Positions 1 to 64,000 of a stretch of DNA of 64,000 bases are shown here, piece after piece (positions within the stretch are counted from its first letter, which is position 1; each line of letters starts with the position of its first letter). The notes under the pieces are model-generated. The model ran no database searches. It saw nothing but the letters and a program-made list of their open reading frames with translations, and was not told the origin of the DNA. Position numbers and translations under genes: made by a program. The stretch is taken from assembly GCA_903827375.1 (NCBI GenBank), contig CAIKHZ010000229.1, positions 1-64,000 on the forward strand, read 5' to 3'. This DNA is from Akkermansiaceae bacterium. Its GTDB lineage: Bacteria > Verrucomicrobiota > Verrucomicrobiia > Verrucomicrobiales > Akkermansiaceae.

Positions 1-75
1 CACCGCCTTACCAACGGTCCCCGTTACGACAACCCCGAGATTATTGCGAAATCCAACGCCCCCGATTTCCCGTGA
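1..75 (+). CDS. C-terminal tail of a plus-strand gene starting upstream of the window (unknown product)
   Basis: Frame +1 is open from base 1 to TGA at 73-75: HRLTNGPRYDNPEIIAKSNAPDFP*. Absent from the ORF track because it has no start in the window. Third positions are mostly C/G/T, consistent with coding. Confidence 0.35.
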   Translation, partial: HRLTNGPRYDNPEIIAKSNAPDFP

Positions 76-272
76 TTAGCGCGGAGCGTTACAGTAACAT
101 TGGACTCGCGTCCGCCGCCTTCAATCAGCCAGCCCAGCTGCGGCTTGACCAGCTCGATGCCGAGAGAATTCTCACGATATTCGCAGCGCAGGTGGGTCAC
201 GTGGGCAGCTTGGGGCACGGCTGGCAGGGCCAGCAACAGGGTGGTGAGGGTAAGTGTTGTTCGCTTATTCAT
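24..272 (-). pseudogene. 5' remnant of a GH78 alpha-L-rhamnosidase (signal peptide plus first ~30 residues of the mature domain)
   Basis: MNKRTTLTLTTLLLALPAVPQAAHVTHLRCEYRENSLGIELVKPQLGWLIE resembles the canonical GH78 N-terminus (LRCEYRENPLGID..KPRLSW). The sequence then diverges and stops after 82 aa. Confidence 0.55.
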
Positions 273-290
273 TTGAAATTTTTCTTTGAT

Positions 291-3200
291 TCACTTCAGT
301 GTGGGTTCAGCAAACTCGCCGCGCAGTTGCTTCTCACCTCCATCTTTTTCATACACGCCATAGAACTGGCAGGCCGAATCCAGCCAAACGGTGATACGTT
401 CCATCTCGTCGGTGGTTAGTTTGACGTCGTGATGCCCCTGCTTCAGTATCTTATAAAGTTTGGAGGCGCGAGCGCCGAATTGCCCGGGGATTGTCCGATA
501 AAACTTGGGCGAATTGAAATCTTGCCCAGCACCATACGAGACATAGCCGTAGGGTTCGGCAAGATTGACATAGGATGTGAAATATTTTCCATTCACCGCA
601 CTGTCCAAGCGTGGGGGCAGCTTCTCTCCCGGCTTGGCTTGCTTGATTTTTTCCGCGTGACAACTGACACATTTTTTATCCAGCACAGGCTGGACTAGCT
701 TTGGATAACTAAACGGGAGCGATCCATCCGGCCCGGGTTTTGGAAGTGATGGTTCGCGCCTCATCGCGAGGGGTGTCGCAACGGAGAGGCGATCAGGCGC
801 GGTGCCCTTGGGTTCATGACATCCCTGACAGGAGAGTTGCTCTCCGGGCACCAACGCAGTTGCTGAGCGCATCGATTGAATCGCGGCCCCCTGTTCATCG
901 AGTGCCTGGAAGAATATCTCATAGCCTGTAGGCACCTTGAAATAGGCACTTCCATCAGCTTCGACCGGAACCGTCCCGACAACCGTGCGGACAAGATTGT
1001 CGGAATCAAATCCTTCCTTGATCTGGATACCTGTCCAATGTGCCAACTCCGCAGTAGCCACTGACGCCGGATAGATCTGCCAGATCCGAAGAGCGGAAAT
1101 CTTGCCGGCATCTTCGGGCCACGACAAGTAGCTCTTATAGACATCCGCAATGGTTATGGTCCCTTGTCCACGCGCTTCTGCCTGCCAGTCTGCGGGTTTT
1201 CGCTGTGCCGCAGGAACAGCAGCAATACGTTGCTCCGGAATAACTGGCGGACGAGTTTCAGCACGGAGAGGTCTTGGACTCACGCAGGCAATTTGCGGGT
1301 CTCGATAGATCAGTTCCTTATTGCCAAATTTGTCGATCAAATAGATTCCAAAGGTCAGATGTTTGCCTCCAACGTTGGCCTCGGCCGGCTCATAAGAAGC
1401 GATATAATAGGTGTCGCTCAGCGGCCATGCGGTACCATAGCTCTGGGAACCTCCTTGTGTTTCAGGAAATCCGGCATCTGGGGTCAAGCGCTTTACTGGG
1501 GCCATGGCATCATCATCCGCCACGCGCGGATCGATGACCACGAGGGATCCAAAAGCTTGTCCATGATGCGGTGCACCCGTCGCGATAAAACACTGCGAAT
1601 TCGGAATCGAGCGCGTGTCGATCTCCATATCTGATCGCTTATAGCGCAGAGAATAGTTGCCGTGAATGGGACGCGGATTGCGCCCGTCCGGGGTTGTAAT
1701 CCAAGGATGATGAGCGGTACACCCATGGCGGTCAACATAATCCCAACGCGTCCAAAGCAACATGCCGTCATGAGTGATTGAAGGAGCCCATTCATTCGTT
1801 TCATGAAAGCTGAGGCAACGCATGTCCGTCCCGTCCACAGCCACATCAAACATCGTATAGTTGGGGCATTGGCGGCCGCACCGCAGATAGCCGCCACGCC
1901 GTTCGGAGATAAATGCAATGCGTCCTGCAGGGGTAAAGCACGGGGAGAAATCATTGAACGTTCCATCTGTAATCTGCTTCAGGTTCGTGCCATCGGAGCC
2001 AACCGTGAACAGATGATAACAGAAGCCCTTGTCCCAATGCCCGTTGTTCGCATGGTCCAGATGCGAAATGTGCGAGCGGCCGCCTTTGCCTTCCACATAT
2101 GCAAAGGAAATCATCTTCCCGTCATACGATAGTGCCGGCGAAAGAACGGATCCCCCATCTTTACCCATATCCTGACGTGTTCCAATTTTAAGTCCTGAAC
2201 CTGCGAGAACATCCCGAATTGCGGGTGATTCGCCAAATGGATCCGATAGGACAAGCAATCCGCCCCCAGTCCGTTGTTGTTGGCCATAGTACTGATCGCA
2301 GCAATGCTGCATGACCTGTGATAGATCGCGCTTGATGAAAAGCAATTCATTGAAATTGAGCAGCGGATTAGAGAACGCGATCTTGCGACGCAGGAGCAAT
2401 GCTTCATCAAACAATGGACGGCGTTGGGCTTCAGCGGCTGTTTTTGCCCGCGCAACAAGGTCAGCCAACGCTTTTGTTTCCGACTCAAGCGATGGGGCAT
2501 TCCGCATCGATTTAATATCGTTCAACAAGGATTGTGTGCGACGCAGCAGAATTGTCAGCGGGTCTTTATCCTCTGGTGTCACCAATGCGTCCGCGCAGAA
2601 GGTCTCTGACGCAAACTGCCTGAAACGATCTATCTTCTTCAAATCATGCTGCAAAACACCCCATTGGCGCGACGCTTCACCGTCAGGGTAGTTCCTGCCG
2701 GGCGCAGCGGGTTCTAGCCATGTTGAAAGGGGCGATACCAATGGCATTTTAGCGGGCGTCTTCCCGTAATCCGCGAGGCCCCATTTTGCGGCCAGGTATT
2801 TCTCAACTTGTATGCGTTGCTCATCTGTCGGAATGGCGTCGAACAGAATCACCTCAGCCACACGAATGTTGCCTGCTCGTGCGGCACTGCGGTCAGCCGC
2901 GAGCGTATTTGCGGCAAGTGGTTCAGAGGCGACGAGGGAGATCATGTTGAAGTTGGCATCCAGTTCATGCTCGGTTCCGTCGATCCGTGTTCCATTGAAG
3001 TAGGTAGCCCCATTCAGCAACCCATTGGCGGCGTATCGACGATCCCAAAGCTCCCCGTTGCCGCTATCAATATTCCGATGGAAGTCATAATACCCTTGCA
3101 CACCACCCATCCGGCCGAGCAGAAAGGCATTGGGGGCATCTGCCCGAATCACCCAAAAGACCGCCCGAATCTTTGTCTCGTCAGCAAAGGAAACAAATTG

Positions 3201-3527
3201 TCCGGCGCTCATCCAGACATACGGCTTGTTTCCCAGGAGCTTGTCTTTCATCAACTGGGCCTGGCCATGAACCGTCGCCTTCTTTGCGAAGGAATGTCCA
3301 TCAAACCGTGCATCACGCCATTCCGTCACTTTGTCATTTTCCATCACCATAGATGGCGCACTAGCCGCATCGAGCCAAAACGTGGCTGATTTTTCAACAA
3401 ACTCCGGGACGGCGCAAAACCCATTACGAGGGAGAAGCAACAGGATAATCCCCGCAACTAGGGCTAAACGCGCCTGATGGATGATCCATGAAGTTATCAA
3501 CAATTCAACTGTTAGTATTTGTTTCAT
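291..3527 (-). CDS. HzsA-like (hydrazine synthase alpha-subunit middle-domain related) secreted protein with N-terminal LamG-like region and two CxxCH haem motifs
   Basis: Likely start MKQILTVELL... (signal peptide) inside the 1129-aa ORF. Contains GTVPVEADGSAYFKVP, SCQGCHE, CVSCH and TolB/PD40-like repeats (SHISHLD, FSPCFTPAGRIAFISERRGG). Confidence 0.75.
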   Translation of the reverse strand: MKQILTVELLITSWIIHQARLALVAGIILLLLPRNGFCAVPEFVEKSATFWLDAASAPSMVMENDKVTEWRDARFDGHSFAKKATVHGQAQLMKDKLLGNKPYVWMSAGQFVSFADETKIRAVFWVIRADAPNAFLLGRMGGVQGYYDFHRNIDSGNGELWDRRYAANGLLNGATYFNGTRIDGTEHELDANFNMISLVASEPLAANTLAADRSAARAGNIRVAEVILFDAIPTDEQRIQVEKYLAAKWGLADYGKTPAKMPLVSPLSTWLEPAAPGRNYPDGEASRQWGVLQHDLKKIDRFRQFASETFCADALVTPEDKDPLTILLRRTQSLLNDIKSMRNAPSLESETKALADLVARAKTAAEAQRRPLFDEALLLRRKIAFSNPLLNFNELLFIKRDLSQVMQHCCDQYYGQQQRTGGGLLVLSDPFGESPAIRDVLAGSGLKIGTRQDMGKDGGSVLSPALSYDGKMISFAYVEGKGGRSHISHLDHANNGHWDKGFCYHLFTVGSDGTNLKQITDGTFNDFSPCFTPAGRIAFISERRGGYLRCGRQCPNYTMFDVAVDGTDMRCLSFHETNEWAPSITHDGMLLWTRWDYVDRHGCTAHHPWITTPDGRNPRPIHGNYSLRYKRSDMEIDTRSIPNSQCFIATGAPHHGQAFGSLVVIDPRVADDDAMAPVKRLTPDAGFPETQGGSQSYGTAWPLSDTYYIASYEPAEANVGGKHLTFGIYLIDKFGNKELIYRDPQIACVSPRPLRAETRPPVIPEQRIAAVPAAQRKPADWQAEARGQGTITIADVYKSYLSWPEDAGKISALRIWQIYPASVATAELAHWTGIQIKEGFDSDNLVRTVVGTVPVEADGSAYFKVPTGYEIFFQALDEQGAAIQSMRSATALVPGEQLSCQGCHEPKGTAPDRLSVATPLAMRREPSLPKPGPDGSLPFSYPKLVQPVLDKKCVSCHAEKIKQAKPGEKLPPRLDSAVNGKYFTSYVNLAEPYGYVSYGAGQDFNSPKFYRTIPGQFGARASKLYKILKQGHHDVKLTTDEMERITVWLDSACQFYGVYEKDGGEKQLRGEFAEPTLK

Positions 3528-3565
3528 TTGTTCGATTCTTTCGCTTGATGCAGGTTCTTTTTGTT

Positions 3566-4057
3566 TCAGAGATTGACACTCCGCTGCTGGAAACCAGGTC
3601 CGGGGGTGGTCTTGTCGGTGGATTTGTCGGGATGGTCCTGTGCCCCGCCTGTTTTCCAAACGCCGGCATACCACGCGCACACCGTCGGGAAATCAAACAC
3701 ATTCGGCCTCGCGCCCGTCGCCTCACGCAAGGCCCTGCCGTATTTCTCCAATGCCTCGAACGGATTCGCCGTGGCCGCATCCACATAGAAACTGTCCTCG
3801 GGCAAGTAGGTCTCACCGGGCTCGACCAGCTTGCCGATTGGATCGTTTCCCTTAAGCATTGCCGTCACGCTGGTTTCCACGGTTGCGCGGGCGTTGCGGA
3901 TGGCGGGAGCGGACGCAGGCGGCATGCTCAGGCTGTGCGTGCCGGTCTTGAGATCGAAATCAATGCGGGTTGCGTCATTCTGCAAGGTCTGTGCATGGGC
4001 CAGGCCGACAGTGAGAATCAGGGTGGCGATGAGGATCAAGCAGGTCGAGTGTTTCAT
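3566..4057 (-). pseudogene. 5' remnant of a secreted glycoside hydrolase-like gene (possibly alpha-galactosidase-like)
   Basis: Signal peptide MKHSTCLILIATLILTVGLAHA and mature sequence to NVFDFPTVCAWYAGVWKTGGAQDHPDKST, then abrupt stop; far too short for the apparent enzyme family. Confidence 0.45.
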
Positions 4058-4061
4058 ATGT

Positions 4062-6221
4062 CTATTCCGTCTTCTGATGGACGCCCTGTGCGTCACTTGT
4101 GAGGCTGTACAGTTTGCGGTGGAACGGCACATGGCGCAATTGCCCGTTGAATCCGCGAGGTGTTAGTGGCGCCATGAGCGGCAGGCCGTCACCTTGCAGA
4201 TCAGGTCGGTAGCCAAAGAATGAGCGGATGATGACTTCGGCAAAGGCCGCGCCGCACACTTCGTTGAAGTCCTGATAACCCCGGTTGGCAATGCGGACAA
4301 GCGGATCGAAACCCCGCCTGTCCGGGTCGAGAAACTCATGTGACTGTGCAAACGGGCCTTCGCGCGTCACCGGTTCGACTGCCCGGAGAAAGGTCACGGC
4401 CTTATCGAACGCGCCGAACCGGCACATCACGTCCATCGTCAGCGGCGGCCAACCGTCGTAGGAACCCATCGGCCCGTGGTCGGGCCGGTCCGAGTGCGCG
4501 GCTGCGGGATCTTTCAGCGACATCGCCCGCATCCAGGTTTTGGTGAGCAGTTCGCGTTCGAGGAAGCCGTTCATCTCCATCTTCATCGTGGGAGTGAGGT
4601 CGTTTTCCAATGCCTGACCGGTCATGATGTAGTCGAAACAGTGGCGGCTAGGAATCTCTTTGCCGGTTTTGTCACGGGCATTCCAGACGCCTTCCCCCGG
4701 TTTGTAAAGCGCCATGACTTCAGTTAGAAGTTTACCGGCCTTGGCGCGGAGTTCGTGGGCATGCGCCGCATTTCCAGATTGTCCGCAATAATCTGCCACG
4801 CGCCGAAGCATATAGACATTGGCTGCGTTCAGCGACGCCACCCCCTGCACATAACCGTCCGTGCATTCGAGCAGGTTTTCGGGTCCGCCATAATCGGCCA
4901 GCAGGCTGTCTTTGGTCAACGGACGTTGCTCATCATACGTTGCGATGTCCTCGAGCCGTTGCAGAACCGTCTTGCCAGTGATCACCTGACTGAGAAACGC
5001 ATCGTCACCCGTCACGCCAAGATAGGCGTCCACACAGCGGAAGATCGACCAGTCGTTGGCGGCGTACCATGGCCCGACCCCCCTGCCGGACACGCAATCC
5101 AGCGCGTAGCACCCGTGATGATCCATCGCCAGCCATTTCGCCAGCAGCTCCTTCATGCTGTTAGGTTCCAGCATCGCCCAGGCGTTAGCCCACATTCCGG
5201 TGTCCCAGAAATACATGAGCGTCACCGCCCAATTCGGCCCGGCCGTGATGAAACAGTGCTTGGCTGTCGGCAGGTTCGAGCGGCAGAGTATCAGCGGCGC
5301 GAGCGCGCCTTCGTAATAGACCCGGCGGATCTTCGGATCATCGGTCAGGAGTGTCGGCAGGTGTCCGGAGAAATGTGTGTTGCCGGGCGTGAAGGCGGCC
5401 TGCCAGCGCTCTTCCCACTGCATTTTGGCCGATGCGAAACTCTGATCGAATGATTTCGCCCAGCGCGTTGCAAGCTCTGCGGCCGCTGCCGGTTCCTGGT
5501 CCATGGCGGCGGTGTAGCCCAATGAGAGCGTCTGATTTGGCGCGAGCAAAATCTTCCAGGATGCGACGCCTCCGTCGGTCACGACTTTCAAGTCTGCCGG
5601 TGCCTGCGAAAAGGCAAAGGCGATGGCAGCCGGTTCAGAGCCTTTGTTCCCCACAGCCGACAGGACTTTGGAATCCGTTCCAGCTAGGGCGATGGTGTTT
5701 CCTTTTTCCCCATGTGGCGTGATGTAATTCGCCCACGCTGCATCGGGGTGGCGGCACACCTGTCCTGAAAACGCCCAGGACACGTCCACTGTTTGCGAAT
5801 TCGTGGCGGTGTTCTTGAGCGTCAACCGGCAAAGGACACCGCGCTGTTCAAAGGGCATGCGGATGGCAGACTCCAACTCAATCCCGTCCATCGTTCTCCG
5901 GCGGAGCACCTGATACGCATACCACCGGGACCCCGTCGCATGGACCTGCTTTCCGTTCAGGGTCAGCACTCCGCTATCACCGCCATTGGCATAAGGCGGA
6001 AGGGTTGCAACGAGAAAGGTCGTCAGATTGGGGTTGGTTTGCAGGGTGCCCCAGAAATTGTTGACCGACGGAAAATTGCGAAGGGTATTGACCTCCATCC
6101 AATCCCCCGCCAATTCATCGAGGGACATGATGGCGTCAGCCGGATGCGTCGCTTCAGCGGCGTGGAGCGCGATGAGCGGTGCCAGCAGGGCGGCAAGTGT
6201 GATGACTGCTCGTTTGTTCAT
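4062..6221 (-). CDS. secreted six-hairpin (alpha/alpha)6 glycosidase-like protein (MGH1-like)
   Basis: Signal peptide; WDTGMWANAWAMLEP, DCVSGRGVGPWYAANDWSIFRCVDAYLG, YDGWPPLTMDVMCRFG patterns of 6-hairpin glycosidases. Confidence 0.7.
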   Translation of the reverse strand: MNKRAVITLAALLAPLIALHAAEATHPADAIMSLDELAGDWMEVNTLRNFPSVNNFWGTLQTNPNLTTFLVATLPPYANGGDSGVLTLNGKQVHATGSRWYAYQVLRRRTMDGIELESAIRMPFEQRGVLCRLTLKNTATNSQTVDVSWAFSGQVCRHPDAAWANYITPHGEKGNTIALAGTDSKVLSAVGNKGSEPAAIAFAFSQAPADLKVVTDGGVASWKILLAPNQTLSLGYTAAMDQEPAAAAELATRWAKSFDQSFASAKMQWEERWQAAFTPGNTHFSGHLPTLLTDDPKIRRVYYEGALAPLILCRSNLPTAKHCFITAGPNWAVTLMYFWDTGMWANAWAMLEPNSMKELLAKWLAMDHHGCYALDCVSGRGVGPWYAANDWSIFRCVDAYLGVTGDDAFLSQVITGKTVLQRLEDIATYDEQRPLTKDSLLADYGGPENLLECTDGYVQGVASLNAANVYMLRRVADYCGQSGNAAHAHELRAKAGKLLTEVMALYKPGEGVWNARDKTGKEIPSRHCFDYIMTGQALENDLTPTMKMEMNGFLERELLTKTWMRAMSLKDPAAAHSDRPDHGPMGSYDGWPPLTMDVMCRFGAFDKAVTFLRAVEPVTREGPFAQSHEFLDPDRRGFDPLVRIANRGYQDFNEVCGAAFAEVIIRSFFGYRPDLQGDGLPLMAPLTPRGFNGQLRHVPFHRKLYSLTSDAQGVHQKTE

Positions 6222-6247
6222 GTTGCTAGAACGAGATGATGACGCAC

Positions 6248-9148
6248 TCAGTGGACTTCGAGGCGCAGTATGCCCTTGACCACGCTGCCGGTTTTGAGCG
6301 GCCGGGCGGGGATGGCGCGTTCGGTGAAGAACTGCGGCGCCCCGTGATTGGTGTACTCCGCGATGAGCAGGTTCGCCGAATTTTCAAGCACCCAGCAGCG
6401 GACATGAGATGAGCCATCGGCGAGCAGACGCAGGCCGTGGCCGGAGGGCGAGAGCAGCGCGGCCTCGTAAACATGCATCTTGGTCGAGCGGAAATCGTTA
6501 GAGCCGTTCGGCGTGGCATCGTCGCTCCAACTCCAAGTCGGTAGGACGCGCGGGCCGGCTAGCAGGGTAGGGGACACGCCTTTGACAAAGGCTGTGGCGG
6601 TGCCCTGCGCCCGGCCGATATGGTCGTCGGGGTAGGCACTCCACTTGGCGTTGCGGCGCCAGGTGAGCGTGTCGCATTCGCGCGGCAGGCGGAAGACCAC
6701 ACCGATTTGGCGGGGATCGCACTGGCCCTTTTCCGTGACGGAAAAATCGTAATCGAGTGTCAGCGAGCCATCTTTGGAGAAACGGAAGATATAGGTTCCC
6801 TGAGCTTCTGCATAAGCACCTTCGACGCGGACCGTCACGCCTTGGTCGGATGTGATTTCGGCGCTGACCGCCGATGCCTTCCAATTGCCGCAGGTGTTAG
6901 TAAACAACTGTGACGGCGCTTCCATCCCACCGCCGGGACTGTCACTGATGCTTGGCAGCAATAGCAGATCCGGACCGGTAAACGGGGCTGTCGCCATGCC
7001 CGTGGCAGCGTCGAAGGTGACGCTGAAACCGGTTGTTCGGACGATGAATTTTCCGGCTGGCTTTTCCAGTGTGACCGGGCCAGGCTTGGAAGCTGGCACT
7101 GGTGGCGCGGTGCGTGGGTCCGGACCGAGTGCGATTTTCCAGACGTCGATGTTGAGGCCGCTGGGGCTGACTGCGCTAACATCTAACATTTTTCCGGTAT
7201 CAGGGACGGCAATTTCAAGAGTGCCGGTTTGTCCGGGCGGCACGGAGGTGGTTTTAGCGGTACCGGAGCGAGTGCCGCATTTCCACTCGAAGCGCATTTC
7301 CTGCAAGTCGGTGAATGTTTGATGGTTCTCGATGGTGAGGCGCACGGGTTGGTTCGCCGGCACGGAGGTTTCCTTCACGGCCAGCGGCGAGTAAGCCTTT
7401 TTCATGTTCCAGTATTCCGGCTTCGGACGCCGCCATCCGTCAATGGGTCCCCATGGGCCGTAACCAACAATTGTGCCGTTAGGTAAGAAAAACGTATCAT
7501 CCACGCCGCTCCAGATGGCGCCGCCGAGGCAGCCATGGGCTTTGAGGATATTCTGCCACATGGCGGCCAGGCCGAGGCCCCAGATATCGCGCAGGCCGGG
7601 GTCGGTGGCGAGTTCGAGGCGGTTGTAGGAATTGAGATGGCAATACTCATCGAAGATCATCGGTTGTTTGTAGTCGGCATATCTGGCCGGGCCTTCTAGG
7701 CCGGGGTACTTCGCGTCGCAGTACCCAGGATAGTGGTTGTTGCTGATGTCAAGCGGATCGCCGCCGCCGCCCGTCATGTCACTGAAAACTAACAGCCGAG
7801 TTGGATCCAATCGCTTCATTGCCTTGGCCGAAGGCAGGAAATACTCACCAAAGGCACCACTCTCGTTAGCCAACGACCACTGGGTAATTGACGGGTGGTT
7901 TCGATAGGCTTCCAGCATTTCAAGGTGCTGGCGGGTGATCAGGTTTGGCACCTCGGCAGGCGTGATTTTGGTCTGACTTGCCCAGCAGAATGGTCCCTCG
8001 CACTCGACGAAGAGCCCCACCTGGTCGCAGGCATCAATGAACTCCTCGGCCGGCGGATAGTGGGACGTGCGGATATAATTGCAGTTGGCCGCGCGGAAGA
8101 GTTCCGCGTCCTTTCGCCAGGTGCCCGGTGCCAGCGATCGTCCGCGCAGGGGGTCGGCCTCATGGCGGCAGATGCCGCGGAGTTTGACCGGCATGTTGTT
8201 GACGAACATCTGGTTGCCGCGCACTTCGACCTGGCGGAAGCCGAACCGCTGGGCGATTGTCTCTAGCAGCTTTCCGTCCGCCTTTAACTCGATGGTCAGC
8301 GTGTAGAGATTCGGGTGTTCGCTGTCCCATTTGGCGGGATGGCTTACCGGGATTTTGATAGAACCGGCTAGATCCTTCAGTGAGATGCTCCCGGGTGTGA
8401 GAGGGACCTCCCGGCCATCCGGTCCGAATAGTGTTAAGTTAGCCTGCAAATCCGCCGGAGTTGCGCCACCTTCTGCAGCGGCGGCCAGACTGACCTCGAG
8501 GGTGGCGTCGCGGAATGCCGGGTCGAAACTGGTGGCGACATGCAGTTTCGATAGATGGGTTGGTGGCAGCGCGAACAGCTTGATTTTGCGGGTGATGCCG
8601 CCGAGCGGGTGGCCGGCGTAGGAGCTGGCACTGGCCAGTTTGTCCACAACGGATTCGTTCACCACACGGAGCGCGATGATGTTTTCGCCCTCTTTGGCTA
8701 GGTCTGTGACGTCCAGTTCAAACGGAGTGAACCCACCCAGATGATTTCCTGATTTCTTACCGTTGATCCAGACCGTGCCGTCACTGTAAACACCGTCGCA
8801 GCGCAGTTTGATGCGCATGCCCTTCCAGTCTAGCGGAACATTGAAGGAACGCACATAGCCCGCGGCCTTGTCTGCTTGAACCGTAAAGCCCTGCATCACC
8901 CATTCGCCGGGGACTTGGATGTCCGACCAGCCGGTTCCGTCCGGTGGCATCGAGCGTGCTTCAAATCCATCAGTCGGTGCCGGGTTGAAATGCCAGGTGC
9001 CGCCGAGATCCACATTCAGTTGATTTACTCCGGCCACCAGTTGCGGTCGTGGCGAGAGTCGTGGAAGATTCTCGTCCGCCAGCGCAATCCCGGCGAACAA
9101 TCGATATATGATCAATGCAACTGTAAGTATGCGGTTCATTTTCATCAA
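6248..9148 (-). CDS. GH2 family glycoside hydrolase (beta-galactosidase/beta-glucuronidase-like)
   Basis: DGVYSDGTVWINGKKSGNHLGGFTPFELDVT (jelly roll), CRHEADPLRG, IRTSHYPP, SLANESGAF (acid/base), FDEYCHLNS (nucleophile region). Confidence 0.9.
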   Translation of the reverse strand: MMKMNRILTVALIIYRLFAGIALADENLPRLSPRPQLVAGVNQLNVDLGGTWHFNPAPTDGFEARSMPPDGTGWSDIQVPGEWVMQGFTVQADKAAGYVRSFNVPLDWKGMRIKLRCDGVYSDGTVWINGKKSGNHLGGFTPFELDVTDLAKEGENIIALRVVNESVVDKLASASSYAGHPLGGITRKIKLFALPPTHLSKLHVATSFDPAFRDATLEVSLAAAAEGGATPADLQANLTLFGPDGREVPLTPGSISLKDLAGSIKIPVSHPAKWDSEHPNLYTLTIELKADGKLLETIAQRFGFRQVEVRGNQMFVNNMPVKLRGICRHEADPLRGRSLAPGTWRKDAELFRAANCNYIRTSHYPPAEEFIDACDQVGLFVECEGPFCWASQTKITPAEVPNLITRQHLEMLEAYRNHPSITQWSLANESGAFGEYFLPSAKAMKRLDPTRLLVFSDMTGGGGDPLDISNNHYPGYCDAKYPGLEGPARYADYKQPMIFDEYCHLNSYNRLELATDPGLRDIWGLGLAAMWQNILKAHGCLGGAIWSGVDDTFFLPNGTIVGYGPWGPIDGWRRPKPEYWNMKKAYSPLAVKETSVPANQPVRLTIENHQTFTDLQEMRFEWKCGTRSGTAKTTSVPPGQTGTLEIAVPDTGKMLDVSAVSPSGLNIDVWKIALGPDPRTAPPVPASKPGPVTLEKPAGKFIVRTTGFSVTFDAATGMATAPFTGPDLLLLPSISDSPGGGMEAPSQLFTNTCGNWKASAVSAEITSDQGVTVRVEGAYAEAQGTYIFRFSKDGSLTLDYDFSVTEKGQCDPRQIGVVFRLPRECDTLTWRRNAKWSAYPDDHIGRAQGTATAFVKGVSPTLLAGPRVLPTWSWSDDATPNGSNDFRSTKMHVYEAALLSPSGHGLRLLADGSSHVRCWVLENSANLLIAEYTNHGAPQFFTERAIPARPLKTGSVVKGILRLEVH

Positions 9149-9168
9149 TTCTCCACTCGCTGTTAGGA

Positions 9169-10776
9169 TTACGGGGTATTCCCAGGTTGAATCTTACCGT
9201 TGGCATCAACATGGATGGGTAGTATCGCGGGTCGCTCGCGGAAGGGTGCCTGCGGATCGTTGCCGAAGAAGGTGGACCACCAGTTGCCTTGCGCATCCTT
9301 GAACAGCGTGTTGTGGCCGCCGTGCGGGATGGCAAGGTAGGTGTTGCCGTATGGGCCGTAGATCGAGTCGGCGCTGGCGGACATGCAATCGTAATGAGTT
9401 TGTGGCGTGTCGTCCGTGTTCAATGTGGCACAGATGAGATGGTAGCGACCGTTGATCTTGGTCAGGAACGCGCCTTCGTAGCCGACCTGCCCCGCGTTGA
9501 CGGGTTCGAGCGGACCGCCACGCGTATTTCGTCCTGGTTTGGCGTCGATGCCGGCAGGCGTGAGAGTCCGTGGTTTCTCGGCGAGGCCGCTCATGTCGTC
9601 CTTGAGGCGTGCGATGGTGCCATTCTGCCAGACGAAATAGACTTTGCCGTCATCGTCAGCGAACAGTGATGCGTCGATCCCATCGGTCAGCGGGCCATCG
9701 GGTTTGACGTCTTCGTAGGGACCCTCGGCCTTGCCGGTCTTGCTGCGGAGGAGGCCGGTGCCGCCGTAGTTGACGGAGTAAGCGAGCCAGAACGTGTTTT
9801 TGAAGTAATGAATCTCAGGAGCCCAGATGGCACGTTGCTTGCCGTTGCCTTTCTGCCAGGTGGCGTTTTTCTCGAAACTCCAGACGAGTCCTAACGGTTC
9901 CCACGTCTTGAGGTCTCTGGATTTCCAGACGCGGATGCCTTCGTTGGTTTCCCACCACGTCGGATGGCCGGTGGTGCCGGTCAGGTAATAGGTTTTGTCT
10001 GGCGCGAGACAGATGCAGGTGTCGCGTACCGGATAGTCGAACAGCGGTTTGATATCCGGTAATTCCGCCGCCGAAGCAGTGGTCAGAGCGGCATACCAAG
10101 CTTGGGCCATTTTGAGGGAACCTGCAACATTGGGGTGCACGTTGTCTCCGAGATCAGTGATATCCAGTGCCGCCATCGAGACGTAAATCACCGGATGTCC
10201 TTTGGCTTTGTGATCAGCCACAATGCCCGGAATGAGCTTATTGAACTCCGTTATCTTGGCCATGGCCGAACCAGTCTGGGGAGTCACTGACGCAAGATAC
10301 AGATTTACTTTCGGTTGGAGAGTGAAGATGGCGGTCACCAGGTTTTCCATCCGTGTTTTCAATTCCGGCACCGTGGCACCGCCAATATCATTGGCCCCGA
10401 TCGCCAACAGGATACGGTCAGGCTGGTTGGCGGCAAAGAACGGCTTCAAATTATCGCGTATCCAGTCCATTCCCATGCTGCTGTGGCCTTGATGGTGCTC
10501 CTGTCCTTCGGCTGTAAGGGCAGCAGTGGGGTTCTCAGTAAGCGAACCCACAAAGCTGAAAGAATAACCTCCTTTCTTTAGCAGGGAAAACAACGGATCC
10601 CGATAGGCACCAGCAGGAGCGCCTTTGGTAATAGAGTCGCCTAGCGGCATAATCCTGCCCAATTTCATGCTAGGTGGAGCTGCCAGCAAGGCTTCGCTGG
10701 AAACGCCTCCAATGCCAGTCGATACCGACAACAGGCCGATCATTGCAATGATTGGTAATTTTAAGTATGTTTTCAT
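9169..10776 (-). CDS. SGNH/GDSL hydrolase fused to GH43-like beta-propeller domain
   Basis: N-terminal PLGDSITKG, LAIGANDIGG, DNVHPN (SGNH blocks); C-terminal LFDYPVRDTCICLAPDKTYYLTGTTG, RAIWAPEIHYFKNTFWLAYS (GH43-type). Confidence 0.85.
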   Translation of the reverse strand: MKTYLKLPIIAMIGLLSVSTGIGGVSSEALLAAPPSMKLGRIMPLGDSITKGAPAGAYRDPLFSLLKKGGYSFSFVGSLTENPTAALTAEGQEHHQGHSSMGMDWIRDNLKPFFAANQPDRILLAIGANDIGGATVPELKTRMENLVTAIFTLQPKVNLYLASVTPQTGSAMAKITEFNKLIPGIVADHKAKGHPVIYVSMAALDITDLGDNVHPNVAGSLKMAQAWYAALTTASAAELPDIKPLFDYPVRDTCICLAPDKTYYLTGTTGHPTWWETNEGIRVWKSRDLKTWEPLGLVWSFEKNATWQKGNGKQRAIWAPEIHYFKNTFWLAYSVNYGGTGLLRSKTGKAEGPYEDVKPDGPLTDGIDASLFADDDGKVYFVWQNGTIARLKDDMSGLAEKPRTLTPAGIDAKPGRNTRGGPLEPVNAGQVGYEGAFLTKINGRYHLICATLNTDDTPQTHYDCMSASADSIYGPYGNTYLAIPHGGHNTLFKDAQGNWWSTFFGNDPQAPFRERPAILPIHVDANGKIQPGNTP

Positions 10777-10790
10777 GTTTTCTCTGTGGA

Positions 10791-12365
10791 CTATTCTGCG
10801 TTCCCCCGGACAATCATCAACGAATGCGGCGGAAGCTGCACCATTCCTGACTTGATAGAAAGCCCCCTCTCCTCCGGCTTCACCCGGTCGGGATGCTCAA
10901 TATCATTGTAGGCGTCCGGCGAATCACCGGCCAGCACTGTTGCCTTGAACTTGCCTTCCAAAGGTTTGTCACCCACCTTCACCTGGCAGTCAACCGCTTC
11001 GGTAGGATGCCGGTTCACGAGTGCGATAGCCCACTTCCTGCCGGACTTGTCCACGGTGGCGACGGCATCGACAACCGCCACGGATTTCCCTCCTTGCGTC
11101 AGCTGGTTGGTTGTGACACCGGCCCCGGCAACAAAGTCCTCCATCAGGTTGGCATACATCGCCATGGCATGAAAATGTGTGCGTTTCACAATGCCCTTCG
11201 GATGAACAAAAAGCGGCCCGCTGGTGTTAACCAAGGGGGCAATGTTGGCCATGCGGACATCCTCAGAATGACGCAGGCAGGCATTCAGGAACGATGCCGC
11301 GAACAGCGCATCGGCCATGGTATAGAGCGACGCAGCGTCACTTTTCTTACGCGCCGCAAGCAACTTAATCACTTGCGGGTCATTACGCTTCGCAGCCGGT
11401 CCATACGGATAACCTGGATGATGCCAAGAACGCAGGTTCCATTCGTCGAAGGAGATCTTGATCCGGTCTCGCATGCCGGTCTTGTCTAAAGATTTGGCAG
11501 CACTGCCAACATGGGCATCCGGCATCTCGGAACGCATCATGCAGGAAAGATAGTCCGGAGTGTGATGTTCCTGATAGTTTTCAACCCAGTATTCGTGGAC
11601 CGAGATAATATCGAGGTATTTCCCCGAAGTTTGGATGAGATATGGGTCGATGGACGCATTGGGGCCATGTGCTCCTGAGCAAGTTGTCTGAATAGCGGGA
11701 TCCACCTGTTTCATCGCGATGGCACAGGCACGCACTTGATTGATGTATTCATTCCCGCTCTTTTCGTTGCCAACGCTCCAGTATGGGACATTGAACGGCT
11801 TCGCGTGACCGTTGGCCAGACGCATCTCGGCAAATTTCCCTGTAGTGGCGTTGCAATACGCCACCCAATCGGCCATCTCCTGAACGTCCGCCACGCTGTT
11901 CTGGCAGATATATGGCTTTGCGTCCAGGCGGCGGCAAAGCTCAACAAACTCGTCCGTGCCAAAAGTGTTGGGCTCCAGCACGCCCCAGCAAGAATCCTCA
12001 TAGGGATGACGTGTCTTTCCAACACCTTTCTGCCAGTGGTAACTGTCGACGAAGCACCCGCCCGGCCACCGGATCACCGGAACTTTCAACTCCTTCAACG
12101 CTTTGATGACATCCGTGCGGAAGCCTGTCTCGTCCGAAAGCGGTGAGCCGGGCTCAAAAACGCCCCCATAAATCTGCCGGTCAAAATGTTCCAAGAACCC
12201 GCCGAAAATCATTTTGCTGTAGGGCTTCGGGTTGGTGTTGCGGTCAATCGCAATGGTTGCTTGGCCGTTGCCGCTTTGATTCCCTGCCGGCTCTGCCGCC
12301 CGCACCATGGAAGATCCAATCAATATCACTCCAACCACTGCCATTATGATGTTCTGATATCTCAT
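10791..12365 (-). CDS. GH51 alpha-L-arabinofuranosidase
   Basis: YSKMIFGGFLEHFDRQIYGGVFEPGSPL, VPVIRWPGGCFVDSYHW, WSVGNEKSGNEY (acid/base), KISFDEWNLRSW (nucleophile). Start taken at internal MRYQNIIM. Confidence 0.9.
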   Translation of the reverse strand: MRYQNIIMAVVGVILIGSSMVRAAEPAGNQSGNGQATIAIDRNTNPKPYSKMIFGGFLEHFDRQIYGGVFEPGSPLSDETGFRTDVIKALKELKVPVIRWPGGCFVDSYHWQKGVGKTRHPYEDSCWGVLEPNTFGTDEFVELCRRLDAKPYICQNSVADVQEMADWVAYCNATTGKFAEMRLANGHAKPFNVPYWSVGNEKSGNEYINQVRACAIAMKQVDPAIQTTCSGAHGPNASIDPYLIQTSGKYLDIISVHEYWVENYQEHHTPDYLSCMMRSEMPDAHVGSAAKSLDKTGMRDRIKISFDEWNLRSWHHPGYPYGPAAKRNDPQVIKLLAARKKSDAASLYTMADALFAASFLNACLRHSEDVRMANIAPLVNTSGPLFVHPKGIVKRTHFHAMAMYANLMEDFVAGAGVTTNQLTQGGKSVAVVDAVATVDKSGRKWAIALVNRHPTEAVDCQVKVGDKPLEGKFKATVLAGDSPDAYNDIEHPDRVKPEERGLSIKSGMVQLPPHSLMIVRGNAE

Positions 12366-12431
12366 TTGGCGATGCTTTCTTCTGAACATGTAGTATTTAT
12401 CCGTGCTCAATGGCTTGTCTTTCTCAGCACC

Positions 12432-14678
12432 TTACTTTGGAAGAACCAACTGAACCATCGCGCAGCCACGCTTGAGCGGGACTGTGAGTTCGAGGAGTCC
12501 ATCTTTGAACTGTGTCTTGACCGGCTGAGGGTGCTCGGCACCGGGAAGGATGGCCTCAGCCTTGAGTTTGGCCAAGCCGGGCAGGTTGCGAACTTGCACG
12601 GTGGCGGATTCCAGCCTGCCACCAAAGGTCACCGGCACGACGTAGCCGTCTGGTACTTTGAACAAGTTGACCTTCGCCTGGGAATCCATGACTTCCACGC
12701 AATGCGGCTCCAACACCCACTTCTTGCCGCGCATGAGGTCCATCAAGGGGCCGTAATCGAGATAGTTCTTATCCACTTCCGGGCTCGGATGAAGCGAATG
12801 ATCATTGCCGGGAAACGGCACCATGGGATAGACACCCAGGTAAAGATACTTCTGGAAGAACTTGTCGGGATCGGACCCGAGATCGTTCGAGTTCGATGTC
12901 CAACCGAGTGCCGGTTTGCGGACGCAAAGCAGAGCGGTCGTGTTGAGCGGCGCTCCGCCATAGGTAAACTCGTCGAAGATGCCGTCCACATGGCGCAACA
13001 GGTCGAGGCGTTTGTCGTGGTTGTTGACAAAGATGACCTTGCCGGCTTTGTGCATCAGCGGACCCAGCTTTTCCATCAGGTCGTGCCACGAGCGGATGAG
13101 CGAGCGGACCGGCTTTCCTTCAAACCAACTGATGCCGTCATCGCGTTGTTCGTTGTACATTCTCAACCAGTCCATGCGATCGATACAGATGCCCGTCGCG
13201 TCAGGAATCTGTTCGATATGGCGTTTCGCCTGATCGAGCAGGAAGGCCTGGTAGACGGGTTCGCCGCAGTCCAGCACAATGGCATCTTCCCAGGTGAAAT
13301 ACGGCCCGCCTGTTTTGGTGCGCGGATAGAATCCGAGTTGACCGGAAGGCACACGTTCCGGAACACGCAGGATCGCATCGGAAAGCTTGCCGTAGATGTA
13401 ATCGTTGCAGTCTTTCCAGAGCTCCTTATCGCTCACATTGCGAGATTCTGGCGCCGGATATTTCACTCTCGTGCCAAACTCGGTCACGTTGAAATAGCTG
13501 AGCACATGAAACCCTTTCTCTCGCATTCCTTTGGCATAGTTGCGCATAGCCGCAAGACTGGTGGTCCTGCCCCCGAAACCGTTCCAGGTCTCCTGCTCAC
13601 CCACAGGCGGCAGGAACATGCCCATGTACGGAAAATCAAAGCTGGCCTTCCAGTTCGTCCGGAAAGCCATCTTCTTCATTTTTGCCACGTCGAATTCGGT
13701 CTCGAGAGAGGAATAGGCGCCGGTTCCCGCAAGATCGTCTGCCGCCGGATTGATGGGATCGAAATACTCGGGATAACGACGAACCATCCAACGCAGACCG
13801 CCGCGCCAATCGGCTTCATGGGCTACCAGGTCAGCGGCAAAATGGATGGGACTCTTGTCGGAAATCCTGAGGAACAGGCGGCTGAAAACAAGGTTTCCGG
13901 CGGCCGTTGCGTCCAACGTCAGGTCCAGGATTGAATCCCGCGGATCCAGGACGAGGCTCACCCCGGTGTCGTCGGAACCCCAAAGCAGGCTGACCATGGG
14001 AATACAGAGTAGATCGCCCTGGAACGGACAGAACCCGATGCGAGGATTGTCGTACCTGAAGTACGGCGCACCGAACCACAGCGTGCAGTTCGCCAGCGGG
14101 CGGGAAACGAGCGGATCGGCCCAATTGCCTCCCGCGTTGGGCGGGACGATACCATTGGCGATCTGAGCTTCGTCTTTATTGATCGCGCCAATCGGACTCA
14201 CTCGCGGATCGCTCCACGGGGCCCAGAAGCGCGTGTTACTATCGGGAGCAGTTTGAAACGAGGTCTTGATCGGCACGCTCCACGGCGCACCTTCTCCGAC
14301 GATATCAACTTCCCATCGGATGCTGTCCTTCGTGGGGCTGAAGCGGTCGGTAACGAGGCAGAAATGGCCCTTCGAATCCGTCATCCTTCGGGTGAATTCG
14401 CAGACTCCATGTGAAGACTTTTTCGCTTCAACTTTGCCCACATTTTTGAAGCCGTCCAACATCGTCTGTCCGGCAAGCGCTCTCTCCGATCTCTTCTCGC
14501 CGATCAGGCAGCCCAGCAGATTACCAGCCTCGTCCAATTTCACAGCGATGCCTGCCGCTTTCACCTCGTACTTCGACCCCAACTTCCGCCCCTCGCCCTC
14601 GGCCTTGGTTTCAGCCGCTCCGGCCAGACATGATAACGAAAGCATTACGGCAACCATCGAAATCAAGAGTTTACGCAT
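12432..14678 (-). CDS. large secreted TIM-barrel glycosidase-like protein of unassigned family
   Basis: Signal peptide MRKLLISMVAVMLSLSCLAGAAE; ATGICIDRMDWLRMYN and VDGIFDEFTYGG acidic strand-end motifs. No family recognised confidently. Confidence 0.6.
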   Translation of the reverse strand: MRKLLISMVAVMLSLSCLAGAAETKAEGEGRKLGSKYEVKAAGIAVKLDEAGNLLGCLIGEKRSERALAGQTMLDGFKNVGKVEAKKSSHGVCEFTRRMTDSKGHFCLVTDRFSPTKDSIRWEVDIVGEGAPWSVPIKTSFQTAPDSNTRFWAPWSDPRVSPIGAINKDEAQIANGIVPPNAGGNWADPLVSRPLANCTLWFGAPYFRYDNPRIGFCPFQGDLLCIPMVSLLWGSDDTGVSLVLDPRDSILDLTLDATAAGNLVFSRLFLRISDKSPIHFAADLVAHEADWRGGLRWMVRRYPEYFDPINPAADDLAGTGAYSSLETEFDVAKMKKMAFRTNWKASFDFPYMGMFLPPVGEQETWNGFGGRTTSLAAMRNYAKGMREKGFHVLSYFNVTEFGTRVKYPAPESRNVSDKELWKDCNDYIYGKLSDAILRVPERVPSGQLGFYPRTKTGGPYFTWEDAIVLDCGEPVYQAFLLDQAKRHIEQIPDATGICIDRMDWLRMYNEQRDDGISWFEGKPVRSLIRSWHDLMEKLGPLMHKAGKVIFVNNHDKRLDLLRHVDGIFDEFTYGGAPLNTTALLCVRKPALGWTSNSNDLGSDPDKFFQKYLYLGVYPMVPFPGNDHSLHPSPEVDKNYLDYGPLMDLMRGKKWVLEPHCVEVMDSQAKVNLFKVPDGYVVPVTFGGRLESATVQVRNLPGLAKLKAEAILPGAEHPQPVKTQFKDGLLELTVPLKRGCAMVQLVLPK

Positions 14679-14710
14679 GTTGACATCTCCTTGTTTTGAG
14701 TTTGTGTTCA
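14607..14710 (-). repeat. 104-bp duplicated 5'UTR/signal-peptide cassette, copy A
   Basis: Aligns without gaps to 20061-20164, including RBS region and MRK(L/I)LIS(M/R)VAV(M/L)LSLSCLAGAAETK. Confidence 0.85.
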
Positions 14711-14779
14711 TATGGGCGACTTCTTGCACAGAGCAGGGCGGTGAGAGTGAGGAGTTCATTCATCGGGTAACTTTCTCCT

Positions 14780-15997
14780 TCAGTTCAGCAGCAGATGAAA
14801 CACGCGCAGCGCGGTGCCGGTGGCTTTGGGGTTGTGGCTGGCGGCGATGCGCACCTTGGCTGTGTGATGGCCGGCTTGCAGAGCGTCGTCGAGGATCACG
14901 GCCCACGGCAGATGCAGGCCAGCGCTCCATTCGGTAAAGGGGTCGATGCTGCGGTAGCTGGCCCCATCAAGGCTGAACTCGATGCGCCCGGCGTCAGGCC
15001 CGGCGGTGATGAAAAGCCCCGCGCCGGTGCCGTCGAAGCTGAACTCGAACTCTGCGCCCGGCTCGGTTCCGACCAGCGCGGGCACGTTCCCGAAGCCGGG
15101 ACGTGTCTCCTTCTTGTCCGCCGGCTTCCACGATTGTTCCAAGGTGAAACCTTTGATGATGCGCGCCTCGGCGATATTGCCAAAGCGTCCACGGAAATAA
15201 CTCTTGGGATCAACCGGTGCCGGCAGCGGATGCGGCTTTGCGGAATCTGTGAGCGGCTTGGCAAACGCGGCGTTCAACATGCGGGCGATGCTGTTCGCGT
15301 AGAGTTGATTGCCGAACGGCGATGGATGCAGGTCCATGAAATCCTTCTCCCAAGTGAACTCGCCGGCGTTGATGCGCTCGGTGACTTCGCGCGCGAGGTT
15401 TAGCGTCACATTGCCATACGCATCGGCCACTTTCTCATGCTGGGCGATGGACACTGGCGTTTTGCCGTTGTTGAAGTCCGTCATGTGTGGCGGCATGACG
15501 AAGTGCAGGTGAACGATGTCGGTCAGTGAATTGGCCATGCGCATGTGCCGCACGACGCCTTCCATGCCGCGCAACATGTGATCGGGGTCAGCCGTGTTCG
15601 AGGTATCATTGACCGCCGCCTCGACGAACAACAGATCCACCGGTGCCTTTGACAACACATCGCGCTCCAAACGAAACGCGTGCGGCACCGATCCCATCGA
15701 GCCGATGCCCGCGCCGATGAACTCGAACTTTGTCTGCGGGAATTTCTCCTGAAAATACTTCATCAGGTGAACCCGCCACCCGCCCCCGGCGGTGATCGAG
15801 CCGCCGAGAAAAGCAATGCGTCCGCTTTTCTCACGCTCAAACTTTAACCGGCAGTTTGCCAGCCCATCGCGCAGGTCAAAGTATTCGCGACCCTTTGGCA
15901 GAACATTCGGGTCGTAACGTGTTTGCGCAAGAAGAGGCAGCGGCAGCAGCGGCAGCAGCAGCAGGGTGGTGAGGATCGGTAACGAGTTTCGTTTCAT
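14780..15997 (-). CDS. SGNH/GDSL hydrolase (GGSI block-I variant) with C-terminal carbohydrate-binding-like region
   Basis: IAFLGGSITAGGGWRVHL, VEAAVNDTSN, FMDLHPSPFGNQLYA; secreted. Confidence 0.8.
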   Translation of the reverse strand: MKRNSLPILTTLLLLPLLPLPLLAQTRYDPNVLPKGREYFDLRDGLANCRLKFEREKSGRIAFLGGSITAGGGWRVHLMKYFQEKFPQTKFEFIGAGIGSMGSVPHAFRLERDVLSKAPVDLLFVEAAVNDTSNTADPDHMLRGMEGVVRHMRMANSLTDIVHLHFVMPPHMTDFNNGKTPVSIAQHEKVADAYGNVTLNLAREVTERINAGEFTWEKDFMDLHPSPFGNQLYANSIARMLNAAFAKPLTDSAKPHPLPAPVDPKSYFRGRFGNIAEARIIKGFTLEQSWKPADKKETRPGFGNVPALVGTEPGAEFEFSFDGTGAGLFITAGPDAGRIEFSLDGASYRSIDPFTEWSAGLHLPWAVILDDALQAGHHTAKVRIAASHNPKATGTALRVFHLLLN

Positions 15998-16016
15998 CTG
16001 ACATTTTCCATATGGT

Positions 16017-18428
16017 TTACGCCTTGCGTTTATAGGATGACTGGAAACTGTGCTTGCCGGATCTCACATGTTGTGTCGCATCTGGCAGAATCACGTCCGC
16101 ACTGATCCCGTCGGGAATAATGACATCCAGTTGTATCGTATCGTTTGTCCAGGTCCAAGATACATGAACATCGCCATGCGGTGTCGGCACGACACCCCTG
16201 GCCCACGTCAGGTCGCAGATCGACGGGCGGATAGCCAGAGTGGTGAAACCTGGCGATGTAGGCGTCACGCCGAGAACGCGGGCCGACATCTGCACCAAAG
16301 GTGTCGAACACCAGCCGTGGCTCATATCGCCGCCGGCCCAACTTTCGGGGAAGGATTGCGTCTCGGGATTGGGCCGCCAGCGCCGCATCTGCTCCGTGCC
16401 GTACTTATCAAACAATCCGGCGTGGTCAATCGCCTGAAATACCCAGTGAATGAAATAGGGCGAAGGATTGATGGATTTCTCAGAGAGCGCCTTTTCCACA
16501 ATTGCCGCCTGCCGTTCCTTCGGAGCAAGGTCGTAGAGCACCGCGAGCATATTCACATGCGGGCTGAACGTCTCGATATCCTTGTCTTCCGGCACCCAGT
16601 CGTGTCGCTTCTGCGTTGATGTCTTAGCCCGCAGGATCGGATCCTGAATGTCTGCCGGCAACCATGGTTCTCGCTGCTTTACCGATGACTGGAACGGCTT
16701 GCCGTCACGATACAATCCCTTCGCGTCATTCCACAACTCGCGGTTGAATGCTTCGGCAATCTCGCTGCGCAGTTGCGCGTATTTCGCCACCCGCTCCTTG
16801 TCGCCCGTCAACGCCGCCACGCGGGAGGCCATCTCCATGCCGTGATAATAGAACGCGGTGAGATAGCCCTGGCCGATTACCGCAGGGGGGTGATGGCCGT
16901 CGAAACCCTCTATCTTCACCCAATCCATGAACATGTAGCTTTGCGCCTCGGAGAGGATGCCGTTCTTGCCGCGCCACGATGCATAGGTGTCCATCAACCC
17001 ATGCACATACGGCGCCATCTCCTCCACCAGCGTCTTGTCTCCGGTGTAATCGAAGTAATCCATCAGCATCTGGAGCCAACAGATCGAGTAACTGGTGTGG
17101 AAGTTGAGGTATTTTTCGTTCTTGAGGATCCAGGCAAACTTGCGCACATCTTGGCGGGCCAGCCACGGTTGATGGAACGCATCATGGGCCACCATGGCCT
17201 CGACTGCATAATCGCCGAAGTCGCCGAGCGGTTCCTGATGGTTGGGCGAATCGAGGTGATACGTCTGCATGCAGAGCTGCACCGGCCACCGCGATGTCTT
17301 CCAGATCCGGTTCAACGTCTCGTCACTGCACGCGAACGCACCTCGATATTCAACCGGCTGCGACGTAAACACCGCACCTGAATCCAGTATCTCTACCGGT
17401 TCGGTGACATTCTTGATTTCAACAGTAAACCCCGACACGACTTCACTCATGAAGGGGAACTCCAACGTCTGCTCGCCACCACCGAGTTGGAACGACGCCT
17501 GTCGATGCGCATGGATGGTCAGCGTTGCATCTTTGCCACCCTTCACCTTCACGAAGGGATACGCGCTCAATACCCGGTCGAACACGACCCTGAAACTGCC
17601 ATCTTTCGTGAACACTCTATTTTCCGGCAATCCTTCAACGCGCGTCACCGGATATCGCACCTCCATCAACGGCGGCATCTCGCTGGCAATCAACTCCGCC
17701 CAATAATCGCCGGCAGGAATACAGGACAGCCACTGCGCATCGTTGAAACCGGGAAGACGCCAGCCGGCAGGCTCCTTGTCGGCGTCATACGCGGCGGGCT
17801 TGGGATAGTGGAGGGCCGGAGTGCCACGCCAGGTCGCATCGCTTTTCAGGGTCAACTTGGCCGCGCCGGGCAGGGTTAGCTCCGCCTCAAAGATCAAGCC
17901 GGGGTGTCCGCTGGTGACGGTTTCGTTGATGGGCCACTCACGGAAAACCTCGGCGGCAATCACGTTGACCCCCTTGCGGAAGTACGGAGTGAGGTCACGA
18001 GTATCGTAGAACCATTTGCCGGTGGAGATATCGAAGACGACGTCCCTGCCGATATCCACTGGTCCACGGGAGACGAGCCTGCCGTTGATCCACAGGCGGT
18101 ATTTCATGTCGGCGCTGATCCAGGCCATGACCTGATCCGGCACCGCTGAGAGGGTAACCTCTTTGCGGAAGCATGCGACCGCATCGACCTTCGCCTCAGC
18201 GGGCAGCCAGATCCACTGCGCCTGCCACGGCGTCGGCTTCTTGCAATGGTTAACAAAGGTGTAACCGGGTGCCTGAACTCCCTCTTTGCCGGCAGTCACT
18301 GTCATTCCCGGGTACGTGATGGGACCGCATGGATCCACAGCCGTTTCGGCACCATGCGCAAACAGCGGTGCCAGCAGCAGGGTGGCTAGTGTGATGGTTG
18401 TTAGTTTGTGCGTTTTGTATTTCTCCAT
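16017..18428 (-). CDS. GH78-like alpha-L-rhamnosidase
   Basis: WQAQWIWLPAEAKVDAVACFRKEVTLS, DMKYRLWINGRLVSRGP, RIWKTSRWPVQLCMQTYHLDSPNHQEPLGDFGDYAVEAMV, GWSSTP-like GWCSTPLVQMSARVLGV. Confidence 0.85.
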   Translation of the reverse strand: MEKYKTHKLTTITLATLLLAPLFAHGAETAVDPCGPITYPGMTVTAGKEGVQAPGYTFVNHCKKPTPWQAQWIWLPAEAKVDAVACFRKEVTLSAVPDQVMAWISADMKYRLWINGRLVSRGPVDIGRDVVFDISTGKWFYDTRDLTPYFRKGVNVIAAEVFREWPINETVTSGHPGLIFEAELTLPGAAKLTLKSDATWRGTPALHYPKPAAYDADKEPAGWRLPGFNDAQWLSCIPAGDYWAELIASEMPPLMEVRYPVTRVEGLPENRVFTKDGSFRVVFDRVLSAYPFVKVKGGKDATLTIHAHRQASFQLGGGEQTLEFPFMSEVVSGFTVEIKNVTEPVEILDSGAVFTSQPVEYRGAFACSDETLNRIWKTSRWPVQLCMQTYHLDSPNHQEPLGDFGDYAVEAMVAHDAFHQPWLARQDVRKFAWILKNEKYLNFHTSYSICWLQMLMDYFDYTGDKTLVEEMAPYVHGLMDTYASWRGKNGILSEAQSYMFMDWVKIEGFDGHHPPAVIGQGYLTAFYYHGMEMASRVAALTGDKERVAKYAQLRSEIAEAFNRELWNDAKGLYRDGKPFQSSVKQREPWLPADIQDPILRAKTSTQKRHDWVPEDKDIETFSPHVNMLAVLYDLAPKERQAAIVEKALSEKSINPSPYFIHWVFQAIDHAGLFDKYGTEQMRRWRPNPETQSFPESWAGGDMSHGWCSTPLVQMSARVLGVTPTSPGFTTLAIRPSICDLTWARGVVPTPHGDVHVSWTWTNDTIQLDVIIPDGISADVILPDATQHVRSGKHSFQSSYKRKA

Positions 18429-18437
18429 TGACGTGGG

Positions 18438-20132
18438 CTACTTGCTAACCGGTGTAAGCTTGATCTCGCTGAGGTTCATCACCGCCGCAGCCTGCATCTT
18501 TGTCGCCTTGATCGTGACGACAGCCGCGCCGGATTTCGCGATCACGATCTCACCCAGCGAAATTTTCTTGAAATCGTCAAAACTGCCCGTCGATTCAATA
18601 TGCCCGGAGACTTTTTGATCGCCGACGGTCACATCAACGTCGCTGCCCGCACAATCCGGGCCGCAAGCATAGGTCAGGACGACATGGTACACACCTGCCC
18701 TGGTATCTACAGCCCAGGAAATCTTCACGTCTTTGTCAGTCCATCCACCGATGTTCTTCACGGATTTGGATTCCTGAAGAGACGCACATCCTTCGATATC
18801 GGCGTTTGCAGCGGCCAGCAACAACGACCCGTCAGAAGCCCGGACAGTGGCAGGCCCATCCAAGTCGATCACAATGACACTGTCGATCTTGTCTGGTGCC
18901 TCGGCAGGCAGCGTGATCGCAACCCCCATATCGTTCGAGATCGACTGCAGAGCCTGGTCTGGCGCAATCAGCAATGCCACCTTGCCCGGCTTGTTGGCGA
19001 GCGGCACGAAAAGTTTGCCATCCTTGGGCCAGTTAAAAACATGAAGATAGAGTTTGCCATCTTTCTGCGTGGCGCGGCCCCACGGCAACTCCCCCAAAGG
19101 ACTCGCTGTTGCGCCGTAAATTGATCCACCGTTCACACGAGTCCACTTGCCAATCGCTTCCAATCGTTCAATGGATGGGGTGGGAATCAGGCCCTCCGAG
19201 GTCGGACCAACGTTCAACAGCAAATTACCGCCCTTGCTGGCACAGTCAACAAGACTGCGGGCAAGGTATTCCGTGGATTTCCAGCCTTGATCATTCTTGT
19301 TGTAGCCCCAATGCCCGTTCATGGTCATGCAGGTTTCCCAGTCAGCCCCCTTCCTCAAAGAACCCGCTGGAATCGTATTCTCATGCACCTCATAGTCACC
19401 GCCTTTGTCTACACCAAAGTTGTCTTTGATGACAATATTCGGCTTGAGAGTGTGAATGTAAGCGCAGACCTCAGCTCCCTGATCTGGTGTCCACGGCCCT
19501 CCCTGGCCATCGAACCAGACAAGTCCGGGATCGTATTTCGTTATCAGTTCTTTGAGCTGCCCCTTTACAAATTCCACGTAGCGGTGCATGTCGGGCTTGC
19601 CGGTAGCCAGATCATTGTTAGGAATGCGTTCCGCATAATCGGGATGTTGCCAGTCCCAGATAGAGTAATACACACAAAACACGATCCCTTCCTTCTTACA
19701 CTCGACTGAGAGTTCCTTGAGCGGATCGCGCTTGAAGGGTGTGGATTTGATACACCAGTCGGTCAGCTCCGACGGGTACATTCCAAACCCGTCATGATGC
19801 TTGGCGGTGATGACGAGATAATTCATCCCGGCGTTCTTCGCGATACGCACCCACTCCTTGGCATCGAATTTCACGGGGTTGAACTGCCCGGTGTACTTTG
19901 CGTATTCAGAAAGCGGCATCTTGGTCTGGAACAGGAACCATTCGCCTTGGTCTTTCTGGTCCTTGTACTCTCCAGCGGGAACGGAATAAAGCCCCCAGTG
20001 AATGAACATTCCGAAGTTAGCCTCGCGAAACCACTTCATCCGGGCATCGCGCTCGGACTTGGTTTCAGCCGCTCCGGCCAGGCATGACAGCGAGAGTAGC
20101 ACGGCAACCCTAGAAATCAGGATCTTACGCAT
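18438..20132 (-). CDS. GH29 alpha-L-fucosidase with C-terminal extension
   Basis: WFREANFGMFIHWGLYSVPAGEY, YLVITAKHHDGFGMYPS, DPGLVWFDGQGG (nucleophile motif), GNLLLNVGPTSEG. Confidence 0.93.
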   Translation of the reverse strand: MRKILISRVAVLLSLSCLAGAAETKSERDARMKWFREANFGMFIHWGLYSVPAGEYKDQKDQGEWFLFQTKMPLSEYAKYTGQFNPVKFDAKEWVRIAKNAGMNYLVITAKHHDGFGMYPSELTDWCIKSTPFKRDPLKELSVECKKEGIVFCVYYSIWDWQHPDYAERIPNNDLATGKPDMHRYVEFVKGQLKELITKYDPGLVWFDGQGGPWTPDQGAEVCAYIHTLKPNIVIKDNFGVDKGGDYEVHENTIPAGSLRKGADWETCMTMNGHWGYNKNDQGWKSTEYLARSLVDCASKGGNLLLNVGPTSEGLIPTPSIERLEAIGKWTRVNGGSIYGATASPLGELPWGRATQKDGKLYLHVFNWPKDGKLFVPLANKPGKVALLIAPDQALQSISNDMGVAITLPAEAPDKIDSVIVIDLDGPATVRASDGSLLLAAANADIEGCASLQESKSVKNIGGWTDKDVKISWAVDTRAGVYHVVLTYACGPDCAGSDVDVTVGDQKVSGHIESTGSFDDFKKISLGEIVIAKSGAAVVTIKATKMQAAAVMNLSEIKLTPVSK

Positions 20133-20164
20133 GTTTATGTTTCCTTGGGTTGAATTTGTGCTCA
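20061..20164 (-). repeat. 104-bp duplicated 5'UTR/signal-peptide cassette, copy B
   Basis: See copy A at 14607-14710. Confidence 0.85.
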
Positions 20165-20273
20165 GTGAGGTACTGTGGTGCCATAAATCGTCGCCACGAT
20201 GGCATCCGTTCGAACAGGCCATGGTCTGTAGGTGCTTTTCATATGATGGAAAATTCTCAACTCGCTGTTGGGA

Positions 20274-20378
20274 TTACGGGGTATTCCCAGGTTGAATCTT
20301 ACCGTTGGCATCAACATGGATGGGCAGTATCAGCCGCACCGACAACAGGCCGATCACAGCGATTAATGGTTTCTTCAT
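20274..20378 (-). pseudogene. 34-codon in-frame internal-deletion relic of a paralogue of the SGNH-GH43 gene
   Basis: Manual translation: MKKPLIAVIGLLSV-R-LILPIHVDANGKIQPGNTP*. N-terminus matches MKTYLKLPIIAMIGLLSV and C-terminus matches AILPIHVDANGKIQPGNTP of 9169-10776. Similarity continues past the stop (9149-9180 versus 20247-20277). Confidence 0.85.
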
Positions 20379-20662
20379 GGTTCAAGGGGCTGTGGGACTT
20401 TCAGCCGCAGCCAATCGTGTGTAAAGACTAAAAGCACGGCCGGAACGGGGTCGCTGAAATCTTCCAACACGCCGTGCCACTTGCCTTCCGCATCGCGCCA
20501 AAGGGCCATGTGAACTCGCTCGGGCAGATCGATGGCTAACCCGCCGCAACGGAACGATTCCAGTGCGCTGGCCGCCAGGGCATCCAGCTTGTCGTTCTTG
20601 TCGAGCCGAACGGTGGCCACACCGACTGCGTCGGAGGTGACATCGTGGCCGTGCACATTCAT
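20375..20662 (-). pseudogene. 3' remnant of a larger gene (C-terminal domain only)
   Basis: ORF MNVHGHDVTSDAVGVATVRLDKND...HDWLRLKVPQPLEP*. The coding-like frame extends upstream of the ATG (TWGDSKTQ-MNVHGHD) with no signal peptide. Its TGA overlaps the ATG of the relic above (ATGA). Confidence 0.4.
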
Positions 20663-20709
20663 CTGAGTCTTGCTATCACCCCACGTTCATGCACGTTGGT
20701 CTGCCGCCG

Positions 20710-21171
20710 ATGAAATCTACCTTGCTTGAAAAAATCCGCATTGAACTGCGTGCCCGCTTGGATCGTCTGGCCAAGGCCGCGATGGATGCACATGCGGCGG
20801 CTACGGATCCAGGCAGCAAGGCGGAGGGGAAATATGACACCCGCAGTCTTGAAGCCTCGTACCTGGCGGCAGGACAAGCGCGGCAGGTCGATGAACTGGC
20901 CGAATCCCTACGGATCTTTGAATCCTTGGCCAGCTTGCCAGAATTCGAGATGGAGGACCCGATTGACGCTGGCGCTCTGGTGGAGGTTGAGTTGCGCGGT
21001 GAAACGTCCCATCTGCTGCTCGTTCCTGCGGCGGGTGGCCTGATCATTGAGGATCATGGACTGGAAATCACCCTCCTCAGTCCCGCCAGCGAACTCTATC
21101 GAAAACTCCTTGGAATGGTTGCCGGGGAATCCTCGGAAGAACCGGCGTTGTTAGTGATGGATGTGTGGTGA
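20710..21171 (+). CDS. GreA/GreB-type C-terminal domain protein (transcription elongation factor-like)
   Basis: KYDTRSLEASYLAAGQARQVDEL and TLLSPASELYRKLLG, typical of GreAB-like proteins; start taken at MKSTLLEK. Confidence 0.65.
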   Translation: MKSTLLEKIRIELRARLDRLAKAAMDAHAAATDPGSKAEGKYDTRSLEASYLAAGQARQVDELAESLRIFESLASLPEFEMEDPIDAGALVEVELRGETSHLLLVPAAGGLIIEDHGLEITLLSPASELYRKLLGMVAGESSEEPALLVMDVW

Positions 21172-21397
21172 CGTTGCTGGCAAGGACGAGCCGATGCATG
21201 CACTGGCTTATGCTGTTTCCGTGTCTCCAGCAATGACAATATTTCAGATGCCGTCGGCACTTCAGGGAAGTGTACTGGCTCGAGTATTCGCCAAAAAACA
21301 ATGTCGTTTACTGGTTTCTGATCCCGGCCAGTTCCCGCTTCAAGCCAGAGCTTGGCGCTCACCCTTCGGATTCGTTGCCGATATTCAGCGCAGGCCG

Positions 21398-24300
21398 TTA
21401 GTCCTCGATGACCAGGCGGATGCCGACGTCAACCACTGGCTGGAAGGTTTCAAAGGGCAGTCGGATGGCCGATCTGGCATCAACTGGCCGACTTGCCCAC
21501 GAGCCGCCGCGGGCGACCTTGCGTTCTTTCAGGTCGCCGTTGTTTCGGCCGTCATTGTCCTTATACGGATAGGGTTTGTAGTTGGAGCGGGTCCACTCGT
21601 TGACGTTGCCGATGATGTCTTTCAAGCCCCAAGGATTGGCCTCATATTGTGCGACGTAATCCACCACAAACCACTTGTCTTCGAAGCGCTCGTCATGCAG
21701 CGGGAAATTCATTTCAGGTGGATAGGGGTTGCGGTGCATGATGATCGGGCCACCCTCAAAACCCACTTTGCTCCAACGGGTTTCACGTCCCGCTAGATTG
21801 GCAAACTTCGAGTAATCATCGTTGCGGCTGCCGTAAAATAGATCTCCAGCCGTGCCGGCCCTCGCCGCCCATTCCCACTGCGCCTCGCTCGGCAGGTTCA
21901 CTTTCAAGCCCGTCGTCTTGCTCAGCCACCGGCAGAAATCCATCGACCGCTGCCACGTCACACGCGCCACCGGTTGGTCGGCATGGTTGGCAATGTATCC
22001 CGGGAAGTTGTGATCCTTGCCATGTTGGTCGATGTAACGCGTGTCATGCGCCGGATCGAATTTTGCGTACTCGGAGTTTTTGACCTCGCACTCGCTGATC
22101 CAGAACGCTTTGTCGATCTTGACTTCGGCACACGGCGCTTCGTCGGCCATCCCGCCGTCACTGCCCATGATAAACGAACCGGCGGGAATTCTAACGAAAG
22201 CAATCTCACTGCCGTCGGGCATCTTCACCAGCTTGCGGGTTTCTCCTGATTTGGTTTGGAGCTCCTTGGCTTGGAGTGGTGTCATCGGGAAGCCCGCCAC
22301 GCTGAGTGGGGCGTTAGAATGCGCCGCCACTTCCGGTGGCTTCACATATTGGGGGGGCTGGCCCGCTTTGATTTCCTGCTCACGGCGGTCATATTCGTCC
22401 TCGGGAGACACATCATTGTTAGCAAACAACTTGGCCAGCTCCAGGCGGCGCTCTTTTTGCTTGTGGCCTTCGAATTCGCCGGGGCTCCACTTTCCTTTGA
22501 ACGGAGCGTTGAGGTCGATCCATGCATACAGCCGGTCCCAGCCCTCGCGGTCGAGAGTGACTCCGTGATGGCCTTTCTTGAGCATTTGGATCAATGGGCT
22601 CGTCGAGACGTGATAGTCCATCGGTGGCAACACTTCCATTTCACTCTCAGGCCCGGGTCGGCGGACGTAGGGATGGAGCAGGTTGTAGCCGTTGCCCATG
22701 GGTGGGGGCTTGAGGCCTGGCGGGCGATCTGGCCCGTCGTGGCAGCTGATGCAATACTTTTGGAGAACGGGGAGCACCTCGTGTTCGAATCCGAACGGGC
22801 GGGTATCGCCGTACCATGGTTTGATTTTGGCCATGGGTTTGGCGTCGGCCAAGGTTCGGCTTGCCGGCACCGAGCTGCGGTTGTCCTCGTGGCAGCCAAC
22901 GCAGGAAACCCGCTCGCTGGGCATGCCGACAATCCACGAGCGCATCAACTGCAGCGCCGCCCCATCGGCATCCAGCGGTTGGATAGATATGGGTGTGTTG
23001 GCGGGAATCTCAAAACATGCCGATCCATCGGGCTCCACCGGCACCGTTCCAAGGATGCGCTTGATGTCCCAGCCCGCCTCGACACCTAGCGATTCGTGGC
23101 CACCGGTTCCGACGTAGTTGAAATGATAGGCAAACACCCGCAGTGATTTGACGGATCCGACAGGCACGCCCTTGAGGCCGGGTCCCATATAAATACTGGC
23201 AATGTGCACGGACGCCGTCTTTGCGCCGGGTGTGATGCGGTCCGGAATGACGGGTGGCCGCGGCCGGGCCTTGAGCACGACAGGCTCGAACAAGGATGCC
23301 GCAGTGTCCTCCGCCAGCAACGTGATATTGTCAAAGGTATCAACCAGATAGATGCCCCACCTGTCCGCGTCCTTTGGCTTGGCGCTCACCAGGAAGAAAT
23401 TTTCATTCAGGGGCCATGGATAGACGAACATGGGCTTCCCCTGTTCATACTGGTTGCCGGTTTGTTGGTCGCACACATCACCGACGACTGGTTTGCCCCA
23501 ACCTGGAATTTCCGCCACACATCCGGTATCCGTTGCTGGCAGCACCTCGGTGTTGATGCGCAGGAACGACCCCGCAGGCCCCCATTCCTTGCTTGTGGGA
23601 TGGTATTTGAACGGGTATTTGCGGGCAAGATAGGGGTCGAAGATAACCATCCGCCCGAACTCGGCCACGTCGTGGTGGCCGCCAATGATGGCCACCACTT
23701 TTTGTTTGCTGCCGGGGATTGCCCGTGCCTGCAAGAGTGCCGTCGGGTAATACGAGCCACTGCCATATTCGGAGAGTTGCGATGTTCCATCGGGATTCAT
23801 CGTCATCAGGATGCGCGAAAAATAGTGCATCAGGTCTGAATATTCCCAGCGGGTGTAGAGGACCCGTCCGTCATTGTTGATGGATGGTGTGTAATCCGAG
23901 TCCTGCTCAAACGTGAGTTGGCGGACCGTGCCGGATACAGGATCGCAGAGATAGGTTTGGGCCATAGGGCGGCTGCCGTTCTCGCACGGCAACGCCTGAT
24001 AGGATGCGGTCGATAACAGAATGATCCGCCCGTCCGGCAGGTAGCATCCGTCAAACCAATCCACATCCGGGTATTCCTTGGGAGATACCTGTTTGAGCTG
24101 GGTGCCGTCCGCCTTGATTTCAAAAACCGCCCATTTGCGGTTGCTATCCATGCTCGAAAATAGCAACTTGTCACCTGAAAAATCCGGCTCGACGTCCCGC
24201 ACAACCACGTCAGTGCTGGGTTTGAACAGATGGTCAAAGCGAGGTTTTCCGCGCAGGTCGGACATCACGATGATTGAATCGTCAAACCCTCCGCGGGCGA

Positions 24301-24766
24301 TGGAAACGTGGCAGTGGCTGTTGAGAGAGATGAAGCCGTTGCCGCGCGGACGACGCACCATCAGCACCTGGGCATCGTCTAGCAGCGGATTGGCGAGAAG
24401 CGCCATGCGCATGCCCTTCATCAATTGTTCCGCCTCACCCAGCTTCGCCTGATCGCCGGTATCCAGAATCGTCTTGAGCTCAGCTTGTCTCGCCTTGAAG
24501 GCAGCGAGCGCCGCACGGTGGGCCTCAGCATCATATTTGTCCGGATAGCTGACGGCCAAGTTGTCGATAGCGCGGGCCACGGCATCCACATGGATGGCGG
24601 CAAATTCCCGCCGCAGCACCCGCAGCTTATCGCCGTCGGCGATGGTCAGCCCGGTACTGTTAGGGTTGAAGCGGAATTTGGGTGGAGGGGCGTCGGCCGC
24701 GCCTGACAATCCGGAGAGTGCCAACCCAGCTGCGAGTGCGACGAGCATTTTTTGTTGGCAGGTCAT
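21398..24766 (-). CDS. HzsA-like protein (2 CxxCH) fused to a C-terminal SUMF1/FGE-fold domain
   Basis: GTVPVEPDGSACFEIP, SCVGCHED, CISCHDGP; C-terminal IPAGSFIMGSDGGMADEAP...LPSEAQWEWAARAGT...NVNEWTRSNY...RGGSWASRP. Confidence 0.85.
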   Translation of the reverse strand: MTCQQKMLVALAAGLALSGLSGAADAPPPKFRFNPNSTGLTIADGDKLRVLRREFAAIHVDAVARAIDNLAVSYPDKYDAEAHRAALAAFKARQAELKTILDTGDQAKLGEAEQLMKGMRMALLANPLLDDAQVLMVRRPRGNGFISLNSHCHVSIARGGFDDSIIVMSDLRGKPRFDHLFKPSTDVVVRDVEPDFSGDKLLFSSMDSNRKWAVFEIKADGTQLKQVSPKEYPDVDWFDGCYLPDGRIILLSTASYQALPCENGSRPMAQTYLCDPVSGTVRQLTFEQDSDYTPSINNDGRVLYTRWEYSDLMHYFSRILMTMNPDGTSQLSEYGSGSYYPTALLQARAIPGSKQKVVAIIGGHHDVAEFGRMVIFDPYLARKYPFKYHPTSKEWGPAGSFLRINTEVLPATDTGCVAEIPGWGKPVVGDVCDQQTGNQYEQGKPMFVYPWPLNENFFLVSAKPKDADRWGIYLVDTFDNITLLAEDTAASLFEPVVLKARPRPPVIPDRITPGAKTASVHIASIYMGPGLKGVPVGSVKSLRVFAYHFNYVGTGGHESLGVEAGWDIKRILGTVPVEPDGSACFEIPANTPISIQPLDADGAALQLMRSWIVGMPSERVSCVGCHEDNRSSVPASRTLADAKPMAKIKPWYGDTRPFGFEHEVLPVLQKYCISCHDGPDRPPGLKPPPMGNGYNLLHPYVRRPGPESEMEVLPPMDYHVSTSPLIQMLKKGHHGVTLDREGWDRLYAWIDLNAPFKGKWSPGEFEGHKQKERRLELAKLFANNDVSPEDEYDRREQEIKAGQPPQYVKPPEVAAHSNAPLSVAGFPMTPLQAKELQTKSGETRKLVKMPDGSEIAFVRIPAGSFIMGSDGGMADEAPCAEVKIDKAFWISECEVKNSEYAKFDPAHDTRYIDQHGKDHNFPGYIANHADQPVARVTWQRSMDFCRWLSKTTGLKVNLPSEAQWEWAARAGTAGDLFYGSRNDDYSKFANLAGRETRWSKVGFEGGPIIMHRNPYPPEMNFPLHDERFEDKWFVVDYVAQYEANPWGLKDIIGNVNEWTRSNYKPYPYKDNDGRNNGDLKERKVARGGSWASRPVDARSAIRLPFETFQPVVDVGIRLVIED

Positions 24767-24796
24767 AACGATGCGTGGGGTGGGGGACATGGCCGG

Positions 24797-25867
24797 TTAT
24801 TTGAGGTCGATGACCGAGATGGTGAAAAGTTTGCTGGCTGTGTGCGGGCCGTATGTTAAATTAATGTTAGATACATACAATTTGCCGTCACGCGGGAAGC
24901 ATTCCGACGGAGCATGGAGGCTGCCATCGGTGCCATCGCTCTCGCCGTTTTTTGCGACGATGGTGGCCTTGCCAGCCTTGTCGATTTTAATCACAGCGTT
25001 GCCGAGGAAGTCCGCCACCCAACAATTGCCATCCGCATCCACGTGCAGGCCGTCGCAACTTTCCATGCCCTGGTCCTTGGCAAGCACCGCCTGAGTTTTG
25101 ACCTTGCCATCCGCATCGAAGCTAACCTTGATGACTTCCCGGTCGCCGAAGTTACAGACATACATGTTGCCGTCTTTGTCGAAGTCCAAGCCATTGGCGC
25201 CGACCTTGTGCTCCTTGCTCTGGGTCATGAGTTTGACGGCAAGGTGGGGATCGTCCAAACCGGTGACGGTGATTGGCTTGGCGGGATCGAGCTCGCTGAG
25301 TTTGAATCGATAGACGCCACTTGGCATGGGCCCGTCACTGTTGATGGTGCTCTCGCAGACGTACACGCTATCGCTCCAGGCCGCCAAGCCGTTGGCCATG
25401 TTGAGGCCCAGCGCCACCACGTCGCAGCCCGTGGCCTTGCCGTCCTTCATGTTCACCCTCAGCACCCGGGATTTGGCGGGCTCCTTGGTGCAAAACGCCT
25501 GGTTATCCGCCACATATAAATTGCCATCTGCGCCGAATCCATTGCCTAACGGGCTGGCGAGCTTCGTTTCCGGGTGAGGCGGCAGCGTGATGACTTCCTC
25601 CAGTTTGTCATCTGGAGTGATTCGCAGGATCATGGCGGGAAATTCCTGATGGACGACGTTGTTCATCGATAGATAGATGCAGCCGTCCTTGCCGATGCTC
25701 ATTCCGTCCGGGCTGTTGTACTTGTCTGGCAGCAGGAAGCCGACGCGCGGTTTGGCGGCGTGCTCGGATGTTGCGGATTGGCCTAGTGCTGCGGGCTGAG
25801 GTTTGCTGCAACCGGCGCAGAGAGAGGCCACAGCTATCGTTAGGCTTAGTCGGTTCATCGGATTCAT
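24797..25867 (-). CDS. secreted/lipoprotein-like NHL/SMP-30-type beta-propeller
   Basis: SPDGMSIGKDGCIYLSMNNV, GLDFDKDGNMYVCNFGDREVIKVSFDADGK, HVDADGNCWVADFLGNAVIKID repeats; N-terminal hydrophobic segment ending in a Cys. Confidence 0.75.
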   Translation of the reverse strand: MNPMNRLSLTIAVASLCAGCSKPQPAALGQSATSEHAAKPRVGFLLPDKYNSPDGMSIGKDGCIYLSMNNVVHQEFPAMILRITPDDKLEEVITLPPHPETKLASPLGNGFGADGNLYVADNQAFCTKEPAKSRVLRVNMKDGKATGCDVVALGLNMANGLAAWSDSVYVCESTINSDGPMPSGVYRFKLSELDPAKPITVTGLDDPHLAVKLMTQSKEHKVGANGLDFDKDGNMYVCNFGDREVIKVSFDADGKVKTQAVLAKDQGMESCDGLHVDADGNCWVADFLGNAVIKIDKAGKATIVAKNGESDGTDGSLHAPSECFPRDGKLYVSNINLTYGPHTASKLFTISVIDLK

Positions 25868-25881
25868 GGTTGGTTGGTGAG

Positions 25882-27384
25882 TTAGCGGATGGCCGCCATG
25901 GCGGTGGCCGTGGCAAGGTAACGGGAGAATTTTTGTTGATAGACCTGGCCCCGGGACGCATTGGGTTGGTGGCGTTGGGCGATGCGGGTCATGGCGTTGA
26001 CTGCTGCCGGGTAGTCCGGGTAATGGCCGATGGCGACGGCCGCGGCGATGGCGGCGCCGAGTGCGCCGAGTTCCGAGCCGGCTGGAATTTCAATGGGAAT
26101 TTGGAAGCAGTCGGCAAACATTTGGACCCAGATGCGGCTGCGAGCCACCCCACCGGTAAAGCGGATAGACGCAGGCGGCGGCCGGAACTCTAGCTGGCGC
26201 TTGAGGTGCGTGAAGTGCGCAAAAACGACTCCCTCATAAACGGCCCGCAGCATTTCCGCTCGGCCATGGCTGGCTTTGAGTCCGACGAAGGCTGCGGGTG
26301 CTGGCGAGGGCAGGTTGCAGCCGTAAACAAAGGGCAGGAAAATCGGTGTGTCGAGGGACGGTTCGCCGAGGGCGGCTACCAGTGCGTCGCCACGGGCGTG
26401 GCGGGATGGCCCGGTGGCCGGGTCGGTTTCATTGAGGACCTGAGAGACGAACCATTCGAGATTGCTGGCGGAAGTGGGACTGCCTTCGAGCATCAGGTAC
26501 CAGCCGGGCATGCTATAACAGGACGTCATGAACAGGTCCTTGTCGATGAGCGGTGCTCTGGAGATATACTGGTTGTTGCCCCAAGTGCCCGAAACCAATG
26601 ACATCTGTTCTTCACTGACAATTCCCGAAGCCAGCCCGCAAGCATCGATATCAAACATGCCGCCGGCCACTGGCGTGCCGACTGTCAGACCGGTGGCAGC
26701 GGCGGCCTCGGCGGTCACGCAGCCGCACAGGTCGTGGCTTTTTTTGATAGGTGGGAGCAGTCGTTTGCATTCACTGATGCCGAAGAGGGCCAGCACGTTG
26801 TCGTCGTATTGGCCGGTGACGACGTTCATGAGGCTGCTGCCGGACATGTCGGTGAGTTCCGCCCAGACTTCGCCGGTGAGTTGCAAGCGAGTGAAGTCTT
26901 TGGCGAAAAGCACGGCAGTGGCACGGGCGATGGTTTCTGGTTCGTGCTCGATCAGCCATGCCAGCAGTGTGTTGGGCTGGGCCGGCCACACGCACTGGGC
27001 GGTGAGTGGCAGGGCCTTGGCTGCGGTGCCATCGTGTTGCCAACGGGCGGCGATGTCGGCAGCGCGGCCATCGGTTGAATTGATCGCGTTGCGGACGGGA
27101 ACCCCGTTGTCATCAACGAGATAGAGCCCGTTGCCATGGCCGGTACAAGCGATGGCGGCGATATCTGATGGATCAATGGCACTGCGCTCAAGCACTTCAC
27201 GGATGGCCGCGGCACTGTCCAACCACATGGCAGTGGCACTCCGTTCCGACCACCCCGGCTGCACTTCAATTAGCTCTATCCGCCGGGATGCAGAGGCCAC
27301 TTCCACCCCGTCGGCACCAAATAAAGCGGCTTTGGACAGCGTGCCGCCGTTGTCTATTCCCAGGAAATACAGTGGCTTGTTCAT
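25882..27384 (-). CDS. FGGY-family carbohydrate kinase
   Basis: FLGIDNGGTLSKAALF, AIACTGHGNGLYLVDDNG, SGTWGNNQYIS, RFTGGVARSRIWVQMFADCFQIPIEI. Confidence 0.9.
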   Translation of the reverse strand: MNKPLYFLGIDNGGTLSKAALFGADGVEVASASRRIELIEVQPGWSERSATAMWLDSAAAIREVLERSAIDPSDIAAIACTGHGNGLYLVDDNGVPVRNAINSTDGRAADIAARWQHDGTAAKALPLTAQCVWPAQPNTLLAWLIEHEPETIARATAVLFAKDFTRLQLTGEVWAELTDMSGSSLMNVVTGQYDDNVLALFGISECKRLLPPIKKSHDLCGCVTAEAAAATGLTVGTPVAGGMFDIDACGLASGIVSEEQMSLVSGTWGNNQYISRAPLIDKDLFMTSCYSMPGWYLMLEGSPTSASNLEWFVSQVLNETDPATGPSRHARGDALVAALGEPSLDTPIFLPFVYGCNLPSPAPAAFVGLKASHGRAEMLRAVYEGVVFAHFTHLKRQLEFRPPPASIRFTGGVARSRIWVQMFADCFQIPIEIPAGSELGALGAAIAAAVAIGHYPDYPAAVNAMTRIAQRHQPNASRGQVYQQKFSRYLATATAMAAIR

Positions 27385-28622
27385 GAGCGCTTGGCGTGGG
27401 CGGTGGCAGCCGGCGTGTCATCCTTGAACAACAGGAGAAACAAGGCTAGCAGGGCGACGGTTAACCCGGTGGTGATGGCCCACACGGACGCCCAGTCATA
27501 GGTTTTCACGGAGTTAACGGTGGTGGTGAAGTGATCGATGAGTGCCCCGTTGGCGAAGTTACCGACAAGCAGGCCGAGGCCGAAGGTGACCAGGAAAATG
27601 AACCCCTGGGCTTGCGCCTGAATCTCCTTCGGCGCTTTGCGTGCGATGTAGATCTGCCCACCTACGAAGAAGAATCCGAAGATGACCCCGTGAACGAGAA
27701 TGCCGATGAAATATAGCCAACCAATCTGATAGACCCCTCCCAGATAGAACGCAACATATCGCATGACCATCGCCAGCAACCCGGCAGCCATCGCCCATTT
27801 GACCCCCATCTTGGTTAGGGCAACAGTCACCATGAGCATGAGGAACATTTCGGCGAATTGTCCCCAGTTCATGGTGATGGTGATGTACTTGAACCCTTGT
27901 GCCTCGAGAAACACCGAGCAGTAAGACCAGTAGATCGTGAAGGGAATCATCGCTAGAAACGATATAAGAATGAACACCGCGAAGTTGCGGTCCTTCATCA
28001 GCGAGAGCGCCCGCAGCCCCAGCGCATCCATCACCGACATCGGCTGGCCTTTGGCCGGCGGTTCCGTGTTGGGAAGCGTCAGCGCCAGAAGCGCGCTCAC
28101 CACGCTCACCGCCGCACCACAAAACAGCGGCGTTGCTGTGCCATCAAATGCCGGCACTTTGAGCCACTTGATAGCCACCAGGCTGAAGGCCCCCGATGCC
28201 CACCAACCGATCGACCCGAAAACCCTGATCTGCGGGAATTTGTCAGCCGGGGAATGCGACATGGCGATCGCCCCGGTCAAGCCCCACGTCGGCATGTAGC
28301 AAAGCATGAATGCCAGCAGACAGGCAAAAACCGTCACCGGCTGGCTTTGTAGGCCGGCCACCGCGAGGAACACCGCCCCTAGCAGGTTGACCACTGCCAG
28401 GACCTTTTGGCTAGGGAAAAACCGGTCGGCGATCATGCCGATGATAGGTGATGCCAGGCACCCGATGGCCATCGAACTGAGGATCAGTGATTTGGATAGG
28501 CCAGCGACGCCGATCTTGTCCAGATAGGCCGCCAATTGCGACCAGAAGACCGCGAAGAGCATGAATTGGAAGAACATCATCAGGCTGAGCCTGATCCGCA
28601 CGGACATTGACATTTCAGACAT
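27381..28622 (-). CDS. MFS transporter, nucleoside:H+ symporter (NupG/XapB)-like
   Basis: FFQFMLFAVFWSQLAAYL, ASPIIGMIADRFFPSQKVLAVVNLLGA; ATGA overlap with the downstream kinase start (27381-27384). Confidence 0.85.
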   Translation of the reverse strand: MSEMSMSVRIRLSLMMFFQFMLFAVFWSQLAAYLDKIGVAGLSKSLILSSMAIGCLASPIIGMIADRFFPSQKVLAVVNLLGAVFLAVAGLQSQPVTVFACLLAFMLCYMPTWGLTGAIAMSHSPADKFPQIRVFGSIGWWASGAFSLVAIKWLKVPAFDGTATPLFCGAAVSVVSALLALTLPNTEPPAKGQPMSVMDALGLRALSLMKDRNFAVFILISFLAMIPFTIYWSYCSVFLEAQGFKYITITMNWGQFAEMFLMLMVTVALTKMGVKWAMAAGLLAMVMRYVAFYLGGVYQIGWLYFIGILVHGVIFGFFFVGGQIYIARKAPKEIQAQAQGFIFLVTFGLGLLVGNFANGALIDHFTTTVNSVKTYDWASVWAITTGLTVALLALFLLLFKDDTPAATAHAKRS

Positions 28623-28690
28623 GCTTGGTTTGCTGGGTTGGTGTGTTAGATCAGTTTGGGTAGAGCGTCCGCTTGCCATCGCCAGTGTGG

Positions 28691-29449
28691 CTAATGCATC
28701 ATCACGCCACCGCTGGCATCGATGGTGGCCCCGGTGATGTAGGAGGCGGCTTCAGACGCGAGAAAGATAACGATGTTGGCGATTTCCTCGGGCTCGGCGA
28801 TGCGTTTGAGGGGGATACGCGATAGATAGAAGTCGAGCTTGGCCTCAAGTTTTTTGATGACCATTTCGGTTTTGACCATGCCAGGGGCCACAGCATTGAC
28901 GTTGATGCCCTCCGGTCCTAACTCTCTAGCAAGGGCACGGGTCATGGATAGCAGTGCGCCTTTGCTGCTGTCATAGGGCAAATGGCCGGAGGTGGAGCCG
29001 AGGAAGGCGGCCTGGGAGACGATGTTGATGATTTTCCCGCGGGTTTGCTGCTGCCGCCATGAGGACGCCAGTTCGCGGCAGGCGAGGAACGCGCCGGTGA
29101 CGTTGACGTCTAGCGTGTGTTGCCAAACATCCCAGGAATAGCTCTCCATGGGGCCGCTGGGGCAGACAGCGGCATTGTTGACAAGGATGTCGATAGGACC
29201 GAGATCGGCGGCGACCCGCTCTAGCAAGTTAAGCACAGATGTCTCCTCGCCAAGGTTCGCGCTCACGGCCACTGCCTCTACACCGAGGCCACGCAGTTGG
29301 GCGACAAGCTCGGCCGCGGCTTCCGAGTTGCTATGATAGTTGAAGCCGACGCGCACGCCCTCGGCGGCGAATGCACGGCAGATGGCGGCACCGATGCCGC
29401 GCGAGCCACCGGTTACCAGGGCGACTTTGCCTTGAAGGTTGAGGTTCAT
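28691..29449 (-). CDS. SDR family oxidoreductase (FabG-like)
   Basis: ALVTGGSRGIGAAICRAFA, LVNNAAVCP, YDSSKGALLSMTRALA, NAVAPG, GATIDASGG. Confidence 0.95.
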   Translation of the reverse strand: MNLNLQGKVALVTGGSRGIGAAICRAFAAEGVRVGFNYHSNSEAAAELVAQLRGLGVEAVAVSANLGEETSVLNLLERVAADLGPIDILVNNAAVCPSGPMESYSWDVWQHTLDVNVTGAFLACRELASSWRQQQTRGKIINIVSQAAFLGSTSGHLPYDSSKGALLSMTRALARELGPEGINVNAVAPGMVKTEMVIKKLEAKLDFYLSRIPLKRIAEPEEIANIVIFLASEAASYITGATIDASGGVMMH

Positions 29450-29620
29450 GGTTATAGATCAATGGACATGAGCCGGATGCCCATGGTTAGATTAGGGGTC
29501 ACCCGGCCACAACGTCAAAAAAGTTACCGGTCGCATACGCCATCCCGGAAACTCAGCGGAGTGTGCAGATGCCCGGTCTAGCCAGCAAGCCCGAATGTGA
29601 AAAATCTTCGGTTAGCTCAC

Positions 29621-30535
29621 TCATCCGAAGAATGGTGCCAGCACCTTGCCGGCAACTTTCACGGCTTTTTTGCGTCCTTCGAGTGTGCTGCCAAAGCTGC
29701 TGTCTTCGACTTCGATGCATAGCGGGCCGTCGTAGCCGATGTTATAGAGCGCGGCCATGTAGCGTGCCCAGTCGATGTCACCGAAGCCGGGGATGCGCGG
29801 TTGGTGCCATTCCAACGGATAGGCGAAAATGCCCACATCGTTGATTCGCTCGCTGCAGATGCGCACGTCCTTTGCGTGCAGGTGAAACAGCTTGTCCTTG
29901 AACTCGAGGAGTGGCGAGATGGGATCCATCTGCTGAAGGATGAAGTGGGACGGGTCGTAGTTCAGACCGAAGTTCTTGCTCGGGATGTCGCCGAAGGCCC
30001 GCCGCCAAATGACCGGAGTGGTCAAGAGGTTTTTGCCGCCAGGCCATTCGTCGCGGGTGAAGGACATGGGGCAATTCTCGATGCCGATCCTGATGTCATG
30101 GTCCTCGGCAAATGTGATGATCGGCCGCCACGTCTTGAGGAAGCGTGGCCAATTCTCATCCACCGTTTTGGATGGGTCGCGCCCGACGAAGGTGTTGACG
30201 TTCTTCAGCCCGAGCTTATGCGCGGCGACGATGACCTGCTTGAGGTGGTCCACCTGGCGTTTGGCGGCGGCGAGGTCGGGATCGAGCGGGTTCGGGTAGT
30301 AGCCCAAGCCGCTGATGCTAACACCATGCCGGGCGCAGAGGTCGTTGACGTCATCGGCTTGGTCCGAGGTGAAACCGCCGACGTTGATGTGTGTGACTCC
30401 GGCGAACTTGCGCTCGGCCTTGCCCACGGGCCAGCACATGACTTCGATACAGGCGAAGCCTTCGCCGGCGGCGAATTCAAGGACTTGGTTGAGGTTGAGA
30501 TCGGGGAGGATGGCGGTGACGAATCCTAGTTTCAT
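29621..30535 (-). CDS. sugar phosphate isomerase/epimerase (xylose isomerase-like TIM barrel)
   Basis: [78 protein letters not shown]. Confidence 0.92.
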
Positions 30536-30913
30536 AGTTGTTTTTCAATTGGGTTGGTAGGAAAACCTCGGAAGCTGACGAATCCTAAATCGTTGTCTTC
30601 GGGTTGGCGGGCTTTGCTGCTAGAACCGGCACGATGCCTCCGGTGAACATGAAAAAAACCGCTGTCAGCTGCTTCATGGCCAGAGGATGACTTGCAAACG
30701 ACCGGGTATCAAGGATTCCCGCATGAAGTTGTCGGCGGGGGAAATAGCGCATGAGTTGTGGAGCTGCGGAGTGTGTCCTCTCTTGGCTCCTCAATCCGGG
30801 CGGATCATTTCAAACCGCCCACCGGTCTTGCAATACCAGGGTTACGAGGTCCGGATCTCAGTTGCTGCGCTGAGAATTCTGCTCAATGCGGTGGACGGCA
30901 AGGGCTGGCCTCG

Positions 30914-32146
30914 CTAGCAGGATTTCTCGCGTGGTCCCAGCCCGGGCAAACTTCTCAGCGCGGGGAATTTTACCGCCCAAATGCTCACCACCACCAGCAC
31001 CGCCACTCCGCCAAGCACCACCGAACCCACTGGCCCCAGCAGGCCGGCGCTGAGGCCGGATTCGACTTCGCCGAGCTCGTTGGACGAGCCTATGAATAGG
31101 AAATTGACCGCCTGTACCCGTCCCCGCAGGGTTTCCGGGGTGCGCACCTGCACCAGCGTCTGGCGCACCAGCACGCTGACCTGGTCGAGCATACCTGCGA
31201 CCACCAACGCCAGCAGTGACAAGTAGAGGTTACTCGATGCGGCGAAGCACAGCATGCAAACGCCGAATCCGCCCACACAGGCTAGCATGATTTTGCCGGG
31301 CTTCTGCATCGGCGGGCGGTGGGCCATAAAAAAGCTCATCACCAGAGCACCCGCAAACATGGCCGCCCGCAGGAATCCGAGCCCCAGCGGCCCGCAATGC
31401 AGCACGTCCTTTTGGAACATCGGCAAAATCCCCTCAACCCCGCCGAAAAGCACCGCCACAAAATCCACCGACAAGGCACCGAAGATCGCCTTGTCGTTCC
31501 ACACAAATGAAAATCCTCCGAGCACCTTGTCCTTCAGGGACTCGACCAGCGGCTCCGGCGGGTGGCGAAGCAGCACCAATCTCGGCAGCAACGCCAGATA
31601 TAGCACGGCCCCTGCCCCCACAAAAATGAGAGCCCCGGCCACCCCGAAATGGTGCAGCAAGAGGCCGCCCAAGATCGGTCCCACAATGGCGGCTGCCTGG
31701 TAATTTGCACTGTTCCAGCTCACCGCCCGGGGCATCTCCCCGGGCTCAATTAACAGCGGGTAAAGCGATACCGCCGACGGCGTGTAAAATGCCCGGCTCG
31801 TCGCCGCCAAAAACAACAGCGGGTACCACGGCCACTGCGGGCCATCACTCAAAACCAAGGCAAGCAACCCGGCGCTGGCCGCAAAATGCAGGCACAGCGT
31901 CAAGCTAAGGACCTTGCGGCGGTCAAAATGGTCAGCCGCCCAACCGGCTAGCAGACTGAATAGGAAAATGGGCAGGTAGCTCATCAATCCGACGAGCAGC
32001 AGACACCACGCCGAGTGGGTCAGGTCGTAAAGATGGTAGCCTGCGGTGATGGCCAGCACTTGGTTGGCAAGGGTGACGGCCTGGGCACCAGCCAGAAATC
32101 GGCGGAACGCAGGACGCCGCAGCGGCGCGTAGGAGTCAGTGGGCAT
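30914..32146 (-). CDS. MFS transporter (MFS_3/EntS-like)
   Basis: SYLPIFLFSLLAGWAADHFDRRKVLSLTL, ATSRAFYTPSAVSLYPLLIEPGEMPRAVSWNSANYQAAAIVGPILGGLL. Confidence 0.88.
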   Translation of the reverse strand: MPTDSYAPLRRPAFRRFLAGAQAVTLANQVLAITAGYHLYDLTHSAWCLLLVGLMSYLPIFLFSLLAGWAADHFDRRKVLSLTLCLHFAASAGLLALVLSDGPQWPWYPLLFLAATSRAFYTPSAVSLYPLLIEPGEMPRAVSWNSANYQAAAIVGPILGGLLLHHFGVAGALIFVGAGAVLYLALLPRLVLLRHPPEPLVESLKDKVLGGFSFVWNDKAIFGALSVDFVAVLFGGVEGILPMFQKDVLHCGPLGLGFLRAAMFAGALVMSFFMAHRPPMQKPGKIMLACVGGFGVCMLCFAASSNLYLSLLALVVAGMLDQVSVLVRQTLVQVRTPETLRGRVQAVNFLFIGSSNELGEVESGLSAGLLGPVGSVVLGGVAVLVVVSIWAVKFPALRSLPGLGPREKSC

Positions 32147-32430
32147 GTCGATTGGTGGATGTCTGTCGCTAAGTCACCTCGCTTATCAAGTGCAAAAAAA
32201 CTGGCTGGGCTCGCTTTCATCACTGGAAAAATATCGGGTCGTGTTTGCCAGCGTCCTGCTGGTAACCGCCCCATCAAACCACAGGTCCGCAATTTCGCCA
32301 CTCCCAATCCACCACAATCGTGCCTGTGAGAAAGGACGGGCATACAGCCCAATACGGTTCAATGAGTCAGAGCGGAAGCCAGGCAGGAAGAAGGCGGCCA
32401 GCTTGCTGGCGAGTGTCACAGCCTCAAGGA

Positions 32431-32452
32431 GTGTGGGCGTCCCCGCCCACAC
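32431..32452. repeat. perfect 9-bp palindrome with 4-nt loop (REP-like or bidirectional hairpin)
   Basis: GTGTGGGCG-TCCC-CGCCCACAC. Confidence 0.7.
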
Positions 32453-32545
32453 TTGCCCATGAGATGTGCAAGAAATCCGCCCTGATCGGGTCAGATTCCT
32501 CTCCAAATATTCTTGTGAGGCTGCGCCTCAGGCCCAGGATGCAAG

Positions 32546-33820
32546 CTATTTGAGCGCATCGCGGCACCAGGCAAGGGCCATCAACGCGTAGCCAGTGCCG
32601 TAGGGGCGGTGATAGTTGTAGAGGGGATAGTCCCACCACGAGCCATCCTTTTCCTGATGGGAGAGGATGATGGCGGCGAGACGCTTGGCATAGGCGGCGT
32701 GGCTGGCTTTGGGAAGCAGGCGCGCCGCCTCGGTGAAATAATAGATGCCGTAATAGTAGAAATACCCGGCGATGCGGAAGGGTGCCTCATGCGGCACCGG
32801 GCGCTTTCGGCCATTGCTCAAGAACCCCTCGCGGGCCAAAAATCGGTCCGCCCAAACAGTCAGCACCTGGTCATTCACCGCGACGTCACCAAAAACGCGC
32901 AGGCAGGCGTTGCAGGCTTGCGAACGGCCGAGCGAACCGGCAGGCCGGTTGATATCGAGGCGAGGGCGGTAGCGGTGCTGAAACGAATAGGTGTAGGAAA
33001 AATCCGGGGTTCGCTGATAGTTGATAGAGGCGAGTGAGTGCTTCACAATCTTTGCATCAAGGGTCAGACCCATGATGGAGCGGGCCTCGGCCATGGCTAA
33101 CAGCACGGTGGCAGTGGTGAAGGACGTCGGCAGTCCGGAAGGTTTCTGAGTGGTGAGTCCATCAAATATATCCAGGTAACCCCAACCACCGTTGACGTCC
33201 TCGTAGCGGTTGACGAGATCCACTTGCTGCTGGCCCAGACGTGCCCAGACGGCTTTTTTTGCTGGATCTGATTCGCGTTGATAGAGGCGGGTGATGGCAC
33301 GCAGGCCATAGGCGTGGCCCCAACAATTGTAGGTGCAATCCTGGCTGGTGCGGCGCAGGTTGGGCAGCTCGGCAGCGGTCCAAGCGGCGGCTCGTGTGAT
33401 GGCGGCGGCGACTTCCGGGCGAGGGTCGGCGGCATCGATGAGGCCGGCCAAGGCGAGGCCGGAGGCCCCGGCGCGGAACGCCTGATGGCCCCCGGGCAGC
33501 GGTGCGAAGATGTTCAGATCCTTGGTCTGGGTGGCGTCGCCCCACGACCCGTTCTTGTGTTGATCAGCTAACAAAAAATCGACACCTCGGCGGATTGCGG
33601 CGTCCAGCGACTCACGGGTGAGTTCCGGCAGCGAGGCGGAGGCGTTTGGAGGAGGGGATGGTGCTGATTGATCAGGTTCAGCCGCACTGGCGAAGCCGAG
33701 GAGCAGACCCAAGGAGCACGACAGCAAGACGCAAGACGCAAGATGAAGACGCAGGCGGGAATCGGGTGAGGTCGGAAGTGATAAATGACCGACAGGAAGA
33801 TTGAAGAAATTGTTGAGCAT
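32546..33820 (-). CDS. secreted prenyltransferase/squalene-oxidase-repeat (alpha-toroid) protein
   Basis: Repeated G-S/G-W motifs: QHKNGSWGD, VNGGWGYLD, EKDGSWWDYP; signal peptide; no DxDD seen in the translation. Confidence 0.7.
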   Translation of the reverse strand: MLNNFFNLPVGHLSLPTSPDSRLRLHLASCVLLSCSLGLLLGFASAAEPDQSAPSPPPNASASLPELTRESLDAAIRRGVDFLLADQHKNGSWGDATQTKDLNIFAPLPGGHQAFRAGASGLALAGLIDAADPRPEVAAAITRAAAWTAAELPNLRRTSQDCTYNCWGHAYGLRAITRLYQRESDPAKKAVWARLGQQQVDLVNRYEDVNGGWGYLDIFDGLTTQKPSGLPTSFTTATVLLAMAEARSIMGLTLDAKIVKHSLASINYQRTPDFSYTYSFQHRYRPRLDINRPAGSLGRSQACNACLRVFGDVAVNDQVLTVWADRFLAREGFLSNGRKRPVPHEAPFRIAGYFYYYGIYYFTEAARLLPKASHAAYAKRLAAIILSHQEKDGSWWDYPLYNYHRPYGTGYALMALAWCRDALK

Positions 33821-33857
33821 ATTCTTATCTTGCGTCTTGAAGTCTTATATCTAACAT

Positions 33858-35255
33858 CTATGGAGTTAGGATGACCTGACCGGCTTCCAGGCCGCTGAGG
33901 ATTTCGCAAGTGCCTTTAGCAGAGCGGCCGCGTTTGACCTGGCGGTGCTCGGTTTTGCCATCGGCCAGTTTGACTTCTGCAGTCCAGCCAGCGGGGGTGA
34001 AGGTAAGGGCCTTGGCGGGCACGGCGATGGCCGCGGCCTTTTCATAGGTGATGAGGGACACTTCGGCAGTGCTGCCGGGTACGATGGAAATGCCGGCGGG
34101 CCAGCTGACCTCGAAGCTGGCCCGATAATGACCATCGGGTTCCGGGGTTTCGGCGATTTTACTAAGTTTGATCGGTATTTCGAGGTCTTCACGGCCGGCG
34201 AGGGTGGCGCGGCCCTTGGCATCGGGTGTTAGGGATCGGGCGATGGATTCATCGACGAAGGCGCTGAGGCCGAGTTTGGCGGTGGATGGGATAAACGTGG
34301 CGAAGGAGCGTTTGAGGGGAGCCTTGCCGCCGATGGTTAGGGTTTTGAGCAATTCGCCGCTGCTCCAGCGGCCATCTTCGATGCAGCCGTGATAGAACCA
34401 ACCGGCGGCTGGAGCCTTGAACTCAAAGAGTTTGCGGTCGGCTTGCAGTCTGGCGAAAGCTTCCTTCTCACGGGCCAAGGCGGTGGCAGAGGCTTCCAGC
34501 TGGATGGTTTGGAGTTTGAGATGACGGGGCTGATCGGCTTCGGCTTTGGCCAGGGCCAGGGCGGTGTCGCGTTCGCTGGCTGCAAGGGTTTCCGCCTCGC
34601 GGGGCAGCGTCACCTTGATCGAGCGCTCATGGTCGAGTTGTTCCATGCGCAGGCCGAATTCGGCATGGGCCACTGCGTCGCGCTGACGGGTGAGGATAAT
34701 TTCCTCGGTTTCCTCGACGAGGTCGTCGGCTGCGTACATTTTTGTAAGTTGGCGGAGTTCCTCCTGTTGGTTTTCGAGGGTTTCCTTGGCGCGTTTGAGG
34801 GTATGGGCGGCATGTTCCTCGGTGGCCTTGCGGCGGGTGGTGGTGAAGTACTGGTTTTCCTCCTTGGCATTGCGGGCGGCGCGGCGCAGGGCGTCGAGCT
34901 TGAGTTGCTGAACTTCCGTTAGTTTGGCAAAATCTGCTGCGGCTTGGGCGTGTGAGATTTCGCTGGCCACCAGTGAGTGGCCGGCATCGCTGAGTTTTTT
35001 ATCGATGTCTTCGGCATCAAACGCGACGAGCCTGTCGCCCGCAGCCACCTTGCTGCCATGGGCGGCGAGATGGATGAATTCGAAGTCAGCCCAAGCCTTT
35101 GGCTCAAGGCGGATGCGGGTTATTTCGTTAGGAATGGCCGTTGCTCCGAACGTTTGCTCGGTAAAAAAGGGCTTGGGCTGGAGGGTGAGTTCGTCGGCGT
35201 GGGCCGCGCCAGTGAGCCAGAGGGCAACCAAGGGGAGGGGAGTGAAGCGGGTCAT
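33858..35255 (-). CDS. HlyD/RND-type periplasmic adaptor (membrane fusion protein)-like
   Basis: Signal peptide; IHLAAHGSKVAAGDRLVAFD, long central coiled coil, AVPAKALTFTPAGWTAEVKLADGKTEHRQVKRGRSAKGTCEILSGLEAGQVILTP. Confidence 0.75.
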   Translation of the reverse strand: MTRFTPLPLVALWLTGAAHADELTLQPKPFFTEQTFGATAIPNEITRIRLEPKAWADFEFIHLAAHGSKVAAGDRLVAFDAEDIDKKLSDAGHSLVASEISHAQAAADFAKLTEVQQLKLDALRRAARNAKEENQYFTTTRRKATEEHAAHTLKRAKETLENQQEELRQLTKMYAADDLVEETEEIILTRQRDAVAHAEFGLRMEQLDHERSIKVTLPREAETLAASERDTALALAKAEADQPRHLKLQTIQLEASATALAREKEAFARLQADRKLFEFKAPAAGWFYHGCIEDGRWSSGELLKTLTIGGKAPLKRSFATFIPSTAKLGLSAFVDESIARSLTPDAKGRATLAGREDLEIPIKLSKIAETPEPDGHYRASFEVSWPAGISIVPGSTAEVSLITYEKAAAIAVPAKALTFTPAGWTAEVKLADGKTEHRQVKRGRSAKGTCEILSGLEAGQVILTP

Positions 35256-35293
35256 GGGATTGGGTGGGTGGGATGCTCGTTCGTACAGCCAAG

Positions 35294-35971
35294 TCACTCG
35301 AAGGCTTTGCCTTTACGTGCAAGCCAAATCGGCTGCAAGCGGGTCTTTTTCGCGTTAGGTGCCAGTGGAATGAGGTGCTCTGCCACTGCGAAACCCGCGC
35401 GTTGCAGGCGCCGGGTAAGGCTGGGAATCGGCCGGGCTGCAGCGATGGCGAGCAGGCCACCGGCTTGCAGTGCCTCGTAGGCGGCAGCCAACCAGCGGCG
35501 GTCATCGATCCACGGGCGGTTGCGCTCGGTGGTGGGGGATGCATCCAGGTGCAAGGTGATGGCGTGGAGGCTGCCGGCATGGCGGGCCAGACCGGAGGGG
35601 CCTGGATCGGGTTCGATAGTCACGCGTGAATCGGTGTTGAGCGGGCTGGCGGGCAAGTGCGCCCGGTGCCACAGCGGCAAGTCGGCTAGGGGTTCGGCGA
35701 CAAAGAAAGTGGCGCGTTTTTGCGGAAGCGCGGCGGCCACCCCGGCCAGTGTGTGGCCTAGCGCCAGCCCAACCAGAAAAACTTTCGGCTGGCGGGCGGG
35801 GCGGAACGGGGCGCAGGCCAAGCGCGCCAGTTCGGCTTCAGCGCCTTCGGTGGCGGGGCCAGCGATTTGTTGACCTTGCACGATTAGGTAGTGGCGGCCG
35901 TCGTGTTCTTGCAACACGAGTGGGGTGCCGTCGGGGAGGTGGGTTTGTGCGAGGGTGTGCCGTGGTTTCAT
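35294..35971 (-). CDS. spermidine-synthase-like SAM-dependent protein
   Basis: KVFLVGLALGHTLAGVAAALPQKRATFFVAEP, ITLHLDASPTTERNRPWIDDRRWLAAAYEALQAGGLLAIA; Rossmann-like order. Start taken at internal MKPRHTLAQ. Confidence 0.6.
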   Translation of the reverse strand: MKPRHTLAQTHLPDGTPLVLQEHDGRHYLIVQGQQIAGPATEGAEAELARLACAPFRPARQPKVFLVGLALGHTLAGVAAALPQKRATFFVAEPLADLPLWHRAHLPASPLNTDSRVTIEPDPGPSGLARHAGSLHAITLHLDASPTTERNRPWIDDRRWLAAAYEALQAGGLLAIAAARPIPSLTRRLQRAGFAVAEHLIPLAPNAKKTRLQPIWLARKGKAFE

Positions 35972-36108
35972 GAGGAGGATTGGAGTGACTGACGAGGGCT
36001 GCACTGGAATTATCGGAAATATCGTGCCGTGTCCATCCCAGTCCGATACACGGGCCGCTTGGCACCGTGGATAACCCAGCAGCGCAGCCTTCATTTTGAA
36101 TTGCTACG

Positions 36109-37797
36109 TCAATCTTGGATTTTTGAGTCAGTGACGGGCGCTGCATCCAGACGGGCGTGGCGGGCGAGTTGGGCGGTTGCCGGCAAATCGCCACTCAGCC
36201 GGTGAGTGTGATGCACGGCGCTTGGCGCGGCAGTAAATGCGGCGGCGATGGCCTCTTCGATGACCGCAAGATCCATGCGGCGTCCGGGGTCTCCAATCAG
36301 AAGTCTGACCACGGTCTCGCTTTCGGTCGGGTGAAGGGTCACCAAACGGGCTGCCAACAGGCCAATGCGCTCAAGCGGTGCCGGGGTTTTCGCCAGTGTT
36401 AGGAAAAACGCCTCCAGCCCGGCTAGATCCAACGCTTCGGGCTTGAGCGGCAACTCTTGCAGCATGAGACGGGCGCAGCGGGCTATATCATTGTTAGATA
36501 AGAGCAACTCGTGATATCGCTCGGCGCGGGTACCGGGCAAGGCGAGCAGGGCGTGGCGGATTGTCAGACGCCCCTCTTGCAATCCCCGTTCGCCATGGTG
36601 GGACGGCAGGGCCTCGCCGCTGAGCCACTGCACGGCGAGACGCAGCTCGGGATCACCGGTGATGCCGCGCAGATAGTTGGCGATAAACCCGGTTTGGGCC
36701 ACCCGGCTACTCGTTTCACCGAGTAAACGGCAGAGGTCGCTGAAATCCGCCAGGGCGCAAATCGGCCGGGATTGGCGCGGGACATTGCCGCCGCGTGGTC
36801 GCTGGGTGGCTGGCGCGATGGAAAGTTCGAGTTGATCATCGCCCATGGCGCACCAGGCATCGACCCCCTTGGAACGCAGTTCGGCGGCAAACTCCCGGGC
36901 AAATCCATGCACCGTGAGCACCCGCTGCGGCCGGACCCGCCGCACACATTCTAGCAAACCAGGGTGATCCGCATGGTCTGAAAACGCAATGACTTCATCC
37001 ACTCGATAGCGGTATTTCGCAGCTGCCTGCAGCGCCCAACCGGTAAGCATGGCGCTGCGCTTGCCTGACAAGCCTTTGAGAGATTTTCCACGCAGGGCGC
37101 TGGGCGGCACCACGACCACCTGGCCGGGCAAGGCGCAGCCCTCGAATAGGATCGGCTCGGGCAAAGCCACTCCCAATTCACGGCACGCTTGAGTCATGGC
37201 AGCCACTGTCGGATGTTGGAGAGCGGGAATGCCATGTTCGGCCAGCAGGGCGAGGGCTTCCTGCGCCTTGCCGAGTGCATAGGCGCAAAGCACGGGCGTT
37301 TCGCCATCGGCGATGGTATCATGGACGAAGCGCAACACGGCGGATTCCACCTCCATCGGGCTGGGCAAGACGAACATCGGCAGGCCGAAGGTGGTTTCCA
37401 TGACCAGCGTATCGGCGGTTAGAAACGCCACAGGTTCGGCGGTGCGGCTGCGGCGCAATTTGAAATCGCCGGTATAGAGTAAGCTCGCCTGATCCTTGAG
37501 GCGAGTGAGGTGCAACATCGCCGAACCCGCAATATGACCGGCCGGCAGCAGCCGCATCCGATAGCCATCGCACTCCCACGGCAAATGAAACCTCACCGCT
37601 TCGAGCTGGCCCTCGCCCATTCGGAAGCGCCGCCGCAGCAATCCCGCAGTCACCTCCGAACAAAGCGCTGATTCGTGCCGAGCCACGTGATCCGTGTGGG
37701 CATGGGACACAAAAGCCCGTGGCTTTGCCTCCAATGGATCCAGCCACAGGTCGAGCTCAGGCAAATATAGCCCGCGTTGAAAACGCACTTCAATCAA
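36109..37797 (-). CDS. MBL-fold DNA exonuclease (ligase-associated type) fused to a DNA ligase N-terminal-like domain; no adenylation domain
   Basis: FVSHAHTDHV (HxHxDH), LLYTGDFKL, AFSDHADHPGLLECV; C-terminal FSDLCRLLGETSSRVAQTGFIANYLRG... to HRLSGDLPATAQLARHARLDAAPVTDSKIQD*. Confidence 0.75.
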   Translation of the reverse strand: MIEVRFQRGLYLPELDLWLDPLEAKPRAFVSHAHTDHVARHESALCSEVTAGLLRRRFRMGEGQLEAVRFHLPWECDGYRMRLLPAGHIAGSAMLHLTRLKDQASLLYTGDFKLRRSRTAEPVAFLTADTLVMETTFGLPMFVLPSPMEVESAVLRFVHDTIADGETPVLCAYALGKAQEALALLAEHGIPALQHPTVAAMTQACRELGVALPEPILFEGCALPGQVVVVPPSALRGKSLKGLSGKRSAMLTGWALQAAAKYRYRVDEVIAFSDHADHPGLLECVRRVRPQRVLTVHGFAREFAAELRSKGVDAWCAMGDDQLELSIAPATQRPRGGNVPRQSRPICALADFSDLCRLLGETSSRVAQTGFIANYLRGITGDPELRLAVQWLSGEALPSHHGERGLQEGRLTIRHALLALPGTRAERYHELLLSNNDIARCARLMLQELPLKPEALDLAGLEAFFLTLAKTPAPLERIGLLAARLVTLHPTESETVVRLLIGDPGRRMDLAVIEEAIAAAFTAAPSAVHHTHRLSGDLPATAQLARHARLDAAPVTDSKIQD

Positions 37798-38057
37798 AGC
37801 GCCGCGAGCCTAAGCAATTTTTGTCCGGTCGGCAAAGGCAATCGGAGCCAAGCGTCGGACAGGAACGGTCGGACATCCGTGCAATGAGTGGTAGAAATGC
37901 GCGGCAGGCACCCTTTACCTACTCTCGCCGGGTTCCGAGCTTGTGTCGTCAAGTCTCGAAAAGACGGAAAAAATCTGGTCGGCTGCCTTGACCTGACGGG
38001 GAATCTCAGTGAGAGTACCCCCCGATTTGCCAGAAAACCCAACCAAAAAAACATCCC

Positions 38058-38651
38058 ATGTCACAAGCCACCCTTACCCAGATCAAGGACTGCACCGCCA
38101 ATCCAGCACCGCTCGGACTCCTCGCCTTCGGCATGACCACGGTGCTGCTCAACCTGCACAATGCCGGCTATTACGAACTCAACAGCATGATCCTGGCCAT
38201 GGGGATCTTCTATGGCGGCTCCGCCCAAGTGATTGCCGGCATCATGGAATGGAAAAAAGGCAACACCTTCGCCACCACCGCCTTCATCTCCTACGGCATG
38301 TTCTGGCTCACCCTCGTCGGCTTGATCGTCCTGCCTAAAATGGGACTGGCCGGCCCCACCGACGAAACTGCCAAAGCAGCATTTCTAGCGGTATGGGGAC
38401 TGTTCACCGCCGTCATGTTCCTCGGCACCCTGCACCTCAGCCGTGCTTTGCAGGTTGTGTTCCTCTCGCTAACGATTTTATTCTTCCTGCTGGCCTACGG
38501 CGACATCAGCGCGGCCGGTCCCGCCTTCAAACACTTCACTGGCTTCGAAGGCATCTTTTGCGGACTCTCCGCCATCTACACCGGCCTCGCCCAAGTCCTT
38601 AACGAACTGGCCGGCAAAACCGTCCTGCCCCTCGGCCTGGTCCAGAAATAA
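38058..38651 (+). CDS. satP: acetate uptake transporter, GPR1/FUN34/YaaH (SatP) family
   Basis: [61 protein letters not shown]. Confidence 0.92.
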
Positions 38652-38669
38652 CTGCGCAACCCACCTGCG

Positions 38670-39665
38670 TTACAGCGCCACCTCGGTGCCGAGCCCGAGC
38701 TTCTCGGCGTTGGTCAGCGCCCGAGTGGCCGCAGCTAAGTCCTGAATGGCAATGCCCACCGATTTGAAAAACGTCAGCACCTGCTCATCGCTGCGGCCGG
38801 GTTTGGTGCCGGCGACGAGTTCTCCCAGCTCGGCCCGCACGTGCCCGGTATGAATCAGTCCGGCTTGCAACGGCATGATCAGGTCCCCAGCCTCAGCCCA
38901 CACGGCATCGAACTGATCGACCACCACGTGCGCCCGGGCCACAGTTAGAGGGGGGATTTCCCGCATGTGCGGCTTGTACGAGCCGATGGCATTGATGTGG
39001 CTGCCGCTGGCCACCTCGTCGTCGGCAAACACCGGCGTCGCCGAGGTTGTGGCTGTGCAAATGATGTCGGCACCTGCAAGTGCCTCAGCAGAAGTGGCCG
39101 CAACCGTCACGCGAATGCCCAGCTCAGCACTGGCGTCCCGGGCAAAGGCCGCCGCCCTTTGCGGGTCTTGGTCGAAAACACTCGCGCTCCGGATCGGCCG
39201 CACCGCACACATCGCCTCCAGCTGCGTGTGGGCTTGCAGGCCGGCACCAAAAATAGCCACCTTGCTGGAATTTTTCCTGGCTAACAAATCGGTGGCAGCA
39301 CCCGATGCGGCACCCGAGCGAATGGCGGTCAGGGAGGTGCCTTCCAAGATGGCCAAGGGCGATCCGTTAGTGGCATCAAACAGCATGACCATGGCCTGGA
39401 TAAAAGGCAGGTTGAGAGCCGGGTTGTTCTCAAACAGACTGATGACCTTCAAACTGAAGCGTGCTGAATCGGGGCTGTGGGCCGGCATGATCAGCACGCC
39501 GCCCTGATGCTCGGGCATCGCCACATGGCTGCGCAGCGGCACAACCGCCCTGTTCTCTGACAATTCCCGGAAGGCGCATTTCATTACCTCCACGGCTTCA
39601 CTCATTGGCAGAGCACGCCGCACATCCGCAGCGGACAAAAAACGCAGTGTCTTCAGGTCATTCAT
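38670..39665 (-). CDS. ornithine cyclodeaminase/mu-crystallin family protein
   Basis: FLSAADVRRALPMSEAVEVMKCAFRE, LTAIRSGAASGAATDLLARKNSSKVAIFGAGLQAHTQLEAM, INAIGSYKPHMREI. Confidence 0.93.
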   Translation of the reverse strand: MNDLKTLRFLSAADVRRALPMSEAVEVMKCAFRELSENRAVVPLRSHVAMPEHQGGVLIMPAHSPDSARFSLKVISLFENNPALNLPFIQAMVMLFDATNGSPLAILEGTSLTAIRSGAASGAATDLLARKNSSKVAIFGAGLQAHTQLEAMCAVRPIRSASVFDQDPQRAAAFARDASAELGIRVTVAATSAEALAGADIICTATTSATPVFADDEVASGSHINAIGSYKPHMREIPPLTVARAHVVVDQFDAVWAEAGDLIMPLQAGLIHTGHVRAELGELVAGTKPGRSDEQVLTFFKSVGIAIQDLAAATRALTNAEKLGLGTEVAL

Positions 39666-39680
39666 GATTCATCAGGTGCT

Positions 39681-39708
39681 GTAGGCGACCGTCAAGTTGA
39701 CGGTCGCC
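39681..39708. repeat. candidate REP element: GTAG header plus perfect palindrome
   Basis: GTAG at 39681-39684; GGCGACCGTC-AAGTT-GACGGTCGCC at 39684-39708. Confidence 0.7.
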
Positions 39709-39779
39709 CGTTAGCGTGAGTGCCGCCACCAGCCCTGTCAATGTTCATTGGTGATATTCAATGCATGAGCCTAACAGTC

Positions 39780-40190
39780 TCACGGATTGAAGTACACACG
39801 GGACATGTTAGTCCAACCTTTGGCACCTGGAAGGGGTTTCTGCAAGGGATCGCATTTTTTGAGCCACTCGATGGTGCGCGGTTCCTTGGCCATGGTGGCC
39901 ATGTCTTCCTCAAAGTGGCTGCCAGTGTATTCATAGTAGCCAAACTCATACCACTTGCCGTCAATCTTTTGTAGATAGATCGAGAAATTGTGCATGTGAT
40001 ATTTGTTTAATAAGTCGCGCACGCCGGCATTCGAGTCGGCATGCAACTGCTTGTACTCCGCGACTTTGTCAGGGCGCAACTGGGTGACCATGCCGACCCG
40101 TTTAACAGGCGCGACAGGGGCGCAACTGGCGGCGAGCAGGGCGGCGAGCACTGGATAGATCCAGCGGTGAATTGGACGTTTTGTTGTCAT
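39780..40190 (-). CDS. L-rhamnose mutarotase (RhaM)-like protein with signal/lipoprotein-like N-terminus
   Basis: VGMVTQLRPDKVAEYKQLHADSNAGVRDLLNKYHMHNFSIYLQKIDGKWYEFGYYEY...EWLKKCDPLQKPLPGAKGW; N-terminus MTTKRPIHRWIYPVLAALLAASCAPVAP. Confidence 0.8.
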   Translation of the reverse strand: MTTKRPIHRWIYPVLAALLAASCAPVAPVKRVGMVTQLRPDKVAEYKQLHADSNAGVRDLLNKYHMHNFSIYLQKIDGKWYEFGYYEYTGSHFEEDMATMAKEPRTIEWLKKCDPLQKPLPGAKGWTNMSRVYFNP

Positions 40191-40317
40191 GGGGGGGTAC
40201 GTTAGGGGTGGGATGGGCGGCACGACTGCCGTTTCCGACTTGACGCTAACGATGAGCAGGCGTCGCGGCGAGGGAAAAATCCGTCCTGATGCACATTCAG
40301 CGAGGATGCCAATCCCC

Positions 40318-41958
40318 TCACCGGCCACCCGGGCGGCACTCGAGCACCTGCCCATCTTCCAGCAACCGTTTGCGCAAGGCTGGATAGGGCAGGTCCTGCA
40401 CCGCGCAGGAGGCGTCGATGGCCAGCGCGGCGGCGGTGGCGGCGCTTTGTCCCAGAATCATAAACACAGGCTCCATGCGGATCGAGCCATAGGCAATGTG
40501 GCTGGCGGAGACGCACACCGGAACGAGCAGGTTGGGGCACTCGCCGCGTCGCGGCACAATGGCTAGGTAATCCACCGGATAGGGATATTTCAAGCCGACC
40601 TCAACATCGCCCTCATTGCGGGCGTTGCCCTGGGCATCGGCATAGCGCTGGACGTTGTGTGAGTCCATGTTATAGGAACCCATGCCCACCGGTCGTGGCG
40701 TCGCTTTGGCCAGCGTCAGGTGCCCCTCGCTCACCACGAAGTCGGAGACCATGCGACGGGCCTCACGCACATAAATCTGGTAGGGCCAATTGCCATTGTC
40801 GGTGAATTCGTCCTTAGCCAGCCCCCATTTAGCCATCTTGGTGCGTATGGCGGCGGGCACCTGTGCGTCGTTGGCGAGGAACCATAGCAAACCCTGTTGA
40901 TAGGTTATGTGTTCGTGGATGATTTCGCGACGGCGTTGGTAGGACGCCAGCGGGTAATCGTAATTCATGCCAATGTTATCGAAGGAAAATCCGCCGTGGT
41001 TGTTGGTGTCGGTCTTGCGGTTTGGAATGGGATCGAACTTGCCGGTCACCGCGCTCCAACCGGCTTGCAGATAGCGGGCTAGCAACTGGTACTGTTGCGG
41101 GTCGTAACCATCCGGCTTGGCAAAGGCCACTCGGTTGTCCGGATGGTCGCTCAGGCAGGTGCGAAAACAATACGCCTGCACCTTGTCGTCGGCGCTGCCG
41201 TCAGCAGCCGGTGGTAGCGCAGACACCCGCGCCAACAAGCCGCTGGCCGGGTCACCGGGCACCACGCAGGCGCTCACCGGTTTCTCGAACTGATGTTTGA
41301 CGGCGTGACGCACCTGCACACCATCGAGAGACTCACCATATTTTTCGTTAGCCTCGCGTCCCACCGTGAAGCTAACGCCCGCTGCTGCCAACAAATCGCC
41401 CTCGTAGGTGGCGTCGATGAACATTTTTCCGGTATAGATGTTGCCGTCGAGGGTGGTGATGGCGAGAATGTGCCCATCCTTCATGGTCACGCCGTGTTGG
41501 CGCTCAAGCCATTGGTTCCGGTGCACCGGAATGTCAGTTTTTCGCAGCCAGTCTTCGAAGATGCGCTCAGCCACGTGCGGCTCGAACGTCCACATCGTCG
41601 GTTGCCCTCCATCGTCCGCAGTGCTGCCTTGGCCGCGTGTGCCGAATTCAGCGCGCGTTTGCCAGGTCCATGCTGTCTCTGCCTGATAGGTCTGCCAGAC
41701 GCGGTGGAAAAACCCGCGCGACAGCCCGCCGATGGCAGCTTTGTTGCCGGAATCCGTCCATCCCAAACCGCTGGCCATGAGACCGCCGAGGTGTTGTTCA
41801 GGGGCAACGACTCGTACCGATTTGCCCATGCGCTTGGTCTGCACCGCGGCGGCGATGGCTGCCGCAGTGCCGCCATAAATCACCACATCGGCGTCCAGCG
41901 GGGCCGCCGCCGAGTGGGCAGCCAGAGCCATAACGAGGAGAGCCAGGAAACGGTTCAT
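40318..41958 (-). CDS. FAD-dependent oxidoreductase (FAD_oxidored family), secreted
   Basis: DVVIYGGTAAAIAAAVQTKRMGKSVRVVAPEQHLGGLMASGLGWTD, KMFIDATYEGDLLAAAGV. Confidence 0.88.
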   Translation of the reverse strand: MNRFLALLVMALAAHSAAAPLDADVVIYGGTAAAIAAAVQTKRMGKSVRVVAPEQHLGGLMASGLGWTDSGNKAAIGGLSRGFFHRVWQTYQAETAWTWQTRAEFGTRGQGSTADDGGQPTMWTFEPHVAERIFEDWLRKTDIPVHRNQWLERQHGVTMKDGHILAITTLDGNIYTGKMFIDATYEGDLLAAAGVSFTVGREANEKYGESLDGVQVRHAVKHQFEKPVSACVVPGDPASGLLARVSALPPAADGSADDKVQAYCFRTCLSDHPDNRVAFAKPDGYDPQQYQLLARYLQAGWSAVTGKFDPIPNRKTDTNNHGGFSFDNIGMNYDYPLASYQRRREIIHEHITYQQGLLWFLANDAQVPAAIRTKMAKWGLAKDEFTDNGNWPYQIYVREARRMVSDFVVSEGHLTLAKATPRPVGMGSYNMDSHNVQRYADAQGNARNEGDVEVGLKYPYPVDYLAIVPRRGECPNLLVPVCVSASHIAYGSIRMEPVFMILGQSAATAAALAIDASCAVQDLPYPALRKRLLEDGQVLECRPGGR

Positions 41959-42036
41959 GGGATGTTTATTGCAGAACAAATGAACGCCACCAGAATGAAA
42001 ACATGAATCATCATTAGGGTATTGTCCTGGCTTGTA

Positions 42037-43701
42037 CTAAATGATTGGTGGATTTGTGTTCTCGGTCTCGCCGACGTCCTCGCCCTTGCCCAGGCGGCTG
42101 TGGCCCACGCCATAGAGGAAGTAGATGCATAGGCCCAACGCAAGCCAGATGAGAAATCGCAACCATGTTAGAAGAGGCAGACTCAGCATCAGCACGCCGC
42201 AGAGCATCACCCCGAGGACCGGCAATAGCGGGACCAGTGGCACCCGGAACGGGCGCGGTCGGGTGGCGTCGGTGCGCCGCAAAATAATCACCCCGAGGCA
42301 CACCAGTGCGAACGCAAAGAGGGTCCCAATGTTGGTTAGATCGGCCAGGGATCCGATGTCGCTGACCATGGCCACCCCACCGACGATGACGCCGGTCCAG
42401 ATGGTGGTGACGTGAGGGGTGCGGAAGCGCGGATGAATCCGGGCAAAATAGAGCGGCAGCAAGCCGTCGCGGGCCATAGCCATGAGAATGCGGGGTTGGC
42501 CGAGTTGAAACACCAGCAGCACCGAGGTCATGCCCGCCAGTGCGCCGGCACTCACCAGAGCTTGGGCCCATGGGCGCTCGGCAAAGGCAGTTGCCACTGC
42601 GGCGGAATCCCCGAGGTAGGCAGTGTACTTCTTTACGCCTGTTAGGACCGCAGACATCAGCACGTAGAGCAGGGTGCAGATGATAAGGCTCGCGATCATG
42701 CCGCGGGGCAGATCGCGTTGTGGATTGCGCGTTTCCTCTGCTGTGGTGGATACAGCATCAAATCCGATGAAGGCAAAAAACACAATTGCGGCCCCGCTCA
42801 TCACGCCGCCAAAGCCGCTAGGCATAAACGGGTGCCAGTGATCGGGGTGGACGAGGAACGCCCCAAAGGTGATGAAGAACACCACCACCGCGACTTTAAG
42901 CACGACGATGATGCTATTGGCCCGCGCACTTTCGCGAACGCCATAGATCAGCAGCACGGTGACGGCCGCCACAATGACGAGAGCCGGCAGATTCAGCGCG
43001 ATGGCATGCCCCGCGACGATAGGTAGGGTGGTGGAGGAGAAATCCATAAGCGCATCCCCGCCATTGGCTAGAAGATCACTGGCCGTGTGGTAATCGGTCA
43101 CCAACCAGAGCGGGAACTTCAGCCCGAAGAGACTCTCGCAAAGTTTCACGAAGTAACCGGACCAGCCCACTGCCACCGCCATGTTGCCCACCGCATACTC
43201 GAGGATTAAATCCCAACCGATGATCCATGCCACCAGTTCGCCCAGAGTCGCATAGGCATAAGTATAGGCAGAGCCGGACACAGGAATCATCGCTGCCAGT
43301 TCGGCATAACACAATGCTGCGAAACCACAAACGATCGCCGCAACCACAAATGACAGGATCACCGCCGGACCGGCTCCAGGACGCCCCAGCACGGTCGGCG
43401 CGTGGGTCATCCACGCTTGCAAGAAGTTGATCACCGGCGTCATCATGGTCCCGGCATTGGCTTGGGTGGTATCGCCCGCCGCTGCGGTGCCGGTAAGTGC
43501 GAAAATGCCCGAGCCAATGATGGCACCGATACCAAGGCAGGTGAGGTCGAAAGCGGTGAGCGAGCGCTTCATGAGGCGTTCGGGCGCGGCCGCCTCCGCC
43601 ATCAGATGGTCGGCACTCTTGGTGCGTAGGAGTTTTGATCTCACTGTGCCTCTATGTTGGGTCCGACGGTGCAAGAGATGCAGAACGATCGCGCTGGCCA
43701 T
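42037..43701 (-). CDS. APC-family amino acid permease
   Basis: LTAFDLTCLGIGAIIGSGIFALTGTAAAG, CYAELAAMIPVSGSAYTYAYATLGELVAWIIGWDLILEY. Confidence 0.95.
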   Translation of the reverse strand: MASAIVLHLLHRRTQHRGTVRSKLLRTKSADHLMAEAAAPERLMKRSLTAFDLTCLGIGAIIGSGIFALTGTAAAGDTTQANAGTMMTPVINFLQAWMTHAPTVLGRPGAGPAVILSFVVAAIVCGFAALCYAELAAMIPVSGSAYTYAYATLGELVAWIIGWDLILEYAVGNMAVAVGWSGYFVKLCESLFGLKFPLWLVTDYHTASDLLANGGDALMDFSSTTLPIVAGHAIALNLPALVIVAAVTVLLIYGVRESARANSIIVVLKVAVVVFFITFGAFLVHPDHWHPFMPSGFGGVMSGAAIVFFAFIGFDAVSTTAEETRNPQRDLPRGMIASLIICTLLYVLMSAVLTGVKKYTAYLGDSAAVATAFAERPWAQALVSAGALAGMTSVLLVFQLGQPRILMAMARDGLLPLYFARIHPRFRTPHVTTIWTGVIVGGVAMVSDIGSLADLTNIGTLFAFALVCLGVIILRRTDATRPRPFRVPLVPLLPVLGVMLCGVLMLSLPLLTWLRFLIWLALGLCIYFLYGVGHSRLGKGEDVGETENTNPPII

Positions 43702-43766
43702 CCCTGAATCTTTTATTCACATAGGTGATCATAGACACGCTCATATATCAGTTCGTTCCCATCGGG

Positions 43767-46070
43767 TCATGGTGCCAGCATATTGACCACATCAGCAGCG
43801 CGGGACTGCGGAGTGACTTTGATGGATGTGACTTTGCCATCGCGCAGTTCGGCTTCCACGGTGGTGTTAGATGGGGCGTGGAGTTTGAAGGAAACATTCC
43901 ACTCCTTCGGCCATGCGGGAAACAGATAGATCTTGCTGCCTTCGGTTTGCATGAGCATCGACTGGGTTGTATTGAGCAGGTTGCCACCATGGCACTGGTC
44001 CGGGAGCCAGTCGTAATTCGGGCCCCAGGTGGCTGGGAAGCGCATGCCGCCATTGCTGTTAGCGGCATTTTGCACGAGCATGCCCTTGGCCTCGGAGGTC
44101 AATCCGAGCATGGCGGCCTGAACGGCTGACTGTTGCCAGCCTTGGCAGGCTTTTTCGATGCGAGCGGCAAAGGTATCGCGGCCGAGTTCGAGGTTTGGCT
44201 TGCCGACGCTGAAGATGCGGAACGGGAACACCGTGTATAACTCCGGATTTTCGCAGTTGCCTCGGTCACCGAACTTGGCGGCGGGTTGCACGCATTTCTT
44301 GCCACCTTTTTCGGCTATGGGAAGGTCGGGAAGCTCCTTTTGGAAACGCAGCCAGCGCTCGCGGGCGGTAGCATCAGTTTGGTTTGGTGACAATGCCAGC
44401 AGGCGCTCAATGACGGCATGCAAGCCGGCCACATCGGTCGTCGGGTTGAGCACCGAAGCATCGCGGTAGGTTTCCAAGGCTTGGCCCGGAGTGATGAGCA
44501 GTTTGCCCGATGCATCGCGTTTGAAGCGGGTGTCGAAATACTGGAGCATAGCGTCGGCCCACGGCAGGACGTCATGTTTGAGAAATGCTTGGTCCTGAGT
44601 GTGCTCGCAATAATCCAACATCATCAAGGACAAGTCCAGACCACCCGTCCAGATGCGCCCGATCCACGGGGTGGCGACGTCGCCAACTTGCTTGCCATTG
44701 CGATCCCAGCCGTAGTCACCATAGCCGTAGAGGCCCCAGAAGTTCATGGTTTCCGCGATGAATGCTCCTTCACAGTTGAACCAGATTTTGTTTCTTTCTT
44801 TGGCGAGCGGCAGTGTGTCCAGATACATCCGGAACAAGGGTAGCATCATGTCGTAGTCGCCGGATGTTAGCATAGGCCAGTAGGGCAGGCGGACGTTCTG
44901 CCACCAGTAGTCGCCGCCCCATTGGCGAAAGTCCGGATCGGTCGTGGCTTTGCTCCCGTCGTGCTTCTCAACGGTGAAAATGGAGCCGTTGAATTTGAAC
45001 GGATAGGCACCGCGGCCAGCGCAGGCGCTCATCCAGCGCTGCAGCGTGTAGCCGCGGGTGACGGCCTCTGCGCCTGCTTCACCGCTGATGCGGATCCAAC
45101 TCCTTTGCCAGAATTTTTGCCACCACTCTTGGTGCTCGGCGCGAGTTTTGGTTAGAGGCTGGGCATCAGAAGCTTTGATTTGTTTATCCAACAGGATCTT
45201 CCAGCCCTGCGGCGTGGGGGTGATGGCTGTTAGTGGATAGATCGAGAGCAGGTGCGACTTTGCAGGCTGGCTGGAGGCAAGGGTGAGCGGATCTTTCCTA
45301 GCCAAACCCGGGCCGCTGAGTGCCGCGCCGAATGTGCGGTTGAGCAGCGGGTCCTGCATTTTGGACATCATGGATTCCAGTCCTTGGAGTTTCATGCCAA
45401 TCGGCCACACCGAGGATTCGTTGCTGTGATACCAAATAACCCGGTCATCGCCGGTTTCCATCACCCGATCAGGCGTCACATAGCACTCAAGGCCCTTGCG
45501 ATTGACGGACCCCTGCATCGTCCAGCAACTCGCCCATTCATTCTCACCAAACAAGCGCGTTTCAGTGCGCCATGGCTCCGACACAGCCTTGATATCAAAC
45601 GGCTTCGCTCCCTCGCACTCGACGCGGATGACCGGTTGGTTGGCGTCCACCCAGACGCGGAGGGTGGTGGCTGTCTCACCCTGGCCGCCGGAAATTTCTA
45701 TTGTGCCGTCGCGCAGTTTCAGTTCCTGGCGAAATGGTTTGCCTTTGGCCAAAGGCGTGGGGGTGAGCGATAGGCGGACGCGGCCGACCTTGAGAATGCG
45801 GCCGTTGGCGTCCCAGGCATCGGTCTTGCTGATGAGCAGCAGCAGGTCGCCATTGGGCTCGATCCAGACGTTCATACCGATGTCGCCATTGCCGATGGGC
45901 ATGGAACCCGCCGAGCTGTCGCTGGGTGAATCCCAGACGACATTGCAGCCATCGAGGGAATCGGGGCGTGGCTTCTGTTGGGGCAACTCAGCCGCACCCG
46001 CCCAACCTGCAAGCATCAGAAGCGAGGCCATGGCTGCGGCCGTTGGCAGATAGATTTTGTATGCTTTCAT
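43767..46070 (-). CDS. GH95-like/DUF5703 secreted glycosidase-like protein
   Basis: DSLDGCNVVWDSPSDSSAGSMPIGNGDIGMNVWIEPNGDLLLLISKTDAWD, GDYWWQNVRLPYWPMLTSGDYDMMLPLFRMYLDTLP. Confidence 0.8.
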   Translation of the reverse strand: MKAYKIYLPTAAAMASLLMLAGWAGAAELPQQKPRPDSLDGCNVVWDSPSDSSAGSMPIGNGDIGMNVWIEPNGDLLLLISKTDAWDANGRILKVGRVRLSLTPTPLAKGKPFRQELKLRDGTIEISGGQGETATTLRVWVDANQPVIRVECEGAKPFDIKAVSEPWRTETRLFGENEWASCWTMQGSVNRKGLECYVTPDRVMETGDDRVIWYHSNESSVWPIGMKLQGLESMMSKMQDPLLNRTFGAALSGPGLARKDPLTLASSQPAKSHLLSIYPLTAITPTPQGWKILLDKQIKASDAQPLTKTRAEHQEWWQKFWQRSWIRISGEAGAEAVTRGYTLQRWMSACAGRGAYPFKFNGSIFTVEKHDGSKATTDPDFRQWGGDYWWQNVRLPYWPMLTSGDYDMMLPLFRMYLDTLPLAKERNKIWFNCEGAFIAETMNFWGLYGYGDYGWDRNGKQVGDVATPWIGRIWTGGLDLSLMMLDYCEHTQDQAFLKHDVLPWADAMLQYFDTRFKRDASGKLLITPGQALETYRDASVLNPTTDVAGLHAVIERLLALSPNQTDATARERWLRFQKELPDLPIAEKGGKKCVQPAAKFGDRGNCENPELYTVFPFRIFSVGKPNLELGRDTFAARIEKACQGWQQSAVQAAMLGLTSEAKGMLVQNAANSNGGMRFPATWGPNYDWLPDQCHGGNLLNTTQSMLMQTEGSKIYLFPAWPKEWNVSFKLHAPSNTTVEAELRDGKVTSIKVTPQSRAADVVNMLAP

Positions 46071-46097
46071 ATATTTGATGTTACCCGAGGAGGCGTT

Positions 46098-47114
46098 TCA
46101 GTCTTTGGAGTAAAAATAAACACAGTGGCGATAGGGGATGGGACCTTCGCCTAACTTATCCGCAGCCCAACGGTCATTTTCCCAGGTTAGGAGCCATTTG
46201 CAGGACTTGCGGAACGAGATGGCATCCTGGGTTCGGCAGCGCAGCATCGCGATGCGGGAGCCGGCGGCACCCAAGGCTTCATTGCGCAGAACGGAGGTAT
46301 ATTGGTTGTCACCCTGTGGTTCAATGAAGCCCCAGGATCCGCCGTACAAGTCCTCGCTGCCCATCGACTGGAGGGTCGGTTTGTCATCTCCATCAAGAAA
46401 AAACTGCTGGTCCGCTTCGCAGATCAGTTGACCATCGCGGGCCAGGCTCGTTTCATATTGCAGCCAGTGGGCGACAATCGTCCCCGCCGATTGGGACTCG
46501 AACATGATGTTAGGGTGTTGGGCCGACAAATTCCCGTGGCGAAAATCCACGTGCAGGGAACCGCAATCATCGGGGATGGAAGCCACCGAATCATAGGTCA
46601 ACTCGATGTAGCCACTGATTTTCTTGTCGGAGGGGTTTTCCACCTCGATGGTCACATGCTTGCGGAAAGGCATGGCAATGCGAAAATTGTGAGACTCCTT
46701 GACCTTTGACATGAAGACCGAGGTGAAGTACAGGCTTTTGCACTCGACGTCTCCCACAAAGTCCATCAGCGGCATCTCAATCGCGGCATGGGCCTGCCCA
46801 TCGTAAGAAACCCGCAGGATCAGCCCGGCAACCGCTGCCGAACCAAATCCTTGTACGCCATCAGCTGCCATCGCCGAAACATGGAAACTGGTGATCACCC
46901 CCGGCCCATCCACATCCAGCACCTTGATCCTGGCCTTGGGATTGAGCTCGGGCATACCCCCCCAAAAGGCCGTGGCACCGTGGGTTTTGGCATGGCCCAC
47001 TTTCGATAGTTCCTGCCAACCCGGCTCATCGGCCATGGCTGGGGCGGCAGCTAGCCAGCCTAACGCCAAAGTCATAACGAAGCGGTCGGAAATCACAAGG
47101 GATGGTTGTTTCAT
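46098..47114 (-). CDS. DUF2961 (GH172-like) secreted protein
   Basis: IKVLDVDGPGVITSFHVSA, MPLMDFVGDVECKSLYFTSVFMSKVKESHNFRIAMPFRKHVTIEVENPSDKKISGYIEL. Start taken at MKQPSLVIS. Confidence 0.8.
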   Translation of the reverse strand: MKQPSLVISDRFVMTLALGWLAAAPAMADEPGWQELSKVGHAKTHGATAFWGGMPELNPKARIKVLDVDGPGVITSFHVSAMAADGVQGFGSAAVAGLILRVSYDGQAHAAIEMPLMDFVGDVECKSLYFTSVFMSKVKESHNFRIAMPFRKHVTIEVENPSDKKISGYIELTYDSVASIPDDCGSLHVDFRHGNLSAQHPNIMFESQSAGTIVAHWLQYETSLARDGQLICEADQQFFLDGDDKPTLQSMGSEDLYGGSWGFIEPQGDNQYTSVLRNEALGAAGSRIAMLRCRTQDAISFRKSCKWLLTWENDRWAADKLGEGPIPYRHCVYFYSKD

Positions 47115-47142
47115 GATGAGTTGTTTGTCGGGGTCGATGATC

Positions 47143-47190
47143 AAAAAAAACACCCAAGGCACCGGTACTTTGATTCCAGTGCCTTGAGTG
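47143..47190 (-). terminator. Rho-independent terminator, minus strand, between ThuA-like and DUF2961 genes
   Basis: Minus-strand reading CACTCAAGGCAC-TGGAATCAAAGTACCG-GTGCCTTGGGTG-TTTTTTTT: 8-bp perfect core stem, outer CAC/GTG, then 8 T. Confidence 0.85.
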
Positions 47191-47281
47191 GGTAGTGTGG
47201 CCTAAACAGTTCGGACTCTACGCTAGCGATTCCAGACTAAGGATTGGAGCGCGAATTCGACCGTTTGGGCAGGCACAGACA

Positions 47282-48112
47282 TTATTTTGCTTCAGGATTG
47301 GGGATGGCACTGCCTGGGGCCAAGCCCAGCGCCCACTTGATGCCACCGAGGATATGGGCTTGGTACTGCTTGCTCATCAACTCCGAATTTTTGCGGTCGC
47401 CGGCGGCGGCAGTATCATCCCAGAGGTCCTCGCGGTGACCGAGTGAGGTGTAGAAGACGTGGCCCTTGCCAGCCATGCGGCACCACGAGACGGCATAGAA
47501 ACCGGCCTTCGTCTTGTCTTCAGGATGGTGGCGCAGGTACCACAGGGCGCGGATCTTGGTGCGGTCCTGATTTTTGAAGCGGTACATTTCCTCGGAAGCA
47601 ATGTCCCAAGTGGCACCGAGGCCGGCGTTGGCAGGATGGGCGGTGTCGCCGGCTGTCATGTCAGCAGGGGGTTGGCCACCATGACCGTCGAATTCGCCCT
47701 GGAGCATTTCGTTGTAGCCTGGGAAGCCATGGAAGGTATCACTGCCACTGTGCATGGCGCAGAAGGCATGACCGTCTTCGATCCACTTGATGAAACCCTC
47801 GCGGTCTGGCAGCGGGAGGTCGCCCGTGGTGTTGGCAAAGATGACGCAATCGATCTTTTGGGCGATGAGGTTGGCGGGGCTGAGTTTATCCATATCCGCC
47901 TTATCAGGCTGGCGCACCCAATCGACGACCGTGTAGGCCTTGGATTGCTCGGCAAGCCGCTCGATGCATTTTTCAGCGAGGGGAATGGACGAATGACGGA
48001 AGCCCTTGGTGGCGGAGCAGACGATGACGCGCTTGGCCTCCGCTGCAAAAGCGGGGAGCGAGGCGGTGAGGGCTAGCGCAATGGCTAGGAGGGGACGCAT
48101 GGTGGATTTCAT
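47282..48112 (-). CDS. ThuA-like domain protein, secreted
   Basis: RVIVCSATKGFRHSSIPLAEKCI, CVIFANTTGDLPLPDREGFIKWIEDGHAFCAMHSGSDTF, YTSLGHREDLWDD. Confidence 0.92.
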   Translation of the reverse strand: MKSTMRPLLAIALALTASLPAFAAEAKRVIVCSATKGFRHSSIPLAEKCIERLAEQSKAYTVVDWVRQPDKADMDKLSPANLIAQKIDCVIFANTTGDLPLPDREGFIKWIEDGHAFCAMHSGSDTFHGFPGYNEMLQGEFDGHGGQPPADMTAGDTAHPANAGLGATWDIASEEMYRFKNQDRTKIRALWYLRHHPEDKTKAGFYAVSWCRMAGKGHVFYTSLGHREDLWDDTAAAGDRKNSELMSKQYQAHILGGIKWALGLAPGSAIPNPEAK

Positions 48113-48307
48113 GTTTTTTTGTTTTATGTTCTGGAGAATTGTGGGCGGTGGACAGGGCGGGTGGGATTGACTTGTTGCAGTGAAGCGCCGGATACGCTTC
48201 GTTTCCGGCCAATTTATCGCCTGAGCCAAAATCACTTACAACGAAAGTATTTTGGGTGGCACGCGTCGGCCAGGTGGAACCCCATCTGGGATCGACGCTT
48301 TACGCCG

Positions 48308-49669
48308 CTACGGTTGAGGTGGTGGGGGGGGGGGGCTGAAGGCGGCGCGCCACAGATCGAGACGCTCCTTGATGCGCTTTTCCATGCCTTGCTCGCCGGG
48401 CCGATAGTAGAGGCGCCCCTCTGGCAGGTACGCCTGGGGGATGTGGGCTCCGTCGAAGTCATGCGGGTACAGGTATTCCATGGAGGCGGAGGCATCACCG
48501 GAAGCGCCAGCGAGCTTCTTGCGGGTGGGAGTGCGCAAGTGAATCGGCACGGCCAAAGTGCGGCCGGTTTCCACATCGGCCATAGCCAGGCCCAGCGCCA
48601 CGTAGGCAGTGTTGGATTTAGGCGCGGTGGCCAGGTAAACCGTGGCATGGGCCAGCGGGATTCGCCCCTCGGGCATGCCAACAAATTCCAGCGCGTGATG
48701 GGCGTCGAGCGCCACTCGCAGGGCATTGGAATCGGCCAACCCGATATCCTCCGAGGCGGCAATGACCAAACGCCGCGAAATGAACCGCGGATCCTCGCCG
48801 GCATGCAACATCTTCGCCAGCCAGTACAGAGCGGCATCGGGATCGGAGCCCCGAATGGATTTGATGAAGGCAGAAATCGTGTCGTGATGAGCGTCGCCTC
48901 CTGCATCGTACACCACCGCCTTGCGCTGGATGGATTCCTCGGCCACCGCCAGCGTCAGATAGATCAAGCCGTCGGCTGCTGGATTTGTGGTTAGGGCGGC
49001 AAGTTCCAGTGCTGTGAGCGCCTTGCGCACGTCGCCGTCGGATTTCTCAGATAGATGGATGAGCGCTGCTGGATCCGCGGCGATATGCAAATAGCCGAGG
49101 CCCCGTTCGGAGTCAGCCAATGCCCGCTGCAAAACCGAGACCACGTCGGGTACCGGCACCGGCTCGAGTTGAAAAACCTGGGAGCGGGAGACGAGTGGCG
49201 AGTTGACGTAAAAGTAGGGGTTTTGGGTGGTGGCGCCGATGAATCGAACGACCCCGCGTTCGATGTGTGGCAGCAGCACATCCTGTTGCGCCTTGTTGAA
49301 GCGGTGAATCTCGTCAATGAACAATACCGTCGTCTCACCGCGCAACTCGCGCCAAGTGCGCGCTTGGTCAATTTTGGCGCGGATTTCCGCCACGTTCGAC
49401 TCGACGCCGTTAAGCGCCTCGAAGCGAGAGCCTGTGCAGCGTGCGATCACGCTGGCCAAGGTGGTTTTGCCGGTGCCCGGCGGTCCGTGAAAAATCAGCG
49501 AGGTGAAGCGGTCCGATTCAATCGCGCGCCGCAACAATTTGCCGGGGGCTAACAGATGTGCCTGGCCCGCGAGCTCGTCGAGCGAACGCGGCCTCATGCG
49601 TGCCGCCAGGGGTTCGGTCGGCTGCGGTTTATTGGCTAGCGCGGGTGGATTGGCAAACAAATCGGACAC
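48308..49669 (-). CDS. rarA: replication-associated recombination protein A (RarA/MgsA AAA+ ATPase)
   Basis: RPRSLDELAGQAHLL, SLIFHGPPGTGKTTLASVIA, VLFIDEIHRFNKAQQDVLLPHIERG, FIGATTQNPYFYVNSPLVSRSQVF. Confidence 0.96.
   Translation of the reverse strand: MSDLFANPPALANKPQPTEPLAARMRPRSLDELAGQAHLLAPGKLLRRAIESDRFTSLIFHGPPGTGKTTLASVIARCTGSRFEALNGVESNVAEIRAKIDQARTWRELRGETTVLFIDEIHRFNKAQQDVLLPHIERGVVRFIGATTQNPYFYVNSPLVSRSQVFQLEPVPVPDVVSVLQRALADSERGLGYLHIAADPAALIHLSEKSDGDVRKALTALELAALTTNPAADGLIYLTLAVAEESIQRKAVVYDAGGDAHHDTISAFIKSIRGSDPDAALYWLAKMLHAGEDPRFISRRLVIAASEDIGLADSNALRVALDAHHALEFVGMPEGRIPLAHATVYLATAPKSNTAYVALGLAMADVETGRTLAVPIHLRTPTRKKLAGASGDASASMEYLYPHDFDGAHIPQAYLPEGRLYYRPGEQGMEKRIKERLDLWRAAFSPPPPPPQP
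48324..48335. repeat. 12-nt homopolymeric G tract inside the rarA 3' end
   Basis: ggtggggggggggggct; encodes the Pro run near the C-terminus (FSPPPPPPQP*). Confidence 0.9.
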
Positions 49670-49752
49670 GGCAGGGGAGGCTTGAATTTTTTGTTGCGAC
49701 TCAGGTCAGCGGGTTTCTCAATTTGGATTGATAACCCGTGGATGGGCACGGC

Positions 49753-51804
49753 TCACTCGGCCTTGTCTGTCTTGCCGGCCTTGTCTGTCTTGTCGGCCTT
49801 GTCGGCCTTGTCTGTCTTGTCGGCCTTGCCGGCCTTGTCTGTCTTGTCGGTCTTGTCGGCCGGATCTGTCTTGTCGGCCTTGTCTGTCTTGTCGGCCTTG
49901 TCTGTCTTGCCGGCCGGATCTGACGGGGCATGCGGATCCGGCTTATCGGACGGATCGGTGGGTTCGGGCAGGCGCGCCAGGCGTTCGAGGTCGAGTTTCC
50001 AGGCCATGACATTGAAGCGGGCGCGGCCCCGGGTTTTGAGGCTGGGGAGGAGGGCGTTGAGTTTTGCGATGGCATTCTCACAGGCGGCTTTGCCCTTGGG
50101 GGGGGCGTCGAACAAGGGACTGGAGAAGGCATTAAAATCGGCGATATAGTCGGCAGCGATTTTCTGATAGAACAGAACCCATGGGTCTTGCTGGCCGAGG
50201 TTGGCGGAGTTTACTGCATTAAAAAAGCGGGCGGCCTCGGCGAGATTCCCCTGCTCCCAATTTTTGAGGCCAGCCAGCAGCCAAGCCATAGCCGCAGGCA
50301 CCCCACCATCGACCAGATCGGTATCGGCGGCGGGCATGACGGGCAAGTCCGAGAGCTTTCGAAGAACTGGCAGGAGCAAGCGTTTGATCGATGGGTCATC
50401 AAGCCGAGCATTGGCAAGGTGGCTGGCGGTAGCCTTTGCCTCCTGCCGGGCGAGGCCGCTTTTGCCATCGAGATAGGGCATGATCACTGCTTCCACGCCG
50501 GCCCATGTCCGGCTGGGTTCCTGCACCTGGCCATCATCGCGCAAGCTGGCAAAGATGCCGCGTGCTTTTTCATAGTCACCGGCCTCCAGTCTGCTGCGTG
50601 CCTGTTGATAGAGATTGGTGATTCGGGCGGCGGTGGCGGCGGCATCAGTCAGCGAGGCGGCGCTGGCTGCGGAGGTGGTGATTTTACCGCCAGCTGGCAC
50701 GGATTTGTCCGGGTGCTTGAAGTGATCCCGTATTCCCCAGCCCGATAGAGCCACCAGCGCAACAGCCGCCGCCACGCCAGCCACGATTAACCCCATGCGC
50801 AACTCGCCGTGTTTCGTGGAATGGCGGCGCTTGGCAGCCACCGGCATGCCCTGCAACGTCGTGGCTCCGGCCCGCAAATTTTTGAGTGCGTCGTTCAAAT
50901 GCGCCAGCATTTCATCGTATGACTGGAAGCGCTTGGCGGGGTCGTACGCCATCGCCCGATCCACCGCTCTGCACGTTTGCAGGCTCACCCACGGTGCGGA
51001 CGTTTGCAGTGGCACGACCTTGCGTTTCGCCTCGCGCAAAATTACCGTTGACATGCTTTCCTCATCGCAGGGCGGCTTGCCTGCCAACGCATGGTACACG
51101 GTGGCTCCAAAGGCATACATGTCCGAACGAAAATCCTCAGGGTGGCTTTCAATGGTCTCCGGCGGCACATAATACGGCGTCGCCCAAATTTCCTTGGCTT
51201 GCGCGGTGCCCCCGTTGCCTAACAATAGAGCCAAACCAAAATCCACAATCTTTGCCTGACCGTCGCCATCTAGCAGAATATTGCCCGGTTTGATGTCGCG
51301 GTGGATCAAGCCCGCGCTGTGTGCCGCGCGGAGTCCCTCGGCGACTTGGATGGCGAGTTGGAGCATTTCGCGTTCGGGGATGGTGCCTCGCTCGGTGATT
51401 TGTTGCTCGAAATGGCCGCCGACGACGAATTCCATGGCGATGAAAAACCGCCCGAACGCCCGTCCTGTGGTGAACACGCGCACCACGTGGGGATGACTGA
51501 ACGAGGCGGTTAGGCGTGCCTCTTCCTCGAAGGCGGCGATGCGGCGGGCGTCGGCGGAATACGCTTCGTTGAGGATTTTGACGGCCACCTCGCGATTCAG
51601 CGTGTTATCGTGGGCGACAAAGACCACGCTCATACCGCCGATGGCGTGGCGCCGCAACAGCGTGTATGGGCCGAACTCGCGCTTCACCCGGGTATGCTTG
51701 CCGCAGCCCGGGCACGCAACATTGGCAAAGGGTCCCATCGCGGTGACGTCCATGGGACTTCCGCAAGCATGGCAATAAGCGATTTCATCCGCAGCGACCG
51801 GCAT
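49753..51804 (-). CDS. PknB-type Ser/Thr protein kinase with zinc-ribbon N-terminus, TM segment and (TDKAD)n tail
   Basis: CHACGSPMD...CPGCGKHTRV, AVKIL, GLIHRDIKPGNILLDGDGQAKIVDFGLAL, TPYYVPPE; C-terminal KTDKADKTDKADKTD repeats. Confidence 0.93.
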   Translation of the reverse strand: MPVAADEIAYCHACGSPMDVTAMGPFANVACPGCGKHTRVKREFGPYTLLRRHAIGGMSVVFVAHDNTLNREVAVKILNEAYSADARRIAAFEEEARLTASFSHPHVVRVFTTGRAFGRFFIAMEFVVGGHFEQQITERGTIPEREMLQLAIQVAEGLRAAHSAGLIHRDIKPGNILLDGDGQAKIVDFGLALLLGNGGTAQAKEIWATPYYVPPETIESHPEDFRSDMYAFGATVYHALAGKPPCDEESMSTVILREAKRKVVPLQTSAPWVSLQTCRAVDRAMAYDPAKRFQSYDEMLAHLNDALKNLRAGATTLQGMPVAAKRRHSTKHGELRMGLIVAGVAAAVALVALSGWGIRDHFKHPDKSVPAGGKITTSAASAASLTDAAATAARITNLYQQARSRLEAGDYEKARGIFASLRDDGQVQEPSRTWAGVEAVIMPYLDGKSGLARQEAKATASHLANARLDDPSIKRLLLPVLRKLSDLPVMPAADTDLVDGGVPAAMAWLLAGLKNWEQGNLAEAARFFNAVNSANLGQQDPWVLFYQKIAADYIADFNAFSSPLFDAPPKGKAACENAIAKLNALLPSLKTRGRARFNVMAWKLDLERLARLPEPTDPSDKPDPHAPSDPAGKTDKADKTDKADKTDPADKTDKTDKAGKADKTDKADKADKTDKAGKTDKAE
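49756..49920 (-). repeat. 9-nt-periodic tandem repeat encoding the kinase tail
   Basis: Repeats of cttgtcggc/cttgtctgt on the plus strand, i.e. (T/A)DK triplets on the minus strand. Confidence 0.9.
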
Positions 51805-51882
51805 GGCGGAAGCCTATCGGCGTGCCGCGACCTCTGCAAACTTGAATCTTGTCGCGGGCGTTTTTCCTGAAAAGCTCTGCCT

Positions 51883-52821
51883 GTGGAGATACGAGTCGAT
51901 GACATGCCCGGCGAACGCCTTGACGCCTTCCTCGCGGGCCGTCTGCCTGAATTGTCGCGTTCACGCATTCAGACGCTCATTCGCGACCAGTTCATCCACG
52001 TCAACGGCCAACCGGCCAAACCACGCAATCCGGTAAAACTCGGCGACCTCATCACCATCGCTCTGCCCGAGGCCGTGCCACTGGCCGCTGCCGCCCAGGA
52101 CATTCCTCTCGATATCCTCTTTGAAGACGCCGACCTGCTGGTCCTCAACAAGGCACCGGGCATGGTCGTGCATCCCGCCCCCGGCAATCCCGATGGCACC
52201 CTCGTCAACGCCCTGCTTCACCACTGTCAGGGGAATCTCTCCGGCATTGGCGGCGTCGAGCGCCCAGGCATCGTTCATCGTCTGGACAAAGACACATCCG
52301 GCTGCCTCGTGGTGGCCAAATCCGACCCCGCCCACCAATCACTCGTCGGCCAATTCGCCGGCCGTACCATGGAAAAAATCTATCTGGCCGTCTGTCAGGG
52401 CATCCCGCGTCCGGAAAAGGACACGGTGTTCACCCACATCGGGCGCCATCCGGTCAATCGCCAAAAAATGGCGGTGGTCAATCCGCCCGGCGGGAAGGCC
52501 GCCATCACGGATTATCAGGTGCTTGCGGTGGATGCGTCCTCCCTGACCGCGCTGATCCTCTGCCACCTGCACACCGGGCGCACCCACCAAATCCGCGTCC
52601 ACCTCCACCACCGCGGTGCCGCCCTCGTCGGCGATCCGATCTACGGCAAGCCCAGCCGCACCTCCGCCCTCACCGGCCGCTTGATGCTCCACGCCTGGCA
52701 GCTCACCTTCGACCACCCCATCTCCCACGAACGTCTGCACTTCCAAGCCCCCATCCCACCCGAATTCACCCCTTGGCTGGAACTGCCCAGTGCCGCCCCA
52801 TTTTTTCTATCTAACACCTGA
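51883..52821 (+). CDS. RluA-family pseudouridine synthase (RluD-like) with S4-type N-terminus
   Basis: RLDAFLAGRLPELSRSRIQTLIRDQFIHVNG, GIVHRLDKDTSGCLVVAKSD, LCHLHTGRTHQIRVHL. Confidence 0.95.
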   Translation: MEIRVDDMPGERLDAFLAGRLPELSRSRIQTLIRDQFIHVNGQPAKPRNPVKLGDLITIALPEAVPLAAAAQDIPLDILFEDADLLVLNKAPGMVVHPAPGNPDGTLVNALLHHCQGNLSGIGGVERPGIVHRLDKDTSGCLVVAKSDPAHQSLVGQFAGRTMEKIYLAVCQGIPRPEKDTVFTHIGRHPVNRQKMAVVNPPGGKAAITDYQVLAVDASSLTALILCHLHTGRTHQIRVHLHHRGAALVGDPIYGKPSRTSALTGRLMLHAWQLTFDHPISHERLHFQAPIPPEFTPWLELPSAAPFFLSNT

Positions 52822-52844
52822 CATCTCGCCAACGGGGCATGGCC

Positions 52845-52907
52845 CAAAATTCAAAATTCAAAATTCAAAATCTAAAATTCAAAATCTAAAATTCAAAATT
52901 CAAAATC
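52845..52907. repeat. heptanucleotide tandem repeat, nine 7-nt units
   Basis: CAAAATT x3, CAAAATC, TAAAATT, CAAAATC, TAAAATT, CAAAATT, CAAAATC = 63 nt. Confidence 0.95.
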
Positions 52908-52921
52908 TCCAACCCCTCCCC

Positions 52922-53215
52922 ATGACTGACGACCTTCTGCCCGACCTCCTCGCCGCTGTGGAGCAACAACTCGCTTCACCACAAACCCGCTACGTCGCCG
53001 CAACCCTCGTTAGATTGGAAAAACTCGGCCTCAGCATCGGCGACGCTAAAGACCAGATGGCCCTCTGCCTGGGCGAAGCCATGGATCAAGTTCTGCGCCA
53101 CCACCGGCCATTTGACCAAGCCGCCTACCGAGCCTCGCTCGACTCTCTGCCATTCCCCGACGACGAGGAAAATGACGAACCCGGAGACGCTTCAGGAGAC
53201 GATTCTCTCCTCTGA
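52922..53215 (+). CDS. small acidic hypothetical protein
   Basis: 97 aa MTDDLLPDLLAAVEQQLASPQTRYVAATL...; start chosen after the heptad repeat. Confidence 0.6.
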   Translation: MTDDLLPDLLAAVEQQLASPQTRYVAATLVRLEKLGLSIGDAKDQMALCLGEAMDQVLRHHRPFDQAAYRASLDSLPFPDDEENDEPGDASGDDSLL

Positions 53216-53322
53216 TTGAGCCTGACTGCAACTTGAGGAAATCGAGCTAGCTGGCCCCTGTGGCTGGGCTGAGGATCTCTGAAGTTACTCGGGCGGATGA
53301 GTGGGTTTGCCGGGCAGTCAGG

Positions 53323-55791
53323 TTACTTAGCGGGGTGGTGCCACAGGGATTCCCAGTAGCGCTGGTCCGTCTGATAGGCATTGACTGCGGCGTCGGGGGC
53401 GAGGTCCGCAGGCAATACGCCGTAGCGTTTCATCTCGCGGAGGTAGGCGGGACGGGGTTTGAAGTTAGGCATGTCAAAGCGGGTGATGGTCTCCAAGCGA
53501 TCCTTGCCGGCGGTGACCATTGCCAGCAGGGCTTGGTAGCCGGGGTCGGAGGTGTCCGCAAAGACTGCCTCAGTGTTATCAGGTTTGTGGCAGAGTTGAT
53601 AGCCGCCGGCGCTGCGGGCGAGCGGGGCTAACAATATCATGGATTTTTGCGGACGGCTGAGATTAAAGACGAGGTGGCGACTGGTGACGAGCGAGCGATC
53701 GGGAATCCTCGGCTGCCAGAACGAGGTGCCGCGTTCGTCAGAGAGATTGCGCGGCAGGCGCGGGGCTCCCTTGTCTGAGTGGCAGGCGAGGCAGCGGCTA
53801 TCCACCACCTGCGCAGCGGCACGGGTGCTGGGCCAGTCAACATCGGTGCCGACCTGGTTGTTTTCCTCGTAACCGCCGATCATGCCGGTGCCTAGTGCGG
53901 CATAAGTGCCCGGGTAGGTGGCTGCGGCGTCGATCCAAAGGCGCAACATGGTGGCTTGGTGAGGGGTGACGGTGGCACCGTAGTGGGAGCCGTCGATGAG
54001 CTTGAGCAAGCGGCTGGCGGAGGATCCGTGGGTGCGGGGGGCGTGGTTGCTGGTGGCCTGGTTGCGGCCATCGGAAAACAGGCCTGCGATGGTGAGCATG
54101 AAATAGCTATGGCTGAACATCGGGCCATGGTCGCCTGTTAGGATGAGTTTACCGGCATATGGGCCGCCGCGGGTGGTCTTGTCGTAGTCATGGCAAGCGA
54201 CGCAGGCGGAGTCGAGGATCGGTTGGATGTCACGGGGAAAGTCGAACACTTCAGGCACGCCGGGCACCGGGGTGATTTGGCTTGGCGGGTGGTCCAAGGC
54301 GGTGGGATGGAGCGGTGGAAGGGTGGTACGAGTGCGCTGCTCGTGGCAGCCGATACAGCTGGTGAGCTCACCCGGCTGGACTGTTAGAAAACTTTGCATG
54401 CGTTTTACAGCCATGTCTTTTTCATCCAAGGCGATAAAGAAGAAGCTACGACGTGCGGGAAGTTCGAGGAAGGCGGAGCCGTCGGGTTCCACTGGCACGG
54501 TGCCAGCCACGCGTTCGAGGGTGAAGGAACCGCCATAGGTAAGGGGGTCCATTCCGCCGGTGTAGTTGATGGGTTTGGGCAGTGACTCGATGACTAGCAA
54601 TTTACGGATTTCGCCGGGTTTGATGCCCTGCATATTGCGGCCTTCGAGGATATTGTAGAGGATGAGTTTGCCGGTGGCTTGGGCGGAATCGGTGTGGCGC
54701 GCAATGACCTTTCCCAATGAGCGCGGCAGGACGGGGCGTGGCTCATGCACCCAGAAGCCGGCTTGGCGCTCGGATTCCGGCAGCGTGAACAGCGGCGAGG
54801 TACCGCCTTTGCTGTCCATGGCGAGAATCTCGGCACCTCGGGCAACGATGAATGCCTCGGTGGAAAGTGGCCAGGGGTCGCGGAAATCAGCAGAGGCGGA
54901 TATCACGTGGACGGCAGCGGGGTCGTCGGGGCCGAGGCGCGGATTGAGAGTGACGACCTGGCCAGCGTGTTCCATTTGGCCGTGGCCGGGGGAGAAAATA
55001 CTAACGATTTGATCGGAGTCCGGGATGGGCTTGGCATCGATCATGACGATGCCCGGGGCCTGGTTGCCGAAGTAAATCATCTGGTTGGTGCCGTCTGGAT
55101 TGGCGCTCCAGAGGTGATGATAGTGGACTTGGGAGCGGTCGATGTACTCCCAGCGCTGATAGAGGATGCGGCCATCGGGAAGTGGCCACGGGGTATTTTC
55201 CTGTTCGAGGTTAGCGGAAATGAGCTCGATGTTGCTGCCGTCCGCGTTGCAGCGGTGGAGGGTGGCGACCTGGGTGAGCCAGCAATTGACCCAGCGTTTG
55301 CAGCGGCTGGAGACAAACACGATGCCGCCGTCTGGCAGTTGGCTTGGTTCGAAGTCATCCCACGGGCCGTCGGTGAGTTGGTGCATGTCTGAGCCGTCGA
55401 GCCGACACTCATGGAGGTGATAGTGCGGATCGGAACCCTTGCGCCATGCAAACAGGATGCGGCTGGCATCGGCGTTAAGAACCGGATCGCGGATGCCGCC
55501 GAGCGGATCGTCAATCAGGTTAGTGACTTGTCCGCTAACCACATTGAGTTTGCAGAGGCGGCCACCGGGTAGGTAGGTGGCACGGTTCTCATTGGGGCCG
55601 TAGTAGCTGAAGTTGGCATACCAATGGCCGTCGCTGGGATTGTTTTTTCGCACGGCGAAGACAATCTCCTTGAGTGCCGGGGCATGGCCCAGCACGTCAC
55701 TGCGCACGTCGGCGGAGGCCACATTCAGGCCGGCGGTCAGCGCCAGAGCGGTTGCCAGGAGGCGCGGTGGGCATGATGGGTTGATTGGCAT
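53323..55791 (-). CDS. HzsA-like secreted multihaem protein (3 CxxCH)
   Basis: PD40-like repeats, GTVPVEPDGSAFLELP, SCIGCHEQ, ACVACHDY, CLACHSDKG. Confidence 0.82.
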   Translation of the reverse strand: MPINPSCPPRLLATALALTAGLNVASADVRSDVLGHAPALKEIVFAVRKNNPSDGHWYANFSYYGPNENRATYLPGGRLCKLNVVSGQVTNLIDDPLGGIRDPVLNADASRILFAWRKGSDPHYHLHECRLDGSDMHQLTDGPWDDFEPSQLPDGGIVFVSSRCKRWVNCWLTQVATLHRCNADGSNIELISANLEQENTPWPLPDGRILYQRWEYIDRSQVHYHHLWSANPDGTNQMIYFGNQAPGIVMIDAKPIPDSDQIVSIFSPGHGQMEHAGQVVTLNPRLGPDDPAAVHVISASADFRDPWPLSTEAFIVARGAEILAMDSKGGTSPLFTLPESERQAGFWVHEPRPVLPRSLGKVIARHTDSAQATGKLILYNILEGRNMQGIKPGEIRKLLVIESLPKPINYTGGMDPLTYGGSFTLERVAGTVPVEPDGSAFLELPARRSFFFIALDEKDMAVKRMQSFLTVQPGELTSCIGCHEQRTRTTLPPLHPTALDHPPSQITPVPGVPEVFDFPRDIQPILDSACVACHDYDKTTRGGPYAGKLILTGDHGPMFSHSYFMLTIAGLFSDGRNQATSNHAPRTHGSSASRLLKLIDGSHYGATVTPHQATMLRLWIDAAATYPGTYAALGTGMIGGYEENNQVGTDVDWPSTRAAAQVVDSRCLACHSDKGAPRLPRNLSDERGTSFWQPRIPDRSLVTSRHLVFNLSRPQKSMILLAPLARSAGGYQLCHKPDNTEAVFADTSDPGYQALLAMVTAGKDRLETITRFDMPNFKPRPAYLREMKRYGVLPADLAPDAAVNAYQTDQRYWESLWHHPAK

Positions 55792-55933
55792 AGGAATGGT
55801 TGGATGTTGGCGGAGGGCATGGTCCCCTGCCACCGGTGGCCCGGGCATCCTACCCGGTGCATCTTTTCAAACAATCAAAGGTGTTGGTATAGGCGAAAAA
55901 GCAATTCTCGAAAGGCAACTGAGATGAATTGTA

Positions 55934-56001
55934 TCGACGGTCTGTGAGCGCCGATATGTGCGAAATCTCCTCTTGCGCAGCGACGGTCAAAGACTGCCGC
56001 T
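55934..56001. repeat. two tandem REP-like imperfect palindromes
   Basis: TCGACGGTC-TGT-GAGCGCCGA (55934-55954) and AGCGACGGTC-AAA-GACTGCCGCT (55979-56001); second has GTAG at its 5' end on the minus strand. Confidence 0.65.
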
Positions 56002-56056
56002 ACAGGGCTTCACATGAGCTGATCATAGATAGGCCCCTACAAGCTGATCGATATTC

Positions 56057-57862
56057 TTAGAGCGATTGCAGATAGGCGCTGAGGTCGTCGAGCTGGGCGG
56101 GAGTCAGCTTTGAGGTGACTCCGTGTTTGTCTTTGGTGTTTTGCTCGACGAGCACCTCGCGGATGGTCACCGCGCTGCCATCGTGGAGGTACGGAGGGGT
56201 GCGCCACAATTCGGTCAGGGAGGTCGTGTCGAATCTGAGAGCTCCTTGGTCGAAGGGGCGGCTGGTGCCCACATCGTACATTTGGAGGTTGGTGAGCAAG
56301 GGGCCTGGGTGGCATTTGGCGCAGGCGATTTGGGGGTCGTTGTAGAGTTTTTCACCGCGCAGAGCGGCGTCGGTCAGGGACCCGTCCGCCTTGCGGTAAG
56401 GACTCACCACCGGTTGGAGACCTTTCAGATAGGAATAGACAGCTTGCACATCCTCGTTTTTCGGCTCAGTGAAAAGAATGTGGACGAAGCCGGCCCGAAC
56501 ACAGGCTTGTAAATCGTCGCGGGCACCGTGGGACATGAGCGGCGGCGTACGGTCGCTGAAGACGAGCGAACGGGCGTTTTTCGGATTGCCCAGACCGTCG
56601 TTGAGCAAATCCCAGTTGAGACCGTCGGCCCGCCCGTCAGGATGGCATGAGGCACAGCTGAGCCAACGCTGGAAGCAGCGGCCCGCATCGTGGAAGAGCG
56701 CTTCGCCTTGGCGGGCAAGATCGGCCTGGGGCTGCACACCGAGCGCTACGGCGACCGGGGCGGCACCGTTAATGTCGGTCAGGACGACGTCGCCAGAGAA
56801 GTACGCGGCGCTGGCTACGCGCTTGCCATCGGGAGCCACGGCGAGACCACGGGGGCCTTTGCCCGGAAGGTCCACGCGGCGGATGAGGTTGTGGCGGTAG
56901 AGGGCGGCGAGGTCATTGACGAGCAATTCGGGGGTTTCCTTGAGGATTTCCGGGAGTCGTTCGAGGTCGATGAGGGCGAGTTGATGGACGCCGGAGAGGG
57001 TGATGAACAAACGCATACCGGAGGGATCCAGCGCGATACCCCAGGGGTCGGCCGCCCCATCCATCACTTGGTCCAAGAGGACGGTGGCGACAATTTTGCT
57101 GGCTGCCACGTCGATGATCGTCATGGCATTGGTATTGACCCAGCCGCGATCGAGTTGGGTGGTAGGCAGGTTAAATCGGCCGAGTGTGTGGACGACGTAA
57201 GCGGTGTGGCCGTCGCCGCTGACGGCGATGCCGCGGGTGTTGGTGGCGCCGAGAGGCAAGCGGATTGGGGGTTTGGCTTGCAATGTTTGGAGATCGATCA
57301 CCGACACTTGGGTGGCCGTGTCCGGGGCGACGGCGGCGGTGTCCGGGATGAGGTTGCTAACGAGAGCAAGGGACTCGTCCGGGGTGATGGCCACAGCGGT
57401 GGGTTGGCGGCCGACGGTGATGTTGGCCTTGGTGGTGCCGGAGGCGACGTCGATGACGGTGAGTTTGTCCAAGCCCCAATCGGTGGCCAGCAGGAATTTA
57501 TGGCGCGGGGCCATGGCGAGTCCGCGAGGGTAGCGGCCGGTGGTTAGGCGGCGGGTGACTGCGCCGCTAGCAGGATCGATTTCAGCGATGCTGCTGGCAC
57601 CGGTTTCTGAGGCGAAGAGGTGTTTTCCATCAGGTGCCCAAGCGAGGCCGGCGGGAGCGCCGCTGAGTTTGATCGTGCGCAGGACGGTGTTGTTAGCTGG
57701 GTCAATGAGGACCACCGCCGGGCTGGTGGCATCCGTGACCGCGAGAATTTTCCCATCGGGTGCGAAGGCGGTTTCAAGGGCCGAGTGCACCTCGGCACCC
57801 ATCGCTGAGTGCAGGGCGGTTGCGGCGAGGATGGCGGTCAGCCAAGCGGGGGCATGTTTCAT
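56057..57862 (-). CDS. YVTN/NHL-type beta-propeller fused to dihaem cytochrome-c-peroxidase-like domain
   Basis: ALAVTD-type repeats (FAPDGKILAVTDATSPAVVLIDPANNTVLRTIKL), CASCHPDGRADGLNWDLLNDGLGNPKNARSL, IACAKCHPGPLLTNLQMYDVGT. Start at MKHAPAWL. Confidence 0.88.
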   Translation of the reverse strand: MKHAPAWLTAILAATALHSAMGAEVHSALETAFAPDGKILAVTDATSPAVVLIDPANNTVLRTIKLSGAPAGLAWAPDGKHLFASETGASSIAEIDPASGAVTRRLTTGRYPRGLAMAPRHKFLLATDWGLDKLTVIDVASGTTKANITVGRQPTAVAITPDESLALVSNLIPDTAAVAPDTATQVSVIDLQTLQAKPPIRLPLGATNTRGIAVSGDGHTAYVVHTLGRFNLPTTQLDRGWVNTNAMTIIDVAASKIVATVLLDQVMDGAADPWGIALDPSGMRLFITLSGVHQLALIDLERLPEILKETPELLVNDLAALYRHNLIRRVDLPGKGPRGLAVAPDGKRVASAAYFSGDVVLTDINGAAPVAVALGVQPQADLARQGEALFHDAGRCFQRWLSCASCHPDGRADGLNWDLLNDGLGNPKNARSLVFSDRTPPLMSHGARDDLQACVRAGFVHILFTEPKNEDVQAVYSYLKGLQPVVSPYRKADGSLTDAALRGEKLYNDPQIACAKCHPGPLLTNLQMYDVGTSRPFDQGALRFDTTSLTELWRTPPYLHDGSAVTIREVLVEQNTKDKHGVTSKLTPAQLDDLSAYLQSL

Positions 57863-57962
57863 CGGGTGGAGGGGTGGGAGTGGAGCTGGTTCCCGCGCCG
57901 CAAGCACACGCAACGCGGAAACCGAGGGCCTATTTGCAGTTAATAGCAGGCAATGCTGCGGG

Positions 57963-58844
57963 TCATTTGGCGGGTTTGGCAGGTTTGGCCGGCTCGGCTT
58001 TGCCGGAACCCAGAGCGACGACGCGGAAGCCGTAGTTGGGCCATTTTCCGCCATCGACATCGTAGCGGGTTGTCGCAAGCAGATAGGCATCTTTGTCGTG
58101 CATGTAGAATGAACCGCCACGGAGGCCGACCTTATCACCCGTCATGGTTTCGTTGTATTCCCAAACGTTGCCGTCCTGATCAAACGTCCCCCATGGACTG
58201 GGGGCTGTCTTGAAACTGCCGACATCGGTGGGGGTGTCACTGTTCAGGTTGCAGGCCGGGGCGCTGCCACCTTTCACCGCGTATGGCCAATAGCCCGGGC
58301 CACCGGGTTTTTCGGCATCGAAATAGGCGGCTTTGTACCATTCGTTTTCAGTGGCAATGGCCCACTTCAAGGTTTTGCCGACGGCAAGGGTGGCGTGATT
58401 TGGCGGAGTCACCTGGCCCCACTTGATTGTGTAGCTGCCGCTCTCCGTGTCGGCGCCGATGCCGCCGCCGTTGCTCAACCAGTTCGCGTAACGAACGCAG
58501 GAGAGCCAAGTGAGGTAGTTGACGGGTTTTTTGCCCATGGCATCTTTCAAGCTATAGGTGAAGCTGCCGGCTTCGCCGCTGCGGAGGATCCCGCCGTATT
58601 GGGTGCCCATGCGGCCGTCGTAGAGTTCGTAGGAATCGCTTTTGGCGACGGCGTTGAGAAAGGCGCAATACTCTTCGTTGGTCACCTCGAATTTGCCGAT
58701 TTTGTATTCGTAGGGCACTGCGCCATAGCCCGTGGAGTCGGCCGCATTGCCCGGCTTGCCCACCGGAACTGTCACTGGTGGGGCCGCTTGGACTGCGACA
58801 GAGGCGGCTAACAGCAGCCAAATGGATTTGGAATGGGTCATCAT
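57963..58844 (-). CDS. secreted SUMF1/FGE-fold protein
   Basis: YKIGKFEVTNEEYCAFLNAVA, PVNYLTWLSCVRYANWLSNG, ATENEWYKAAYF, DQDGNVWEYNETM, GLRGGSFYMHD, YGFRVVAL. Confidence 0.88.
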   Translation of the reverse strand: MMTHSKSIWLLLAASVAVQAAPPVTVPVGKPGNAADSTGYGAVPYEYKIGKFEVTNEEYCAFLNAVAKSDSYELYDGRMGTQYGGILRSGEAGSFTYSLKDAMGKKPVNYLTWLSCVRYANWLSNGGGIGADTESGSYTIKWGQVTPPNHATLAVGKTLKWAIATENEWYKAAYFDAEKPGGPGYWPYAVKGGSAPACNLNSDTPTDVGSFKTAPSPWGTFDQDGNVWEYNETMTGDKVGLRGGSFYMHDKDAYLLATTRYDVDGGKWPNYGFRVVALGSGKAEPAKPAKPAK

Positions 58845-59257
58845 ATGGTAATTAGTTTGGTATTTGCCGAAACAGTTTGCCTTCATTCTCTGACAACTGG
58901 ATCGCGGCTGCCCACCTTACGTGCCACGGTCCGGGGGTCTTTCGGAAAATTTTGTCTAGGTGTGCGGGATTGGTGAGACGTGTGGCAAGTGCGGCCATGG
59001 GTGCCAAACCAAGGCGAGGCGGATTGCAAAATCCACAGGCTTGTGAGGGGTTGCGGCAAAGTGGGAATCGTTGTGAGGGATCGGGCATTATGGCGGACGC
59101 AGTGTCCCTAAGTATCTAGCCAAAGAACTCGGCGTTAGACCTCAAAAGAGCCAATGAGTCGAGCAAGTTCAATTCCCTGAAATTGCCGTCAAACTCAGGA
59201 GCCGCACAAGCCTATTTGTCGCGCTTGTGGCTTTGGAGAGGAGGGGGCAGAACTCAG

Positions 59258-60664
59258 TCAATGCTTCGCAACGAGATCGTAGCCGCGCCAATCGCCGATG
59301 GTGATGGTCGCGAATTGGCCAACGGGCAGGGCCTCATCGACATGCACTGAGCCGTCGATTTCCGGGGCGTCCCAGGCGCTGCGGGCCAGGCCGGGGCTTT
59401 CGACGAGCACACGCACTGACCTGCCGACCTGGGCTTGGTTGGTTTCGCCGGCGATGCGTTGAAGGGCTGCCATGGCGCGTGACCAGCGGCTGCGGCGGGT
59501 CATGTGGTGGAGGTGGCCGTTCAATTGATAGGCGCGGGTGCCTTCTTCCTTGGAGTATTGAAATACCCCGGCACGCTCAAAGCGGAACTCATCGATAAAG
59601 TCCAACAATTCCTGGAAATCCTCCTCGGTTTCGCCGGGGAAGCCAACGATGAAGGTGGTGCGAATGGCCAGGCCGGGGATGCCGACGCGCATCCGGCGCA
59701 GCAGGTCGCGGATGTAGTCGCCGCTGGTCACCCGCTGCATGGCCGTGAGCATGCGATCGGATATGTGTTGGAGCGGGATATCGACGTACTTGGCCACCTT
59801 GTCGCAGGCGGCGATGGTTTCTATCAATTCATCAGACCAATGGGCCGGGTGGGTGTAGAGGAGTCGCACCCAGAAGTCGCCGGGAAGCTGGTTGATGGCG
59901 CGCAGCAGGCTGGCGAGGCTTTCGCCCTTGGTGGAATCCACTGGCGAGGTCGGCTTCGGGCGGTGCTCGCTCCAGTGGTCCATGCCAAAATACGTGGTAT
60001 CCTGGGAAATGAGGTTGATTTCCTTGACCCCCGAAGCGACCAGCGCCTCGACTTCGCGCACGACTGAGTTCTGGCTGCGGGAACGGTGGCGACCGCGGAT
60101 TTGCGGAATAATGCAAAACGAACAGGTGTGGTTGCAACCTTCGGCAATCTTGACGTAGGCAAAATGGTCCGGCGTGAGCCGGAAACGCGGCGTCGTGTAA
60201 TCCGGAACAAATTGAGGCTTGAGCGTGACGAAATCGCGGGGGTCGTCGGTGGCTGCGGGCCCCTCGTCCTTGGTTAGTTCGCTTTGATCGTTAGATCCTA
60301 ACAGCTTGTGGATGATCGGAGCGATTTTTGGGAGTTGGTCGAGGCCGATGAAGGCATCGACTTCCGGCATCAGACCGGGCAGGTCCTTTGCAAAGCGTTG
60401 AGACAAGCAGCCTGCGACGATGATTTTCTGGCGGGCTCGTTCGGGGTCGGCGCTGCGGTCCTTGACGGCACCGAACACAGCGTCGATTGACTCCTGCTTG
60501 GCGATATCGATGAACGAGCAGGTGTTGATGATGAGCACATCGGCGAGTTCGGGATCTGGAGTCATGGCCATGCCGGCCTGGGCGAGGTGCCCGAGCATGA
60601 CTTCCGAGTCGATGAGGTTTTTGGCGCAACCCAGGGAGATGAGGCCGACGGTGGTGGTGGGCAT
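59258..60664 (-). CDS. rimO: ribosomal protein S12 methylthiotransferase RimO (radical SAM)
   Basis: VGLISLGCAKNLIDSEVMLGHL, IINTCSFIDIAKQESID, EGCNHTCSFCIIPQIRGRHRSR, TFIVGFPGETEEDFQELLDF. Confidence 0.96.
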   Translation of the reverse strand: MPTTTVGLISLGCAKNLIDSEVMLGHLAQAGMAMTPDPELADVLIINTCSFIDIAKQESIDAVFGAVKDRSADPERARQKIIVAGCLSQRFAKDLPGLMPEVDAFIGLDQLPKIAPIIHKLLGSNDQSELTKDEGPAATDDPRDFVTLKPQFVPDYTTPRFRLTPDHFAYVKIAEGCNHTCSFCIIPQIRGRHRSRSQNSVVREVEALVASGVKEINLISQDTTYFGMDHWSEHRPKPTSPVDSTKGESLASLLRAINQLPGDFWVRLLYTHPAHWSDELIETIAACDKVAKYVDIPLQHISDRMLTAMQRVTSGDYIRDLLRRMRVGIPGLAIRTTFIVGFPGETEEDFQELLDFIDEFRFERAGVFQYSKEEGTRAYQLNGHLHHMTRRSRWSRAMAALQRIAGETNQAQVGRSVRVLVESPGLARSAWDAPEIDGSVHVDEALPVGQFATITIGDWRGYDLVAKH

Positions 60665-60667
60665 GTT

Positions 60668-61330
60668 TTAGAAGCGCGGCGGCAGGATGAGTTCGTCGCC
60701 GCGCACCGGGGCGATGGTGCCGAAGCCGGGAAGCACGTTGGCGATAGCTTCGCCACCGACGATGGAAGAGATTTTAAGTTTGCCGAGGATGCCGGTATTG
60801 CGGCGGATATCGAGGATGGTGTTTTGTTGGACTTGATCGGGCATGAGCACCTCGAGGGTGACGAAGGTGCCGGTTTGGGGATCATTGACGCATTCCTTGA
60901 CTTTGGCGACGAGCAGGGCTTGGGCGATGAGGCGGGCTTCGCGGGCGGTGGCGTTCTTTTTTTCCAGCTCGCCACGAACCAACTCCATGTTCTCACTGTC
61001 GGAGACCTTGGCGTTTCGTTCGGCCTTGGCTTTCTCTTCGGCGAGCGCCAGGCTGCGCTCCTCGCTTTCCTTCAAGCGTTGTTTGGTGACCTCCAGCTCG
61101 TCGTGGTTGGCAGGCGGCGGGGCAACGGGGGCTGCGGCGCTTTGCTGAAGTTGTTTTTCCAAGGCGGCGCGGTTGATGTCCTCGCGGAGGGCATCGACGG
61201 TTTTGCGCAGGCGTTCGGTTTCATCGGCCGGGGTGTTTTTCACCCCTTGCTGCATGTTATTCCAAGACATCACCACGGCCGCGAGCAGCAGGGCGACGGT
61301 GGTGCCAAGAAGGAGTTTGGTTGTGTCCAT
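60668..61330 (-). CDS. TM-anchored coiled-coil hypothetical protein
   Basis: N-terminal TM, Glu/Lys-rich coiled coil, C-terminal beta-rich GKLKISSIVGGEAIANVLPGFGTIAPVRGDELILPPRF. Confidence 0.7.
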   Translation of the reverse strand: MDTTKLLLGTTVALLLAAVVMSWNNMQQGVKNTPADETERLRKTVDALREDINRAALEKQLQQSAAAPVAPPPANHDELEVTKQRLKESEERSLALAEEKAKAERNAKVSDSENMELVRGELEKKNATAREARLIAQALLVAKVKECVNDPQTGTFVTLEVLMPDQVQQNTILDIRRNTGILGKLKISSIVGGEAIANVLPGFGTIAPVRGDELILPPRF

Positions 61331-61448
61331 GCGCGGAAGATGACCGGAGCAGCCCTAGCTGTCAACGCGGCAACGCAGGAATTGCCATGAACGGCCTAAA
61401 ATGCCTGGTTCGGCGGGCTGGGAAGTGCGTGGGCCGGAGAGGGTTTAC

Positions 61449-62717
61449 TTAGGGCTGGGTTTGTGCGGCGCGCTCTTGGAGGTGGCGGGTGACGTTGTCC
61501 GGCAGCGGGTTTTGTTGGATCCAGGCCTGGGCGCTGGCCGGGTCGCGGCTCAACCATTTGTCCAAGGAGCGGTTATATGTGTTCTCTTGGTTGCCGGGAT
61601 CGGTGATGCTGCCGACGTAATTCAAAGCAAGGGCCGGATTGCTGCCAAAGGAGTGCCAAACAAACGTCTGAATGGTGCCATCGGTGATATCGGCTGGGTG
61701 GCTGCTGATCATGGCGGCGGCCGCCGTCGGGTCTTGGCCTGAGATGGCGGAAATGACGCCGCGCAAGGCATTACCGCGCTCTTCGCCTTTCGGCAGGGCT
61801 TCATAATAGGCCACGGCGGCGGATTTATCGGCGGTTGCCCAGGCCGCTAGCACGTTATCGAGGCTACGTTTGGTGGCCTCGCCGGGGTTAGCCAGCAACC
61901 AGTCGGCGGTGCCTTTAGGATCAGTTTGGGCCATTTGGTCGGCGGCGCGCATCATCGATCCATTGCGCAGCGAATCATCGGTGAGGGCGGAAATCCACGC
62001 ACGAGCGGCATCTGTGCCCTGGGCCAGGACGTGGGGGAGCATGGCGTCCAGAGCCTCACCGCGTTCGTTACTGCGGGGCATGCTGGTAAGCAATGCGGAG
62101 GCGCGGGCCGGATCAGTGGCACCGAGCGTGCGAATGATGCCAGCAAAGTAGGGATTGGCGTCGGTGCTGGTGTGGTTTGCCTGAGCCCAACGGATCGCGG
62201 CCTCCGGATCGGTGGCGGCCCAGGTCGAGAGGATCGTGGTGGCGGCAAAGCCACTGCGGGTGTTGGCTTGGGCGTAGGCGAGAGCGGCGGTGGGATCGAC
62301 CTGTGACCATGCGGTTAGCAACATGGCGTATTCGCTGAAGCGGCTTTCGGTGATCCCTAGGCCGCGGAATTTGGCAATGGCGGCTTCAAAATCACCCGGG
62401 GCGAGTTGGTCGATGTATGCGAGCAGGGCGCGGTTGCGGTCGAGGGCGTTTTCGCCGCGGACGATGGCTTCGAGTCGGCTGAGTTTATCTCCGCCAGAGG
62501 CACTGTGGCTGGAGTCCGGGTGGGCGTTGCGTTTGGAGCTGGCAGCGGAGTGATCGGCGGAATTTGCGGTGCGGGAGCTTGAGCGCAGGGTGGCGTTGCG
62601 GGAATCAGAGGCATCAGGCGCATCGCTGGAACCCGGGGAGGTGAATTTGCCAACGAGAAATCCGGCAACAGCGATCAGGACGGCTGCGGCGATGGTAGTG
62701 GCAGGAGTGAGTTTCAT
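61449..62717 (-). CDS. TM-anchored alpha-helical repeat protein (W-x-x-x-DP-x-x-A repeats)
   Basis: Repeats such as WSQVDPTAALAYAQAN, WAATDPEAAIRWAQAN, LGATDPARASALL, AAWATADKSAAVAYYEALP, WLSRDPASAQAWIQQN. Confidence 0.7.
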   Translation of the reverse strand: MKLTPATTIAAAVLIAVAGFLVGKFTSPGSSDAPDASDSRNATLRSSSRTANSADHSAASSKRNAHPDSSHSASGGDKLSRLEAIVRGENALDRNRALLAYIDQLAPGDFEAAIAKFRGLGITESRFSEYAMLLTAWSQVDPTAALAYAQANTRSGFAATTILSTWAATDPEAAIRWAQANHTSTDANPYFAGIIRTLGATDPARASALLTSMPRSNERGEALDAMLPHVLAQGTDAARAWISALTDDSLRNGSMMRAADQMAQTDPKGTADWLLANPGEATKRSLDNVLAAWATADKSAAVAYYEALPKGEERGNALRGVISAISGQDPTAAAAMISSHPADITDGTIQTFVWHSFGSNPALALNYVGSITDPGNQENTYNRSLDKWLSRDPASAQAWIQQNPLPDNVTRHLQERAAQTQP

Positions 62718-62942
62718 AAGGGGTGATGAAAGTTAGGAGCAGGCTCTGTGACCCTTTTACCGATCCAAAGTGCCGAATATTTCTGCAAATATCCCTCAGG
62801 GCACGAGCGGGGCGCTTCCTTGGGGCCCAATGTGGCGGCGGCGGACCGAGATGTTTTCACGGTGAGTGGGGAAAATCGGTAGATCGAACCATGCCAGAGC
62901 AGGGCCACGCGTTATCTGGGTCACAGGCTCGTATCCACCTTG

Positions 62943-64000
62943 TCAGACTCTTACGCGCAAATCCCTGGCGCTCCACAGCAAGCCCTTCACGCCGCTGCCG
63001 TTGCCCCGCATCGCCCGCGCTCCATCCTGGCGCTTCGCGCTGAATCGCTCCCGGGCCCGGGCAAACGCCTCGTTCACAAACTCCTTGCTTCCGATCACCG
63101 CCCCATCTGTGAAATACCTAACCCGACAATGCAATATCTATGCATTTCACAGATCCTTCAAGATAGTGCCGTTATCATTACTCTCTAACATATCGGACGT
63201 ATACCTCGTATATAGGCCCGCACGATTTCCCTCTCCACCCACCTCAGCTCCACCCACCTCAGCTCCACCCACCTCAGCTCCACCCACCTTAGCTAGCCAC
63301 GGCTTGCGTCCCAGGGCCAAGCCCATCAAGCGCCGGCATAGGCGTGAGACCTCCTGCCATTTCTCCGCCTCGAACCCCACTCCCTGATCGCAGAAATAGG
63401 CCCGCACCAAGCCCTCGCGAGCCTTCTTTCCGTTCCCTTTCTTCCCGCCGCCCACCGCTTCCCCATAACTGGACCAGCGGTAATCTGCCGGGTCTTTGAC
63501 CATCCCCGCCCGCACCGGATTGAGGTCGATGTAGGCTGCCATCGTCCGCGCCGCAACCCCGCTTTCCACGATCACGCTCTTGAACCGTTCTTCCCACAAG
63601 GTTCCCGTCCGCAAATGCACCCGGTTGAACCACCGAGTGAACCGGATCAACAAGCCTTTCATAAACTCACTTAAATCATGCATCCGGTAGGTGAATCGGG
63701 TGTGAATCGCTGCCACCCGTGCCACGTCCGCTCCTTCGTTCTCGCCAAAAGCGCACTTCCTCGCCTCCGCCAATTCCGCAGCCACACCCGCCACCATCAC
63801 CTCCGAATATAGCCCGCCCAGACGTCCCAGCAGCTCCTCATCACTCAATCCGCCATCCGCCATCGGCGGTACCTCCAGCAAAAGGTGAAAATGGTTCGAC
63901 ATCACGCAATACGACAAGACCCGGCAGCCCGAGAAATTCTCATACATCCGAAAATACATCCGGAACGCCTCGCATTCTCTCTCCTCAAACACAAACCGCC
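62943..64000 (-). pseudogene. RAYT-type (Y1/HUH) transposase, 5' end beyond window, interrupted by two in-frame stops before its C-terminal module
   Basis: YCVMSNHFHLLLEVP HUH motif and YMAAYIDLNPVRAGMV-type DLNPVRAGMVKDP. 63147-end frame: ...ILKDL*NA*ILHCRVRYFTDGAVIGSKEFVNEAF...ARDLRVRV* (62943-63134 is the same frame). Confidence 0.8.
63233..63292 (-). repeat. four 15-nt tandem repeats in the transposase, encoding GGAEV units
   Basis: ctccacccacctcag x3 plus ctccacccaccttag. Confidence 0.95.

Follow-up and report, generated by a model that had tools for sequence, protein, structure and literature searches.

A hydrazine synthase-like gene pair and its SUMF1-like neighbour in an Akkermansiaceae genome

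What does a gene pair resembling hydrazine synthase (HZS) do in a freshwater, sugar-degrading bacterium, and does the SUMF1-like gene beside it belong to the same complex? HZS was long believed to be without relatives. The locus lies in an Akkermansiaceae MAG, in a stretch of 64,000 nucleotides that was analysed as a whole (the window). The original prediction described consecutive minus-strand genes for secreted proteins with two and three CxxCH motifs, next to a gene for a non-catalytic SUMF1-like protein. It was confirmed that the three genes and their motifs are present, as listed below.

57963..58844, minus strand: free SUMF1/FGE-like protein, predicted to be secreted, without the FGE catalytic Cys pair (Pfam FGE-sulfatase, 58 bits); a lineage-specific neighbour
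56057..57862, minus strand: BG, an HZS beta-gamma-like fusion of a propeller and a dihaem CCP/MauG-type domain (hydrazine_BC, 187 bits; PDB matches to HZS gamma and beta)
56642..56656, minus strand: BG haem motif CASCH, gamma-I equivalent (Cys and His invariant in 106/106 BG sequences)
56309..56323, minus strand: BG haem motif CAKCH, gamma-II equivalent (His invariant in 106/106 BG sequences)
53323..55791, minus strand: HzsA-like tri-haem protein (alpha) with a TolB-type propeller, an HZS_alpha middle domain and cytochrome domains (PF18582, 71 bits)
54343..54357, minus strand: alpha haem motif CIGCH, alpha-I equivalent, without Tyr591
54190..54204, minus strand: alpha haem motif CVACH, alpha-II equivalent
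53779..53793, minus strand: third alpha haem motif CLACH, beyond the stretch matching HZS alpha
21398..24790, minus strand: HzsA-like-SUMF1 fusion paralogue with two CxxCH motifs (PF18582, 110 bits; PF03781, 133 bits; SUMF1 domain at about 21401-22216)
291..3680, minus strand: third HzsA-like protein of the window, with two CxxCH motifs and no SUMF1 domain (PF18582, 82 bits)

The CxxCH counts of BG (two) and alpha (three) were reached by none of 5000 residue shuffles. As read by eye from the sequence, each protein of the trio has a hydrophobic, signal-peptide-like N-terminus; the SUMF1-like ORF opens at 58886, and its signal peptide begins at the ATG at 58844, followed by MMTHSKSIWLLLAASVAVQAA. 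BG and alpha are separated by 265 bp, as against about 12 bp in relatives, and a 101-bp gap is also present in the three-gene locus. The host genome has c-type haem assembly genes.

Homology to hydrazine synthase and its limits

The alpha protein is homologous to HZS alpha over nearly its whole length. Its profile matches 5c2v_A in four stretches (E = 6e-46), and the AF2 model (pLDDT 80.5) has 5c2v, the Kuenenia HZS, as its best PDB fold in Foldseek (E = 2e-30, TM 0.57-0.60; the next is TolB at 3e-13). Both have the propeller, the HZS_alpha middle domain and a pair of equivalent haem motifs, with 17% identity across the fold, while alpha adds the third haem motif, CLACH, which marks a supported clade of 24 proteins (support 1.0). 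For BG, homology to HZS beta plus gamma extends from end to end (NCBIfam hydrazine_BC, 4e-55), with PDB profile matches to HZS gamma (2e-30) and HZS beta (1.6e-29). Pfam likewise finds a propeller followed by CCP_MauG/cytochrome c. BG, whose gene adjoins the alpha gene, resembles HZS beta-gamma in architecture; the fusion of the two parts is also known from Scalindua HZS (PMC10732223). LPTTQLDRGW (232-241), the densest invariant run of the BG propeller, aligns to a stretch of HZS beta near the published tunnel loop (PMC12607021).

Is the pair then a true HZS, or another N-cycle enzyme of an unrecognised anammox-like bacterium? The homology to all three subunits and the Scalindua-like fusion speak for it. 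In HZS, Tyr591 is the ligand of the alpha-I haem, and His144, Cys165 and Asp168 of the gamma subunit surround haem gamma-I. No equivalent of Tyr591 was found in alpha, which has a canonical CxxCHE motif (CIGCHEQRT) at alpha-I; the position holds Thr or a gap, and Tyr is not among its common residues in 135 homologues. In BG, the column of His144 holds Ser, with a His adjacent, and Asp168 falls in a gap. Cys165 has a counterpart in the window BG and its own small clade, which would fit an HZS, but Cys occurs in just 9 of 106 homologues, and a third thioether was thus rejected as a conserved BG feature. The scores are far below the curated equivalog cut-offs (54 versus 800 bits for HZS alpha, 187 versus 1250 bits for hydrazine_BC). 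A terminal oxidase is present, and PF13447 (HAO/HDH-type cytochrome) gave no match in the 96% complete genome, although control genomes gave no match either. In addition, homologues outside anammox bacteria were judged not to be HZS in a published survey (PMC12758564). A true HZS is thus very improbable.

HZS-like alpha/beta-gamma pairs outside anammox bacteria are a published kind, divided in that survey into clades I-IV (PMC12758564, Hagglund et al. 2025), and hzsABC-like genes outside anammox bacteria were also reported in PMC10732223. The window pair resembles the pairs of Hagglund et al. in the co-location of alpha with a fused beta-gamma and in the loss of HZS residues. In contrast, beta-gamma precedes alpha in the window, and neither the tri-haem alpha, nor Akkermansiaceae, nor SUMF1, RidA-like and aldo/keto reductase neighbours were noticed in the portion of the paper at hand. 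The window BG also lacks the Trp reported there for clades I-III and the extra N-terminal haems; judged from the sequence, these absences argue against clades I-III.

Could BG and the SUMF1-like protein instead modify a protein partner, as a MauG/MbnH/FGE-like maturation system? The C-terminal part of BG is within the CCP/MauG superfamily, with two CxxCH haems in a CCP_MauG-type domain as in MauG, CCP and MbnH, and SUMF1 belongs to the formylglycine-generating-enzyme (FGE) family. However, the dihaem domain of BG is fused to an HZS-beta-like propeller and is much closer to HZS gamma (109 bits) than to the next dihaem enzyme (33 bits). The distal MauG/CCP Trp is absent from the window BG and from 95 of the 106 BG sequences (Trp in 11), the SUMF1-like protein lacks the catalytic Cys pair, and no obvious small target protein was found in the locus. 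A maturation system is therefore unlikely.

Conservation and possible function of the BG-alpha pair

Alpha orthologues (at least 71% identity) were found in nine same-genus genomes, and in all nine the BG orthologue is directly adjacent and co-linear. Across phyla, in loci outside true anammox genomes, an HzsA-like gene lies at most two genes from BG in 52 of 80 BG loci, and the density of HzsA-like genes near BG far exceeds that at more distant genes (Fisher, 9e-17). Single-polypeptide fusions of BG and HzsA were also found (L122 and L146). Judged by gene order and homology, the pairing of the two redox genes is genuine and conserved. BG pairs with several different HzsA subfamilies, and the pairing may accordingly be loose. 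The BG-anchored loci gave the impression that the tri-haem alpha always lies beside BG, which was due to ascertainment bias; in an alpha-anchored sample of the phylum, none of 20 loci of tri-haem paralogues (45-58% identity) adjoins BG. The tri-haem protein is thus able to function in the absence of BG.

In the host genome, 33 HZS_alpha matches were counted. This large paralogue expansion of propeller-rich, secreted proteins would suit cell-surface structural or electron-storage cytochromes without dedicated catalysis. On the other hand, alpha has near-invariant residues beyond the haem motifs (RWEY 213-216, H270 and H603), which suggest an active site, and such a non-catalytic role is improbable.

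The core of the locus is best read as a two-gene secreted HZS-like complex of BG and the tri-haem alpha (probability roughly 0.55). In all likelihood it is a multi-haem redox enzyme of the periplasm and not a hydrazine synthase. I infer complex formation and the electron path by analogy with HZS. The alpha protein would dock on the BG propeller. The BG dihaem domain may exchange electrons with a periplasmic carrier, and small-molecule redox chemistry would take place at its gamma-I haem. The alpha-I haem may act on this small molecule or on one derived from it, and alpha-II and the additional third haem would relay electrons. The substrate is probably organic or carbohydrate-derived rather than NO plus ammonium, which is a guess.

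As for the surroundings of the HzsA-like genes in this genome, several glycoside hydrolase families, among the 25 top families listed, were matched at least twice among 93 neighbours, while none of those listed was matched twice or more among 91 control genes from other contigs. The enrichment is suggestive only. The 21398-24790 fusion itself is located in a glycan-degradation cluster; it belongs to the same family but stands outside the operon.

The free SUMF1-like gene and the fused SUMF1 domains

The free SUMF1-like protein matches the SUMF1/FGE family (FGE, EgtB, PvdO, GldK/PorK and Tvp1) in Pfam, and the wider-family profile matches FGE at 3e-42. It has RGGSFYMHDKDA where FGE carries the catalytic Cys pair and so lacks this pair; the original prediction had likewise called the protein non-catalytic. 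The N-terminal domain of EgtB/OvoA is also missing. In NCBIfam, the free protein gave no match, and the fused domain stayed below all cut-offs. The AF2 model is weak (pLDDT 62, TM about 0.4) and of little use; its fold search returned Tvp1, FGE, CarF, EgtB and PorK.

Is this protein a third subunit that stands in for the fused domain? The original prediction had proposed so by Rosetta-stone logic, and the HZS_alpha-FGE fusion at 21398 proved genuine. The order SUMF1-BG-alpha occurs in three genomes (G000, G028 and G047), another, unrelated SUMF1 lineage lies upstream of BG-alpha in L052, the HzsA-SUMF1 fusion arose at least twice on the tree, and L122 joins HzsA, SUMF1 and BG in one protein of 3111 aa. 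However, the free SUMF1 orthologue adjoins BG in just three of five genomes and lies elsewhere in the other two (G054 and G006); it is not beside BG in six of the nine pair-bearing genomes, and many genomes that lack the pair have free homologues. With 22-28% identity, the free protein belongs to a lineage separate from that of the fused domains, including the one of 21398-24790. Rosetta-stone logic thus breaks down for these two genes; SUMF1 is neither always linked to the pair nor from the subfamily to which the fused domain belongs, as a ternary complex would call for. One operon (L044/L094) holds both a free SUMF1 gene and an HzsA-SUMF1 fusion, so the two forms do not replace each other. 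On the tree, the identity and this co-presence, the view that the free gene arose by splitting of the fused one was rejected. Nor does the 21398 fusion represent the operon paralogue: in close relatives, the fusions located in the operon have L076 on contig C128 as their sister within this genome. A three-subunit complex is therefore doubtful.

For the family, the prediction fared better. The SUMF1 lineages in the two loci are indeed separate, but co-occurrence was found elsewhere: HzsA-like fusions hold six of the 16 SUMF1 domains of the genome, and HzsA-SUMF1 fusions adjoin BG in 17 of 80 BG loci, recurring across phyla. No paper linking HZS_alpha and SUMF1 was found in the literature. On this comparative evidence, the free SUMF1 gene is a peripheral, loose and recent neighbour of the pair, its product a non-catalytic FGE-fold accessory or a bystander, while SUMF1 domains as a group are partners of HzsA-like proteins at the level of the family.

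Tentatively, HzsA-like, HzsBC-like and SUMF1 proteins might constitute a widespread non-anammox enzyme class of undescribed periplasmic redox chemistry, the ancestral stock of HZS, in which SUMF1 would have a genuine function and would have been acquired repeatedly. If so, the class would span Verrucomicrobiota, Planctomycetota, Hydrogenedentota and Kiritimatiellae, and its partner would often be RidA/FkbO-like or an aldo/keto reductase. With so many in one genome, HZS_alpha matches are not anammox markers. An HZS-like pair with a tri-haem alpha and recurring SUMF1, in an ordinary heterotroph lineage, offers tractable homologues for the pre-anammox role of the fold.

The minus-strand locus and its gaps

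Three genes were found on the minus strand, as the original prediction had it:

57963-58844, minus strand, SUMF1-like protein (start codon ATG at 58844)
56057-57862, minus strand, BG, beta-propeller-dihaem protein (haem motifs CASCH and CAKCH)
53323-55791, minus strand, alpha, HzsA-like protein (haem motifs CIGCH, CVACH and CLACH)

The CxxCH counts of BG and alpha were reached by none of 5000 residue shuffles. In all three proteins, a hydrophobic N-terminal segment reads as a putative signal peptide. The SUMF1-like protein lacks the Cys pair of the formylglycine-generating enzyme (FGE), which agrees with the claim that it is non-catalytic. The SUMF1-BG gap is about 100 bp in length. The BG-alpha gap (55795-56055) is 265 bp, compared with about 12 bp in several relatives (e.g., loci L042 and L044), and contains stretches with matches at 16 other places in the genome. 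No terminator-like sites were found on the minus strand of either gap by a scan whose yield was no higher than that from shuffled sequences. The gene at 49753-51804 encodes a Ser/Thr kinase-like protein whose C-terminal tail is long and of low complexity (DKTDKADKT-type).

Relationship to hydrazine synthase

BG matched the NCBIfam model of fused hydrazine synthase (HZS) beta-gamma in three stretches (4e-55) and the separate beta and gamma models at 4e-35 and 3e-33, all far under the curated cut-offs. The closest solved structure to its C-terminal half is HZS gamma (109 bits), followed by the dihaem enzyme 6e1c (33 bits). The match of the propeller to HZS beta spans the full length (1.6e-29), although a generic surface-layer propeller scored equally well. 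Alpha has a PF18582 match, and a profile of 22 relatives matched 5c2v_A (6e-46) in four stretches covering the propeller, the middle domain, and the C-terminal cytochrome domain. The best PDB match of its AlphaFold model (pLDDT 80.5) was HZS alpha (E 2e-30, TM 0.57/0.60, 17% identity), with TolB second (3e-13). These profile, structure-database, and model matches indicate that BG and alpha have the architecture and homology of HZS alpha plus a fused beta-gamma.

According to PMC12607021 and PMC12758564, the alpha-I haem of HZS has Tyr591 as a ligand, and zinc is bound by its CxxCH His; the gamma-I haem has a third thioether bond to Cys165 with Asp168 close by, and His144 stands in place of the MauG Trp. 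In contrast, the window's alpha has CxxCHE without the Tyr. BG has PPLMSHGARDD at the His144 region and an alignment gap at the Asp168 position. At the Cys165 column, BG of the window and of a few sister species has a Cys, but only 9 of 106 homologues do. From its sequence, the pair is predicted not to be a hydrazine synthase.

Other residues are highly conserved. In an RWEY motif, the Trp is kept in 131 and the Tyr in 133 of 135 HzsA-like proteins; His270 is kept in 122 and a His at position 603 in 127. In HZS, His772 is the distal ligand of the alpha-II haem, and His603 of alpha lies no more than one residue from it in the alignment. In the BG propeller, invariant residues are densest in LPTTQLDRGW (residues 232-241). 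This run aligns with a segment of HZS beta located at, or close to, a loop that is described as nearing the tunnel connecting the two active sites, the exact numbering being inferred. I read this pattern as a probable retention of the alpha-BG contact with a chemistry different from that of HZS.

PMC12758564 likewise concludes that non-anammox homologues have lost key HZS residues, and reports non-anammox bacteria in which HZS alpha and beta-gamma homologues are co-located (clades I-IV); PMC10732223 describes such homologues in Phycisphaerae. The window locus belongs to this published kind of HZS-like pair outside anammox bacteria, and its alpha is tri-haem. The open-access literature searched gave no report of this pair in Akkermansiaceae, of a tri-haem alpha clade, or of a link to SUMF1. 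In a Planctomycetota MAG (L132:8893-15239), BG has the highest score among 100 compared with HZS beta-gamma (298 bits) and clusters with it at support 0.96, and its HzsA-like partner is likewise deep-branching; this pair is a candidate close non-anammox relative of HZS.

A stable pair and a loosely linked SUMF1 gene

Alpha orthologues (at least 71% identity) were found in nine same-genus genomes, and a BG orthologue (at least 69%) directly adjoins in 9/9. In a sample of 80 BG loci (named genomes from many phyla plus the window), 52 have an HzsA-like gene within two genes of BG. HzsA-like genes account for 72 of 279 BG neighbours at distance 1-2 versus 13 of 359 farther out (Fisher 9e-17), and L146 and L122 have BG and HzsA-like domains fused in a single ORF. 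As a control against ascertainment, a phylum sample was searched from the alpha side, and none of 20 tri-haem alpha paralogues (45-58% identity) lies beside BG; since scoring was limited to the few top candidates of each genome, this negative rests on direct reading of the flanks. Thus, the orthologous pair is stable, and the tri-haem protein is also found alone. Contig C30 of the window's genome (L067:7470-12649) has a tandem of one tri-haem and one di-haem HzsA-like gene without BG.

The SUMF1 gene beside the pair is a loosely linked neighbour. Its orthologue (at least 77%) occurs in five genomes, adjoining BG in the window's genome, G028, and G047 and lying away from it in G054 and G006. 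More distant homologues (40-50%) are widespread in the genus, including genomes without the pair. A functional three-gene complex had been proposed by Rosetta-stone logic from an HzsA-like-SUMF1 fusion in the same window (21398-24790, minus strand). This fusion belongs to a large HzsA-SUMF1 clade. However, the free SUMF1 shares 22-28% identity with fused SUMF1 domains and forms a separate branch, and the fusions found in the BG operons of close relatives have their sister within this genome on contig C128 (L076), outside the window. Therefore, given also the unlinked SUMF1 genes of G054 and G006, the extrapolation from the fusion to the three-gene locus fails for these two genes. What stands of the proposal is a SUMF1-HzsA link at the family level.

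This family-level link is real. The window's genome has 16 SUMF1 domains, 6 of which are part of fusions with HzsA-like proteins (about 4e-10, a hypergeometric estimate assuming 5000 genes, with the caveat that the copies share ancestry). Apart from an independent case in L154, the fused proteins group in a single clade (support 0.94). In 17 of 80 loci, a fusion is found no more than two genes away from BG, and L044 and L094 have free and fused SUMF1 forms within one operon. The 3111-aa ORF of a Verrucomicrobia MAG (L122:2083-11418; four CxxCH, repeat-rich N-terminus) is a literal three-way HzsA-SUMF1-BG fusion. Fused forms make up roughly a quarter of the HzsA genes adjacent to BG, versus 6/33 genome-wide. 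Fusions are thus not clearly commoner beside BG, and therefore SUMF1 tracks HzsA rather than BG.

Neighbours and host genome

In 20 of 80 loci, a gene close to BG encodes a RidA-like protein of about 400 residues with weak similarity to FkbO/Hyg5 chorismatases, mostly directly downstream (L150, L143, L164, L153, L158, and others); an aldo/keto reductase is encoded close to BG in 5 of 80. Both are absent from the window locus, and no link between the RidA-like protein and HZS-like genes was found in the literature searched. The 21398 fusion sits in a glycan cluster (rhamnosidase, fucosidase, GH2, GH43, arabinofuranosidase). The surrounding minus-strand glycan-degradation run (4062-28679) also holds GDSL esterases, a sugar kinase, and an MFS transporter, and adjoins an HzsA-like gene (291-3680). 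From these neighbours, the substrates may be organic compounds rather than nitrogen compounds.

The source is an Akkermansiaceae MAG (96% complete), and a 97%-identical orthologue is carried by Akkermansiaceae bacterium Ki1-2-2m_bin-203. The genome encodes c-type cytochrome assembly proteins and a terminal oxidase. No HAO-type multihaem cytochrome (PF13447) was found in it, by a search that failed to give a PF13447 match in any control genome. This one genome has 33 HZS_alpha-domain matches; therefore, such matches are useless as anammox markers in this Akkermansiaceae group.
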